NCBI RefSeq assembly: GCF_002804005.1
Contig: NZ_CP024965.1
Span: 496,001 to 560,000 of the forward strand
DNA from: Williamsoniiplasma somnilux
GTDB taxonomy: Bacteria; Bacillota_I; Bacilli_A; Mycoplasmatales; Mycoplasmataceae
Direction: 5' to 3'
Length of the DNA stretch: 64,000 bases
Under the pieces are notes generated by a model. That model worked only from the letters and a program-made list of their open reading frames with translations. It did not search any database and had not been told where the DNA came from. A program made the position numbers and the translations under genes. Within the stretch, counting starts at the first letter, position 1, and every line of letters starts with the position of its first letter. Positions 1 to 64,000 of this stretch are shown here, piece after piece.

Positions 1-467
1 CATTGATTCAAGGATCAACTGCCGCCAAAAAAATTCATAGCGTAAAACAAAAAAAATGCAAAACATGAAAATGATGATTTTTTATTATTAATAATTTTAA
101 TTGTTTCATTTAACAAATTATATAATTTATAATTTTTTTGATCAAAATTTGTTCCTGAAATAATTATTTTGGAAATACAAGAAACATATAAGTAATCATC
201 ATAGTTATTTGCTATATTGTTGTTTTGATTAATTAAAATTCCTGTTTTCAACTTGGATAGTCCATTATATTTTTTGCTTTTAAAAACTTCGAATTCTGAA
301 TTAGAAAAAGTTTGTATAGAGTATCTATTTTTAGAACTCACTTTATTTACACCTAGTGCTACAAAAGCGATTTTACCGAATTTATCAGAAAAAGTTGTTA
401 CTATTTTAGCGTTTTCATCAAAATCAAAAGAATCTAAAACAATTGCGTTAAATATTGTTGCGGCCAT
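1..467 (-). CDS. recO: DNA repair protein RecO (3' part cut by window edge)
   Basis: RecO loads RecA onto SSB-coated single strands in the RecFOR recombination pathway. The N-terminal OB-fold half is visible. It opens with an 'IVLDSFDFDENAKIVT' segment and the 'FSDKFGKI' turn typical of Firmicutes RecO. The reading frame continues through an in-frame TGA (read as Trp) at 15-17 and runs off the window at base 1, so the C-terminal helical and zinc-binding part is not seen. The start ATG at 465-467 has a good GAGGTG ribosome binding site just upstream. It follows era closely on the same strand, as in Bacillus (ybeY...era-recO). The family call is secure; completeness cannot be judged. Confidence 0.88.
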
Positions 468-488
468 AAGTTCACCTCTTTTTGGTTT

Positions 489-1394
489 TTAGTACTTATC
501 TTTGTCATAGCCAAGTTTTTTAATTAATGAAGGTGAATTCCTTCAATTTTCTTGAACTTTAACAAAAACTTCCAAATTAACTTTTTTACCAAATATTTCC
601 TGTAATTCTTTTTTTGACTTATATTTTATATCTTTAATTTTGTTTCCAGCTTTACCTATTATAATTCCTTTTTGGGATTTACGTTCAACTATAATAGATG
701 CCGATATATTTAAAATATTTTCTTCATCATCTAAATCATCTATTAATATGGCAACACTATGAGGTATCTCTTGTCCTGTTTTTAATAAAATGTTTTCTCT
801 TATTATTTCTCTGATTAAAAATCTATTTGGCTGATCAGTAATTGTTTCATATGGATAATAAGGATGTTCGCTTTCTGGTAATTTATCTAAAATTATTTCT
901 TTAAGTTTTTCAATATTAATATTTTCAACAGAAGATGTTATCACCACGTCTTTAAAGTTAGAACTTAAACTTTTTCACTCAATAACTTTTTCTAATAATT
1001 TATCTTTTTTAACATTATCTGCTTTGGTTATAACTAGAATTTTGGGTACATCTCTTTTTTCTAATTCGTTTAATAAAAAATTATCATTTTTACCGATCGG
1101 TTCGTCTGCTGGAACTAAAAACAAAACCAAATCAACATCTTTAATACTTTTAAGTGCAGAAGCGTTCATAACTTTATCCAAATCATTTTTTGGATTATGC
1201 ACTCCTGGAGTATCTATAAAAATAATTTGATATGCGTCTTTTTTGTTTAGTATTCCTTTGATATTATTTCTTGTTGTTTGAGCTTTACTTGTTACAATCG
1301 AAATTTTGTGTCCCATAATTTTATTTAGAAGTGTTGATTTTCCGACATTTGGACGACCAACTATTGATACAAATCCTGATTTAAAATTAGCCAT
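489..1394 (-). CDS. era: GTPase Era, 16S rRNA maturation
   Basis: Era is a GTPase that binds the 3' end of 16S rRNA and helps 30S subunit assembly. The P-loop GRPNVGKST is at residues 13-21, followed by the DTPG switch motif and an NKxD-like TKAD motif. A KH domain makes up the second half and ends with the usual 'WRNSPSLIKKLGY' tail. Several Trp codons are TGA, so a standard-code reading splits the gene in two near 948-974. I start at MANFKSGF (1392-1394), because the upstream in-frame extension lies inside ybeY. The first 8 bases overlap the ybeY stop, which suggests translational coupling. The exact stop is placed by frame and could be off by a codon. About 301 aa, normal for the family. 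Confidence 0.95.
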
Positions 1395-1899
1395 AATGTT
1401 TTTTATCCTTTTCATAATCTTCTTCTGCAAATTTAATTTGATATTCTACACCTATTGACAATAAAATTTTTTCTTGTAAATCAAACATTTCTTTTTCTCT
1501 TTTTTTGCTTTCTTCATGATCGTATCCCAACAAATGTAAAAAACCATGCGCAAAAAGGAAACACATTTCTTCTTCAATTGTATGCATATACTTAATAGCT
1601 TTTTTATTAGCTTCTTCAAAACAAATAAAAATGTCACCAATTTCTCTAGATTTAATTTTTTTCATTTCTTTATTGGTTAAAAAAATAGGAAAAGAAATCA
1701 CATCAGGTATATAATTTTTATTTCGGTATGTTTTATTCATTTTTAAAGCTTCAGCTTCATTTAAAAAAGTTATAGATAATTCAATATTTTGATTTTCTAA
1801 TTTTAGTTCCGAAACACCTTTTTCAATAACTTTTATAGCAAGATCTTGAAATTTTGTCATATTAACTTTTGCTTTGTTATCGAAAAAAATATCTATCAT
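1387..1899 (-). CDS. ybeY: Endoribonuclease YbeY (rRNA maturation)
   Basis: YbeY is a zinc-dependent single-strand endoribonuclease used in 16S rRNA 3' processing and ribosome quality control. The zinc-binding signature is complete, with His118, His122 and His128 in HGFLHLLGYDHE. The N-terminal 'VISFPIF' segment is also family-typical. The protein is 170 aa, full length. The gene overlaps the era start by 8 bp, so ybeY, era and recO form one operon (the Bacillus order, without dgkA and cdd). The start ATG at 1897-1899 has an AAAGGAAC-type ribosome binding site. No oddities seen. Confidence 0.93.
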   Translation of the reverse strand: MIDIFFDNKAKVNMTKFQDLAIKVIEKGVSELKLENQNIELSITFLNEAEALKMNKTYRNKNYIPDVISFPIFLTNKEMKKIKSREIGDIFICFEEANKKAIKYMHTIEEEMCFLFAHGFLHLLGYDHEESKKREKEMFDLQEKILLSIGVEYQIKFAEEDYEKDKKHYG

Positions 1900-1944
1900 T
1901 GAATGTTCCTTTAAATAAATTATATAATAACAATATTTAAAAAT

Positions 1945-3855
1945 TTAAAATAAGTGACTATAATCATGGTTTAAATCAGTCAAAACAATAAAAGCTTTTT
2001 TATTATTTAATTCTAAAAACTTTTTATAAAGTTCTTCTTTAAATTCAAAAGAAAAATTAGGTAAAGGATTATTCAAAAATATAGTTTCAAATTTTGTAAA
2101 AAACAGAGATAAAAAGTTAACCAAATTTTTTTGATTAGAATCTAAAGAAGAAATTTTATCAAATAAGTTAATGTTGTTGTTTTTTAAAATATTTGTACAA
2201 TTTATTTCTTTAAAAATATTAACGTCTATAGTTTCACCAACAATGTGCTTTAAAACATTGGAATTTAAATCAATTTCTGAATATGATTCAAAATATTTTA
2301 TTCTTTTCGAAAGACTTTCTTTACTAATAATTTTTATATCAATATTATTAAAAGTTATTTTTCCCGTATAAAAATTTATCTTGTCACCTAAAATTTTTAA
2401 TAAAAGTTCTCCATGGTTTTTGATAAAAGTATTTTTTTTAATTGTTAAATTATAATTTTCTAACACATCAATTTCGTTAATATTTTTTGTTAAATTAACT
2501 ATTCGAATACTATTTATTTCTTCATTAAGATTAGTAAATTCAATTGATTTAGTTTTCAAAAAAATATTTAAATATTTTTTCCCATTTTTGTTTAAAATGA
2601 TATTTGTAGAAAACTTAAAAAAAGATTTTATATTTGAATTTAAACTAAAAGAAATTATTGTTAAAAACAAAACATCAGAATAATCTATTTGATTTGTTTT
2701 TATCAAATAATAGGAAAATAACATGACAACAAAATATGAAATTTTACTAAAGAAATATTCAAAACTATTTTTTAAATTTTCCTGCAAATCATAAATAATT
2801 TCTTTTGTTATTTTTTCGGTTTCTTTATTTTTAAGTGATAAGAAATCATAAATAATTTTTATACTTTTTTGCTTTTTATTTTCTTGTTTGTATTTATTTT
2901 TTTGTTCAATACTAAGTGTTATGAAATTCAAGAAAACTTCTAAAAAAATAAATGTGATTAAAATTAGAAAAATTAATACAGAAATTTCAATAATCATAAA
3001 AGATAAAAAAATCATAAATAAAAGATAATTTGGAAAATTATAAAAGAGCTGTATAAAAGAAAGTGTGTAGATATGAGACTTTTGTAAATGATTCTCTTTT
3101 TTATGAAAACTAATTTTACAGAATTCTTCATTTGACATGTTTTTGAAATAAATTTTTATCAAATTTAAATTATCCTGTAATATCAATACCTTAAAACGTT
3201 TAAACAAAATACTTTTTGCAAAAAATAATAAACTAGTTAATAAAGAAAGTAAAGAAAAAACCAATATGTCATTCCATATATTAGACGTATCAGTAAATCA
3301 GTTTGAAAAGCTTTTAACAAAAAGAGAATTGTATAACAATAATGTATTTATTGCTGAAGTTAAAGAAAACAATAAGATAATTCACCATATGTGTTTAAAA
3401 GCTATTTTGAATTCAAACTTAAAATCCAGTTTATTTTTAACAAATTTACCTTTTTTAAATATTAAAATATTACCTAAGTATGAATCGAGAAATTTTTGCT
3501 TCGGTATCTTACAAATTTTATTTTTACTCGGATCTGCAATTTTGAATAAATTTTCATTCATTTCTATAACAATTACAAAATGAACATAGCCAACTTCATT
3601 TTGAACTTGACAGATAATTGGTAAATTGTTTTTTTGTTCACTCAACATATTTGTTTCACAAGCAAAAGGTGATGCTTTTAAATTATATTTTGATCCTATA
3701 TTAATTAGGTCAAAAAAACTTAAAACATCATCACCTAAATTTAAATTTTCTTTAATTTCATACGTTAGTATACTTTTTTTGAAAAAATGATTGTAAATCA
3801 TAGCCATACAAGCAACTCCACAATCATTATTGCTATCTTGTTTTACAAATTCCAC
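1945..3855 (-). CDS. C39-peptidase/ABC-transporter fusion with degenerate ATPase domain
   Basis: This 636-aa protein has the layout of a peptidase-containing bacteriocin exporter: a C39 cysteine protease (about residues 1-150), a membrane domain with several hydrophobic segments (about 150-400) and a C-terminal nucleotide-binding domain. The protease looks intact: Gln6, Cys12 in NDCGVAC, His92 in YVHFV and Asp108 in ADPS. The ATPase domain does not. The Walker A region lacks GxGKST, the signature LSGGQ reads LDSNQ, the Walker B D-E pair is Asn-Asn in FLNNP, and the H-loop is altered. The frame is nonetheless open through many Trp-TGA codons, so this is not simple decay. It starts with GTG behind a strong GAGGTG ribosome binding site. 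No double-glycine leader peptide gene was seen nearby. Family call good; function unknown. Confidence 0.78.
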
Positions 3856-3885
3856 AAATTATCACCTCAATTATAATTAGAAATA

Positions 3886-4440
3886 TTAATTATAATTTGT
3901 AACAATTTCTTTACTCATTTTTTCTTTTCGTTCAATCCCCTCAAAATATTCAATTATATTTAAAGCGAATTGGACAGCAGTACCTGCTGATTGTCCGGTC
4001 ACAATATTTTTGTCAATAATTGAAGGTTTTGATAAATCTATTTTTGCATTCAATAAAAATTTATCAGCTCCTGGAAAATGTGTAATAAATTTGTTGTTAA
4101 GTAACTGGAGTTTACCTAAAATTTGCGGAGCAGCACAAATAGCTCCTAACATTTTGTCTTCTCTATAAAAATCAGTAATGATTTTTAAAAACATATCATT
4201 ATTAATTAATTTTTCAATTCCAGGACCACCAGGAATAATTAATCCATTATACTTTTCAAAATTAGCTTCAGATATATTTATATCTGAAATGATTTTAATC
4301 CCGTGTGAACCGGTAACTTCTAAGTTATTTTCAACCGATATAATTTCAACGTTATAGTTTGCTCTTCTTAGAATATCTATTGCTGCAACGGCTTCTATTT
4401 CTTCAAATTTGTTATGTAAAAATAATCCAATATTTATCAT
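3886..4440 (-). CDS. DJ-1/PfpI family protein
   Basis: A 184-aa protein of the DJ-1/ThiJ/PfpI superfamily (class I glutamine amidotransferase-like fold). The nucleophile-elbow cysteine Cys102 lies in GAICAAP, the acidic partner region 'KFEEIEAV' is near residue 11, and the IIPGGPG loop is near residue 69. Family members act in protein or nucleotide deglycation, chaperoning or oxidative stress; the sequence alone cannot choose among these. Its start overlaps the end of rarA by 7 bases, so it is translated in the same transcript. The 3' end lies in a 10-bp palindromic repeat (about 3869-3897) that precedes the next gene. Confidence 0.85.
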   Translation of the reverse strand: MINIGLFLHNKFEEIEAVAAIDILRRANYNVEIISVENNLEVTGSHGIKIISDINISEANFEKYNGLIIPGGPGIEKLINNDMFLKIITDFYREDKMLGAICAAPQILGKLQLLNNKFITHFPGADKFLLNAKIDLSKPSIIDKNIVTGQSAGTAVQFALNIIEYFEGIERKEKMSKEIVTNYN

Positions 4441-5684
4441 ATTATTTTTTTCCCTTTCATTCTTTCGTAAAGTTCAATGACTTTTTTTTCATAAGCAGAA
4501 CTTATTTTAGGTTTATAATATTGCACATTTTTTATTTCATTAGGTAGGTATTGTTGATCAACTCAATCATTTTTAAAATCATGAGGATATTTGTAATTTT
4601 TTCCGTAACCAAGTTTCGCTGCTGATTTATAATGAGTATCTTTTAAATGGTTAGGAACATCTAAAATAATTCCTGCTTCAACATCACTCATGGCCTTGTT
4701 AACTGCGAGGTATGCGGAATTAGATTTTTCACTTAAAGCCATTTCTACAATGGCTAAACCTAAAGGAATGATACCTTCAGGCATGCCAATAATTCTAAAA
4801 CTTTCGCATGCTTTCAAAACATGGATAGGAATATTGGGATTTGCCAAACCTATATCTTCATATGCCATAATAACCATTCTGCGCATTAATGTTTCAAAAT
4901 CACCAATTTGTACTAATCTCGAAAAATAATATAATGACGCATTAATATCACTTCCTCGAATAGATTTTTGTAAAGCTGATTTTAAATCATGAAAATCATC
5001 TCCATAACCACCACTTCTTGTTTTAGCTAAGGGCATAACTTTTAAAACTAAATCCAAATCAATATATTCATCAGCATATAAATTAATAAATAATTCCAGA
5101 TTATTAATAGCGCTACGTAGATCCCCGCCCGCAATTTCGATTAAATAGTTTAATGCTTCATTAGATATTTTTAAATTAATAATTTTATCAGAGAGCAATT
5201 TATCGAAATATTCAAACATTTCTTGATTTGTAATCGATTCTAACTTAACTATTGTTGAACGCGATCTAACTGCGGGATTAATAACAAAAAAAGGATTTTC
5301 GGTTGTTGTAGAAAAAATGGTTAAATTACCGGCTTCCATATGTTCTAACAATAAATCTTGTTTATCTTTATTCATACGATGAATTTCATCAATTATCAAA
5401 ATAAAATTATTTTCATTTTTAGCTAAATTAATTATTTTGTCCAGTTTTTCTTTTTTATCATATGAAGCGTTAAAAATTTCATATTTAACATTAAGGTCAT
5501 TAGCTAATGCTATCGCAAAGGAAGTTTTACCAGTTCCTGGTGGTCCAAAAAAAATCAATGAAGTCAAAAAGTTGTTTTTAATCATTTTTTGAATTAAACC
5601 ATTAGATGAGTTAATTTTTGATTGACCAACTATATTTCTAGTTGATATGGGTCTTAAAATAAATGCTAATGGCTTTTTATTCAT
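4434..5684 (-). CDS. rarA: Replication-associated recombination protein A (RarA/MgsA AAA+ ATPase)
   Basis: RarA is an AAA+ ATPase related to clamp loaders that acts at stalled replication forks. The 416-aa frame carries Walker A GPPGTGKT, Walker B LIIDEIHR, sensor 1 STTENP and the arginine finger region 'AVRSRS'. Beyond these is the RarA-specific C-terminal tetramerisation region with 'GYGKNYKYPHD'. The last 40 or so codons lie beyond a Trp-TGA at 4563-4565, giving a stop at 4434-4436 that overlaps the DJ-1 gene. The start is fixed by an excellent AGGAGGA ribosome binding site. It directly follows the lon terminator, so it probably has its own promoter. Confidence 0.93.
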
Positions 5685-5697
5685 TTTATCCTCCTAT

Positions 5698-5727
5698 AAA
5701 AAAATAACTAGTTTACACTAGTTATTT
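5698..5727 (-). terminator. Rho-independent terminator of lon
   Basis: A perfect 10-bp inverted repeat AATAACTAGT / ACTAGTTATT with a 4-base loop (5703-5726) is followed on the minus strand by a run of seven T. It lies 13 bases past the lon stop and just before the rarA ribosome binding site. Confidence 0.85.
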
Positions 5728-5739
5728 TACTACAAAATC

Positions 5740-8076
5740 TTACTTACTTAATTCAGAGTTAGATCCAAAAACTTCTGAAAATGTTTGATCAAAGTGTTCA
5801 ATACCTTTGATTTCTAAAACTGCCTTAACCTCTTCAGGCACTTCATCAAGATCTTTTAAATTTTTCATTGGAATTAAGATTTTTTTCAATCCGCTTCTAG
5901 AAGCGGCAATAGATTTTTCTCTTAATCCACCAATTGGAAACACTAAACCTCTTAAAGTAATTTCCCCTGTCATTCCAATTTCTTTAGAAACTGGTTTATT
6001 AGTTAAAGCAGAAACGATAGCGGTAACCATAGTAACCCCAGCTGATGGTCCATCTTTTGGAACAGCTCCTTCTGGGACATGGATGTGAATATCATTCTTT
6101 TCAAATAAATCTGGATTTATTCCATATTTTTCAGCATTTGATTTAACAAAATCTAGAGCTATTGTTGCAGATTCTTTCATAACATCTCCAAGTTTACCTG
6201 TTAAAGTCAAACCACCTTTACCTTGAAAATAATTAACCTCAATTGGTAAAATATCTCCACCGAATTGTGTATATGCCAATCCAGTAACCACACCAGGTTC
6301 AGATACTTTTTGTTTATCTGAGTGCTCTACCAACCTTTTTCCAAGATAATCATTAATAACTTTTCTGTCAACAACAACATTAGTTACTTCTTTATTTAAC
6401 AATTTAACTATAAATTTACGAGCTACAGAAGAAATTCATCTCTCTAAAGAACGTACACCGGCTTCACGAGTATAATATTTAATTAATTCATCTAATGCTT
6501 CATCTTTAAATTCAATTTCTTCGTTTGTCAAAGAGTGTTCTTTTAGAACTTTTGGCACAAGGTAATCTTTAGCGATTTTCATCTTTTCAATTTCAGTATA
6601 ACTTGATAGGTTGATGATTTCCATACGATCGTATAATGCTTCTGGAATGTCTTCAGGATAGTTAGCTGTAGCAATAAACATAACATTACTTAAATCATAA
6701 GGTTCTTCGATATAGTGATCTGAGAATTCAGCATTTTGCTCTGGATCTAAAACTTCTAACATTGCTGAAGCTGGATCCCCTCTTTGATCTGATGCCATTT
6801 TATCAATTTCATCTAATAAGAACAAAGGATTTTTAACTTTAGCGCGTTTCATTGTTTGAATGATACGTCCAGGCATAGCACCAACATAAGTTTTACGATG
6901 ACCTCTGATTTCCGCTTCGTCTTTAACTCCTCCAAGAGATATTTTGACAAAATTACGTCCTATTGCTTCAGCAATTGATTTAGCTAATGAAGTTTTACCA
7001 ACTCCAGGAGGACCTACTAATGTAATTATTTGTCCTTTTAAATCCTTAGTTTTTGATTTAACAGCAAGATATTCAATAATTCTATCTTTCACTTTTTTTA
7101 ATCCATAATGATGAGAATCCAAAACTTCTTTAGCATGTTTTAAATCTTCAATGTCTTCTGTTTTTTCTCATCAAGGCAGTGACATCATTCATTCAATATA
7201 GTTTCTTTCAACATTGGCTTCAGCACTACCAGATTGCATTCCTTCTAATTTAGAAATAGAAGAAAGAATTTTTTCTTTAACATGTTTAGGAAAAGGTTCC
7301 TTATCTAAACGAGCTTTGTATTTTTCTAAAATATCTATATCAGCGCCTTCGCCTTCGCCAAGTTCATCTTTAATTGCACGCATTTTTTCACGCAAATAAT
7401 AATCTCTTTGTTGATTATCCATTTTTTCTTTAAGTTTTTTAGCAATTAAATTATCGACATCAGATGTTACAAATTTAGTTCCATAAATTTTTAGTAAGTA
7501 TTCAAGTCTTTGAATTGGATCAATTGTTGTAATCAATTCTGCTTTTTGCTCAGTACTAAAAACTGGCGATTCTGTTGATAATTTATCAACAATTTCATCT
7601 AATTTTTCAGAACTTGGATTAGAAATAAAACTTTCAACTTCAGAACTAACTTGTTTTATTTCTAGTTTTAATTTTTTAATTAACTCAACAGCTTCAGTAA
7701 GGTATTCTTCACTAAATTCTGTTTTTGGTTCAAGAATGATTGCATCAGCAATGAAAAAACTTTTCTCATTTAAAGAAATATTTTCTAATTTAATTCTTTG
7801 CAATCCTGTTAATAAAACAGTTAATGTACCATCTTTTCAATTTTTTGATATTTCAACTTTAGCAAGTGTTCCTGTAGTGTAAATATTTTCAACTGAAGGA
7901 TTATCGTCCGAAATTTGTTTTTGCGATGTCACTATAATTTGACCATCAAAATTATCTATAGCAGCTCTAATTGCATCTTCAGACTGTTTACGACCAACTT
8001 CGATTGATTCTGAAAAATTGGGATAAATCACAATTCCTCTAGTCACCAAAACTGGAAGGTTTACTTTTTTACTCAT
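5740..8076 (-). CDS. lon: ATP-dependent protease Lon
   Basis: Lon degrades misfolded and regulatory proteins in the cytoplasm. The single 778-aa frame (interrupted only by Trp-TGA codons) has the N-terminal LON substrate-binding domain, a central coiled coil, an AAA+ module with Walker A GPPGVGKT at about residue 355 and Walker [10 protein letters not shown], and the C-terminal serine protease. The catalytic dyad is complete: Ser678 in PKDGPSAGV and Lys721 in GGLREKS. Length is typical of mollicute Lon. Expression is likely repressed by HrcA, because a near-perfect CIRCE operator sits on its promoter, and a strong terminator follows. It is therefore a single-gene heat-shock unit. Confidence 0.97.
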
Positions 8077-8100
8077 TTCCGTTCCTCCTTAAGGTACACG

Positions 8101-8145
8101 ATTATAATAACATATTTATTAGCACTTTCAACATTTGAGTGCTAA
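8101..8145 (-). promoter_or_regulatory. lon promoter with CIRCE operator (HrcA site)
   Basis: The CIRCE element occupies 8119-8145: TTAGCACTT, a 9-base spacer, then GAGTGCTAA. It matches the consensus TTAGCACTC-N9-GAGTGCTAA with one mismatch. On the minus strand a TATAAT -10 box (8101-8106) follows, and a TTGAAA -35 candidate lies inside the operator, so bound HrcA would block RNA polymerase. hrcA itself is in this window at 21476-22495. Confidence 0.9.
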
Positions 8146-8172
8146 TAAAAAACAAAAAGTTTCCTTTTTGTT
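8146..8172 (-). terminator. Rho-independent terminator of tig
   Basis: The hairpin AACAAAAAG / CTTTTTGTT with a 4-base loop (8151-8172) is followed on the minus strand by a T run. It lies 28 bases after the tig stop and abuts the CIRCE element of lon. Confidence 0.75.
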
Positions 8173-8199
8173 TTAATATTTTCAGTTTTAAAATAATTA

Positions 8200-9483
8200 T
8201 TATTTACCGTTGTTTTCATATAAAAAGTTAGTTAATAATTCATTTTGCATTTCAGCTTTAATTTGTTCTAAACCAAGAATTTCTTTAATGTAAGATTGTT
8301 CAACCCCAAATTTAGTTGCTAACTCATTGTACTTTTCATTTATTTGTTTTTCTGTTGGAACAAAATTTTCTTTAATTTTAATTTCGCTGGTTACAAGATA
8401 AGAATTCAATCTGTATTTAGCATCATCAACCATTTCTGCTTCAATATCAGCATCAGATAGTCCTGTTGCTTTTTTGTAATCTTTTAATGTTAATCCTTGA
8501 CGTTTAACTTGTTCTTCAAATTCTTTTTTTAGATCTTGAATTTGGTGCTTTATAGCTGAAGCAGGTAAATCAATTTCAGAATCTTTAATTACTTCATTAA
8601 TCACGTTGTTAACAAATTGATTTTTAATGCTTTCAGTTTTTTGAATTAAAATATCACTTTTAAGTTTAGTTTCTAATTCAGCAAAAGTAGTAATACCTTT
8701 AATGTTTAAATCTTTTGCTAGTTCATCATCTTTTTTAGGTAAAATTCTTTCTTTAATTTCTTTAATTTCTAATTCAAAAGTAGAATCTTTTCCTGCTAAT
8801 TCGGGAGTGTAATCTTCAGGAAATTTAACATTAATTGATGTTTTTCCTAAACCTTTTCCTATCATTGAAGCTTCAAAACCTGGAATAAATTGGTTAGAAC
8901 CAATTATTAAAGTATGATCTTTTGCTTCTCCACCTTTAAAAGCAACGCCATCAATGAAACCTTTAAAATCAAATGTTACTGAATCGCCGTCTTTAATAGT
9001 TTCTTTTTGATCACGGATTTTTTCCATCACAAATTTTTGTTGGTATTGATTTATAGCTTGTTCTAAATCTTCTTTAGTAACTTCAATTTTTTCTTTTGAA
9101 ATTGAATTTATTCCTGTATATTTACCTAATTTAATTTCAGGTTTTAAATCAAATACGAAATCAATAATTATTTCTTTCTCATTCACTTTAAAAGGAATTG
9201 GTTCAGGGCTAGTCATTGGTTCAAGTTTTGATTCAGAATTACGAGCAAATTCAAAAGCTGGTTGCACCGAAATTCTAAACGCTTCATTATAAATTTTTGA
9301 TGGAGTTAATAACTTAACAACTTCACTTTCTGGAGCTTTACCCTTTCTAAATCCTGGTATTTCTATGTTTGTTCTAACTCTATTTTTGGCTTTTTTTAGA
9401 ATTTCTTCTCATTCTTTACCTTCAATTGTTACAGATCACTTACCTTGACCTTTATCTTTTATTTTTTCTTCTAAAAATTTCAT
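8200..9483 (-). CDS. tig: Trigger factor (ribosome-associated prolyl isomerase chaperone)
   Basis: Trigger factor binds ribosomes near the exit tunnel and folds nascent chains. The 427-aa frame has the N-terminal ribosome-binding domain with the 'GFRKGKAP' signature, the FKBP-type PPIase domain with 'FDFKGFIDGVAFKGGEA', and a long helical C-terminal chaperone domain. The ATG at 9481-9483 (MKFLEEKIK) is preceded by AAGGGAG; a standard-code reading loses the first 72 residues at a TGA. It is the distal gene of an efp/Asp23-like/tig run, all on one strand with short gaps. Confidence 0.94.
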
Positions 9484-9493
9484 TTTTTCTCCC

Positions 9494-9790
9494 TTATTTG
9501 CTATATGCGATAGCAATGTTTTTTGGTTTTAAATCAAGTGTTTTAATAATTATTTCTTCTACAGATTTGTTAATACTTTTTTCGTCAATTTCAATTTTTC
9601 TAACACCATCCAATAAAGTTATTTTAATCAACACATAAATTAAATTATCATGATGCAAATGAGTTAATACTGATACATCCTTAACCTCTTTGTTAAGTGA
9701 ACTATTAACCGTAAACTGAATTAATTTATTAAGAGCATATTGCTCAATATCTAAACTACCGCGATTATTTCTTTCGACAGAAATATACAT
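9494..9790 (-). CDS. Asp23/Gls24-like (YqhY-type) small protein
   Basis: A 98-aa soluble protein without membrane segments. Its alternating beta/helix pattern (a 'VSVLTHLHHDNLIYVLIKI' strand region, then a C-terminal helix and a final strand 'NIAIAY') resembles the Asp23/Gls24 family. In Bacillus the family member YqhY is encoded near efp and the acetyl-CoA carboxylase genes, and the neighbour here is efp. YqhY-type proteins affect lipid synthesis or envelope stress, but the mollicute role is unknown. The start has a clear GAGGTG ribosome binding site. The family assignment is tentative because no diagnostic motif exists. Confidence 0.5.
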   Translation of the reverse strand: MYISVERNNRGSLDIEQYALNKLIQFTVNSSLNKEVKDVSVLTHLHHDNLIYVLIKITLLDGVRKIEIDEKSINKSVEEIIIKTLDLKPKNIAIAYSK

Positions 9791-9817
9791 TTGAACACCT
9801 CACTTTCTTATTAAAAA

Positions 9818-10375
9818 TTATTGTACTCTTCCAGAGTATTTACCATCAATTGTTGAAATTAGTACAACAGTGCCCTCTGTCACAAATAATGGAACTTGAA
9901 TTTCCCAACCTGTTTCAACTTTAGCTTTTTTTTGTGCACCTGATGTTGTATCACCTTTAACCGCTGCTTCAGCTTCAACAATTTTTAATTCAACTTTATC
10001 TGGCAAATTTATTCCTAAAATTTCACCATCGTACTCGGTCATCTTTATCATTAAACCGTCAGTTAAAAAATTTTGTTCTCATTCTAATCTTGACATCGGA
10101 ATTTGAACTTGTTCATAAGTTTCGATATCCATCAAGAAAGCATCGTTTCCATCGTTATACAAATATTGCATATCTTTTTTTTCAATCATTGCTTTTTCAA
10201 CTTTGTCACCACCAGTAAAAGTAATGTCAGTTCTAGAACCAGTACGCAAATTTCTAACTTTAACAGTTACTTTTCCTTGTTGTCTACCTGTTTTTGAAAA
10301 AGATTGTTCCAAAACAACAAAAATATTATTTTCATATAAAAATGTTGTTCCGGGTCTTAAATCATTTACTTGCAT
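9818..10375 (-). CDS. efp: Translation elongation factor P
   Basis: EF-P rescues ribosomes stalled at polyproline stretches. The 185-aa frame holds the KOW-like domain I and two OB-fold domains, with the C-terminal region typical of EF-P near 'EAEAAVKGDTTSGAQKKA'. The tip of domain I reads SKTGRQQGK. The position of the usually modified lysine (KPGKG) is therefore Arg31, as in the arginine-type EF-P of Pseudomonas, yet no EarP gene was seen in this window. Start ATG behind GGGAG. The gene follows an extended -10 promoter at 10417-10425. Confidence 0.95.
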
Positions 10376-10416
10376 TTACTTAAAATCTCCCTTTTAAATT
10401 CTAATAATCTTAATTA

Positions 10417-10425
10417 ATTATAGCA
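10417..10425 (-). promoter_or_regulatory. Extended -10 promoter of efp
   Basis: On the minus strand the sequence TGCTATAAT forms an extended -10 box (TGnTATAAT), about 42 bases before the efp start and beyond the stop of the ECF gene. No strong -35 is evident, which fits an extended -10 promoter. Confidence 0.5.
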
Positions 10426-10439
10426 ATATATCACTATTT

Positions 10440-10994
10440 TTAATATCTACTTTTGTTGCTTTTAAAGCTATTGTATTTGTTATCATTGAATAATATCGTT
10501 TTGATATTTTTTTTACTCAAGAAAAAATAAAGAACAAAACTAATAATAATTGATATTCCAAATTGAATCGAATCAGTTATCAATTCTTTTATAGCAACAT
10601 TTTGAGCTTGTAAATGCCCTAAATTTAAGTTTAATAAATATACATAAAAGACATATATGAAAATCAATAACGCTGCAACAATAAAAGAAAGATAAGGCGA
10701 AATTGGTTTTTTTAGAATTTTAACAACACAAAACATCAGTATATGAATTGTTATTGTAATTGGTATAAAAATAAAACCCCCGGAAATAAGATCGATAATT
10801 GTTGAATAGGAAATACCAACAACTAACATCATGGGACCCGGAACTAAAGCACAAAGAACTAAATATAAACCATCAGTTATTTGAAATGTTGTGTCATTAA
10901 TTTTAAAAAACAAAGTTGTCAAAGAAAGAATTACCAAAATTGCTAAAATCATTGATGCTTCAACTATATATCTAATTGACTTAAAACGATACAT
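10440..10994 (-). CDS. ECF-type transporter S-component-like membrane protein
   Basis: A 184-aa polytopic membrane protein with about six hydrophobic segments. The pattern (short cytoplasmic N-terminus, 'ITDGLYLVLCALVPGPM', a loop, then 'DLISGGF') fits the substrate-binding S-components of ECF vitamin importers. The substrate cannot be read from the sequence. Its start codon shares one base with the fmt stop (TAATG), so it is translated by coupling to fmt. The ECF ATPase and T-component genes are not in this window. It ends in a lysine-rich tail. Confidence 0.6.
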   Translation of the reverse strand: MYRFKSIRYIVEASMILAILVILSLTTLFFKINDTTFQITDGLYLVLCALVPGPMMLVVGISYSTIIDLISGGFIFIPITITIHILMFCVVKILKKPISPYLSFIVAALLIFIYVFYVYLLNLNLGHLQAQNVAIKELITDSIQFGISIIISFVLYFFLSKKNIKTILFNDNKYNSFKSNKSRY

Positions 10995-11956
10995 TATTTA
11001 AAAGTCGCTCCTATCTGTAAATCCTTAAATTGACCATTAGCTGCTAAACCTGCATCAATCATTGGTTTTCCCGGTCTTTGAATTTCTAAAATTTTTAAAT
11101 AACCTTCACCTGTTTTTACAATAATCCCTTCTTTGTCGAAAAAAACTATTTCTCCGATTTTAAATTTTTGGGTTTTTATTTTTTCAGGTAAAAATAAATT
11201 TGTAATAGAACATTTACCAATTTTGTACCTTTCATTTTCAAGAAAAGTGTGGGGAATTGGTCAAGGTTGCAAAGACCTTATTTGATTAAAGACTTGAAAA
11301 TTACTTTTTGATCAATCAATTTTTTCTTGTTCACTTGTTATGTTTTTAGAAAATGTAACTTCTTTAGGGTTTTGAGGAATTGGTATTAATTCTCGATTTG
11401 CTATTTTTCAAATATTTTCTTCAAGCATTCGAGCTCCTAAATCAGCAAGTTTAAGAAAAATAGTTCCAGCATTATCTTCAAGTGTTATAGGAATAGCTTC
11501 TTGAATATAATAATCTCCAGCATCCATTTCTTTAACCATTTTCATAATCGAAATACCAGTTTGAGCATCTCCGTTTGCAATCGCATATTGAATAGGCGCA
11601 CCTCCACGATATTTAGGTAATAAACTCCCGTGTAAATTAATGGAATCAATTTTAGGTATTTCTAAAATTTTTGAAGGAATGAATTGACCATAAGCGCACG
11701 TGACAATAAAATCTGGATTTAAATTTTTAATAAATTCAAATTCTGTTCCAATCTTAAGGGGCTGAATCACTTTAAGATTATTTTCTAATGCAACTTTTTT
11801 TACAGGCGTTGTGGTAATAATTTTTTTTCTTCCCACAGCCTTGTCTGGTTGTGTAATTACTAAACAAACATTAATATTAGGCATTTTTGTAAGTTTTTTT
11901 AAAATTGTAGCCCCGATTTCAGGAGTTCCACAAAAAACTATTTTTAATTTATCCAT
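10994..11956 (-). CDS. fmt: Methionyl-tRNA formyltransferase
   Basis: Fmt formylates initiator Met-tRNA using 10-formyl-tetrahydrofolate. The 320-aa frame has 'FCGTPEIGA' at the N-terminus, the folate/catalytic segment 'NLHGSLLPKYRGGAP' with the Asn-His pair, and 'MDAGDYY' (catalytic Asp). The C-terminal OB-like tRNA-binding domain lies past a Trp-TGA and includes PWPIPHT. Full length. The start overlaps the end of the DUF2779 gene by 13 bp. Its presence shows that this organism keeps formyl-Met initiation. Confidence 0.95.
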
Positions 11957-14067
11957 TGTGGGTTTTCCTTTCTAAAGTCATTAAATATTTCTTGAATTCT
12001 TTGTAAAATTACAACCATTGCTAAAGTGTCGCGATTGCAATATTTAATCATATCCTCTTTGATTAATTTTTTTCATGCATTTTCATCAACCAAACCTTCA
12101 ACATATTCTCTAAAAGTTTGAGACGCTTTATCTCCTTTGTTAATTTTTAAATCTTTATAAGAAAATTTAGGGTCTAAAGCGGGCTGTGTTTTTTTAATTG
12201 AACATGATCCTGCAAAATCGGGGTGATATATTAAAAATGAACTTCTATTTTCGCTTTTATTACCTTGAAAAAAATCCATTAAGTCTATTGTATTTTGAGC
12301 AATAAAAAGCAACGGTTTTGCATATTCAGGAAATAAGAAAGCTAATTTTTTTAAAACATTTTTCTCAAAAGATTTATAGTAAGCAACATAAACTCCAGGT
12401 CCTTGACTAAACATATCTTTTAAAAACTGTTGAATAAATGCAGGTCTTGGATCTTTTTTATTTTTGCTAATGAAATCAAAATGCTTCATTGTATTTTCAG
12501 CATTATTGTAATCAAAATTTTCATCATAAATAATATCCACAGAATATTGAAAAGGTATTTGCATGTATGCTGATGTTAAAGCAAATTTCGGAATTGCTCA
12601 CTTTATAGTTTCAAAATCATACATATAAACAGGAAAATTTTTATATAAATTCAACATATTATTTAATTCACCAATTGCTTGTTTATTCACACAATCAGAC
12701 CAATTAATTTGAAAACCATTTTGTTGATATTTTTTATATGAATCAAAAAATATATAATGCTTTTCATTAAACTCACTCTTGTTTTTTTCATTTAAAGGAA
12801 AGTAACTAGCATCAAGACTTGAAATATCATCTAAATAAATTTTGTCAGAAAATTTATATAATTTAGCTTTTGTTTTATTTGCTAAATTAGGAATGTTAAA
12901 TAAAGTCTGACGGTTTTTATCGAATCATTTAACTACATGAAAACAATAACAATTGTTTTCATTTTTTAAAAATTCATTTTCTCATTTTAAAATATTATTA
13001 TTAAAAATAAATGGAGAATCACAATAGTCAAAATCAAAATATTTTTCAATTTTATTTTTATCTCAAGAAAACATATCTGAATATTTTGAAAAAAGTTCAT
13101 CCAAATCATTTACTTCTCTAAATGAATTGATGGAATCAATAATTTTAATTCCACCTTTCTTATAGTTTTTAAAATTTTCATCAATAATGAACAATTTATT
13201 ATAATCTACATCAATTTTTTCTTTAGTTGGCTCAACATGAAAATCATTATTAACAAAATCTTTTATATCTAAAAAATTAATTTCACCAAATGAATTAATA
13301 AATTCCTCAATTTCAGTTTTAGTAACTGATCCATAATCTGTTAAATATTCATTGTTTAAATGCCCTAGAAAAACATTGTCAACAATCATTCCGTTTTTTT
13401 CTAAAACTCAAACTTGATAAAGCAAATCAAAAAAGTGTTCTTTTTTAACTTTTGCTGTTGCTTTAAATTCAATGATTTCAACATGGCGATTTTCTTTAAT
13501 TTTTAAAATGTCACATCTTGTTTTAAAATTATTTTCATCATATTGAAATGTCGCTTCAAAAATATAACTTATTTCCTTATTTGTTAAATTTTGTGTAGTT
13601 GATTTTAAAGCTTTTTCAAAAGTTTCATCACTCAAATCTAAAATTTTTTTGTTAAGTTTATTTTCAAGATTTTCTTTTGCATTAATTATCGAATAATATT
13701 CTCTTGCTGCTAAACCGACAGCATTTCCATTTTCAATTTGTTCACCTACAAATTTTTCTAAAACAAAGCCTTCTTCATCGGTTCAATGTTGATCAAATGT
13801 TTTTAATTTTTCTTTATTTTCATTAAAATTATCATTTAGCAAATCATTATAAGTTTCAAATAAATCAATAGATGAAGAATCACTATTAAAATCTTCTTCA
13901 CTTTCAATTTGGTTTTCTATAAAATATTCATATTTTTTATTTTTTTTTCATTCTAATGCTTGGAGAAAATTTTCTTTATTATAGGTAATTCACGCAGATT
14001 TAAAACAAGTAGTCATAATCACTTTAAAGTCTTCTTTACTTATTTTACTTTTATAAATTTTAGTCAT
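11944..14067 (-). CDS. DUF2779-type protein: Cas4-like PD-(D/E)XK nuclease plus DEDD exonuclease-like domain
   Basis: A 707-aa soluble protein. The N-terminal half carries a PD-(D/E)XK nuclease pattern: Asp186 in CDILKI, Glu200-Phe-Lys202 in EIIEFKA and Gln218 in the following helix. This is close to Cas4/RecB-family nucleases. The C-terminal half has a DEDD exonuclease (RNase H fold) pattern: Asp484/Glu486 in YDFETI, Asp595/Asp598 in NTIDLMDF and Asp680 in YCNRDTLA. The C-terminal part matches what I know as DUF2779. No CRISPR array or cas gene is nearby. The gene begins after an independent promoter region, and its end overlaps fmt. Domain calls come from motifs only, and the biological role is unknown. 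Confidence 0.7.
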
Positions 14068-14107
14068 ATAAACTCCTTGTTTAATTACAATAACTATATT
14101 TTACCAA

Positions 14108-14135
14108 ATAAAAAGGTTGGCAATTTATACCAACC
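14108..14135 (-). terminator. Rho-independent terminator
   Basis: The stem GGTTGG / CCAACC with a 9-base loop (14115-14135) is followed on the minus strand by TTTTTATTT. It lies just past the stop of the charged membrane-anchored gene, before the DUF2779 gene. Confidence 0.8.
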
Positions 14136-14144
14136 ATGAGATTA

Positions 14145-14759
14145 TTAATCTTTTCTTCTAGTGGGTACAAATTTGTCCCCTGTTTTTCTTGTAACTCTTT
14201 CGATTTCTGAATTTTTATTTGTTTTAGTTTGTTTAGCAGCAATTTTTGCTTCTTTCATTTCCAAACGTTCTTTTTCGCGCATTTCTTTTTCACGAAGTTT
14301 TTCTTCTTGTTTTAAAGTTCTTTTTTCTTCTTTTGTTAATTTAATTTCTTTTTCTGCTATAGCAATTCTTTTTTTAGTTTCGTCTAAATCTAATGTAGTA
14401 TTAACAACTCAATTTGTTTTATAATTTTTTTTATCAATTTTAGTTGTGATTCCTTCGATTTCATAAGCGGTAATTTCTACAATTTTGTTAGTCTTAGGTT
14501 CGATTATTTCAACAATAACGTCAAAGACGTCACGATATTTATATTCAGCACCTTTACGAGCATAAACTTTTTCAAACTCAACTCTTAAATTTTTTTTATT
14601 TTCGGTTTTTGCTAGATATTGTTTAATTCTATCTCTTACTTCTTGATATCTTTTAGCTTTTTCTTTTTTCGATGCTTTTCTCCCTGTAATTGTTGTTACA
14701 ATAACAAAAACTATTACAGCTAAAAGAACAACGATCAAAATTATATTCATTGTACTCAT
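14145..14759 (-). CDS. Membrane-anchored protein with charged coiled-coil tail, unknown function
   Basis: Not recognised. The 204-aa product has one N-terminal transmembrane segment (residues about 5-25, 'IILIVVLLAVIVFVIV') and then a basic region with many Lys/Arg. A folded-looking middle (about 50-115) follows. After a Trp-TGA at 14409-14411 comes a long Glu/Lys-rich helical stretch predicted to be a coiled coil, ending in 'VPTRRKD'. Most of the protein should lie in the cytoplasm with the tail free. It sits between mnmA upstream and a terminator downstream, with a GGAGAA ribosome binding site. It could be a scaffold or a secretion/cell-shape accessory factor, but nothing proves it. Confidence 0.75.
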
Positions 14760-14822
14760 GATTTTCTCCTAAATTTGCTCAATAATTAAATTATAAATTA
14801 ATAGGGTCTCTTTTTCGCATTA

Positions 14823-15965
<1,143 letters not shown>

Positions 15966-15974
15966 TTAATTTTT

Positions 15975-16016
15975 ATATAAAAATAAAATTGCTCATTTTA
16001 ACAAACAAGCAATTTT
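15975..16016 (-). terminator. Rho-independent terminator of the purine permease gene
   Basis: Stem AAAATTGCT / AGCAATTTT around a 14-base loop (15985-16016), followed on the minus strand by ATTTTTATA. It lies 20 bases past the permease stop and before mnmA. Confidence 0.7.
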
Positions 16017-16036
16017 ATTTTAACATATTAAGTTAG

Positions 16037-17578
16037 TTATTGAATAAAGGATGTTGCGACAAAATAGGCAATAAAAATCGCTGTTAACGGTCACATTGCG
16101 ATAGGCACTTGTTTTATTTTACCTGTAACTATCATAATGAATGTATAAGCAATAAATCCGACAGCCATTCCATTAGCAATTGTATAAGTAACCATCATAA
16201 ACATAATAGTTAAAAATACTGCTACTGAAAATTCTGGTTTTTTTCATTCTATTTCTGTTATTCCTGTAATCATCATAATTCCCACAAATATTAAAGCCGC
16301 AGAAGTAACACATTGAGGAATTGCTTTAAAAATAGGAAATAAAGCAATTGATGATAAAAATAAAAATGCAGTAATAATTGAAGCAAAACCTGTTCTTGCT
16401 CCTTGTTCAATTCCGGCTGAACTTTCAACATAAACACAAGCAGGAGTTGAAGCTAAAGAAGCGGCAATAACAGTTGAAGCTGAATCGACGATTAAAGCTT
16501 TTTGTTGGATTTCGTGATGTTGATTAGTTCGTTTATTTAATTGAACACTTGTAGCAGCTAATGTTCCTGTCGCATCAAAAAAACACATAAACATAACAAC
16601 AAATATTGAAATATATAAAACTGGCTTATTTCAAATTTCGGGGTTAGAAAATTCTTTTCAGGTATTTTTAATATTTAAAGTAAAACCACTAAAATCATAT
16701 TCTCAACCATGACCAATTAAAGAAAAATTGGATGCTCCGAAACCACCTTTATCAACAACTAATCAATGATTATCAGGTAAAGAATTGGCAACAATAACCA
16801 CAATTATAAATCCTGTTAAAATTGCTAAAGCAGCTGAACCAGGAACTTTTTTATAATGCAAAATTAACATTAAACCAAATGTAAAAGTTCCTACTATGAT
16901 CATTGGATAATTATTTCTTAAAATCGCTAAAGAAGCAATTGGTAAACCGCCGTCGCTTTTAGCAACTCAACCCATTCCAGATATTCCAGCATAAGAAATG
17001 AAAAAACCGATTGCAATTCCGACACCAAGAACTAAACTTTTTGGAATAGCATTAATAATTAATTTTCTTAAAGGAGTAACTGATAAAATAACGAAAACAA
17101 TTGATGATAACATAGTTGCAATCAAAGCACCCTCATATCCAATTCCTCCACTTCCGTTGGCAATGTTGAAAACAAACATTGCATTAAGACCCATTGAAGC
17201 AGAAACCGCTAAAGGTACATTTGCAAAAATTCCAATCACAAAAGTCCCAATAAAAGACGTTAGTGCTGTGGCTAAAAAAATTCCAAATGTATTCATGTGT
17301 TGATTAGGATCATGAATCGAAACAGCGTTACTAACAATGGCTGGGTTTACAGATAAAATATAAGACATTGCCAAAAATGTTATCAAACCTCCCATTATTT
17401 CTTTTTTAAAAGTAGAACCTAAAGTATCAAATTTAAAATACTTTTGAATTTTTGATATTGCTTTATTTTGACTAAATTTAAAATTTTTAGCATTAAGAGC
17501 AGCCGTTTGTTCGGGGGTTTGATTAGCAAATTTGTTTTGTTTATTTGCTTCTAAATTTATTAGATTTTCTGTATCCAT
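16037..17578 (-). CDS. Purine (guanine/hypoxanthine) permease, NCS2/AzgA-type
   Basis: A 513-aa integral membrane protein with about 12-14 hydrophobic segments, matching the AzgA-like branch of nucleobase:cation symporters (PbuG/PbuO type). Diagnostic segments include 'NAMFVF' with a 'SMGLNA' motif, 'DATGTLAA' and 'STPACVYVESSAGIEQGARTG', which carries the conserved Glu and the family's Gly-rich loop. A charged, Asn-rich N-terminal extension of about 50 residues comes first. The leader contains a guanine-type purine riboswitch with a terminator, which supports guanine or hypoxanthine as the substrate and predicts repression when purines are plentiful. Several Trp are TGA. Confidence 0.9.
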
Positions 17579-17626
17579 TTTTATCCTTTCTTAATTATTT
17601 GCAAATTGTTAAAGGAAAACCTAGAA

Positions 17627-17675
17627 ACAAAAAAACCATCTCCAGAAATACGAAAACTCGTAACTAAAGATAGTT
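17627..17675 (-). terminator. Riboswitch-controlled terminator in the permease leader
   Basis: On the minus strand two 12-base arms (17664-17675 and 17634-17645) pair with several G-U wobbles around an inner ACGA/TCGT hairpin, and are followed by seven T. It lies directly after the purine aptamer and before the permease ribosome binding site. It is therefore the expression platform: ligand binding should favour this terminator. Confidence 0.8.
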
Positions 17676-17679
17676 AAAC

Positions 17680-17743
17680 AACTCATAGGCTAACATAGGT
17701 GTTAGGTAGAGACTCCTCCCCAATATGGAGGATTATATAAGTT
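17680..17743 (-). promoter_or_regulatory. Purine riboswitch aptamer (guanine type, shortened L3)
   Basis: The minus strand folds as a purine riboswitch. P1 is AACTTAT/ATGAGTT, P2 is CCTCC/GGAGG with loop ATATTGG, J2/3 is AGTCTCTACC, and P3 is TAACA/TGTTA. J2/3 keeps the conserved U47, U51 and the following ACC. J3/1 reads CCTATG, with C at the position (C74) that pairs with guanine-class ligands. The L3 loop is only CCTA instead of the usual seven bases, resembling the L3 I remember for the Mesoplasma florum 2'-deoxyguanosine riboswitch. The ligand is most likely guanine or hypoxanthine, but 2'-deoxyguanosine is not excluded. Confidence 0.88.
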
Positions 17744-17785
17744 TTCTTTATTCAATTTACAATATTATTTTATAATAAAAACCAT

Positions 17786-17866
17786 AAAAAAAGTGTACTT
17801 AAAAATAAAAAGGGGTAACAAGTAAGTAAATTCGCTTTTTTCTGTCCAGTTTATTTTTAAATACAC
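17786..17866 (-). terminator. Long hairpin terminator of the chaperone operon
   Basis: Two 17-base arms with one mismatch (17793-17809 and 17850-17866, core TTAAAAATAAA/TTTATTTTTAA) enclose a loop of about 40 bases. On the minus strand they are followed by seven T. It begins 14 bases after the dnaJ stop and ends transcription before the permease promoter. Confidence 0.65.
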
Positions 17867-17880
17867 ACAAAACACACAAA

Positions 17881-18999
17881 TTATTCTAATTTATTTTTTG
17901 CTTTAAATTCATCTTTATTATTAATTTCTTCTAATTTTTCTTTAACTTCTTTGGAAGCTGATGAAGGAACAACGATATTTACTTTCAATTTTAAATCTCC
18001 ACGCTTATGAGAGTGAGAATCCTTATGCAACCCTTTATCTTTGATTGTGATATACTCTCCTGAATTAATTCCTTTAGGAACTTTCATTTTAATGATTCCA
18101 TCATAAGTTTCAATTGTGATTTCATTTCCTAAAATTGCATCTAAATAAGAAATGTTATAATTCATAATTAAATCAGATGATCCAGAAATTGAAAAAATGT
18201 TACTTTTAATAATTCCAACGTTAATATAAATATTCCCGTTAGGACCACCATCTTCACTAGCGTGTCCTGCACCCGACATCATAAGTTGTTGACCGGGTCT
18301 AGTTCCTTTTGGAATAGGTAAAGTTATTTCTTGAGTTTCAAATTTATAACCATGTCCTGAACAATCGCGGCATTTATTAGCGAATGTTTTTCCTGCCCCA
18401 TTACAGTTTGGACATTTAGCTTGTGATTGGAAACTTAATGGTCCCATTCTTTGAGTTGTCATTATTGAACCACTTCCGCCACATTGACCACAAGTTTTAA
18501 CATCATTTTTATTTGGAGCTCCAATACCATCACAAGTCTTACACTTTGTTAATAATTTAGTTTTAATTATTTTATCAACACCAAACATTAATTCTTTAAA
18601 ATTTAATTGAACATCAACAACAATATCTTCACCCCTTGAAGGGCCATAATTTCTGCGAGAACTAGAACTTTGTCCAGTTCCGCCAAACATGCTACCAAAA
18701 ATATCTCCAAATCCTCCAGCTGATGAGAAAAAATCTTCAAAACCACCAAATCCTGAACCACCAAATCCTGATTGCCCATCAACTCCTGCATGGCCTAATT
18801 TGTCATACATAGCTCTTTTATCTTTATCTAACAAAATTTGAGCAGCTTCATTGACTTCTTTAAATTTTTCTTCTGCATCATGACCTTTATTTACATCAGG
18901 GTGATATTTTTTTGCAAGATTCCGATATGCTTTTTTGATTTCCGTTTCATCAGCATTTTTAGATAATCCTAAAATTTCATAATAGTCTCTTTTTGCCAT
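17881..18999 (-). CDS. dnaJ: Chaperone protein DnaJ
   Basis: DnaJ is the Hsp40 co-chaperone that delivers clients to DnaK and stimulates its ATPase. The 372-aa protein has a J domain with HPD (in KYHPDVNK), a Gly/Phe-rich linker ([14 protein letters not shown] region), and the four zinc-binding CxxCxGxG repeats beginning [24 protein letters not shown] and CRDCSGHG. The client-binding beta domains follow. The true start is MAKRDYYE behind AAAGG; an upstream in-frame Met is less likely. It is the last gene of the clpB-hrcA-grpE-dnaK-dnaJ unit, with a hairpin separating it from dnaK. Confidence 0.97.
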
Positions 19000-19020
19000 T
19001 TTACCTTTCTTAATTAACAA

Positions 19021-19047
19021 TAAAAACTAACTAATAGTTAGTTTTTA
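19021..19047 (-). terminator. Hairpin between dnaK and dnaJ
   Basis: A near-perfect 12-bp inverted repeat (AAAAACTAACTA / TAGTTAGTTTTT, 19022-19046) lies directly after the dnaK stop, ending on the minus strand in five T inside the stem. It could be a partial terminator or an mRNA stabiliser that lowers dnaJ relative to dnaK. Confidence 0.65.
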
Positions 19048-19052
19048 GAATA

Positions 19053-21474
<2,422 letters not shown>

Positions 21475-21475
21475 A

Positions 21476-22495
21476 CTAAGTTTCACCTCTTTCATTCACA
21501 AGTTCAAGCAATCATTGAACTAATTGATTTGCTTGATTGTAATCCATTCTTTTAGGACCAACTAAGGTAATAGATGTGGTGCTGCCATTTTTTTCAAATT
21601 CTGTACCCACAATTCCTATGTCCCCTGCATCAACGCTAATTTCTTCTCCGATTTTTGTACTAATTTTGTTAATTTGTTGATTTTGAGAATAACGAACATC
21701 ATATCAATCGAATGGTGACATATGTTCCATTAAGTTGATTACACTTTTTATTTTTTCAGTGTCATTAAATTCTGGATTTTCTAACATATATTTCATTCCA
21801 TACATTTCTCTTTTAACATCATTCGATTGTAAAATAGTTTGTAAAAATGTTTGTAAAATATATTCATAGTTTTTAACATTTGCTTCAAGTTCAGGTTTAA
21901 TTAAATTCATTTTATTAGCAATGTTAGATATTTCTGTATCTATTAAAGAGTCAGAAAATAATTTAATTGAAATTGATAAATCGTTTAGCGATGTATTGTT
22001 TAAATTAAACACTTTTGTTTGAATACTTCCATTTGATAGCGCAAATATGACTGAAGCATTTTTATTCGATAAAGGAATTAAATCAATTTTTTTCAAAACC
22101 ACACTATCATTAGCCCCTTTAGTAGAAATGATAGCGGTTAGTTTAGTCATTTCACTAATTATTGATGAAGCTTGATTTAAAACAACATCAATGTTTTCAC
22201 TTCGCAAACTCTTTAATTTCTCTAATTGTTTTTTTAAATCAGTGTTGTCTGTTTTATTCATTAAAAAATCAACATAATAACGATAACCCTGTGTAGAAGG
22301 AACTCTTCCAGAAGATGTGTGTTGTTTTTCCAAAAAACCCTTTTCTTCTAACGCTGCTGATTCATTTCTAATGGTTGCAGAAGATATATCAACATTCAAC
22401 AACTCCAAAATTCTTTTAGATCCTACAGGTTGAACTGTTTTAATAAATTCTTGAACAATAGCTTTTAATATGTGTTCTTGTCTCTCTGTTAACAT
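21476..22495 (-). CDS. hrcA: Heat-inducible transcription repressor HrcA
   Basis: HrcA binds CIRCE operators and represses heat-shock genes; its activity depends on chaperone supply. The 339-aa frame has an N-terminal winged-helix domain ('VGSKRILELLNVDISSATIRNE') and 'SSGRVPSTQGYRYYVD', then the GAF-like domain. The last 75 residues lie past a Trp-TGA. I choose the ATG at 22493-22495, six bases after AAAGG. It is autoregulated, since CIRCE precedes clpB at the head of the operon, and a second CIRCE controls lon. Confidence 0.96.
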
Positions 22496-22506
22496 TGTCA
22501 ACCTTT

Positions 22507-24651
22507 CTAGTTAAGGGCTTTAGAATCTTCTAAAATAAAATTTCCATTGTCATCAACATTAATTACATATTTTTTATTTTCAATTAAATTTCCTGAAACT
22601 ATTTCTTTAGCCAGTAAAGTTTCAACATTTTTTTCGATGTATCTTCTAATTGGTCTTGCTCCAAACTGTTTATCATATCCGTTATTTAGAATGTTATCTC
22701 TAGTTTTAGATGAAAAAGAAATCAAATAAGAATGAGTATTTTCAAGTCTAAATGCTAATTGTTCTAACATTCTATCAATAATTTCTGCAATAACCTTTTT
22801 TGATAAAGGATTGAATAAAACAATATTATCAATTCTATTTAAAAATTCAGGACGGAAATGTTTTTGCAATTCTTTTTGAATTAATTCCTTATTAATGTCT
22901 TCAGGTTTTTCTGCATTAATCATATATTCACTACCCAAGTTTGAAGTCATTATGATTATTGTGTTTTTAAAATCAATTGTTTTTCCTAATGAATCAGTTA
23001 TTCTACCTTCATCCAAAACTTGTAATAAAACATTAAATACATCTGAATGCGCTTTTTCAATTTCATCAAATAAAATTATTGAATATGGATTTCTTCTAAC
23101 AGCTTCTGTTAGCCTACCGCCTTCGTTATAACCAATATAACCAGGAGGAGCACCAATCAATTTAGAAACACTTTGTTTTTCCATAAATTCACTCATATCT
23201 AAGCGAATCATTTTTTTAGGAGAATTAAACATAACATCTGCTAACGATCTTGCAACTTCAGTTTTACCAACTCCGGTTGGACCTAAGAACAAGAATGAAC
23301 CAATGGGTTTATCAGGATCTTTAATCCCTGCTCTGCTTCTTAAAATTGCCTCAGTAACTACTTGGATTGCTTCATCTTGCCCTTTGACATTTTCTTTTAA
23401 TGAAGCTGATAAATGCATTAGTTTAGATTTTTCTGATGCTACTAATCGATCAACTGGAATCCCTGTTCACTTTCCTACAATTGTTGCAATTTCTTCTTCA
23501 GTAACTTCTTCGGTTAACATTGAATCTTTAATTTTAACTTCTGATTCAACCAATTGTTTTTCTAAAGCGGGTAATAATGAATATTGAATTTCTCCAGCTC
23601 TCTTGTAATTACCTTCGTTTTGAACAGTTTCTAATTCGATTTTCAATTGTTCAATTGTTGATTTTAATTTATTTATTTTTTCTAACTTGCTTTTTTCTTT
23701 TTCTCATTGTTCGTTTAAAGCCATTTGTTTTTCTTTTAGAGAAGCTAATTCAGTTTCGGCTTCAATTAGGCGATCTTGAGATTTTGAATCTTTTTCTTTT
23801 GAAAGCGCACTTCTTTCAATTTCTAATTGCATTATTCTACGATTTAAGTTATCTAAATCAGTTGGCACAGAAGCTAACTCAGTTTTAATTGTTGCCGAAG
23901 CTTCATCAACTAAGTCAATTGCTTTATCGGGCAAAAAACGATCAGCTATGTATCTATTAGATAAATCAGCTGCTGCAACTAAAGCATTATCATGAATCCT
24001 TACTCCATGATAATTTTCAAATCTTTCTTTTAAACCACGCAGAATAGATACAGTCTCATCGACAGTTGGTTCTGAAACCATGACTTTTTGAAAACGTCTT
24101 TCTAAAGCTGCATCTTTTTCGATATATTCACGATATTCGTTAAGAGTAGTTGCCCCAATTGATTTCAATTCTCCTCTTGCTAAAGCTGGTTTAAGTAGAT
24201 TAGAGACATCCATTCCTCCGCCTCCACCTGTTTTACCGGCTCCAACAATTAAATGCAATTCATCCATGAATAAAATTATTTCACCGTTAGATTTCTTTAT
24301 TTCATTGACAATCGCTTTTACACGAGCTTCATAATCTCCAAGATAAGATGCACCAGCCATTAACGATCCCATGTCTAATTCATAAATTTTTTTATTTTTT
24401 AAAACCGAAGGCACATCACCGCGCACAATTCTTTGGGCTAAACCTTCAACAACAGCAGTTTTTCCGACTCCTGGTTCACCAATTAGCACAGGATTGTTTT
24501 TTGTTTTGCGAGATAAAATTCTAATAACACGTAATATCTCTTCATCTCTTCCGATAATTGGATCAATTTTTCCGTCTCTTGCATCTTTAGTTAAATCTCT
24601 TGTATATTTTGATAAAGCATCATTGACATTTCCTTTTTCCTGAAATTCCAT
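22507..24651 (-). CDS. clpB: Disaggregase ClpB (short form without N domain)
   Basis: ClpB works with DnaK to dissolve protein aggregates. The 714-aa frame contains AAA-1 with Walker A GEPGVGKT at residues 58-65, the middle coiled-coil domain (about 270-400) and AAA-2 with Walker A GPTGVGKT and Walker B ILFDEIEK. It begins almost directly at AAA-1 ('[10 protein letters not shown]' at about residue 30), so the usual N-terminal peptide-binding domain of about 140 residues is absent. This is the usual state in mollicutes. First gene of the CIRCE operon; start ATG behind GGAGGG. Confidence 0.97.
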
Positions 24652-24695
24652 AGTAAATTTCCCTCCAATAATTAACTTTTTTTAAGTTCTTAATT

Positions 24696-24737
24696 ATTTT
24701 AGCAAACTTATTAGCAAAGTCAATATAAGAGTGCTAA
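24696..24737 (-). promoter_or_regulatory. clpB operon promoter with imperfect CIRCE
   Basis: The CIRCE-like element spans 24711-24737. On the minus strand it reads TTAGCACTC, 9 bases, CTTTGCTAA. The left arm is perfect and the right arm has four mismatches to GAGTGCTAA. A TTGACT -35 (24718-24723) overlaps the operator, and 16 bases on is the -10 TAAAAT (24696-24701). It should drive clpB-hrcA-grpE-dnaK-dnaJ. Confidence 0.8.
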
Positions 24738-24738
24738 T

Positions 24739-24764
24739 AAAAAAGAACCTCACGGCTCTTTTTT
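24739..24764 (-). terminator. Rho-independent terminator
   Basis: Hairpin AAAAAAGA(A)CC / GG(C)TCTTTTTT with a 4-base loop, two bases from the stop of the 310-aa membrane protein gene and ending in T6 on the minus strand. It separates that gene from the clpB promoter. Confidence 0.8.
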
Positions 24765-24765
24765 A

Positions 24766-25698
24766 TTAAATGAAAGGAATAATTGGTTTATTACGGTTTT
24801 TTCTAATTATTATGTAAGGTACAACAATTACACAAAGTATTATGGCAAGAAATATGAAAAAAATTATCATTGATATTTTGTTTGTTCTTTTTCGAATATC
24901 TTTTACTTGATCAAAAGGAACGATTTCATAACCATAATAAGCATTAATATTTCCTTTGCGAGCTCTTGTTGTAACTAAAGCGATTAAATGGACAATCAAT
25001 GTCGAACAAAGAATAGCTAAAGTAATTATTATTTCAGTTTTCATGCCTAAGCTAGTTGTTGCTTTAATTGCATAAAAAATCCCGATAACAATACCGCCTC
25101 AAACATAAATGTTGAAACATATTCAATTCATGTAAATTGGTCTTGCGATTAAAGCTTTATAATTTCTGATCATAAAGAAAGGTATCCCTTCATCACCCAT
25201 TAAAATGTCGCCACGATATTTTTTAACAGATATTAAGACATGAGAATAATCAACTGAACCTAAAATCAAAAAAATTAAACCAATAAACATTAATATAAAC
25301 ATTGGCACAGGATTTGGTTGTCATTCATAAGGAATTTTTATTTTAGATCCATCAGCAGCTGGATCAATTGCATAAATAACGATAATAAAAAATAAAGCAA
25401 CGCTAATCGCTAAAAAACCTAAAATCATTAACATAACAACTCTCAGTTTTTCGCTGCGAATTTCTTTTGCTATTTGCGAAGGAATCTGAGCATTATTCAA
25501 TTCTTGTTTAGAAAAATTAGGTTTTAAAGGGCGATGATTTTGATAAAATTGACCGCCATTTAAATCGTTGGGATTTAAGTAGTCGTTATTTAAATCAACT
25601 TTTTTATATGGGTTAGATATTTTTGAATCATTAGCAAAAATGTTTTGACCATTAGATTGTACAGGAATGTTATTTTTATCTTTATTAAAAATACCCAT
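24766..25698 (-). CDS. Four-helix-type membrane protein with disordered N-terminus, unknown
   Basis: Not recognised with certainty; it looks like a mollicute-specific membrane protein family. The 310-aa product has about 85 polar, Asn-rich N-terminal residues. Hydrophobic segments follow near residues 90-115, 130-150, 185-205, 215-240 and 280-300. Trp-TGA codons split it in three under the standard code, but all three parts are in one frame. It is coupled to the small membrane protein upstream by a TAATG overlap and ends in a strong terminator, so the two form a small operon. Both are probably in the same membrane complex; function unknown. Confidence 0.75.
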
Positions 25699-25970
25699 TA
25701 ATTAATCCCTTCCTTTCTACTTTTTACTATCGAAGATATCTCGTTATCGATATCCATTTTTCTTTTTTCTAGTTCTTTAATTTTTTTAATATCTTCGCTT
25801 TTAATGTTATTTTCTTTAAACTTATTTTTACGAAATAACAAATTTAAAAGATAAATAATCAAAGCTAATCCTGCGGCACCAATAAAAATATAAAGAATAA
25901 TCTCTAAACGGATGGTAACACCAAAAATAATCAAATCTACTAAAAATGTGTTCAATATTAATCCCACCAT
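25698..25970 (-). CDS. Small membrane protein with cytoplasmic charged tail
   Basis: A 90-aa protein with two hydrophobic segments (about residues 3-20 and 23-47) and a basic, helical C-terminal tail likely to form a short coiled coil ('[18 protein letters not shown]'). No known family was recognised. Its stop shares one base with the next start (TAATG), so it should be made in step with the 310-aa membrane protein. The ribosome binding site is weak (AAAGA). Confidence 0.65.
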   Translation of the reverse strand: MVGLILNTFLVDLIIFGVTIRLEIILYIFIGAAGLALIIYLLNLLFRKNKFKENNIKSEDIKKIKELEKRKMDIDNEISSIVKSRKEGIN

Positions 25971-25997
25971 TCTTTATATGATTTTACTAAAAAGTAA

Positions 25998-26026
25998 TAA
26001 AAACAACCACTATAATGGTTGTTTTT
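25998..26026 (-). terminator. Rho-independent terminator of nadE
   Basis: Arms AAACAACCA and TGGTTGTTT around a 6-base loop (26000-26025), overlapping the nadE stop codon and followed by a T-rich stretch on the minus strand. Confidence 0.75.
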
Positions 26027-26762
26027 ATTTTTTCCTTTGATATTCTTTTGGTTGAATTGCAGAATTACGTTTATGTTCGCTTATTTTATGAAGATAATCG
26101 ATTTTTTCAATCAAAAGATTACTTGATGGTTTGCCTAACAAGTAGTCATCAATTTCATCGTATGAAAAACCAATTTCTTGTTCATCAGTTTGGTTTTCTC
26201 AAAGTCCGGCAGTTGGTTTACGATTAATAATTGATTCAGGGACATTAAGAATTTTTGCTGCAGCTCTCACTTCACTTTTTAATAAATGAATTAAAGGAAC
26301 AATATCCACACCTCCATCACCAAATTTTGTGAAATAACCAATATGTCATTCGTCCATATTATCTGTTCCTAAAACTAAATAATTTTGAGCTTGCCCTAAA
26401 GCATATAAAGTTGTCATTCTTAGGCGTGCTTTAGAATTGGCAAGACTTAATTTTGAAAGTTCTATATTTGTTTTTTCTAAATCACTTTTTAAGGTATTAA
26501 AAGTTAATGCTAATTCAACAGTTGTTGAATTTAAGTTATTTTGCGAAATTAATTCTTGAACACAATCCAAGTCTTCTTTACTTGAATTTATTGGCATTCA
26601 GACAGTTAAATAATTATTTGGAAAAGCCAATTTAGCCAAGTTTGCAACAACTGCTGAATCAATTCCTCCACTAATACCAACAATAACACCGTCTGCGTTA
26701 GCTTTTTGAACAGTCTCTCTTATAAAATTTACTAAATAATCTATATAACTTTTTAACTCCAT
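26025..26762 (-). CDS. nadE: NAD synthetase
   Basis: NadE converts nicotinate adenine dinucleotide to NAD using ammonia (or glutamine) and ATP. The 245-aa frame has the PP-loop SGGIDSAV near residue 30, and the C-terminal NaAD-binding region with '[12 protein letters not shown]' and '[21 protein letters not shown]', which contains two Trp coded by TGA. No glutaminase domain is fused. It starts one base after obg ends, so obg-nadE is a coupled pair. Normal length for the ammonia-type enzyme. Confidence 0.93.
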
Positions 26763-26763
26763 A

Positions 26764-28062
26764 TTAATCTAACCATTCTAATTCGTAATCGAAAATTTTA
26801 ACTGTGTCACCTTTTTGAGCACCAGATTCTCTTAATAGATTATAGACACCTAGCTTTTTCATTTTTTCATTAAACAATAATAAGTTGTCTTGAGTATAAA
26901 TTGGGGTTTTTTGATAAAGTTTAAAAATTGTTTCTCCAGCAATTTCTCATCTTCCATTACCTTTATTGATAACCTGTATGTCTTCTTGTTCTTCATCTAA
27001 AGTGTAAACTTTAACATCTGTTGCTACTTTTTCGCCCATTTCTCATAAAGGAATATATTTAGCAGTTTCCAACTCTTTAGAGATTGCCAGTAGTAACTCT
27101 TGAATGTTCTCTTTTTTTAACCCGGATACCCTGATTATATTTTTATCTTTAAAATATTTTTCGATGTTTTCATCTATAGCGTATAATTTAGCTTCATCTA
27201 AATCCATTTTATTTGCAACAATAATTTCTGGACGCTTATCTAAATTAAGATTATATTCAATTAATTCTTTTCGGATCATTTCATAATTTTTAATAATATC
27301 TTCTTGTCCATAATTTCCTGAAAAATCAATGACATGACAAATTACACGACATCTTTCAATATGCTTTAAAAATTGATGTCCTAAACCCTTACCTAAAGAA
27401 GCGCCTTCAATTAATCCTGGAAGATCTGCAACAACAAATGTTTTGCCATTAGGATCTTTTGCGACTCCTAACTGGGGATTTAAAGTTGTGAAGGCATAAT
27501 CTGCAACTTCTGGTTTAGAATTTGAAATTGCTCTTAAAAGTGTTGATTTACCAGCATTGGGTAATCCTACGAATCCAACATCAGCTAGCACCTTTAATTC
27601 GGCAATAACTTCAAATTGTTCTCCTAATTCCCCTGCTTCAAAAATTGTAGGAGCTTTATTTCGTGAATTTGCAAAACGAGCATTACCCTTACCGCCTTTT
27701 CCACCTTTTGCAACAATAACTTCTTTATCACCAGAATCTAAGTCAGCAAGAATTTCTCCAGTTTTTTTGTCAATTAAAACTGTACCGACAGGAACTTTAA
27801 CAATTTTGTCTTCTCCTGCTGCCCCATGCATGTTTTTGATTCCGCCTTTTTCGCCATCTTCACTAGCATAAATTTTTTGTAATTTTAAATCTAATAAAGA
27901 ATGTTTCCCTTCATCAGCTTTAAAGATAACACTTCCACCATTACCTCCATCACCTCCGTTAGGTCCTCCATTATCAACATAAAGTTCATGTAAAAAAGAA
28001 ACGGCTCCGTCACCACCTTTACCTGCTTTAATTATAAATTTAGCCGAATCTACAAATTTCAT
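26764..28062 (-). CDS. obg: GTPase Obg (CgtA), ribosome assembly
   Basis: Obg is an essential GTPase of 50S assembly and stress signalling. The 432-aa frame starts 'MKFVDSAKFIIKAGKGGDGAV' with the glycine-rich Obg fold. It then has the G domain (GLPNAGKST, DLPGLIEGA, NKMD) and a C-terminal OCT domain that lies past a Trp-TGA at 27043. The start is the ATG at 28060-28062; an upstream in-frame extension has no ribosome binding site. It is followed directly by nadE. Confidence 0.96.
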
Positions 28063-28075
28063 ATTTTTCCTTTCA

Positions 28076-28384
28076 TTATTCTTGAGAACTATTTCAACAT
28101 TCCGAACAAATGAATGTTGGAATAAATTTTTCAGAATTATTATCTTCAAAATTTTGCCAATCTGTTATAGGTTTTTCAATTAATTTTTCAATTTCTTGGT
28201 CAGTAAGATTTCCATTTACATCATTTAAGAAGCTGCCAATTGGTTTTGGACTTCCTTTTAATACATAAATAATTTCAGCAGCGCCGCATAAAGAACACCC
28301 TATGCCAAAAGCATTTATCATGACATTTTTATAATCATTGAAAAAAATATAATTTTCAGAATTAAAATCTAAATTATTAATCAT
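28076..28384 (-). CDS. Small protein with two CxxC motifs, unknown
   Basis: Not recognised. A 102-aa soluble protein. Two cysteine pairs, CSLC near residue 30 and CSEC near residue 93, could bind one zinc ion and join the two ends of the chain. An internal 'KPIGSFLNDVNGNLTDQEIEKLI' region looks helical. The start at MINNLDF is chosen by a GGAG site. It overlaps the end of the upstream gene by 8 bases and precedes obg by 13, so it belongs to one operon with the DUF3196-like gene, obg and nadE. Confidence 0.65.
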
Positions 28385-29132
28385 AAGTTTCTCCAAATTT
28401 TAAAAAATCTAATTCATTGAAAAAATTAATAGCTAAATCAAGATCAAATTTTATAACTTGTTGAAGATTTTCTAATTTAGCGTTATTACCATAAGCGATA
28501 TTAGCTTTTGTAATCCCAGCAGCAATTAAAGAATTGATTTGCGAATCATTGATAAATTTTGGAAAAATTGCCAAAACATAAGTTGTTAAATATTCCAAAC
28601 AAACATTAGCCAAGGAAGGGTTATCATTGCCGATTGTGTTTTCTGTTATGGTTTTAATACTTTCGATAATCTTCTCAAAATTATTGATTTTGATATCAAT
28701 TGGATTAATTTTAAAATTTTTTCCAAATTTTTCAACATTAAATTGAAAATCTATATTTTGCTCACTCAACATCAGTAACATAAAAGTTTTATTTTCCGGA
28801 AATACATTTTCATTTGAAAGAAAATTCGAAATTTCTGGTATTAAATTTCTTGCATTCATATTTTCTAAAGATTTAATAACAAAGATTTGCATTCAAACAT
28901 CAACAGGATTTAATAAAATGTTTTTTATATCTTCGACATCTAGTTTTGATTCAACTTTATTATTTAATTCTAGTTCTTTTGTAATTTTCTTTTTATTTAA
29001 TTTTAAAAAATTTTCAAATTCTTGGGGAATGTATGGCATTTTTAATTCTTCGGAAATCAATTCTAAAGCTTCATAATTTTTATTTTCATCAATGAGAATT
29101 TCAATTTCTTTTTTAATTTTTTCGTAATACAT
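28377..29132 (-). CDS. Helical-repeat protein, possibly DUF3196 family
   Basis: A 251-aa, all-helical acidic protein joined through a Trp-TGA at 28893-28895. The first helices ('NYEALELISEELKMPYIPQEFENF') and the later 'WMQIFVIKSLENMNARNLIPEI' resemble the mollicute DUF3196 family (the MG237/MPN330 type, known from a structural-genomics structure with TPR-like helices). That assignment comes from memory and general pattern. The role is unknown. It heads the operon leading to obg and nadE. Confidence 0.6.
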
Positions 29133-29159
29133 TTAAACCTCCAAAATTCTTAATAAAAA

Positions 29160-29184
29160 TAAAAATCATGCCCTGTGGCATGAT
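29160..29184 (-). terminator. Terminator after tRNA-Arg
   Basis: A perfect 8-bp stem ATCATGCC / GGCATGAT with a CTGT loop (29165-29184), followed on the minus strand by TTTTATTTTT. It ends the tRNA transcript before the DUF3196-like gene. Confidence 0.88.
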
Positions 29185-29197
29185 GTCATTTTTAAAG

Positions 29198-29274
29198 TGG
29201 TGCCCACGAGAAGGCTCGAACTTCCGACCTCACGCTTAGAAGGCGCGTGCTCTATCCAACTGAGCTACATGGGC
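29198..29274 (-). tRNA. trnR: tRNA-Arg (anticodon UCU)
   Basis: A 77-base cloverleaf on the minus strand. The acceptor stem GCCCATG pairs with CGTGGGC, the D-arm contains AGCTCAG...AGAGC, and the anticodon loop CTTCTAA gives UCU (29238-29240). The T-arm holds GTTCGAG. The discriminator is A and CCA is encoded. It reads AGA and AGG, the main arginine codons in such AT-rich genomes. Single gene with its own terminator. Confidence 0.97.
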
Positions 29275-29325
29275 ATGTTAATTTCCACATATAAAATATA
29301 TCACAAAATCACCTAAAAGAAAATT

Positions 29326-30906
29326 TTATTTGGTCGACTTTTTAAAAATAATTAGTCTATACAACAAATAAAAAGATTCTTTAAATTTAGGATTTAACGG
29401 TTCCGTATTGTATTCTTTTTCGTAGGCTAAGATAATGTTTTTTAATTTTATTTTTAATTCTTCAAAAATTTCTTTTGTAAAAATATTTTTAGAATTTTCA
29501 TAAGGCCCAAAACACAAAATATAATATTTAACAATTTCCGAAAATGAATAATCAAATTTATTAATTATTTCTGGGTTTAATGCAAGCATTAATGACAGAT
29601 TTTTAAACATATTACAAAAAACATTGTTTTTGTCTTCGAAAATTTTAAGATCATTGAATTGTTCTTTTAAATCAAATTTACTAATAAATGGAATTTCAAA
29701 ATCAGATCAAGAAATATTTGATTTATACCCACCTTGGTTTGATGGTTCAAAAAGTTTTAAGGTATCAACCAAAGCTAACTTATTGTTATCGATTAAAAAA
29801 TCACTTATAATCGGGCAATCCTTATTTAAAGCACAAATTAATCTAATAAAAGAATTGCAAGCCATTAATGAATTTGAAAAATTAAATAATTGCTGATAAT
29901 TAAATTCTTGATTTATTTCTGGTTTAAATTTTTTCAAATGTTTATATATAAAATCAGAATTAAAATCCTTATCTAAAAAAGGTAATAAAAATAATGACTT
30001 TTCATTTGATATTTTTGAAGTATTTATTGTTTTGACACCCAATAAAATTGGAGCATAATTGTAAAATAAATCTCAGGTTTCTAATTCTGATTCTTGGTTA
30101 ACAAGTGAAGATATTTTTTCCTTTAAAAAGATTGAAGTAAATCTCGAAAGTTGGTAAACTAATTTAAAACGAACTTCTGTTTCCATTTCTTCTCAAATAT
30201 CTTTTTTAAATTGCACTAAAAATTGATGAAAATCTTCATCATCTTGAATTAAAGATAAAAGGTTATTAATATGTTCTGTTTCTTTAAATGAAAGCTCACG
30301 TCCTGAAATAATTACTTTCATAATGTTTTCTTTTGTAAAAAAAGTTTTTATCCTTGTATACATTTTATCTAAATTGGTGATATCCATAATCAATAGTGTA
30401 ATCAATAATGGATATATTTGTGAATTAGTTATATTACCCAAATCATCTTTGCAATTTATATCTCATTTGTTTTTAAAAGCCATTTGTAACAATAATAAAA
30501 TTTTTGAATTATTTTGAAATGAATATTTTTCAACGTCTATGAATGAATACTCATTGATATAAGGGACGACAAGATTTTCAAAAATGTTACTTATTTTAGC
30601 AACATCCTCAGCATTTTGAACATCGAAAAAAATTTCTTTTTTTTGATAATGATAAACAATACATGATAATTCTTGATAATTTTTAATTAAATAAGATAGT
30701 ATTTCTTGGACTGTTTCAGGTGAAATACTTTGAATTGTTTTACCCTTAAAAAGTTCAAATTGAAAAATTCCAAAAAAAGTAATTCTAAAAACATGATCAA
30801 TACGTTTTTTATCTTCTAAAGATATTTTTTTATAGTTATCGTGATTTTTTTCTGTTAAAAAGCTTTCAATTTGTGTTCAAAAAATTGTATCTTGCTTATT
30901 TCACAT
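29326..30906 (-). CDS. Large soluble protein of unknown function (trmFO-linked)
   Basis: Not recognised. A 526-aa, mostly helical cytoplasmic protein, with no signal peptide and no clear membrane segment. It starts ATG-TGA (Met-Trp) behind AGGAG. The rest carries about ten Trp or TGA positions and many Leu/Ile/Phe/Lys/Asn. A Lys/Glu-rich stretch near residue 160 and long amphipathic helices suggest a scaffold or repeat protein, but no motif stands out. It lies 19 bases after trmFO, at the end of the ABC-ABC-trmFO operon. The tRNA-Arg gene follows separately. Confidence 0.75.
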
Positions 30907-30925
30907 AAATTACTCCTAATTTTCA

Positions 30926-32242
30926 TTATATTAATTTTATAAATTCTTTTATCGTAGTTATAGCTCTTTGAGAATATGCTGCTTTTTTAATGATTTTGCC
31001 TTGACGTTTATCAATATTATTGATTTCATCTACAATTCCCCAATTTGCTTTCATTGGTTGGAAATCATTTGAATTAGCATTAATTATATAATGGACCAAG
31101 GCACCTGAAACTGTTTTTGACGAAGGAGTAATTAAGTCTAAGCCTTTTAAAAAACGATCAATATTTAAAGCAGCAATTATTCCTGTAACCGAAGATTCAA
31201 CATAGCCTTCAACACCAGTTATTTGTCCTGCAAAGAAAACATTTTTGTTATTTTTTAATTGAAAACCCTCATTTAAAAGTTTAGGCGAATTAATAAAGTT
31301 ATTTTTATGCATAACTCCATATCTAACAAATTCTGCATTCGCTAAACCTGGAATTAGTGAAAATACTCTTTTTTGTTCAAGTCATTTTAAATTAGTTTGA
31401 AATCCTACAATATTATATAAACTATCTTTGGCATCGTCTTGACGTAATTGAACTACTGCATAATTATTAGAACCATCAGGTTTTCTTAAACCTTGGGGTT
31501 TTAAAGGACCAAACAATAATGTTTTTTCTCCTCGTTTTGCCATACCTTCTACAGGCATACAACCTTCAAAATATTTAAAATCTTTATCAGCTTCTAAATG
31601 AGAAATTGCCAATTCAGCATTTACTAATTCATTATAAAAAAGTTTATATTCCTCTTTAGTCATTGGACAATTTATATAATCTTCAGTTTCGCCTTTTTCG
31701 TAACGATTTTTTCTATATGCAATATTCATATCTATAGATTCTTTGGTTACAATTGGTGCCACTGCATCAAAAAAATAAAAATCATCATCGCCAATTAATT
31801 TTGCTAATTCTTTTTGTAATTTTTCTGTAGTTAGTGGGCCTGAAGCAATTATGGTTGGAATTGAATAATCAATCTTTGTGACTTCTTGATTAAAAATGTA
31901 AACGTTTTCAAGAGATTGAATTTTACTTGTTACATAGCTACTAAATTTTTCTCTATCGACAGCTAATGATCCTCCTGCAGGAACTTGAGCAAATTCTGCA
32001 GCTTTAATTATTAACGAATTTAAAAGTCTCATTTCTTCTTTAAGAGTTCCTACTGCATTTAATAGATCATTGCTACGAAGAGAATTAGAGCAAACTAATT
32101 CAGCAAAATTATTCGATACTTGGACAGGATTTCTGTTAATCTTTTTTACTTCATATAAATTTACTTGGTAACCCTTTTTTGCTAAATAGTATGTTGCTTC
32201 ACAGCCTGCTAATCCAGCTCCAATTATGTTTATTTTTTGCAT
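30926..32242 (-). CDS. trmFO: tRNA U54 methyltransferase TrmFO (folate/FAD dependent)
   Basis: TrmFO makes ribothymidine-54 in tRNA using methylenetetrahydrofolate and FADH2. The 438-aa frame opens with the FAD-binding '[16 protein letters not shown]' loop. It has '[21 protein letters not shown]', '[22 protein letters not shown]' and the C-terminal '[16 protein letters not shown]' motif. The ATG at 32240-32242 is preferred to two upstream near-start codons. In Bacillus the gene (gid) follows dprA and topA; here dprA is also upstream, separated by the ABC pair. Confidence 0.95.
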
Positions 32243-32258
32243 CAATATCACAAACTTT

Positions 32259-34094
32259 CTATTTAACTTTTCCTGCTCTATACAAACGTTGAAAATGTCC
32301 TTCTTGATTTATCAATTCCTTAAAATTACCTTCTTGAATAATACCTTTATCCATACCTAAAACAATTATTTTATCAACGTTTTTAATCGTTGATAAACGG
32401 TGTGCAATAGTAATACTTGTTTTGCCTTTAATTAACTCATCTAATTGATCCTGAATTTCTTTTTCTACAATATTATCTAAAGCTGATGTTGCTTCATCCA
32501 AAATTATTAAATCCGGATTTTTTAAAAATACTCTGGCAATTACTAAACGTTGCTTTTGGCCACCAGATAATAAAAATCCTCTTTGCCCAAGAATTGTTTG
32601 ATAGCCCTCAGGTAAAGACATTATAAAATCATGTAACTTTGCTTTTTTACATGCAGAAATAACTTGCTTTTCATTAGCGTCAAATTTTCCATATCTAACA
32701 TTTTCAATAAAATTACCGAAAAATATTTGTGGATCTTGTTCTACATAACCAACTTTTCCTAAAAACGAAGGTAAATTCAATTTATTTAATGGATATTTAC
32801 CATTTATTATTATTTCTCCAGATTGAGGTTCATAATAACGCAAAAGTAATCTTCCAATTGTAGACTTTCCTGAACCCGTTTCACCTACAAAAGCATAAGA
32901 TTTACCCTTTTCAAATTTAAAATTTATGTTCGGTAAAATTATTTTATCTTTCTTTTTGGGATATGCAAAGTTAAGATTTTTAAATTCTATAGTGTCTATT
33001 TTTTTAATTTTAGGACCATCAATATTTGGTAAAATTGTTGGAACTGGATCAGTTAATTCTCCAATTCTATCTGCACAGTTAGCTGCTCTTGAAGCAGCTC
33101 TTAATGTTGGCACAATCATAATTACAGGTAAACCCATAAACGAAACCATTGGAAGAGCTAAAGGTAATGTTGAAAATATTTCAACTCCATTACCGTTTAT
33201 TGCCGTTACTGCTGCAATGATTGTGATCAGGGTGGTCACAAAAGTTACTGTTGCAGATACTCAAACATTAAGAGAGGCACTTCATTTTACAACAGAATCT
33301 CCCTTTTTGTTATAAATATGAAGTTGATCTTCGGTTCTTTCTAATTCAAATTTTTCTGTTCCTGTTGATTTTATTAATGTAATATTCGAAATACGATCAG
33401 TCATATCTGTGTCAATCTCTCTTTTTACGTCAAACATTTCAATCATTTTTCTTCTAAATTTTACAAACAACAAAATTCCAATAAATATTACAATAACAAT
33501 GTAAACGAAAGCTATTCAACCAATTGTAGAATAACCTTTAATAAAAAGAATTGAAGTTGCTGCTATAAACATCACAACACAATAAATAATATTAGTTAAA
33601 AACTGTTGAATTCCTAAAGCCAATCCTTGGGTATCACCAACTAATCTAGTTAAAATATTTCCTGAAACTTTGTCAAAAAAGAAATCAACGTCTTGATTAA
33701 CAAGGGCTATTAAAATTTTATTTCTTTGTGAAATTTCGACACGTGCTGAAAAAATCCCAATAGAATAATCTGTCAAATATTCAGCTATTATCAAAAATCC
33801 AAAAATTACTAAACAGACATAAATTCAACTATATCAATGCATTGTTAGACCAAGAAAAATATTGGTGTTACTTTGTCCTATAGAACCAGAAACAAGAAGA
33901 CTAGTTATATTTGATGCTGCTAAAGGCAACAATACCGCAATCAATGCGTTTATAGATGTTGTTAAAATTACACCAACAAATAAAAATGGATATTGTTTGC
34001 CTGTTTCTAAAACTATGCTTAAAAACTTACCCATTTTTCCTCAATGAAATGAATATTCACTGACAAATTCTTTTTTTTCTTTCATTTTAACCAT
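32259..34094 (-). CDS. ABC exporter half-transporter, second subunit
   Basis: A 611-aa multidrug/lipid-type half exporter: six-helix membrane domain, then an ATPase domain. Motifs are canonical: Walker [10 protein letters not shown], signature LSGGQKQR, Walker [13 protein letters not shown] and H-loop IAHRLST. Trp-TGA codons break it in four under the standard code. I start at 34092-34094 (MVKMKEKK) behind GAGGATTAC. It follows its partner by 17 bases, as for heterodimeric exporters of the LmrCD/BmrCD type. The substrate is not deducible; lipid or drug export are both possible. Confidence 0.88.
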
Positions 34095-34111
34095 AGTAAT
34101 CCTCTTCCCTC

Positions 34112-36019
34112 TTAATTCATTTGACCTGCATCATATAGATTTTTAAAATGACCTTTAACTTCTTTTAATTCATCGTAAGTTCCTCTTTGAACAATACCTT
34201 TTCCTGGGGCCAAAACTAAAATTTCATCAACATTTTTAATTGTTGATAAACGGTGTGCAATTGAAACAGTAGTTCTATTTTTCATCAATTCGTTTAATTT
34301 TTCTTGAATTTCTTTTTCCACAATGTTATCCAAAGCTGAAGTAGCTTCATCCAAAATTAAAAGTTGTGGATCTTTTAAAAACATTCTGGCAATAACCATT
34401 CTTTGTTTTTGACCACCTGATAACATAAAGCCTCTTTCTCCTAAAATGGTTTGATAACCTTCAGGTCAAGTCATTATCAAATTGTGTAGTTCTGCTTTTT
34501 TACATGCCTCAATAACTTCTTCATCAGTCGCTTTGAAATTACCGTATCTAACATTATCTAAAACGTTACCTAACAAAATCGAGGGTTCTTGTTCTACATA
34601 ACCAACATGTTCTAAATAAGAAGACAAGTAAACATCTTTTAAATCAATATTGTTGTTAATTAAAACTCTACCTTTTGAAGGATCATAAAATCTTAACAAT
34701 AATTTAGAAATGGTTGATTTTCCTGCTCCGGTTGTACCAACAAAAGCATATGATTTACCTTCTTTAAAAGTGAAATCAAATTTTGGTAAAACAATTTTAT
34801 TTGGCTTTTCAGGATATGAAAATTCTAAACCTTCGAATTTAATATCTCCTTTAATTTTATCGATATGAATACCTTCACCGGTTCTAAAATTATTATTCAT
34901 TCTTTCTTTGCTAATCAATAATTCATTCATTCTTTTCGAAGCTGTAGAAGCTTGAACCATACCAACAATAACTCTTATTAATTGCATAATCGGTCCAGTC
35001 ATTATTGAAACTGAAGAAATAAATGTAATTGTTAATGTGGCAAAATCAGGGTTGTTTTCTCCATAAATTAATGCCGAAGCAATAATTATAATTACTTGAA
35101 CACATGTTATTCCAACAATTAAAATTGTTATTAAAACAGATTGAGCAATTGTCATTTTTTCAGTTTGTTTGAAATATTCTTTATGATTTTCAATAAAATT
35201 TTCAGATTCATAATCTTCTGTACCTGAAGATTTTATTAATTTAACAGTATTAATTCTATCCATAACATCACCATTAATTTTAGTAATAGTTTTACGAACT
35301 TTATACATTCTATTTTTTAACGGTAAAAAAGAAAAAGACATTAGCAATAAAATAATTAAGTAAATTGATATTGCAACTAATGTTAATTTTCAATCAACAG
35401 TAAAAGAAACAATCACTGTTGAAAACAAAGTAAAGATAGCTGTTAAAAAAGTTGCTGGCACAATTGCTGCTTGATCACCTAAAATTTGAGTATCAGAAAT
35501 AACTTTTGTTAAAATTTCTCCAATTTTTTTATCTGAATAGTAAGACATGTCTTGGGCGATTAGTTTGTCCATGGCTCTACGTCTTAAATCTATTTCTATT
35601 TTTTTTCCTAACATTCCAGCAAAATATTGAGTTAATCAAGTAAATATAGCAATAAAAACAATTTGACATGCCATTATAACTATAATTATTTCTCAATTAA
35701 TACCCCAAAAATCTAAAGAAGCTAACCCCGAAATTTTAAATTGAATTGCTAACATTAATTGTTGAGTTAACATTGGAGTTAATGCCGTTGAAACAGAAGC
35801 AATAATTACACATAAAAAAATTGTCAAAGTTGAACCTTTGTCTTGCTTCATATATCTAATACACACACTAATAAAAGAACCTGATTTTGCATTATCAAAA
35901 TTAACCTCTTTATTTTTAATATCTGCTTCTTCTTCAAAAATTGTTTTTAAAGAAGTTTTGTTGTCGATATTGGGTGAGTTTTGCTTAGATAAAAGTACAT
36001 TGTTTTCTTGTTTTTCCAT
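34112..36019 (-). CDS. ABC exporter half-transporter, first subunit
   Basis: A 635-aa half exporter with a 70-residue polar N-terminal extension, six predicted helices, and a complete ATPase domain (Walker [10 protein letters not shown], signature LSGGQKQR, Walker [14 protein letters not shown]-loop IAHRLST). Both subunits of this pair keep the catalytic Glu, unlike many heterodimers in which one site is degenerate. The start ATG is preceded by GGGGG(T). It heads an operon with its partner, trmFO and a large orphan gene. A terminator separates it from dprA. Confidence 0.88.
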
Positions 36020-36078
36020 TTTAAACCCCCTGTAAAGAAAAAATCATTTATATATATTTTAGCACCTAAACCACTTTA

Positions 36079-36108
36079 ATAAAAAATAAAACCACATAAG
36101 TTATGTGG
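36079..36108 (-). terminator. Rho-independent terminator of dprA
   Basis: Stem CCACAT...ATGTGG (36092-36108) at the dprA stop, followed on the minus strand by TTTTATTTTTT. It ends the rbgA-rnhB-ssb-dprA operon. Confidence 0.8.
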
Positions 36109-36109
36109 C

Positions 36110-36877
36110 CTATAATTCGTTTAAAATGTCTGATACATTTTCAACAAGTTTTGCACCTTGTTTAATTAAGTTATTACCTAATTTAAAACAAGAATCAATT
36201 CTTTCGGGAACGGCAAATATTTCCTTGCCATCGTTCAAAGCATAATTTATTATTTTTGAACAAGATGAATTTGATTTAGCTTGTGTAATAACAAAAGCTT
36301 TTCCAAGACCCGCAATTAAACGATAAAGAAAATTATCAGATTCTTCCGAATTTAAAGAATCATTTTCGTAAGATTCAGAAACTAATAAGTAATTTGTTGT
36401 TTTTAATAATTTTAAAAAATCTTTATTAATTTTTTTAAAATCTTGAATACCTTTTTTAGTAACAAAAATAATTTTATTTTTGTTACTAATTAGTTTTTCG
36501 GTAAGTTTGAAATCAATTTCTACGTTATCGCCAATTAACAAAGTTCTATTTTCTTTTGTTAAACCTTCGCACAAATCATTCACAACTTTTTTGCCATATT
36601 CATCATGTTGGTTTTCAAGGTTTAAAAAAATAATTTGATGGTAATTTGCTAATAAGTTTAAATCACCTTCTGTAAAAATAACAAACGGTGGTTTATGAGA
36701 ATTTTTTAAACTAATGGGGTATAGAGGGTTAATGATAGAAATGAATGTAGAATCTATTTTTTTTGTTTCTGCTAAGAATTGTTCATGATCAATTTTTTCT
36801 TTTTTATCCAAAGCTGTATATATTTTTTCTCAATTTCCTTGATACTTAAGCGAAAAATAAAGTAAGACATTGTCCAT
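36110..36877 (-). CDS. dprA: Divergent DprA/Smf family protein
   Basis: DprA binds incoming single-stranded DNA and loads RecA in transformation. The 255-aa frame keeps family landmarks: 'INPLYPISLKN' then 'PPFVIFTEGDLNLL', 'RLIAGLGKAFVITQA', and 'GKEIFAVPERIDS...GNNLIKQGAKLV'. The Rossmann-fold G-S/T-R region is degenerate (LNLENQHDEYGKK), and the protein is shorter than usual. It may therefore no longer bind DNA normally. It overlaps the ssb stop by one base (TAATG). Place in Bacillus order: rnhB...smf...gid. Confidence 0.82.
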
Positions 36878-37182
36878 TAATTTAAATACACAACTTTAGT
36901 AGCTAAAACTTCATTAGCATAATTACTATGTTCTGAATTCCCAAAAGATTGTATTCTTCCTTCAATTCCTATAAAAGCTTGGTCATGTAATGAAAATTCA
37001 TCATCAACACTATTCGATCAACACTTAATATTTATTAAATCCTCTGCTAATTCACCATTTTTTTTCTTATAAGTTCGTGGTACTCTTAATAAAAATTTAT
37101 AAAGTTTTTTAGCACCATCTTCTGATGCAAAAGCAACCGTTGCATCACCTTCAATTTGACCAATTATATTGACATTATTCAT
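36877..37182 (-). CDS. Small single-stranded-DNA-binding (OB-fold) protein
   Basis: A 101-aa protein beginning 'MNNVNIIGQIEGD' and containing 'YKFLLRVPRTYKKKNGE...DLINIKCW', which matches the OB-fold core of short SSB/PriB-like proteins. It lacks the long acidic C-terminal tail of canonical Ssb. One Trp is TGA (in 'IKCWSN'). Translation is coupled to dprA. It is most likely a second, recombination-linked SSB; the main replicative ssb should be elsewhere. Confidence 0.72.
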
Positions 37183-37240
37183 ATTTTTTCCTTTCTTTTG
37201 GGGTTACCCAATATAGATTAGAAAAAAATATTTATTTTAA

Positions 37241-37861
37241 TTATTTTTTAATTATTTTTTTGATTGGAGCATAGGTTAATCTATGAATTGGTAAAACACC
37301 GAATTGAATAACAAGACTTTGGTGTTCTAATGTGCAATAACCTTTGTGTTTTTCAAAGTTATAATGAGGAAATTTTTTTGCATAGTTAACCATTATTTGA
37401 TCTCTAGTGACTTTTGCTAAAATTGATGCAGCTGCAATATTTTGCGAAAGATCATCACCTTTAATTATTTTTATACATTCAAATCCATCTATTTCAATTT
37501 TTTCTCCATCGACCAAGCAAATTTCAGGAGTTATTTTAAGTGATTGAATTGATTCTTGCATACCTAAAATTGAAGTTGCTTTAGGATTTAATTTATCAAC
37601 AATTTCAGAATCATAAATTTTAATATCATAAGTTAAAGCGACTTCTATGATTTCGTTAAACAAACTTTCTCTTAATTTTTTAGGTAATTTTTTCGAATCT
37701 CTAATTAGAGAATTTTGGTAACTTTTAGGCAAAATAACAGAAGCGACAACAATTGGTCCAGCCATAGCTCCTCGCCCTGCTTCATCACTTCCTGAAATAT
37801 AAGTTATGTCTTTATTTGTACGAATTAAATTATCAAATTCAAAAAGATCACGTTTTATCAT
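37241..37861 (-). CDS. rnhB: Ribonuclease HII
   Basis: RNase HII removes RNA from RNA-DNA hybrids and misincorporated ribonucleotides. The 206-aa frame has the DEAGRG motif with Asp26 and Glu27, the second Asp in 'ICLVDG', and the fourth acidic residue in the 'AAASILAKVTRD' segment. Its start overlaps the rbgA stop. Full length, and rbgA-rnhB is the Bacillus order. Confidence 0.95.
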   Translation of the reverse strand: MIKRDLFEFDNLIRTNKDITYISGSDEAGRGAMAGPIVVASVILPKSYQNSLIRDSKKLPKKLRESLFNEIIEVALTYDIKIYDSEIVDKLNPKATSILGMQESIQSLKITPEICLVDGEKIEIDGFECIKIIKGDDLSQNIAAASILAKVTRDQIMVNYAKKFPHYNFEKHKGYCTLEHQSLVIQFGVLPIHRLTYAPIKKIIKK

Positions 37862-38793
37862 TGTGTTGTTATATCTTCAATTTTTTCGTTCATAATTGAA
37901 TCTTGTGGTTCTTCGATAATTATATCACTAGGTCTTTCGAAAGAAATCTTACCGATTTTTCCATTTGCTAAATCACGAATAAATGCTTGCATAACTCTTT
38001 CAATATCTGGTATTTCATTAGCGATAATTCATCCTAAAGAAGTTGCAATCATTTCAAAAAGATAATAAGAATCAATTGTTTCAATAGGTCTTTTCAAAGA
38101 TGAAACAAGATGGTATTTTTTTTCAATTAAATTATTATAGTTGTTGTAAACATATTTCATAAGTCTTGAAGCAACTCTTTCTCTTGGATATACATCTTCT
38201 TTTATAGAATAGATTCCACAAATATTTGTTGCTGTTAATTCGTTTTCTAATTTAGCTGGTAAAACTCCTGGAGTATCCATTAAAGTTATGCGTTTATTTA
38301 AAGATAATGTTTGAATACCTCTCGTAACACCAGGCTTATTACCAACTTTTACACTTTTATCTCTAATAATTTTGTTAATAAAAGTAGATTTACCAACATT
38401 GGGAATACCTATCACTAAAACATTGATTAAAGAATTTACAAATCCTTTTGCTCTATCTTTGTCTTGTTTTTCTTTGGTCGCATGATCAATTGCATTAATT
38501 AAATCTTTAACGATGTTTTTATTATTTGGATCAATAACAAAAACATGTTTATTATTTGATTCAAAAAAGTTAATTCATTGTTTGGTGATGTTTGGGTCTG
38601 CTAAATCAGCTTTGGAAATAACACACAAAACAGGTTTACTATCAAGAATTTTTTTAAAAGTTTGGTTTTGTGAAGAATAAGGGGCACGAGCATCAACAAT
38701 TTCAATTACCAAATCAACAATTGGGATTCGTTTTTCAATCTCCTTTAAAGTTTTATTCATATGCCCCGGGAATCAATTAAAATCAACACTCAT
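37855..38793 (-). CDS. rbgA: Ribosome biogenesis GTPase RbgA (YlqF)
   Basis: RbgA promotes late assembly of the 50S subunit. The 312-aa frame is a circularly permuted GTPase: 'WFPGHMNK' N-terminus, G4 'SKAD', G5, then G1 GIPNVGKST and G3 DTPGVL. The C-terminal ANTAR-like domain is present. Trp-TGA codons split it under the standard code. Start ATG behind AGGAGA. It sits between the rplS terminator and rnhB. Confidence 0.95.
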
Positions 38794-38853
38794 ATTATTT
38801 GTTCTCCTCTTCAATACTATTAAATTATATCTTGTAATGAAAAGTAATGGAAA

Positions 38854-38877
38854 TAAAAAAACGAACATTAAGTTCGT
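38854..38877 (-). terminator. Rho-independent terminator of rplS
   Basis: Stem ACGAAC / GTTCGT with a 5-base loop (38861-38877), followed on the minus strand by T7. It lies six bases past the L19 stop. Confidence 0.85.
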
Positions 38878-38882
38878 CATTT

Positions 38883-39308
38883 TTATTTTGCTTTTTTAGT
38901 GGCTTTTTTAGCAGCTGCTGCTGCTTCTTTAGCTTCTTTTGAAGGCAATACTTCTTTAATACGTGCAGCTTTACCAGTTAATTTTCTAATGTAGTAAATT
39001 CTTGCACGACGCACACGTCCACGTTTTACCAGCTCAACTTTATCGATGATTGGTGAGTGTAATGGGAAAGTTCTTTCCACAAAAACACCATTAGACATTT
39101 TTCTAACAACAACAGAATAAGAAATTCCTGATCCTTGAGTTTTAATTACAAGTCCTTCAAATGATTGAATACGAAATTTTTCCCCTTCTTTAATTTTTAC
39201 ATCAACTCTAATAGTATCCCCTGAAGTAAAATCAGGCAAATCACTACGTAATTGATTATTAATTACATCATATTTAGATGTAGTTACTTTAGTTGTTTTT
39301 GTACTCAT
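38883..39308 (-). CDS. rplS: 50S ribosomal protein L19
   Basis: L19 lies at the 30S-50S interface. The 141-aa product has '[24 protein letters not shown]' and '[20 protein letters not shown]', characteristic of L19. A lysine/alanine-rich C-terminal tail and an extended N-terminus make it longer than the Bacillus protein (about 115 aa). It follows trmD by one base, in the operon rpsP-rimM-trmD-rplS. Confidence 0.97.
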
Positions 39309-39309
39309 G

Positions 39310-40038
39310 TTATTTTTCTCCTTTCGAAATATATTCTTTATAAATTTTTAATTGATGATCATTTAATTTGCTTTCATCAATTAAATCAGGTCGCTTTTTA
39401 ATAGTTGCAATAATTTGTTGTTCTTCCCTAAACTTTTGAATATTAGCATGGTGCCCACTTAATAAAACTTCTGGTACTAATTCACCACGAAAATCGATTG
39501 GTTTAGTATAAACTGGATAATCCAATAATTGATTTTCAAAACTTTCTTTTTCATGTGATTCTTGATTGATAACTCCAGATACTAATCTTGTTATTGAATC
39601 TAACAAAACTAATGCCGGTAGTTCTCCACCCGTTAAAACATAATCACCAATAGAAATTTCTTGATCAACATATTTTAAAACTCTTTCATCAAAACCTTCA
39701 TAATGACCACAAACAATAATTATATGCTTATGATTGTTAACAAATTCTTTTGCATGATTTTGTTTTCAAGTTTTTCCTTGTGGTGAGGTTAGAATTACAA
39801 ACGAATCTTCACTTTTAATTGACTCAATAGCTTCAACAACTGGTTCAGGCATTAAAACCATACCTTTACCCCCACCAAATTGATATTCATCAATTTGGTT
39901 ATGGCGTAATTTAGAAAAAGTTCTTAAATCAATGATTTCAACTTTAATTAAATTCTTATCTAAAGCTTTTTTGATAATTGATTGGCTAACATAATTGTTT
40001 ATAACATTAGGAAACAAAGTAATGATTGAAAATTTCAT
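39310..40038 (-). CDS. trmD: tRNA (guanine-37-N1) methyltransferase
   Basis: TrmD makes m1G37, which prevents frameshifting. The 242-aa frame has 'SIITLFPN', '[10 protein letters not shown]', the trefoil-knot SAM site with '[15 protein letters not shown]', and '[15 protein letters not shown]'. A Trp-TGA lies just after 'SPQGKT'. The start overlaps the rimM stop by one base (TAATG). Confidence 0.97.
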
Positions 40039-40544
40039 TATTTTAAACCCTCCACATTTTGTAACACTATTGTTTTATTTTCAAGAATTAATTCTTTAAC
40101 ATAAACATCAACCATTGGTACTCAAAAAGCTTTTTGTTCACTTACTAATTTAATTTTAATTAAGTTTTGAGCACCATTATTCATAAAATCAGTAATTTCA
40201 CCCTTTTGATTATTAAATGTAACTTCAAATTGCAATCAATCAATTTCTTTTTCTAAAATTTTAAATTCGTCATTAATGTAAAGTTCTAAGTTTTTAAACT
40301 TGACGACATCATTTATACTATTTAAATCCAAAAATTTGATTAATAAAGTTAAACCTTTAAATTCGATTTTTTCAACTCTTAAAGGTATCAATGAACTATT
40401 ATGATTTTTGTAAAAAATTACCTTAATCAAATTAATGTCACCAACAAGCTTAATATCCTTAGCAAAAACCAATTTTATAAAACCTTTGGTTCCAAAAGTA
40501 TTTACAACAGTTCCTATATGAATCATTTTATTTTCTAAATTCAT
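40038..40544 (-). CDS. rimM: 16S rRNA processing protein RimM
   Basis: RimM binds S19 and helps assembly of the 30S head. The 168-aa frame has the N-terminal '[17 protein letters not shown]' beta-barrel and a PRC-barrel domain, with a Trp-TGA after 'KILEKEID'. The start may be either 40544 or the Met six codons on; no strong ribosome binding site decides. It lies between rpsP and trmD in the conserved ribosomal operon. Confidence 0.92.
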
Positions 40545-40615
40545 GGCATACTCACTATTCTAAATTGATCTTTGGGTTTAAAACAAAGCCAATTATTGTT
40601 AGTAATATTTTAAAG

Positions 40616-40900
40616 CTATTTTTTAGCGTCTGATTTTTTTGTAGCTAATTTAGCATTGTGATAAGTAGTCATAATACCTTCTTTAGAAAAAATATCTTTA
40701 ACAGTATCTGTTGGTTGTGCTCCATTATTTAATCATTTTAATGCTAATTCTTTATCCAATTTAATTTCATCTTTTAATGGATCGAATGTACCTACTAATT
40801 CAATGTATTGACCATTACGGTTAACACGTGAGTCAGCTGCAACGATTCTATAGAATGGATTTTGTTTTTTACCAATTCTTTTTAATCTTAATTTAACCAT
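40616..40900 (-). CDS. rpsP: 30S ribosomal protein S16
   Basis: S16 is a small assembly protein of the 30S body. The 94-aa product starts '[25 protein letters not shown]', a family hallmark, and contains 'GTFDPL' and '[16 protein letters not shown]', whose Trp is TGA. The start has a GGAGGT ribosome binding site. First gene of rpsP-rimM-trmD-rplS. It is easily missed because the TGA shortens the standard-code frame. Confidence 0.96.
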
Positions 40901-40943
40901 TTTTTACCTCCGTATTTCTTTTTAAACCTTGTTAATAATATAA

Positions 40944-40987
40944 CAAAAAAATAACAGTGTCAAGTAATTTAACTTAACACTGTTATT
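40944..40987 (-). terminator. Rho-independent terminator of rlmH
   Basis: A perfect 11-bp stem AATAACAGTGT / ACACTGTTATT (40950-40987), extended by CAAG/CTT pairs in the loop and followed on the minus strand by T7. It overlaps the rlmH stop codon and separates it from rpsP. Confidence 0.88.
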
Positions 40988-41447
40988 TGTGATATTTTTC
41001 ATTGTTATTTATTTTAAAAGCGCGGTAAATTTGCTCTAAAAGTACAACTCTAAACAATTGATGTGGCAATGTAATAGGACCAAAAGATATTCCTTGATAT
41101 TTATTTTTAAACTCATTAGTAAAACCATCACTTGGTCCAATCACAAACTGGAGTTTTCCTGATTTAAAATTTTTATTTTTACTAATTATTTCAGAAAATT
41201 CTTCACTAGATTTATATGTAGAAGATACATTTAAAATAACTGTTTCAAATTCTTTATTTGCTAAAATTTTTTTTTCTAAAATTTCGCAATTAATACTTTT
41301 GTTTTTTTCAAAATCGGCATGAAATTCTTCTTTTAATTGAATAATTTCTAAATCACAGAATTTTGAGAGTCATTTTAAATAATTTTCAGAGGCTTCCTCA
41401 AAATATTTTGCATCCATTTTTCCAAAACAAATAATTTTTATCTTCAT
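40983..41447 (-). CDS. rlmH: 23S rRNA pseudouridine-1915 N3-methyltransferase RlmH
   Basis: RlmH is a SPOUT methyltransferase acting on 23S rRNA helix 69. The 154-aa frame has 'FVIGPSDGF' (glycine-rich SAM loop), 'ISFGPITLPHQLFRVVLLEQIYRAF' and a C-terminus ending NNEKYHK, all family hallmarks. The frame contains one TGA (Trp) in the N-terminal third. It lies 26 bases after ffh and ends in a strong terminator. Confidence 0.93.
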
Positions 41448-41473
41448 ATTTAAATAAAACAGTCTAACGACTT

Positions 41474-42823
41474 TTACATCCCTCCAAAACCACGACCACC
41501 GAATTGAGGCATACGTCCTGATTTCATCATTTTAGTCATTTCCATAACTTGTTTTTTTCCTTTATCAAAATTATTAATTAATTCATTAAATTCTTTTTCG
41601 CTTCTTCCAGAACCTCTAATAATTCTATTTTTGCGAGTAATTGCTTTAAGAAGCCTTGGATCACGTCTTTCCTTCAAAGTCATAGAATCCATAATTATTG
41701 AAAAAATTACTAATTTTCTTTGAGCATCATTAACTTGGTCTTCACTAATTTTACCAGCTCCTGGCATCATTTTTAAAAGTCCACCAATGTTACCCATTTT
41801 GGCTACTTGGGCTAATTGATTTCTAAGGTCTTCCATATCATATTGACCCATAAACATTCTTTTCATAGTTTTTTGCATTGAACGTTCATCAATATTTTCA
41901 ACTGCTTTTTCATAAAGAGTTTCAATATCTCCCATTCCCAAAATACGATCAGACATACGTTTTGGATAAAATGGCGATAATGAAGAAACTCCTTCACCTT
42001 CACCAATAAATTTAATTGGTAATTTAGTCATGTAAGTAATCGATAAAGTTGCTCCACCACGAGCATCACCGTCTAATTTAGTTACAATAACACCAGTTAA
42101 TTTTAATAATCTATTAAATTCATTTGTAACATTAATTATTTCTTGACCAATCATTCCATCAACAACTAAAAGAGTTTCACTTGGAGATGTGTTTTTACGT
42201 AATTCATTTAATTCGTTCATTAATTTTTCATCAATTTGTAAACGTCCTGCAGTATCTAGAATAATTACATCATGTCCATTTTGTTCAGCAAATTCTAAAG
42301 CTTGTTTAGCAGTAATTATTGGATCTTGTTTACCTTTTTCAAACACTGAAATATTGTTTTTTTGCCCCAATTCCACTAATTGTTCAATTGCACCAGGTCT
42401 ATAGATGTCTAGTCCTACCAATAAAGGGTTTTTAGAATTTTTTTTACGAACTAAATGCGCTAATTTATTTGCGGTTGTAGTTTTTCCAGAACCTTGTAAA
42501 CCGACCATCATAATTACACTTGGTTTTTTAGATAATTCTAATGGTGAATTCTCTTTTCCTAAAATTTCAATAAGTTCATCATGAACTATTTTAACCATTT
42601 GTTGATTAGCTTTAACACCTTCTTGGATATATCCGCCTTCAGCTTTTTCTTTGATTTTTGCAATAAGTTCTTTAACAACATCAACATTAACATCGGATTC
42701 TAATAATGCTAATCTTATTTCTTTAAGGGTATCCTGAATATTTTCTGCAGTTAAGGTTGATTTTTGCATGTTTTTTTCAATTGATTTTTTCATTTTTTTA
42801 GATAAAAAATCACCAAACGCCAT
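41474..42823 (-). CDS. ffh: Signal recognition particle protein Ffh (SRP54)
   Basis: Ffh binds signal sequences and 4.5S RNA and delivers ribosomes to FtsY. The 449-aa frame has the NG domain (G1 GLQGSGKTTT, 'DTAGRLQID', 'TKLDGDARGG') and the Met-rich M domain ('MKRMFMGQYDMEDLRNQL') with the RNA-binding 'SIIMDSMTLKERRDP'. It ends in a Gly-rich 'GGRGFGGM' tail. Full length. ffh-(rlmH)-rpsP keeps the Bacillus neighbourhood. Confidence 0.97.
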   Translation of the reverse strand: MAFGDFLSKKMKKSIEKNMQKSTLTAENIQDTLKEIRLALLESDVNVDVVKELIAKIKEKAEGGYIQEGVKANQQMVKIVHDELIEILGKENSPLELSKKPSVIMMVGLQGSGKTTTANKLAHLVRKKNSKNPLLVGLDIYRPGAIEQLVELGQKNNISVFEKGKQDPIITAKQALEFAEQNGHDVIILDTAGRLQIDEKLMNELNELRKNTSPSETLLVVDGMIGQEIINVTNEFNRLLKLTGVIVTKLDGDARGGATLSITYMTKLPIKFIGEGEGVSSLSPFYPKRMSDRILGMGDIETLYEKAVENIDERSMQKTMKRMFMGQYDMEDLRNQLAQVAKMGNIGGLLKMMPGAGKISEDQVNDAQRKLVIFSIIMDSMTLKERRDPRLLKAITRKNRIIRGSGRSEKEFNELINNFDKGKKQVMEMTKMMKSGRMPQFGGRGFGGM

Positions 42824-42854
42824 AAATTTCTCCTCTTTTCTTAATTAACAATTA

Positions 42855-43280
42855 TTATATCAAATAACCAACAAAATTAGAATTTCATAATTCCATGTTA
42901 TTCACTAATTTTCTACCAAAAATTCTAGAGTTATCTATGTTAATTTCTGTAATCTTAAATCCTAAATCTTTTGCTAAATCAAAAATTAAATTAGCTTTAT
43001 AGCCTTGTGTTTCCAATTTGATATTCAAAATTTCTTCAAGACCAAACTGACGAATTTCACTCCCGTATAATTCAGCTTTTTTAATTAAAATTAAACGACG
43101 ATCAGTTAAACCTATCATTCAAGTACTATACTCGATTATGCCAACAATTACCCCGTGAAGAATTTCGTTTGCAAAAAGTTCTTTTGCTAAAGTTTGGAAT
43201 TCTATTGTATCAATTAAATCTATACCTAATTGTGTACTAGTTTTTATTTGCTCAATCAATTTTTTCGAAAGTTCCTTCAT
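42855..43280 (-). CDS. PH-like domain protein, unknown
   Basis: A 141-aa soluble protein. The strand pattern 'GVIVGIIEYSTWMIGLTDRRLILIKKAELYGSEIRQFGLEEI' looks like a bacterial PH (bPH/YokE-like) domain with the typical 'TDRRLI' turn. An N-terminal helix of about 35 residues precedes it. Three Trp are TGA, one just before the C-terminal 'NSNFVGYLI'. It is placed 31 bases upstream of ffh. The role is unknown. Confidence 0.68.
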
Positions 43281-43349
43281 AATCTTTTTTATACCTCTTG
43301 TTCTTATTTTAAATTTTATTCCGAAAATTAAAAATAAGGGAATAAACCC

Positions 43350-44861
43350 TTATCTAATTATTCTTACTTCTCTTTTTTCTCTAATTAATGTTATTGTTGT
43401 GTCACCAGGGATTTTAGCGCTATTTTCGATAGCTTCTTTAACTCTTTCAATAGTTTCTGACATTTGTTCGTCATTAACAGTTGTCGGATCAACGATAACT
43501 CTTATTTGTCTTCCTGATTGTAAAGCATAGGCTTTATCAACTCCAGGAATAGCATTGCATGCTTTTTCAATTTCTTTCATTCTAGTAAAAAATTCACTAA
43601 CAGTGTTATTTCTTGCTCCAGGTCTTGAAGCACTGATAGAGTCTGCAATTGAAACAATTGCTGCAATTGGTGTTTCTTTTGCAACGTCTTCATGATGAGA
43701 TTCAATTGCATTAATAACAACATCGTTTTCACCATATTTTCTAGCAACATCAACTCCTAAGATAACGTGGTTTCCTTCTTGTTCAAAGTCCACAGCTTTT
43801 CCAATATCGTGTAATAGTCCGGCGCGAATAGCATCTTTTACATTTAGATTTAGTTCTGCTGCAATTGAACCTGCAATTTTTGCAACTTCAACTGAGTGTA
43901 ATAAAACACTTTGACCATAACTTGTACGATATTTTAATTTACCAACTAATTTAACCAATTCGATATCCATGTTTGATATTTCTAATTCTTTAACAACATT
44001 AGTACCTTCTTCTAAAATAATTTCGTTAATATTCTCTTCTTGCTTTTTTAATTCTGATTCTATTTTCGAAGGTTGAATACGCCCATCAATTAACAATTTT
44101 TCAAGGGTTCTTTTAGCGATTTCTCTTCGGATTGGATTAAATGAAGAAATAACAACCACTCCAGGGGTATCATCAATTACAACATCAACTCCTCCTGATT
44201 GCTCGAAAACTTTAATATTTCTTCCATCTTTACCAATAATACGTCCTTTTAGATCATCATTTTCTAACTTAATAACATTGGTTGTTTTATCATTAGCGAT
44301 TTCTGTTGCATATTTTTCCATTGAAGAAATAATAATACCATTACTCAATTCTTTCGCTTTGTTGTGAGCTTCTAATTCTGCATTTTTGATATAGGAATTA
44401 GTTTCTTTTCGAATTTTGAATTTTACTGTTTCAAGTAACAATTCACGAGCAGTTTCACTACTAATTCCTGATATTTCTTCTAAGGCAATAATAATATTGT
44501 TTATTTTAATGTCATATTCTTGCCCGCGTTTTTCTAGGGATACTTCCAATGCGTTCAAACGTTGTTGTTTAATTTTGTTTAGGGCTTGTTCTTTCTCTAA
44601 TAGAGACAAATCGCCCTTAATTCTGATAGCCTCTAAATCAAGCTCATGAATTCTTTTGTCTCTTTCTCTTTGAAATTCTAATTTAAGTTCGTTTATTTCT
44701 CTATAACCATTTGCAAGGATAGATTTTCTAGCTATTTTTGCTTCTTTTTGAGCCTTATTGACTAAATTTTTTTGACTTTTAGAAAATTTAAGCCAGACTA
44801 TCACCAAGATGGCAAGTACTAGAGCTACAGCTAGTAGCACAATAACGATAATTTGTGTCAT
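43350..44861 (-). CDS. rny: Ribonuclease Y
   Basis: RNase Y is the membrane-bound endonuclease that starts mRNA decay in Firmicutes. The 503-aa frame has one N-terminal transmembrane helix (about residues 3-27), a long coiled coil (about 30-200), a KH domain ('GRIIGKDGRNIKVFEQSGGVDVVID') and an HD domain ('LLHSVEVAKIAGSIAAE...GLLHDIGKAVD'). The start ATG has a GAAGATATT site. It has its own promoter (about 44901-44940), while recA lies upstream behind two hairpins. Confidence 0.96.
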   Translation of the reverse strand: MTQIIVIVLLAVALVLAILVIVWLKFSKSQKNLVNKAQKEAKIARKSILANGYREINELKLEFQRERDKRIHELDLEAIRIKGDLSLLEKEQALNKIKQQRLNALEVSLEKRGQEYDIKINNIIIALEEISGISSETARELLLETVKFKIRKETNSYIKNAELEAHNKAKELSNGIIISSMEKYATEIANDKTTNVIKLENDDLKGRIIGKDGRNIKVFEQSGGVDVVIDDTPGVVVISSFNPIRREIAKRTLEKLLIDGRIQPSKIESELKKQEENINEIILEEGTNVVKELEISNMDIELVKLVGKLKYRTSYGQSVLLHSVEVAKIAGSIAAELNLNVKDAIRAGLLHDIGKAVDFEQEGNHVILGVDVARKYGENDVVINAIESHHEDVAKETPIAAIVSIADSISASRPGARNNTVSEFFTRMKEIEKACNAIPGVDKAYALQSGRQIRVIVDPTTVNDEQMSETIERVKEAIENSAKIPGDTTITLIREKREVRIIR

Positions 44862-44900
44862 TTCTAATATCTTCTTTCTATCAGAAAAGCGTGGTGTGCG

Positions 44901-44940
44901 TTAGCACTCTTTGATTATAGCAAAAACAAGATAACAACTA
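44901..44940 (-). promoter_or_regulatory. rny promoter with CIRCE half-site
   Basis: On the minus strand a TATAAT -10 box (44914-44919) lies with a TTGTAG-like -35 about 18 bases upstream. Just after it comes GAGTGCTAA (44901-44909), a perfect half of a CIRCE operator. The matching other half is missing, so HrcA control is uncertain. Confidence 0.45.
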
Positions 44941-44955
44941 CAATTGAGGCTTGTA

Positions 44956-44990
44956 AATAAAAACTCACTTTATAGAAGTAAGTTTTTATT
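44956..44990 (-). terminator. Second hairpin between recA and rny
   Basis: A 13-base arm pair AATAAAAACTCAC / GTAAGTTTTTATT with one mismatch (44956-44990) that extends further inward. On the minus strand it ends in TTTTTATT. It lies 40 bases beyond the recA terminator and before the rny promoter, so the recA transcript is apparently stopped twice. Confidence 0.65.
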
Positions 44991-45030
44991 TGTTTTAATT
45001 TTCTATATTTTTAACTTTTTTATTGAACAA

Positions 45031-45056
45031 CAAAAAAAGCAGTTTTCACTGCTTTT
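45031..45056 (-). terminator. Rho-independent terminator of recA
   Basis: A perfect stem AAAAGCAG / CTGCTTTT with a 6-base loop (45035-45056), followed on the minus strand by T-rich sequence. It lies 46 bases past the recA stop. Confidence 0.82.
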
Positions 45057-45102
45057 CTACTTATTTACTAAATTACATTATTCTTTTACTCGCCCAAAAA
45101 AT

Positions 45103-46176
45103 TTATTTATTAATATATTTTTCTAATTCTTGTTCTATTTTTTTAGAAATATCAGGATTATTTAACATTCATTCAGAAACATTTTGTTTACCTTGACCAA
45201 TTTTTTGATCGTTATAAGAATATCAAACACCAGATTTTTTAATAATATTATAAAGCACTGCTAAATCAATTATTTCTCCATTTCGGTCAATTCCTTGATT
45301 ATAATTAATTGTTATTAAAGCCGTTTTGAAAGGTGGTGCTACTTTGTTTTTAACCACCTTTACTTTTACTTTATTTCCAATATTTTCACCATTATTTAAA
45401 ATTTGTTCACTTTTTCGAACTTCAATTCTTACAGAAGAATAAAATCTTAACGCTCTTCCTCCGGGTGTTATTTCTGGAGAACCGAAAATAACACCAACTT
45501 TTTCTCTTAATTGGTTAATAAAAATAACAACAGTATTGGTTTTAGAAATAATGCCGTTAAGTTTTCTTAAAGCTTTGGACATCAATCTAGCTTGCAATCC
45601 AATTGATTGATCACTCATTTCTCCATCTAATTCCGCTTTAGGCACTAAAGCTGCAACCGAATCCAAAATAACAATATCAATAGTGTTTGATTTTACTAAC
45701 ATTTCTAAAATATCTAAAGCTTGTTCTCCGTTATCAGGTTGAGCTACTAATAAATTTTTAATATCCACTGTTAAAGATTTTGCATAATTAGCATCAAGAG
45801 CATGTTCGACATCAATAAATGCAGCAATACCACCTTTTTTTTGTGCTTCAGCAATTGCGTGTAATCCTAAAGTGGTTTTACCTGAAGATTCAGGTCCGAA
45901 AATTTCAATGATTCTGCCTTTAGGATAGCCCCCAATGCCAATTGCCTGATCAATTAAAAAACTACCTGTCGGAATTACTTCTTTTATTAAAATTTTATTG
46001 TCGTCACCAAGCGACATAATTGAACCTTTACCAAAATTTTTCTCAATATCGCGCAAAACTTCTTTTAAATTTTCGTCTTCTCAAACATTTGTTATTTTTT
46101 CATCGCTAGATTTTTTCGCCATGGTAATCTCTCCTTGGTTTTTTGAATTATTTGTTTTTGTTGTTAGTTCTTCCAT
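45103..46176 (-). CDS. recA: Recombinase RecA
   Basis: RecA forms the filament for homologous recombination. The frame contains '[11 protein letters not shown]', Walker A GPESSGKT, Walker B '[10 protein letters not shown]', loop 1 ('[15 protein letters not shown]'), '[21 protein letters not shown]' and the C-terminal domain past a Trp-TGA at 45223. Nothing is truncated. Two in-frame starts have strong ribosome binding sites: 46174-46176 (GGAGG, chosen; 357 aa) and 46120-46122 (AAGGAGAG; 339 aa). The longer N-terminus is polar and poorly conserved in mollicutes, so the shorter product is equally possible. The cinA gene lies just upstream. Confidence 0.95.
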
Positions 46177-46207
46177 AATAACCTCCATTAAGGTTTAGAA
46201 AGAAAAA

Positions 46208-46681
46208 TTATTTTTTGATTAAATTCAAAATTTCTTTGAAAGCAAAATTAACTGCCCCAATTTTAAATTTATAACGATCTTCAGTTTTCATTTCAAATTT
46301 AAATGATTCTAGACGGCCTAAAAATAAAATCGAAATATAAGCTGTTCCTACATTTTTATTTTCCAAACTTGTCGGTCCAGCATTACCAGTAAATGAAATT
46401 GTTAGATGCGATTTTAATAATTTTTGGGTTTTAAGAACCATTTCTTCAGCACATTCTTGAGAAATTACTCCATATTTTTTAATAACTCGTTTGCTTACTT
46501 TAACAATATTTTTTTTCATTGTTTCAGAATAGCTAATAAATGAACCAACAAAAACTTTGCTCGATCCAGGAATATTTGTTAATTTGTTGCTAAACATTCC
46601 TCCAGTAAAAGATTCACAAGCACTAATTTTTAAATTTTGTTCATGTAAAATCGTCAATACTTCTGTTGCCAAAATTTTCAT
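46208..46681 (-). CDS. cinA: CinA C-terminal-type nicotinamide-nucleotide amidase
   Basis: A stand-alone C-terminal CinA domain (PncC type) of 157 aa, which deamidates nicotinamide mononucleotide; the CinA name comes from competence regulons. Motifs are 'ISACESFTGGMFSNKLTNIPGSSKVFVGSFISYS' and 'ISFTGNAGP'. The catalytic Ser/Thr region is intact. The N-terminal molybdopterin-like domain of full CinA is missing. The true start is the Met at 46679-46681 behind GGTGAAC; a longer frame would run into RNase P RNA. cinA-recA is the Bacillus order. Confidence 0.85.
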   Translation of the reverse strand: MKILATEVLTILHEQNLKISACESFTGGMFSNKLTNIPGSSKVFVGSFISYSETMKKNIVKVSKRVIKKYGVISQECAEEMVLKTQKLLKSHLTISFTGNAGPTSLENKNVGTAYISILFLGRLESFKFEMKTEDRYKFKIGAVNFAFKEILNLIKK

Positions 46682-46707
46682 TTGTTCACCACAATCTATT
46701 AAAAAAT

Positions 46708-47055
46708 ACAAGATTTTGCATAACCCACGTTCTGTACTGTTTCCAGTGTCAACCATCTATCTACATTGCTGTCCTAAGTTAAGTTCAATTCCTCTTCTTA
46801 GACTCCTCTACCAAAATTTGAGTTTCTTACTTGTGGGGTTTACCGCGTTCCATTTCCAGGTTTCCCTTTATTCGTCTCTGTGGCACATTAGTAACATCAC
46901 CATAGTTTCCCTTAGGTTAGTTACGCCGTCATCAAAATGATGCCTAATCTTATTTTTTCAATTAGCACAAACACTACAATCATCGCAGATTGTGTAAGCG
47001 TGGAGTTTCCTCTATATCATTTTTCAGATATAGCGATTGACTATCAAAATCTTAT
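46708..47055 (-). ncRNA. rnpB: RNase P RNA (bacterial type B)
   Basis: The catalytic RNA of RNase P. On the minus strand, arms AAGATTTTG (5') and CAAAATCTT (3') pair as P1. The conserved core is present: GAGGAAACTCC near the 5' end, CAGAGACGA, AAGGGAAACC, GGTAAACCCC, and ACAGAACGTGGGTTATG at the 3' end. The length of about 345 bases fits a mollicute type B RNA. It follows gpsB as in Bacillus. Ends are placed from P1 and may be off by several bases. Confidence 0.93.
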
Positions 47056-47108
47056 TATAATTTTATCTCAATTAAGTAATAAAAATCAGTTTTTACAAAC
47101 TAATTAGT

Positions 47109-47459
47109 TTATTTATTGATTTTATTTAAAATAGCTTGTAATGTACTTTCCATGTTTGAAATTCTTGATATTAGATCTGAACTAGTTAATTGTTCTTTTA
47201 TATTATCCAAATATTTTTTAAAAATATCTAAATTAGCACTTTCCATATTTTCATATTTATTTTTTAAAGAGAATAAGTCATTATTAAGTGACTCATTCTT
47301 TTTTTTGTATTCTTCAATAATTTTTGAAAAATATACATAATCTTTTTGAATATCATCTAAAAAATCTTCTACTTCTTCTGCTTTGTAACCCTTAATTTCT
47401 ATTGTAAAACTCTTGTTATAAATATCTTCGGCATTAAATTTATTAATTTCATTATTCAT
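47109..47459 (-). CDS. gpsB: GpsB/DivIVA-like cell division coiled-coil protein
   Basis: A 116-aa protein with the DivIVA/GpsB lipid-binding N-terminus ('FNAEDIYNKSFTIEIKGYKAEEVEDFLDDIQKDY'), then a coiled coil and a C-terminal helix. In Firmicutes GpsB coordinates wall synthesis at the division site. This cell apparently lacks peptidoglycan, so its job here is unknown. The start at MNNEINKF is set by AAAGGAG. It is divergent from recU with only 59 bases between. Symbol given by position and domain; DivIVA is an alternative. Confidence 0.75.
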   Translation of the reverse strand: MNNEINKFNAEDIYNKSFTIEIKGYKAEEVEDFLDDIQKDYVYFSKIIEEYKKKNESLNNDLFSLKNKYENMESANLDIFKKYLDNIKEQLTSSDLISRISNMESTLQAILNKINK

Positions 47460-47518
47460 TTTTAAAATCTCCTTTCTAAATTTTAACATTTTTGTCTAAT
47501 CATATATGAGGTGAAAGA

Positions 47519-48028
47519 ATGAAACCAATAAACAATCAAGGAATGTTTTTAGAAGAAATTTTAAACATTACACACAATAAGTATGAACAACAAGAGATTT
47601 GCAGTGTTTCAAAAATACCGACAAATATAGGAGTGGTAAAAACAAATCATAATAAATTAATTAATTCTGCTCTTTTCAAAGAATCTAGTAACTGCGATTA
47701 CATCGGAAATTTTATAGGTCGCTATTTTGAATTTGAAGCAAAGGAAACTTACCAAGATTTTTTTAACTGACAAGGTATTAGAAAAAATCAAATTAAAAAA
47801 TTAAATCATATTTTAGCAACCAATGGTTTAGCTTTTTTAATTATTTATTTTGGACAATTTGACAAATATTTTTTGATTGATTTTGCTCTTCTACAATTTA
47901 GAGTTAATAATTTTGGACAAAAAGTTTATTTTCAATGATTCGAAAAAAATGCTCATGAGTTATTTTTAACTCATGAGCTTAAACTTGATTATTTACAATG
48001 CTTTAATTCTCTAACCAATTGAATCTAG
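47519..48028 (+). CDS. recU: Holliday junction resolvase RecU
   Basis: RecU cuts four-way junctions. The 169-aa frame has the PD-(D/E)XK core: Asp60 in 'CDYIGNFIGRYFEFEAKET', Glu73 and Lys75. Three Trp are TGA codons, which truncates it under the standard code. Start ATG behind GAGGTGAAAG. It is a single gene on the plus strand between leftward genes. Its 3' end overlaps the convergent DnaD-like gene by 26 bases and contains that gene's terminator. Confidence 0.9.
47943..47978 (-). terminator. Terminator of the DnaD-like gene inside recU
   Basis: A perfect 12-bp inverted repeat GCTCATGAGTTA / TAACTCATGAGC with a T4 loop (47951-47978). On the minus strand it is followed by A and then T7, the form of a strong terminator for the leftward DnaD-like gene (stop at 48003). 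On the plus strand the same bases encode 'AHELFLTHEL' of RecU. Confidence 0.8.
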
Positions 48029-48545
48029 TAAGCATTTTATTTTTATTACTAATTTCTTTGGCAATGATTTTAATTAATTCTTCATAGTTTTTAAATTCAT
48101 TGTTATTAACAATTCTAAAAAGTTGTTGTTTGCTAATCGTTCCATTAATCATTATGGTTATTTCATCCATTTGATCAGCTAATAATTTATTATCTAATTT
48201 ATTATTAATAACTGAAAAAAGATCTTCATTTTCCTTCATCATGTATTCTTCTTGTAAGATTCCGATTAATCTCGTAAATAAAGGTGTTAAATCAATTTTT
48301 TTTGAGACAAATTTGATTAAATTATTATTTGACATTTTCGCTATCGCTTTATCAATATCTGAAGCTGATAAATGCATATTTTCCGCTAATGTATTAGGGG
48401 TTACAAATAAAGTTTTATCTTCGCTCAAATGCATAATCATTAAAATAATCATCACTTCATTTTCGCTTAAACCTGCTTTTTTGTATGTTGACATTAAAAG
48501 CATTCTTTTTCCTAGAAGTCCTTTTTTCATTAAGTCAGTAATCAT
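48003..48545 (-). CDS. dnaD: DnaD-like replication-initiation protein
   Basis: A 180-aa protein with the N-terminal winged-helix pattern of DnaD ('TYKKAGLSENEVMIILMIMHLSEDKTLFVTPNTLAENMHLSASDID') and a helical C-terminus. In Bacillus DnaD helps load the replicative helicase and lies near ponA-recU-gpsB; here recU and gpsB are adjacent. The start at MITDLMKKG is set by GGAGGT. It ends in the terminator within recU. The C-terminal DnaB-like domain is divergent, so the functional name is tentative. Confidence 0.65.
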   Translation of the reverse strand: MITDLMKKGLLGKRMLLMSTYKKAGLSENEVMIILMIMHLSEDKTLFVTPNTLAENMHLSASDIDKAIAKMSNNNLIKFVSKKIDLTPLFTRLIGILQEEYMMKENEDLFSVINNKLDNKLLADQMDEITIMINGTISKQQLFRIVNNNEFKNYEELIKIIAKEISNKNKMLTRFNWLEN

Positions 48546-48567
48546 TTTAACCTCCATAAAATTTTCA

Positions 48568-48610
48568 AAATAAAAGTTGCTAAATAATAATATTTAAGCA
48601 ACTTTTATTT
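48568..48610 (-). terminator. Terminator between HU and the DnaD-like gene
   Basis: Long arms (about 18 bp with one bulge) around TAATAA, core AAATAAAAGTTGCT / AGCAACTTTTATTT (48568-48610). On the minus strand it ends in T-rich sequence 23 bases past the HU stop. Confidence 0.82.
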
Positions 48611-48633
48611 GTTATATCTAACACTAATTAGAA

Positions 48634-48906
48634 TTAGTTTACAGCTTCTTTTAATTGTTTAGCTGCTTTAAATTTAGCTGCTTTAGAAGCAGCAATTTTA
48701 ATCTTAGCTCCAGTTGAAGGATTAATACCTTCACGTGCAGCTCTTTTAGAAACTGAGAATTTTCCAAATGATGCGATTGAAACTTCCTCACCTTTTGCAA
48801 GTGCATTTGTGATTTCTTCAAAAATTGAAGTAATAATTCTTTCAACTTGTGATTTTGAAATATCTTCTGTTTCAATAATAACTTGTGCTAATTCTTTTTT
48901 AGTCAT
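48634..48906 (-). CDS. hup: Histone-like DNA-binding protein HU
   Basis: A 90-aa HU homodimer protein that bends and compacts DNA. It begins 'MTKKELAQVIIETEDISKSQVERII', followed by 'GEEVSIASFGKFSVSKRAAREGINPSTGAKI', the Arg/Pro beta-arm, and a Lys-rich helix. Full length. The start ATG follows AAAAGG. It has its own promoter after gpsA and a strong terminator. Confidence 0.97.
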   Translation of the reverse strand: MTKKELAQVIIETEDISKSQVERIITSIFEEITNALAKGEEVSIASFGKFSVSKRAAREGINPSTGAKIKIAASKAAKFKAAKQLKEAVN

Positions 48907-48947
48907 AGTCTTTTTCCTTTTCTTCTTAATTAATAAATATAATAAAT

Positions 48948-49946
48948 TTAAACCAATTTAACGTCGTTAAAAACGTTGTTAATTAGAGCTATTGGCTTGG
49001 TATCATTATATAATATTTGAAACATATTTTCAAAAAGTGAGGTTTTTAAATTATATTTCTTACATAAATTAAAAGCTATTTTAGCTGAGCCCACTCCTTC
49101 GACTGTTAATTTATAATTTTCCATAGCTATTTTAGCAGAATTATATTTAGCGATTTTTCTTCCTAAAGTGAAATTTCTTGATTTTTGTGAAGAAGCTGTC
49201 AAGATTAAATCTCCTAAACCCGCAAAATTAAAGAAAGTTTCTAAACGAGCACCAAATTGCGAACCAATTAAAAACATTTCGTTAGCTCCAACCGTAATTA
49301 AAGAAGCTTGTGCATTATCTCCGGCTTCAAATCCGAATAAAATTCCAGATCCAATTGCCACAGTATTTTTTAAAGCTGCAGCAATCTCACATCCTGCTAA
49401 ATCATTTCAAGGATAAACATAAAAATATTCATTGCTAAAAATTTTTGCTAAATCTTTAGCAACTTCAAGTTTATCAGAACAAAGCATCAGAGCTGTTGGT
49501 TTTCTTTGGGCAACTTCACTAGCAATTGAAGGACCATATAAAGCTGCGTATTCTTTCATCATTTTACTTTCTGCAAATTCTCTTTTAATTAAATCAGATA
49601 GCAAACCTAAATTTTCTTCATCTAAACCTTTTGCAGTATTTATGATAATCATTTCATTTTTTGCATATTTAATAATGTCTTTGATCACAGATTTTAAAGC
49701 AACAGTTGGTACTCCCAAAATTAAAATATCTGTCTTTTCTAAGGCAGCAGATAAGTCAGTTGTTGCTTTAATATTTTGATTAAATTTGATATCTCCTAAA
49801 AAAGTTGAATTTTTGTGATTAATATTTAAATCATTTACTTGTGTTTCAACGATTCCATACATAACAACGCTATGCCCGTTATCCGCCAATACATTAGCTA
49901 AACATGTTCCATAAGCTCCCGTTCCAATTATAGTGATATTTTTCAT
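48948..49946 (-). CDS. gpsA: Glycerol-3-phosphate dehydrogenase [NAD(P)+]
   Basis: GpsA reduces dihydroxyacetone phosphate to glycerol-3-phosphate for lipid synthesis. The 332-aa frame has the N-terminal NAD(P) site 'IIGTGAYGTCLANVLADNG', 'LGVPTVALKSV' and 'AALYGPSIASEVA', with catalytic Lys in 'NTAKGLD'. The C-terminal domain has 'GLGDLILTASSQKSRN'. One or two Trp-TGA near 49362-49406 split it. It follows der by 5 bases; HU follows after 41. Confidence 0.95.
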
Positions 49947-49951
49947 GCTAA

Positions 49952-51262
49952 TTATTTCCTTTCTCTAAAAATTAGGTTTATTGGTACACCTTCAAATCCA
50001 AATTGCAATCGAATTTGATTTTCTAAAAATCTTTTATAAGAAAAGTGTACATAATCAGGATTGTTAACAAACATTACGAAAGTTGGTAAGTATGCTTCAA
50101 CTTGTGAACCATAATAAATTTTTAATCTGCCACCATTATGATTCGGAGCTGGATTTATTAATTGTGCTCTATTTAAAACTTCATTGAAAACAGAAGTTTT
50201 AATAGTTTTCTTAAGACCTTCAACTATATTATCTACCGCTTGATAAACCTTGCCAATACGAGTTTTATCATTTGCTGAAATAAATAAAATTTGAGCATAT
50301 TGGAGATATTTGAAATAACTACGGATTTCTTCTTCTTTATCATGTATTGCTTTTTCTTTGTTTTGTACTAAATCTCATTTGTTAGCAACAATTATAACTG
50401 GTTTTTTCTCTTCATGAGCCAACCCACCAATATTTGTATCTTGATCAGTAATTTTACTTGAAGAATCCACCATTAAAACGACAATGTCAGATGAATTAAT
50501 TGTTGTTAAAGCTCTTAGATAAGAATATTTTTCAATATTTTCATAAATCTTACCTTTTTTACGAAGACCGGCAGTATCTACTAAAATATATTCTTTGCCC
50601 TCATGTTTAACTTTTGTGTCAACAGCATCAAGTGTAGTTCCGGCGACTGGAGAAACAATCATTCTGTTTTGTCCTGTTAAAGAATTGACAAGTGAAGATT
50701 TTCCAACATTTGGTTTTCCGATAATTGCTATTCTAGAAATTCCTGATTCAATATTATTTTCAATTTTAGGCATAGAGTGAACAATTTGATCAAGTAAATC
50801 ACCAATTCCGATTCCGTGAGTAGAAGAAATCATTATAGGTTCACCAAGTCCTATCGACATAAATTCAAAAATATCTAAATTTAAATCTTTTTTATCGTAT
50901 TTGTTAACAACAATTAAAACTGGTTTTTTTGTTTTGTATAAAATTCTTGCAATCATTTTATCTTCTTCAGTCAAACCTTCTTTGTAATTTAAAACAAAAA
51001 CAATAACATCAGCTTCTTCTATTGCAATTTCGGCTTGAATTTTTATTTCTTTAGCAAATGGTTGATCTTCAAGAGTTATTCCACCTGTATCAATTACCAA
51101 AAATTCTCTAGTTAATCATTCGGCATTACCGTAAATTCTATCTCTAGTAACCCCTGGAGTATCTTCTACAATTGATTTTTTTTCACGAATTACACGATTA
51201 AATAATGAGGATTTACCAACATTAGGACGCCCAACAATTGCTACTATTCCTTTTTTGGCCAT
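49952..51262 (-). CDS. der: Double GTPase Der (EngA)
   Basis: Der assembles the 50S subunit. The 436-aa frame contains two G domains: G1-1 GRPNVGKSS near residue 11 and G1-2 GKPNVGKSS, each with DTxG, and NKYD / NKWD motifs. A C-terminal KH-like domain ends 'FRERK'. The N-terminal domain runs from 51262 through a Trp-TGA that hides the start. It lies 2 bases after cmk. Confidence 0.96.
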
Positions 51263-51264
51263 AA

Positions 51265-51942
51265 TTAATCCTCACCTTCTAATTCTTTTATTTTTTTAAT
51301 AACTTTTTTGACAACTGTTTCTAAACCTATTTTAGAATTGTCAATATACCAAGAATCTGAAGTTAATTTTAACGGACCTACTTCTCTATTTTTGTCTGTA
51401 TAATCTCGTAAAATAATTGCATCCTTAATTACTTGCAAAGACATGTTTTTAATATTTGCTTTTAAATTTTGGTTATATCTTCTTTTTGCTCTTGAATCAA
51501 TTGAAGAATCAAGATAAATTTTTAAATCAGCATCAGGTAAAACAACTGAAGTAATATCTCTTCCAACCATAATAACTCCGTTTTTTTTGTTATCAAGCGC
51601 AATTTTTCGTTGTGATTCAACCATCATATTTCTAACTTCAGAAATTCCTGTAATTGAATTAATATTTTCTAAAACTTCACTAGTTTGCAACTTCGACGTA
51701 ACATCCATGTTGTTAACAAATATTTTATTGCCCTTAACCTCATAATTAAATTTGGGAATCAATTTTTTTATTTCATTAGGATTTTGAAAATTAATTTTTT
51801 CTAAAACTCCAAAAATAGTAAAAGCTCGATACATCAAACCTGTATCTATGAAAATATAATTCAATTTTTCAGCAATTTTTTTAAAAGTAATTGTCTTACC
51901 TGAACCAGCTGTGCCATCAACTGCTATTATTATTTTTTTCAT
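51265..51942 (-). CDS. cmk: Cytidylate kinase
   Basis: Cmk phosphorylates CMP and dCMP. The 225-aa frame has '[12 protein letters not shown]', the '[16 protein letters not shown]' insert, and '[26 protein letters not shown]' with the LID Arg residues. The true start is [10 protein letters not shown] (51940-51942), behind GGAGGAAAAA; a longer frame overlaps the next gene. Operon order: tail-anchored gene, cmk, der, gpsA. Confidence 0.95.
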
Positions 51943-51953
51943 TTTTCCTCCTA

Positions 51954-52649
51954 TTAAACAACAAATGGTATAACTATGCACGAAATCATTGCAAAAATTA
52001 TTATTGGAATTATAATAATAAATCATTTATAACTAATATTGTATTTATCTTTTTGCTTATTAATTTTTTCAATTGAAACTGTCATTTTCTTTTTTGCATC
52101 AGTAACTAAATTTGTTGTATCAATATCTTTATAATCTTTTATATATGCTTTTAAAACCGAAGTTTCCAATGAAGATTTGGCAATTATTTTGTTTTCCTTT
52201 GCTAAAAATTCATTAAGTTCCAAAAATTTTTTATTTTCTATTTCATTAATGGAGTTAATTTTTAGAATTAATTCTTTTAGTTCAATTTTATGAATTTGAT
52301 CATGTATTAATTTAGGTGAACGATGTGCAGATTTATTTTTTCTAATACTTAAATGTGAATTGTCAATTGATTCTATTTCATTTAAATATTTTTTAATTGT
52401 GTGTTTAATTTCTGAATTAATCAATTCTTTACTCTTATCTTTTTCTAAATAAAATTTTTGCATTTCAAAATTTTTATTTAATTCATTTTTTATAGCGCTA
52501 AAGTGTTTGTAGTCAATTGATTCTAATTGTGAATATAAACTGTTTAAAAAATGATCATTTTTATCTTTTGAATTAATTTTTTCTATTTCTTTATTAAGTT
52601 GTTCAATTGTTTCCTTATGAAGTCTTTTTCTTGAAACAAATTCTGCCAT
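51954..52649 (-). CDS. Tail-anchored coiled-coil protein, unknown
   Basis: Not recognised. A 231-aa Lys/Glu/Asn-rich protein with long helical heptad-like stretches over about 200 residues. After a Trp-TGA at 52023 it has a single C-terminal hydrophobic segment ('WFIIIIPIIIFAMISCIVIPFVV') and then stops, so it should be anchored by its tail with the coiled coil in the cytoplasm. Start ATG at 52647-52649 behind GAGGTG. It lies 12 bases before cmk. Confidence 0.7.
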
Positions 52650-53047
52650 CAAAACACCTCAATTTCCACTTATATAATTATAAAACATATCTAACCATAA
52701 TTAGTTATAAATAAAAAATGAGCTCACAATATAAACTGTTTAATATTACCTTAATATGTTTCTTGAATAAACAATGCATGATAACTTAAATTAATTAATT
52801 TAAAATTTATGAAAACAAAAAAATATCAAAATTTATCAATAAATAAAAACAAATATCCTAAAAAAATAATTCAAAATGATTAAGGAATTATTATTGATTA
52901 AATATATAAAGGAATTTATATTAATAATAAAAAGGTTAAAACTAAATAAAAATTATTTTATTAAATAAATGGCTCAATTTTAAATAAAAAATATTTTTCA
53001 TAATCACAAAAATATATTGAAATTATCGTTATAAATAATTTAATCAA
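52650..53047. other. Gene-free AT-rich spacer
   Basis: About 400 bases, extremely AT-rich with stops in all frames. I see no tRNA and no convincing gene; the longest plus-strand reading (about 23 codons from 52718) has no ribosome binding site. It holds the promoter of the tail-anchored gene near its left end and an inverted repeat at its right end. Confidence 0.6.
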
Positions 53048-53061
53048 TTATTTATAACGAT
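53025..53061. repeat. Perfect 16-bp inverted repeat
   Basis: Arms ATCGTTATAAATAATT and AATTATTTATAACGAT around TAATC (53025-53040, 53046-53061), overlapping the 3' end of the His-rich membrane protein gene. No strong T run follows on either strand, so it is either a weak terminator or another structure. Confidence 0.75.
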
Positions 53062-53890
53062 GGTTTAAAGGTCTAATTCTACCTTCTATTAAAACATAAA
53101 ATGCATAAGCAATTCCATATCTTAAAATGTTGACTCCAAATATAGAAAAGAAAATCAAAGCAAATTCAGAGCTAATATGATCAAAAGAAATTGTCTCTTC
53201 AGGCAATAAATTTACATTAGTTGTTAAATCTTGAATTTTCAAAGCTAAAATAAAAGTTCCAGTTGAAATTAAAGCGGCAACTAATACTAAAATAATTGCT
53301 GGGGTAATGCGACGATATAAATCAACTTTTTTACTAGGATGCTTATGATAAGGTGAATTTTTAAAAACATAATAATAAAGAACTCAACTTAAAAGAATAA
53401 TTAACGAATTACTCAAACTATCCATAAATGGTTGAATTCAACCGTGCTCCATTCCATGAATTAAATTATGTAAAATTGGCTCGATTATCGCTAGTAATAG
53501 TGCGAAAATTGGTCCTATTGCTGGTAATGCAAGCAACATAACAATTGTGTCTAAAAAACGAGTTTGAATATAAACTTGTCCTATTGGAATCGCTAAAGAT
53601 TCTGTCAACATATCCATTGCAGAAGCAACAATTGCTAAAGCTAAAAATACACCCGTTAAAACAAGTCGGTAAATTAAGCTTTTTGAAGAAATTTTTAGCA
53701 TTGTTGTAATTTTAAATTCATCTTCAGAAATATCATCATGATTTCCAAATTTATCAAAATGGTGATAACCATGGTAATGATCTTCTTTTCGATGATTTTC
53801 TTTTAAAACTTCTTGTTCATCTTTTAAATCAATAATTAAATCTTTTTTAAGTTTTTTTAATGTTTCTTGTGCGTTTTTAGGTTTTTTCAT
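53048..53890 (-). CDS. ECF S-component-like membrane protein with His-rich N-terminus
   Basis: A 280-aa membrane protein with about six hydrophobic segments (from residue about 75). The pattern 'LTGVFLALAIVASAMDMLTESL...YIQTRFLDTIVMLLALPAIGPIFALLLAIIEPILHNLI' resembles ECF vitamin transporter S-components. The first 70 residues are charged and include 'HYHGYHHFDKFGNHDD', which may bind metal. A Trp-TGA splits it. It is followed by the inverted repeat, and a second, similar gene lies upstream. Substrate unknown. Confidence 0.6.
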
Positions 53891-53943
53891 AATATCTCTC
53901 CTAACTATTTTTTTATTTTTAAATTTTCTTTATTTTAAAGCTA

Positions 53944-54627
53944 CTAAAAGCGGTATCTATTAATTAAAATGATGGTTACTTTATACAGCATTAAGAAAAT
54001 AATTACATTTACACTATATTTCAAAATATTAAACCCAAAAATGGTTCAATACATAGTTGAAGTTTTAAAACTATCATCAACACCATACATATCTAACAAA
54101 AAGGCATCATTCATTCAAACAGCAAATGCTGCTGTTAGCAAAACAACGATTACAGAAGCAATAACGTATATCAATACAATTATTTTAAAATTTTTACTTT
54201 CCTTAAATAATTGTTTTTGAACCAAAAATAATTTTGTTAAAAAAATTAACAATGTAAAAACTATCAAAAAGAATCCATCAACTAAGTTCATAGCAATTAA
54301 TTCTACAGGTGTAGTTCCTGTGAACATCATTCGCATTCAAACAGTTAATTCCAAGAAAATTAAGCTGTAAAAAAAGTTAGTAATTAATTGAGTTAATAAA
54401 ATAGTAAAAAATGTTATTTCTACAACTAAGAATCCTGCAATTGGCAACATTCCTAAAAGAAATTTACTAATTAAAGTAAAAATAACATTTAAAGCTAATA
54501 ACATTGCCAAAATAGTAATTCTTGAAGTTTTTAAAGCAAAATATTCTTTTAGTACATGTTTATAATTTTTTTTATTTATTTCTGATAAATCATATTTATG
54601 TGATCAAATCCGATAATTTTGTTCCAT
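53944..54627 (-). CDS. ECF S-component-like membrane protein
   Basis: A 227-aa membrane protein with about six segments; 'ITILAMLLALNVIFTLISKFLLGMLPIAGFLVVEITFFTILL' is reminiscent of ECF S-components. It shares the general layout of the next gene (53048-53890) and starts with the short polar 'EQNYRIWSHKYDLSEI'. The start is set by the GAGGAGAAA site. A pair of related S-components in tandem could serve one importer or two. Assignment by hydrophobicity only. Confidence 0.55.
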
Positions 54628-54765
54628 ATTTTTCTCCTCGTGTTTATGTTAATTATAATAATTATAAATTAAAAAAGTGATTTAATTTATATTTTTTATA
54701 AAATTGATTTTAATAATTATTTTAATAAGGTTAAAATATTATTGTTTAAGGAGAAATTATTTATT

Positions 54766-55329
54766 ATGGCAAAAGAAAATGTAATTCCTATGATTGTTGA
54801 AATCCCAAAAGGATCAACAAATAAGTATGAAGTAAACGAAGTAACAGGAAGAATTGTTTTAGATAGAGTTTTATATGGAGCCAATTTTTATCCAGGAGAA
54901 TATGGAATGGTTGAAAACACTTTAGACTGAGATGGTGATCCATTAGATGTAATATCGCTATGTACTTATCCAACTTTACCTGGTGTAGAGGTTAATGTTA
55001 GAATTTTAGGCGCAATCAAAATGATTGACAATGGAGAAATCGATACAAAATTATTTGGTGTTTTTGCAAACGATCCTCGTTTCGATACTTACAATAATTT
55101 TAAAGATGTACCTCAACATTTAAAAGATGAGATTACCAACTTTTTTATGCAATACAAAGCTTTACAAAATAAAACTGTAAGAATCGATGGATGAGTGGAT
55201 GAAAAAGAAGCTTTACATGAATTAGCTGAATGCAAAGAAAGATTCAATGAATACAAAGAACGCATTAAAAATGGTGAAAAAGAAATAATTAAAGAAGAAT
55301 GAAAAGTTAAAGGTTTAGGTCAAGCTTAA
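54766..55329 (+). CDS. ppa: Inorganic pyrophosphatase (family I)
   Basis: Ppa hydrolyses pyrophosphate from biosynthetic reactions. The 187-aa frame has 'VEIPKGSTNKYEV', 'LYGANFYPGEYGMVENT' and 'DWDGDPLDVISLCTYP' (metal-binding Asp residues; Trp is TGA), then 'GVFANDPRFD'. Start at MAKENVIP (54766-54768) with AAGGAG, not the upstream Met. On the plus strand, divergent from the ECF-like genes. Full length. Confidence 0.95.
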
Positions 55330-55375
55330 AAAAGATAAAAAATTATATTAATTATATTTTATGATAATATCTATT

Positions 55376-55473
55376 TATAATTTAATTAGGATATGATAAG
55401 CACCAATTATACATAATATATATAAAGAAAATAATGATAATGACGTCTGCAAATTTTTCGTAGACGTTTTTTA
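55376..55473 (+). promoter_or_regulatory. Leader with hairpin before the antiporter remnant
   Basis: A TATAAT box (55376-55381) lies about 60 bases before an 8-bp hairpin ACGTCTGC / GTAGACGT (55443-55467), which is followed by six T. The hairpin can serve as the ppa terminator. It also sits between this promoter and the antiporter remnant's start at 55491, so it may be an attenuator. No known riboswitch class was recognised. Confidence 0.5.
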
Positions 55474-55490
55474 TTTGCTCAGGAAAAAAT

Positions 55491-56716
55491 ATGAATATGT
55501 TATTTAATTTTGCAATTATAATTTTGGTTGTCTAAAAGATTTAGGTAAATTTACAGAAATCATTAAATTGCTAAAAAATTATTGGTTATATTGTTGAAAG
55601 AATCATTTTGGCTTCTTATGCAACAAATATAATTCAACCAGTATTAATAGAGGAATCGTTATTAAATTATGCATCTGATTTGTGAAAACTTGCATTAATC
55701 CTCATTTTTTACGCTCTGATTTGTCCCTAAACATTAGTGATTTAAAACAAAACGGTTTAACAGCATTAATGCTTTGTTTTATTCCTACATGTTTTGAAAT
55801 AGCAGGAACAATTATTTTAAGCCCACTATTACTAGGGCTAAGTTATTTACAACAGCAATTTTAGGAACTGTTTTAGCAGCTATTTATCCTACGATTATAG
55901 TTTCTAGAATGCTGAATATAATCAAAGAAAAAAAGAAACTAATAGATCAATTACGCAAATGGCGATGTCCGGAACTAGTGTTGATGATATTTTTGTAATT
56001 GTCCTTTTTACTTTTTTAATAAAAATTTTTATCCAAGGCGCTTTTGATTGATGAACAATTTCTAGTTTACCAATTTCAATAATCACGAAAGTATTAATAA
56101 TTTTTCTTTTTGTTTGAGGAATTTCTAAATTATTTAAGCATTTGCAGATATCAAAATTAATAAAGTTTCTTTTAATCTTAGCTTTTGCAGCATTAGCGAT
56201 TTGAATTGAACACTTAAAAATATCAATAAATAATAAAATAATAACAATTTCATTAGAGGAATTTATTGCTATTATAATTTTTGAAGTTACCATTCATAAA
56301 AAGATTATTAGTTAATAGAAGAATTATTGAATAATTATCAAGGACTTTGAACTTTTTTTGAATTATTGTTATTTGTTTTAGTTAGTATGCTTTTAATATT
56401 AAAAAAATCCTGAAGTAGGTATAAAAATTGTCGGGTTGATTTTAATATGCTTAATTCTAAGTTCAATAGAAATTATAGTTGCCATCTTATTTTCTAAAAT
56501 GTCTTGATATGAAAAAATTTTTTTGTAATAGCTTTTTTACCAAAAACCACATTTCAAGTTTACTTAGTAACTATTCCTTTAGCAACTATAGGTTTTGATT
56601 CATATGCTGCTAATGTAATTTTAATTGTTGTAATTCTTTCAATAATTATTTGCGCACCAATTGGATCTATAACAATTGATTTAACAAAAAATAAACTTAT
56701 TATAAAAAATTCATAA
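55491..56716 (+). pseudogene. Cation:proton antiporter (CPA family), multiply frameshifted
   Basis: The region encodes fragments of a membrane antiporter in different frames: 'KIIGYIVERIILASYATNIIQPVLIEESLLNYASDLWKLAL' (TGA as Trp), 'LRSDLSLNISDLKQNGLTALMLCFIPT', 'FTTAILGTVLAAIYPTIIVSRML', 'QMAMSGTSVDDIFVIVLFTFLI' and 'VIAFLPKTTFQVYLVTIPLATIGFDSYAANVI'. At least five frameshifts or stops separate them. An intact member would be about 400 aa. The start would be the ATG at 55491 behind AGGA. It follows ppa on the same strand. The repeated frame changes rule out a functional protein unless recoding occurs. Confidence 0.82.
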
Positions 56717-56719
56717 AAA

Positions 56720-56752
56720 ATAAAAAACTTGTTTGAATAAACAAGTTTTTTA
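56720..56752. terminator. Bidirectional hairpin terminator
   Basis: A perfect 12-bp stem AAAAACTTGTTT / AAACAAGTTTTT around GAAT (56723-56750) between the rightward antiporter remnant and the leftward membrane protein gene. T runs follow on both strands. Confidence 0.85.
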
Positions 56753-57535
56753 ATAAACAAATGGACCTAATCATTTGTTATGTTTTTGATTAAAAATAAA
56801 AATAATAGGAATTTTTATTTGTTGGGCATAAGTTCTTGCCGCACGAAAATCATATTCAAATTGTTCAAATACAATTTTAACTAAATTAGAAATTTCATAA
56901 TTGTAATATAATTCTATTTTTTCTTTTAATCTATAAGCTACAAGATAATTTATGATAAACATTGATGTAAATATAATGACTAAAATTGCAACAATAAAAT
57001 TTTTTCACAAAAAGAAAATAAAACTGTTTTGAGCAATTGTATCAATGTTTTTGCTTATACAATAAAAAAATATTAATGATTGAAGTAGATAAAATAAAAC
57101 TATTAATAGTAAAAGTGTATTGGTTATATATTTAGTTACAAATTTATAATTTTTAATTTTATTATCTTTATTAATTTCTTTAGCTGATATTCAAATACGG
57201 GAAATTATATAATCTAATTCATAACCAACAGATTCAAAAATTCTTTTAGATATGATGATTTGTTTTTGCCTTTTTTTTAAGTTTCAAAATAATTTATGAG
57301 GTTTTAAATCATCACTAAAAATAATTTCATAATCTTTAAGATTAAACATTAGGCGAAATTCTTCAATTAAAGAATTAAGTGTTTTAGAATCAATAACATC
57401 ATTATAAGTATTTATTCTTGGAACAAGTCATTTATTATAGTGAGCATTAAAAAACAAATAGGTGATCATGATTCCTATTATTAAACCTGAATCTACTATT
57501 CATAATAATATGTTTAAATAAAATTCAATACTCAT
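56750..57535 (-). CDS. Membrane protein, possibly an inactive M48/YugP-like peptidase
   Basis: Not recognised with certainty. A 261-aa protein with an N-terminal hydrophobic segment, a soluble stretch (about 45-125), then two more hydrophobic segments and a basic tail. The soluble part 'IIISKRIFESVGYELDYIISRIWISAKEIN' parallels the M48/YugP peptidase layout in which HExxH should follow, but RIWIS stands there instead. If the fold guess is right, it is a catalytically dead form. Start GTG/ATG choice: ATG at 57533-57535. Ends in the shared terminator. Confidence 0.5.
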
Positions 57536-57571
57536 ATTAACCCCTAGATAAATTATAAATAATTTATTTTT

Positions 57572-58282
57572 TTAAATTATTGCATTATGATAGACGTTTT
57601 GAACATCCTCTAAATCATCAAGTTTGTTCAATAATGTTTGTAATTGTGATTTGTGTTCTTCACTTAATTGGACATATGAATCAATAGGAATCATTTTTTG
57701 TTCTGATGTTAAATAATTACTCACACCAATTGCATCTAAAGCCTTTTTTACAGCCGCAAATGATTTGAATGGCGCATAAACAATGATTAGTCCATCTTCT
57801 TCTACAACATCGTCAACGTCAACTTCATGCATTAACAAACCTTCCAAAACTTCATCAACTGTTTTATTTTCAAATGCAAAAATTGAAGCGTCTTTAAACA
57901 TAAAAGCTACTTTGCCTTCTGGATTACCATGGTTTTTGTTAATTACTTCTTTAATTGAAGCTGATGCTCTATTAACATTACTTGTTAAAGCATCAATTAT
58001 AATAGCTGTGTTTCCTGGACCCATTGCTTCATACCTATTTGCTAAATAATTTTCTGCATCTCCGCCAGTGGCTCTCTTTATCGCTCTTTGAATAACATCA
58101 ACAGGAACTTGATTTTGTTTAGCTTTGTCAATAACTGCTCTCAAAGCTAAATTAGCATTAGGATCTCCGCCTCCCGCTTTAGCTGCCATATAAATTTCTT
58201 TGGCAGCTCTTCCGTTTGTTGTTGATTTTTTAGCCGCAGTTTTAGCCATTGATGAAGCTCTAACTTCATGTGCTCTTCCCAT
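57572..58282 (-). CDS. yebC: YebC/PmpR family translation/transcription factor
   Basis: A 236-aa member of the YebC/TACO1 family, linked to translation of proline-rich sequences or to transcription control. It begins 'MGRAHEVRASSMAKTAAKKSTTNGRAAKEIYMAAKAGGGDPNANLALR', a family hallmark, and continues with 'NRYEAMGPGNTAIIIDALTSNVNRASASI'. Start at MGRAHEV behind GAAAGAAGG; an upstream Met is ignored. It lies 24 bases before the kinase gene ends. Full length. Confidence 0.93.
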   Translation of the reverse strand: MGRAHEVRASSMAKTAAKKSTTNGRAAKEIYMAAKAGGGDPNANLALRAVIDKAKQNQVPVDVIQRAIKRATGGDAENYLANRYEAMGPGNTAIIIDALTSNVNRASASIKEVINKNHGNPEGKVAFMFKDASIFAFENKTVDEVLEGLLMHEVDVDDVVEEDGLIIVYAPFKSFAAVKKALDAIGVSNYLTSEQKMIPIDSYVQLSEEHKSQLQTLLNKLDDLEDVQNVYHNAII

Positions 58283-58306
58283 ATCTTTTCCTTCTTTCAA
58301 TAAATT

Positions 58307-58933
58307 TTATTTTTTTAAATCTGGTTGTCTACGATAAATTTCTTTTAAAATAAATTCCATTTTTTCTTCTAAATTATCGTTTTCTGCATCAACAACAAAA
58401 AACGGAAAATCGTAAGCATTTTTTTCATAAAAAATTTCATAATTTTTGTTTAATAATTCTCAATAACCGCGATCAACATTTAATTTTTCTCTTCTTCCTC
58501 TATTGATAATTCTTTCCATCGCTTTATCGGTTGAGACCTTTAAATAAATTACAATATCAAATTTAACTCTTTCATCAGGAATTTTTAAATTTTCTAAAAC
58601 TACATTCTCATAAAAATCTTGATAAGTTTGAAAATCAGTATCATTAATGTTTCCTAATTGATGGTTAACTTTCATAAAAATAGGATCTTCTAAAATTGTG
58701 CGATCAAAAATAATGTTTTTTAATTGTTGCGCTTGTTTTAATTGCTTTGATCTCGCTGCTAACATGTAAATTTGCATTTTAAAAACTGTTGCTTTTAAGT
58801 CTTTGTAATAATCTTCGAAATAAGGATTTTCTTCAACTGGCTCAGGAAAAATTTCATGTCCCAATTTTTTAGATAATTCTTCTGAAACTGATGATTTACC
58901 AGCACCTACTGTGCCAAAAACTGCTATGCGCAT
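58307..58933 (-). CDS. Deoxynucleoside kinase (dAdo/dGuo/dCyd type)
   Basis: A 208-aa salvage kinase. Walker A GTVGAGKSS near residue 7, 'EPVEENPYFEDYYKD', the 'DRTILEDPIFMKVNHQLG' substrate site with the DR motif, and a LID 'RIINRGRREKLN'. It phosphorylates deoxynucleosides for dNTP supply in organisms that lack de novo purine and pyrimidine synthesis. The last 53 residues lie past a Trp-TGA at 58460. Its stop is close to the yebC start, and its start overlaps the rluB stop by one base. Confidence 0.9.
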
Positions 58934-59688
58934 TATAAGTCTCCTTTACGTTTTGTCGAATTATAAATTCCATAAAATTGTTTGATTTCATGTGGGGTTA
59001 AAGAACGATATTCACCAACTTGCAAATCACCTATTTCTAAAAATTCTATTTTGATTCTCTGAAGTTTAGCCAAATCAATTTCTGCTGCTGCTAACATTTT
59101 TTTAACATGATGTTTGCGGCCTTCTGCAATCGTTAATTCTACAATTGAAATATTTTTTTCTTTATTGTAATTTAACAATTTTGCATCAATAGCTTTTGTT
59201 TGATAATCATCATCTATTAAAACGCCTTTCATCAATTGTGAAACTTGTTTTTTAGTTACATTTCCTCTACATAATGCTTGATAAGTTTTAATAAATTCAT
59301 ATCTAGGATGCATAACAAAGTTTGCAAAATCACCATCGTTGGTCATTAATAACAATCCTGAAACATCATAATCAAGTCTACCAACAGGATAAACTCTTGC
59401 TGAAATATCTTTAAAAAAATCAGAAACAGTTTCTCTACCTTTGGGATCTTTCATTGTAGTTAAAACTAATCTAGGTTTGTTAAATAAGAAATAATATTTT
59501 TGTGTTTCTGGGATTATTTCTTTACCCGAAATTTCAATTAATGAATTAATATCACATTTATATCCAAGTTCAGTAATTATTTGTCCATCAACACTAACTT
59601 TTCCTTCTAACATTAATTTTTCTGCAGCTCTTCTAGAAACAGCACCTCTATTTGCAATTATTTTTTGTAAACGTTCGATTTGTGCCAT
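58933..59688 (-). CDS. rluB: rRNA pseudouridine synthase RluB-type
   Basis: A 251-aa pseudouridine synthase with an N-terminal S4 domain ('LQKIIANRGAVSRRAAEKLMLEGKVSVDGQI') and the catalytic domain with 'YPVGRLDYDVSGLLLMTNDGDF' (catalytic Asp). It modifies 23S rRNA (position about 2605). The start overlaps the scpB stop by one base. Bacillus order scpA-scpB-rluB (ypuL) is kept. Confidence 0.92.
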   Translation of the reverse strand: MAQIERLQKIIANRGAVSRRAAEKLMLEGKVSVDGQIITELGYKCDINSLIEISGKEIIPETQKYYFLFNKPRLVLTTMKDPKGRETVSDFFKDISARVYPVGRLDYDVSGLLLMTNDGDFANFVMHPRYEFIKTYQALCRGNVTKKQVSQLMKGVLIDDDYQTKAIDAKLLNYNKEKNISIVELTIAEGRKHHVKKMLAAAEIDLAKLQRIKIEFLEIGDLQVGEYRSLTPHEIKQFYGIYNSTKRKGDL

Positions 59689-60305
59689 TATTCTTCTCCA
59701 AAAAATACATTTTCACCAAATATATCTTTTCCATTTACTTCGTTTGAATTTCTGTTTTTTTCAACTTCTTCCGCTATTTCTTCATCGCTTATTTTTGGCA
59801 ATGATTCTTTTCCGCCAACGATATTAAAAAGTTTAAAAAAATTTTCTGTAATTGAATACAAATTGGCTCTATTATTTTCTTCGTCTTTTCCAATACTTCT
59901 AATTAATTTTTTATCTTTTAATTTATAGAGTTGATACGAAGAATCAGATTGTCTAATATCGTCAATTCTGGTCTTGGTAATTGGCCCTTTGTAAGCAATT
60001 ATTGATAAAACTTCTATTGAAGAATTTGAAAGTTTTGATTGTGATTGAACAACTTCTAATTTGGCAAATCATTCATGCAAATCATTTTTTGTTTGCATTC
60101 TATATTTGTTAATGCCAAATTTTTGAATTGCTAAAGATGAGGAATCATCATTTTTGTATTTAGCTTCTAAATCAAGAATTCCTGATTTAATTTCTGAAGG
60201 TTTACAGTGATCTAGAACAGTTTCTAATTCCATTAAAGAAATTCCTTCATCACCATAAATAAATAAAATTCCTTCAATTATTGCCATTAATTTTTCTTTA
60301 TTCAT
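59688..60305 (-). CDS. scpB: Segregation and condensation protein B
   Basis: ScpB is a winged-helix partner in the SMC-ScpAB condensin. The 205-aa frame begins 'MNKEKLMAIIEGILFIYGDEGISLMELETVL' and holds 'STLAIAYKGPITKTRID'-like 'VLSIIAYKGPITKTRIDDIRQ'. A Trp-TGA near 60069 splits it. The C-terminal tail is Glu-rich and longer than in Bacillus. It overlaps the scpA stop by 8 bases. Confidence 0.93.
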
Positions 60306-61125
60306 TAATTTGCACCTCCAATGCTTTTATTATTTTTTCATCCTCTAGAACTTCTTTTGAAAATTGAATTAACAATGTATTATCTTTTTGTTCAATTTTT
60401 GCAACAGAATGTCTCACTAAATCAAGAACTGCTAAAAAAGTTGATATCAAATTCCTTAAATTCATTATTTCTTTAGAAACTAATTCTTCCAATCTTCATT
60501 CTTTAAATTTGTTTGACTGCATCTTATTTAAAATCATGTTTGAAATATCTTGTGGTGATAATATTTCTGTAGTGATTGTGTTATAACTTTCTTCTTCGAG
60601 CACAAAATTAGGATCAAAATCTCTAATTTCAGCTTGCATCATTAATCTTTTAAAAATTTGAGCAAAATCTTCCATATCCATAGATAATGGATCAAACAAA
60701 TCTTCAGTTTCGTTATTTTTTTGAATTTTTGCAGAAAATTTTGTTTTAGTTTTATTTTTTGAAAAACTTTTTAAATATTCTTCTTGTTTAGATGCAAAAA
60801 AATCTGTAACTGATTTTATTTGATCATATCTTGTTAATTGTTCTAAAAAATTTTCATAAGAATAATCTTCTTCGTAAAATTCTTCTTGTTCTCTAGGTAG
60901 TAGCAAATGAGATTTCAATTCAATTAATTGCGCAGCCATCGCAAGGTATTCACTAGCAATTTCAATATCTAAGGCTTTTTGCGAATTTATATATTCGAGG
61001 TATTGGTCCGCCAACTCAATTAAGTTAACATCCATTATACTAATTTTTTTTTCTTTAATCATTGTTACCAATAAATCTAAGGGTCCAGAAAAATGGCCAA
61101 TATTAACTTCTTCTCAATGTTTCAC
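60298..61125 (-). CDS. scpA: Segregation and condensation protein A
   Basis: ScpA is the kleisin that bridges the SMC heads. The 275-aa frame has the N-terminal 'NIGHFSGPLDLLVTMIKEKKISIMDVNLIELADQYLEYI' and the C-terminal winged-helix region, joined over Trp-TGA codons at 61114-ish and 60493-60495. The start is GTG (61123-61125) behind GAGG, since the ATG reading misses the 'HFSGPLDLL' segment. It lies downstream of the HEPN-motif gene. Confidence 0.9.
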
Positions 61126-61184
61126 AACAAAACCTCACTTTAAATAATTTTATAATAAAAGCAATGTATAAAGAAACTTAAAAC

Positions 61185-62012
61185 TTACTTTTTAATTAAT
61201 AAATTATATATTTCATGATCTCTTTTAAAGCTTAAATCTATTTCTAAAATTATACGCATTATTAATATAAAAATTGTTTCTATACTTAAAGAATTAGAAG
61301 TTTTCAATTCAGGGTTATTAAAACTATGCTCTAAGGAATTTCTTAATTTTCTAACAAAATGAAAGATAGGAGATTTTTGATAATTTTGTAGTAATAAACT
61401 AGTTCTTCTTTCGCATTCTTTGTCTTTAAAAAGTAAATTAGATATTTGAACAAAATCTTGTGTAAATTTATAATTCAAAGATTCAATTTTACGTAAATCA
61501 AACTTATTTATTAAATGTACATTAATATAAATAAGTTTATCAAATATAGAATATAGATATTTATACATTGAATTTTGTAAGTGATATCCGTTTTGTTTTT
61601 GGGAGAAATGAATTTTATAATCATCGTAAAGTGCTATTCTTTTTGTTTCTTCAATATAAAAAAATAAGATATTCTTAATTTCACTATAAATATAAAAATT
61701 AAAAAATTCCGGTCTTTTTTCAAGAAGAAAAGATAAAGAAGTTTTTAAAAAATATAAAAAAGAATGTACTTCAGATATGGAAATATCTGTTTTAGACTCT
61801 ACATGTATATCAACTTCTTTTCCATTGGATTTAAATTCGTTATTAATTAATGTTTTAGCTATAGATAAATCATTAATTAAAAACTTATCAATTATTTTAG
61901 TTAATAAATTTTTTACTTTTAAATTTTCTAGAGGTGTTAAATTATTATTTTTTAAATAACTTGCTATTTCAATTATTTTTTTATTAACTAAATTGAGTTC
62001 TTTAGCATTCAT
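61185..62012 (-). CDS. HEPN-motif protein, unknown function
   Basis: Not recognised as a known family. A 275-aa soluble, mostly helical protein without Trp. Near the C-terminus it has 'FVRKLRNSLEHSFNN', in which Arg224-Asn225 and His229 form the R-N-x3-H motif of HEPN-fold ribonucleases. This may be chance in a 275-aa helical protein, but the surrounding helices fit. No partner nucleotidyltransferase was seen. The start has AAAGGAT. It stands between a small membrane protein gene and scpA. Confidence 0.65.
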   Translation of the reverse strand: MNAKELNLVNKKIIEIASYLKNNNLTPLENLKVKNLLTKIIDKFLINDLSIAKTLINNEFKSNGKEVDIHVESKTDISISEVHSFLYFLKTSLSFLLEKRPEFFNFYIYSEIKNILFFYIEETKRIALYDDYKIHFSQKQNGYHLQNSMYKYLYSIFDKLIYINVHLINKFDLRKIESLNYKFTQDFVQISNLLFKDKECERRTSLLLQNYQKSPIFHFVRKLRNSLEHSFNNPELKTSNSLSIETIFILIMRIILEIDLSFKRDHEIYNLLIKK

Positions 62013-62079
62013 GATTTCATCCTTTTAATATAATAATTTTACTATAAAAAAAGAGAGCTTTACGCACTCAATTTTGTTA

Positions 62080-62340
62080 TTAAAAAACCATTTTAGTTAA
62101 TCTAACTGCAATTGATTCTTCGTCTTTAAACCAAAAATAAATATTGATAATAAATAAAATTATTGATATATACATTAATGCTGAGAAAAGACCAAAAACA
62201 AATTGTTCTTTTCTTGATTCAGGGCATCATGTGTTTCAAATTTTTTGACCAAGTGGTTTCATGTTCAAGATTCATAATACAAAGTTAACTATAAATAAAA
62301 TACTGTTAACGAAAGATGCTAATACTCTGCTTAATTTCAT
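62080..62340 (-). CDS. Small two-helix membrane protein, unknown
   Basis: An 86-aa protein, missed under the standard code because of TGA codons. Two hydrophobic segments (about residues 8-24 and 48-68, 'FGLFSALMYISIILFIINIYFWF') flank a polar loop with 'CPESRKEQ'. Start ATG at 62338-62340 behind GGAGC. It ends near a weak hairpin with T7. No family recognised. Confidence 0.6.
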
Positions 62341-62390
62341 AAATCGCTCCTTCTTAAATGCCTATTTACATTATACTACTTATAATTAAA

Positions 62391-62993
62391 TTAGCAATTT
62401 TTGATCATTTCAAAACCTAATTTTTGTCATTTTAAACGTGCTAATATTTCATTTTTAGTTTTTTCAATTCATTCTTCAACCAATTTCTTAGTAATAACGT
62501 TTTTTAATTGAGGTTCTTCTTTAAAGTTTTTTGATTCTAAAAATTTTATTTGTTCAGATGTTCAATCAAATAAATTTGCGGCATTATCTTTTTCTTGTTT
62601 TGATAAGTTTTTATTGTTAAAATTTTCAGTTACAGAATCTTTAAACTCACCGTTTAATTCTAAATAATAAAATAACTCTTTAAACATAGTTGATTTTAGT
62701 TTTTGTTTAAAATCTTCATGTAATTTTTTTGATAAATCATCTTTTAAAATTAACATTGCAAAAAGATCCGATTGAGTAACATGATTTCTTTGATTTGCTA
62801 AAGCTATTATTTTAATTATACGAACATATTCATTTAAATTTTGAGCAATTTCATCATGATTTTTGGCTAACAACCTCAAAAAATCATAAGCTACTTTATC
62901 AGAGATTTTATTAATTTCTTCTTCCTGAAAAGTAACTATTAAAGAATTAATATTATTTTCTAATTTTGTTTGAAATGTATTTTTAATTTGCAT
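62391..62993 (-). CDS. Soluble helical protein, unknown
   Basis: A 200-aa soluble protein, helical and rich in Lys/Glu/Asn, with several Trp-TGA codons near the C-terminus. No recognised motif. It begins one base after the MFS gene ends, so translation is coupled to it. A role alongside the transporter is possible but unproven. Confidence 0.65.
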
Positions 62994-62994
62994 A

Positions 62995-64000
62995 CTATAA
63001 CTCCATTTTTCTTTTTATTTTATTCAAAATAAAATTTCTTTCAACGTTTTTAACTTTAATGACAATTTCACCGTATTTTTTATATTCACCCAAGAAAGCA
63101 TCACCAAAGAAAATTACTCAGAATAAATATCCCATTGAAAATGCAAAAATTATAGAAAATAAAATCGAAATAACACTATTGGCATCATTCAATAAAGTTT
63201 GGTGTTCTAAATTATTTAAAACATCTTGAATTGTTTTAAATTTAGTAAAAAAACCAATATTTAAATTTTTCAAAACTAGAATAATTGTTTCAAAAATAAA
63301 CGGTCCTGCAAGAATTGCTGTACCAACAATTCCTGTTATTGGAATTGATTTAACTCTGTAAAGTCACATCATTGACATTCCATATAAAATATACAAACAC
63401 TGTGTAAAACATAAACCCAAAAAGAAGTTAGCAATAACAAAAACAAACGGGTTGTGAACGAAAGCAAGAATTAAAGATAATAACGAAGTCAAAATAATAG
63501 AAATTATCATAATGTGCTTTGGACCAATTTTTTTGTAAACAAAATTATATATTAAATAACCCACTAAAAATTGGGGAACTATATATCATTCTTTATAAAT
63601 TCTAATAATTTGATATATTTGATCTTTTGAAAAATGCATTTCTTTTAAAACTGCCGCTAAATATAAATCAATAAAAGATGCTTGAGTTAGTGAAAAAATT
63701 AGTCCTAGCGAAAATACGGTTATCAACAATATAATTAAAGTTTTTTTACTATAAGTTATAAATTGATTTTTTACTTCTAATTCAAACTCACCTATAAAAT
63801 ATTTATTTTCTTTAACAAATAAATTTAAAATTAATGAAACCAAAGATAAGAATATACATATTGAACCAGTAATATTAATATTAATTTTTTCTGTTCAAAA
63901 ATTAGAATTTTGAAATGCCAAATTTAAAGAAAGCATTCAACCCCCGATGAAAGTGCCTAATGATGTTAAGGCCCCGATTTTAACAGCTGTTTTTAAAGGA
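62995..64000 (-). CDS. MFS-type transporter (5' part outside window)
   Basis: A polytopic membrane protein, at least 335 aa, that runs off the right edge. About nine hydrophobic segments are visible, with a central cytoplasmic loop after 'VKENKYFIGEFELEVKNQF' and the second bundle holding 'YLIYNFVYKKIGPKHIMII'. The split into two helix bundles is that of the major facilitator superfamily. Substrate unknown. Trp residues are TGA. Confidence 0.7.

What the first reader, a model, noticed from the sequence alone, without database searches (positions are those of the whole stretch)
17620..17750. Purine riboswitch variant with a 4-base L3 loop
Seen: aptamer with canonical P1-P2-P3 and J2/3 but L3 of only CCTA, and C in place of the usual A just before C74. 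Known: L2-L3 kissing contacts stabilise the standard aptamer; from memory, the Mesoplasma 2'-deoxyguanosine switch has a similar L3. Inference: reduced loop contacts, ligand guanine/hypoxanthine or 2'-deoxyguanosine. The downstream permease supports a purine base.
Basis: partly seen in the sequence, partly recalled or inferred. Interest (0 to 1): 0.55.

Follow-up and report, generated by a model that had tools for sequence, protein, structure and literature searches.

The report
Short-loop guanine riboswitch, recoded from adenine
An RNA switch ahead of a purine-importer gene in a small mollicute bacterium looks like an ordinary short-loop purine sensor, but two neighbouring letters in its ligand pocket have changed so that it should now sense guanine where the same switch in related species is built to sense adenine.

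Summary
In detail: a purine aptamer lies on the minus strand (17743..17680; RF00167, 54.0 bits, cut-off 37) with a 4-base L3 (CCUA) and C73-C74 in J3/1. The short L3 is common here: 68 of 108 confidently parsed RF00167 sites in the family have 4 bases, and it is known from the Mesoplasma florum 2'-dG switch. The 2'-dG reading fails: positions 22 and 51 are U, and the 2'-dG-I model gives no hit here at E<=10. What is notable is J3/1. The aptamer sits between dnaJ and an AZG-type permease; the 12 other genomes with dnaJ seen upstream all carry A73-U74 (adenine type), as does a purA aptamer in the same genome that differs at 3 of 63 aligned positions, two of them 73 and 74. Among the 108 sites, U74 precedes only purA or the permease; C74 precedes guaA, guaB, hpt and others. 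I read it as a guanine-sensing OFF switch (terminator -16.5 kcal/mol, z -5.96) recoded in place from adenine sensing. Ligand, switching and recoding are inferred; nothing was measured. A new member of a known kind with an unusual history.

The parts
17736..17743 (-). P1 5' strand AACUUAUA
17733..17735 (-). J1/2 UAA (U22 A23 A24)
   Evidence: U22 and A23 invariant in 68 of 68 short-L3 sites
17714..17732 (-). P2 (UCCUCC/GGAGGA) with L2 AUAUUGG
17706..17713 (-). J2/3 GUCUCUAC (positions 46-53; U47, U51)
   Evidence: all but position 48 invariant in 68 of 68 short-L3 sites
17690..17705 (-). P3 (CUAACA/UGUUAG) with 4-base L3 CCUA (17696-17699)
17688..17689 (-). J3/1 C73-C74, the specificity position; A-U at the same locus in the 12 syntenic relatives
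17680..17687 (-). P1 3' strand UAUGAGUU
17739..17746 (-). P strand GAAAACUU, predicted to leave P1 and pair with the T strand (antiterminator)
   Evidence: energies; prediction only
17652..17659 (-). T strand GAGUUUUC in the apical part of the terminator
   Evidence: prediction only
17634..17675 (-). Intrinsic terminator hairpin, -16.5 kcal/mol, z -5.96
   Evidence: the consensus scan did not list it
17629..17635 (-). Run of seven U after the terminator stem (overlaps its last two bases)
16037..17578 (-). Controlled gene: NCS2/AZG-type purine permease, 513 aa in code 4
   Evidence: ORF; PF00860; AZG1/AZG2
17881..19020 (-). dnaJ upstream on the same strand, anchor of the conserved locus
   Evidence: ORF; relatives; named by eye

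Best explanation
A guanine-sensing (probably also hypoxanthine-tolerant) transcriptional OFF riboswitch of the short-loop purine type, controlling an AZG-type purine importer. Guanine pairs with C74 in the three-way junction, closes P1, and keeps the 5' strand of P1 from pairing with the T strand inside the terminator, so the terminator forms and the importer is shut off; without guanine the P-T antiterminator forms in a short transcription window and the gene is read. The aptamer descends from an adenine-type (A73-U74) aptamer at the same dnaJ-permease locus and was recoded in place by A73C and U74C. Shown: sequence, structure model, homologues, gene context. Inferred: ligand, OFF direction, kinetic switching, history.
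For: RF00167 54.0 bits. The ligand-contacting bases named in PMC9295807 (U22, U51, C74) are present. PMC7287874 passages: base 74 sets guanine against adenine by Watson-Crick pairing, and C74U abolishes guanine binding. Among 108 confident RF00167 sites of the family, 20 of 20 U74 sites precede purA (6) or the AZG-type permease (14), while the 88 C74 sites precede guaA 7, guaB 9, hpt 14, purE 5, lipoproteins 23, permeases 19 (ours included) and others 11. Syntenic locus: 12 of 12 others with dnaJ detected are A-U. The own-genome purA aptamer differs at 3 of 63 aligned positions (plus one extra L3 base), two being 73 and 74. The permease groups mainly with the dnaJ-linked and A-U set (97/95). 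Terminator z -5.96. At the lengths tested P1 is favoured at 82-106 nt, the P-T antiterminator at 110-121 nt (-24.9 against -21.0 at 110 nt), P1 plus terminator at 127 and 133 nt: the PA / PT / PA-TH order described for the M. florum 2'-dG switch (PMC5838219 passages).
Against: No binding data. C73 next to C74 is rare (2 of 108), so affinity could be low; guanine riboswitches given 2'-dG-I-like loops bind guanine more than 50 times worse (PMC8872408 passage). U74 is not confined to purA and permease: one site found only by RF01510 (G049, 642175) has U73-U74 before a lipoprotein gene. Both apt and hpt are kept in this genome, so loss of adenine salvage does not explain the change. A P-T-P energy order arises in 19 of 300 shuffles of the downstream 60 nt, and beyond +66 the P strand is predicted to pair again, with a second site further down. 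Residues that separate the two permease groups give no clear answer. The tree is not clean: two C74 permease sites lie in the same 18-row group, the dnaJ-linked A-U permease of G004 lies outside it, and the fork just around ours has 85/72. Only one genome of the species was seen.
Confidence: 0.72

Rival explanations
1. It is a 2'-deoxyguanosine (2'-dG-I type) riboswitch, as the 4-base L3 suggests.
For: Same L3 length and sequence type as 2'-dG-I; RF01510 hits four other places in the same genome, three over its cut-off.
Against: U51 and U22 kept, where 2'-dG-I has C58 and C31; RF01510 gives no hit here at E<=10; L3 of 4 bases is found with U74 (18) as well as with C74 sites in the family; the gene is a base permease.
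Confidence: 0.05
2. The aptamer still senses adenine or has lost ligand sensing: A73C and U74C are a drifting lesion, and the leader now acts as a fixed terminator/antiterminator.
For: The three congeners lack an aptamer at this locus; C73-C74 is rare (2 of 108).
Against: Of the other 61 positions compared with the own-genome purA aptamer, 60 match, whereas decay should scatter changes; terminator and P-T pairing are intact; U74 to C gives a pairing partner for guanine, not a random base.
Confidence: 0.15
3. The guanine-type aptamer was not recoded in place but came in, whole or in part, from another C74 locus by gene conversion or transfer.
For: purA and permease aptamers are near-identical within each genome (0 to 3 of 63 differences in six genomes), which hints at exchange between copies; the guaA aptamer of this genome shares the P3 core CUAACA/UGUUAG.
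Against: The closest copy seen is the A-U purA one; the guaA copy, the only other C74 copy found by RF00167 in this genome, has J3/1 UC, another P2 and L3 CCCA, so it does not supply C73.
Confidence: 0.08

Closest known systems
Guanine-I purine riboswitch (RF00167; B. subtilis xpt type)
   Same: Three-stem junction, U22, U51, C74, GG of L2 facing CC of L3; scores over the gathering cut-off.
   Different: L3 4 bases instead of 7; C at 73 instead of A; L2 AUAUUGG.
Short-loop purine riboswitches of Mesoplasma and relatives (M. florum variants, Kim et al. 2007, not held here; recalled)
   Same: L3 CCNA; the syntenic relatives share most of P1, L2 AUANNGG and J2/3 GUCUCUAC.
   Different: C73-C74 where the syntenic copies have A73-U74 (12 of 12).
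2'-dG-I riboswitch (RF01510)
   Same: 4-base L3 and, by energy only, the P-A-T-H switching scheme.
   Different: U51/U22 instead of C; no RF01510 match here.
Adenine riboswitch
   Same: Near-identical to the A-U aptamer before purA in the same genome (3 of 63 aligned positions differ).
   Different: C74 instead of U74. The B. subtilis pbuE adenine switch is an ON switch (recalled); this looks OFF.

Membership tests
Purine riboswitch RF00167 (guanine type) | Covariance score over the family's gathering cut-off | tested here: met
   54.0 bits against 37
Purine riboswitch RF00167 (guanine type) | Pocket bases U22, U51 and C74 | tested here: met
   Read from the sequence; roles from PMC9295807 and PMC7287874
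Purine riboswitch RF00167 (guanine type) | 7-base L3 in the kissing loop | tested here: not met
   L3 is CCUA; 4 bases also in 68 of 108 confident family sites, ours included. GG:CC contact kept in sequence
Purine riboswitch RF00167 (guanine type) | A at position 73 | tested here: not met
   C73; 73 is A, U, G or C in C74 relatives
Purine riboswitch RF00167 (guanine type) | Binds guanine and controls the gene | not testable with these tools
   Needs binding and transcription assays
2'-dG-I riboswitch RF01510 | Match to the family model | tested here: not met
   No hit at this place at E<=10 in the own genome
2'-dG-I riboswitch RF01510 | C at positions 51/58 and 22/31 | tested here: not met
   U at both; roles from PMC8872408
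2'-dG-I riboswitch RF01510 | 4-base L3 | tested here: met
   CCUA
Adenine riboswitch | U at position 74 | tested here: not met
   C74
Guanine-II / xanthine-II | Insertions in J2/3, and in J3/1 | tested here: not met
   J2/3 is 8 bases and J3/1 is 2; description from PMC9295807

The most novel reading that the evidence does not exclude
A natural case of a riboswitch changing its ligand in place, from adenine to guanine, by two adjacent base changes in J3/1, with its near-identical adenine-type sister still present ahead of purA in the same genome and the adenine-type state seen in the 12 syntenic relatives.
Probability: 0.6. Interest if true: 0.55.

Novelty: new member of a known kind. Interest (0 to 1): 0.42.

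Why it matters
That one pyrimidine sets guanine against adenine is known from mutants. Here nature seems to have made the swap in one lineage while leaving a sister aptamer nearly unchanged, so the cost of the switch, the part of base 73, and binding with a 4-base L3 can be measured on a matched natural pair.

Tried and rejected
2'-dG-I reading: tested with RF01510 in the own genome and rejected. Gene loss as the reason for the change: apt and hpt are both present, and relatives with one AZG-type permease, such as G013 and G056-G059, still have A-U, so rejected. Co-evolution of permease residues: of seven positions that separate A-U from C74 permeases, ours is A-U-like at two, C74-like at three and neither at two; inconclusive. 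The genus g1 holds 4 genomes; Williamsoniiplasma is a guess from memory (taxonomy looked up). NCBIfam gave no family for the permease. The promoter/terminator consensus scan of 17560..17900 found nothing on either strand, although folding shows the terminator. One search was faulty (my constraint forbade all pairing of the P1 strands) and is replaced, 21 of 22 leaders show a window in which the P1 5' strand pairs downstream (the exception is the permease leader of G004), but in seven of them only at +69 or later, so this is weak as a shared mechanism. The first parser misplaces some 2'-dG-type and 9-base-L3 sites; counts use only RF00167 sites scoring 26 or more, which drops 20 of 128 family sites and 17 of 72 outside sites. 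The searches over more than 40 genomes used stricter filters that can lose weak matches.

Papers: PMC9295807 outline, named sections and passages; passages only of PMC8872408, PMC7745072, PMC5838219, PMC12268651, PMC6649850 and PMC7287874. Kim et al. 2007 is not held and is recalled. Searches for prior print on natural adenine-to-guanine recoding or on these species: (listings: titles and starts of abstracts); I saw no report of it in those listings. This does not cover papers outside the held library.

Full report
What is there. On the minus strand of the window, between dnaJ (19020..17881) and a permease gene (17578..16037; 513 aa in code 4), lies a purine riboswitch aptamer at 17743..17680. 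RF00167 finds it at 54.0 bits (cut-off 37) with E 2e-6 for the whole window. Its parts are P1 AACUUAUA/UAUGAGUU, J1/2 UAA, P2 UCCUCC/GGAGGA, L2 AUAUUGG, J2/3 GUCUCUAC, P3 CUAACA/UGUUAG, L3 CCUA and J3/1 CC.

The short L3. I collected 128 RF00167 and 113 RF01510 matches in the 60 held genomes of the family, which merge to 199 places, and parsed them by script. Of the 128 RF00167 places 108 parsed with confidence (20 dropped). Of these, 68 have a 4-base L3, 66 of them CCNA, in eight genera; genus g8 has loops of 5 to 9 bases only, and g9 has both kinds. In 66 of 68 the last two bases of L2 are GG and the first two of L3 are CC. Outside the family I parsed 72 loci, six from the same order and 66 from the class (30 best-scoring class loci plus 36 lower ones of my own choice); 55 were confident and none had a 4-base L3, 34 having 7. 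So, in this sample, the 4-base L3 is a trait of the clade. PMC8872408 (passages) states the same 4 against 7 contrast for the M. florum 2'-dG-I aptamer, with two L2-L3 G-C pairs kept.

Not 2'-deoxyguanosine. The base that marks 2'-dG binding is C at 51/58. Here positions 22 and 51 are U, and RF01510 gives no match at this place at E<=10 while hitting four other places in the genome. In all 68 short-L3 aptamers of the count U22, U47 and U51 are invariant.

The unusual pair. J3/1 in the 108 confident sites is AC 36, UC 36, AU 20, GC 6 and CC 2, the remaining 8 being read as 3 bases. The second CC site, in G042, resembles sites in G037, G038, G043 and G044 that have U73-C74, so C73 beside C74 occurs in an aptamer that was C74 already. 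At our locus the case differs. Twelve other genomes have dnaJ detectable directly upstream of the aptamer, and all 12 have A73-U74; in one of them, G015, the permease frame is broken. Two further A-U permease sites (G054, G055) have no dnaJ detected. Our permease falls in an 18-row group of the permease tree at 97/95 (42 rows, five cluster members under 290 aa left out) with 12 A-U rows, the three aptamer-less congeners and two C74 sites; the A-U permease of G004, also dnaJ-linked, falls outside it, and the fork just around ours has 85/72. In the same genome, a second aptamer with A73-U74 precedes purA (Adenylsucc_synt; purB follows by eye); it differs from ours at 3 of 63 aligned positions (middle of L3 not compared), namely 73, 74 and one base of P1, and has one extra base in L3. 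If three differences fell at random, both 73 and 74 would be hit with probability 0.0015, a figure computed after the fact. The guaA aptamer of this genome, before guaA and guaB, has J3/1 UC.

Ligand. In the 108 sites base 74 follows gene function: 20 of 20 U74 sites lie before purA (6) or the AZG-type permease (14), and the 88 C74 sites lie before guaA (7), guaB (9), hpt (14), purE (5), lipoproteins (23), permeases (19, ours included) and others (11). Cluster names are partly by eye; purA and guaA were checked with Pfam in the own genome. Against a strict rule, one RF01510-only site in G049 reads U73-U74 before a lipoprotein gene. Base 74 is known to decide guanine against adenine (PMC7287874 passages). 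I therefore predict guanine. The permease belongs to PF00860 and its only solved relatives found are the adenine/guanine permeases AZG1 and AZG2, so either ligand makes sense as feedback.

How it works. A hairpin that starts at the fifth base after P1 (17675..17634, then U7) folds at -16.5 kcal/mol, z -5.96, with none of 200 shuffles as good. It does not overlap P1, which implies an OFF switch. The antiterminator is predicted between the P1 5' strand, GAAAACUU (17746..17739), and GAGUUUUC in the terminator's upper part (17659..17652). By energy, at the lengths tested, P1 is best at 82 to 106 nt, the antiterminator at 110 to 121 nt (-24.9 against -21.0 kcal/mol at 110 nt), and P1 with the terminator at 127 and 133 nt. 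This is the order of states reported for the M. florum 2'-dG switch (PMC5838219 passages; PMC12268651 passages). From +66 on, past the terminator, the P strand is predicted to pair again, with a second site further down. The order P, T, P appears in 19 of 300 dinucleotide shuffles, so for one leader it is suggestive only; 21 of 22 leaders examined show some window with the P1 5' strand paired downstream, seven only at +69 or later.

History. The three congeners keep dnaJ next to a permease but have no aptamer found there (gaps of about 30, 100 and 102 bases, the first depending on the start codon chosen). In this genus the adenine-type control thus appears lost in three genomes and changed in the fourth. 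I found no cause: apt and hpt are both present, and permease residues are inconclusive.

Verdict. An ordinary riboswitch by kind and by loop, most likely guanine-sensing, with an uncommon past: an in-place change of the specificity pair at an adenine-type locus, beside a nearly identical adenine-type sister. No ligand was tested, and only one genome of the species was available.

Noticed in passing
L009 (G000:C1:95227-95291) and L011 (G000:C1:193805-193868): 2'-dG-type aptamers (C51) with J1/2 UAG and, as parsed, an unusual 9-base L3 (GACCAAAAG) before a large-chain ribonucleotide reductase (PF02867) and a DHH-family protein (PF01368); RF01510 scores 52.1 and 46.4 around the cut-off 51. Similar ones in genus g12.
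   Followed up: partly
G000, G004, G056, G057, G058, G059: aptamers before purA and before the permease: The two aptamers within a genome differ at only 0 to 3 of 63 positions while the same locus differs by up to 15 between genomes: exchange between copies or common constraint.
   Followed up: partly
L221 and L222 (G002, G003), gap between dnaJ and the permease: About 100 bases with a hairpin-like stretch and U-run, seen by eye, but no aptamer, as if the aptamer was lost and the terminator kept.
   Followed up: no
G055:C1:377704 and 648184: Two sister permeases in one genome, one under a U73-C74 and one under an A73-U74 aptamer: a second possible change of ligand in this group.
   Followed up: no
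G015:C1:531522-532912: A-U aptamer with L3 CAAA before a dnaJ-linked permease whose frame is broken (a TAG inside the PF00860 match).
   Followed up: no
window 46716-47050 (-): Class B RNase P RNA, 239.7 bits; ordinary.
   Followed up: no
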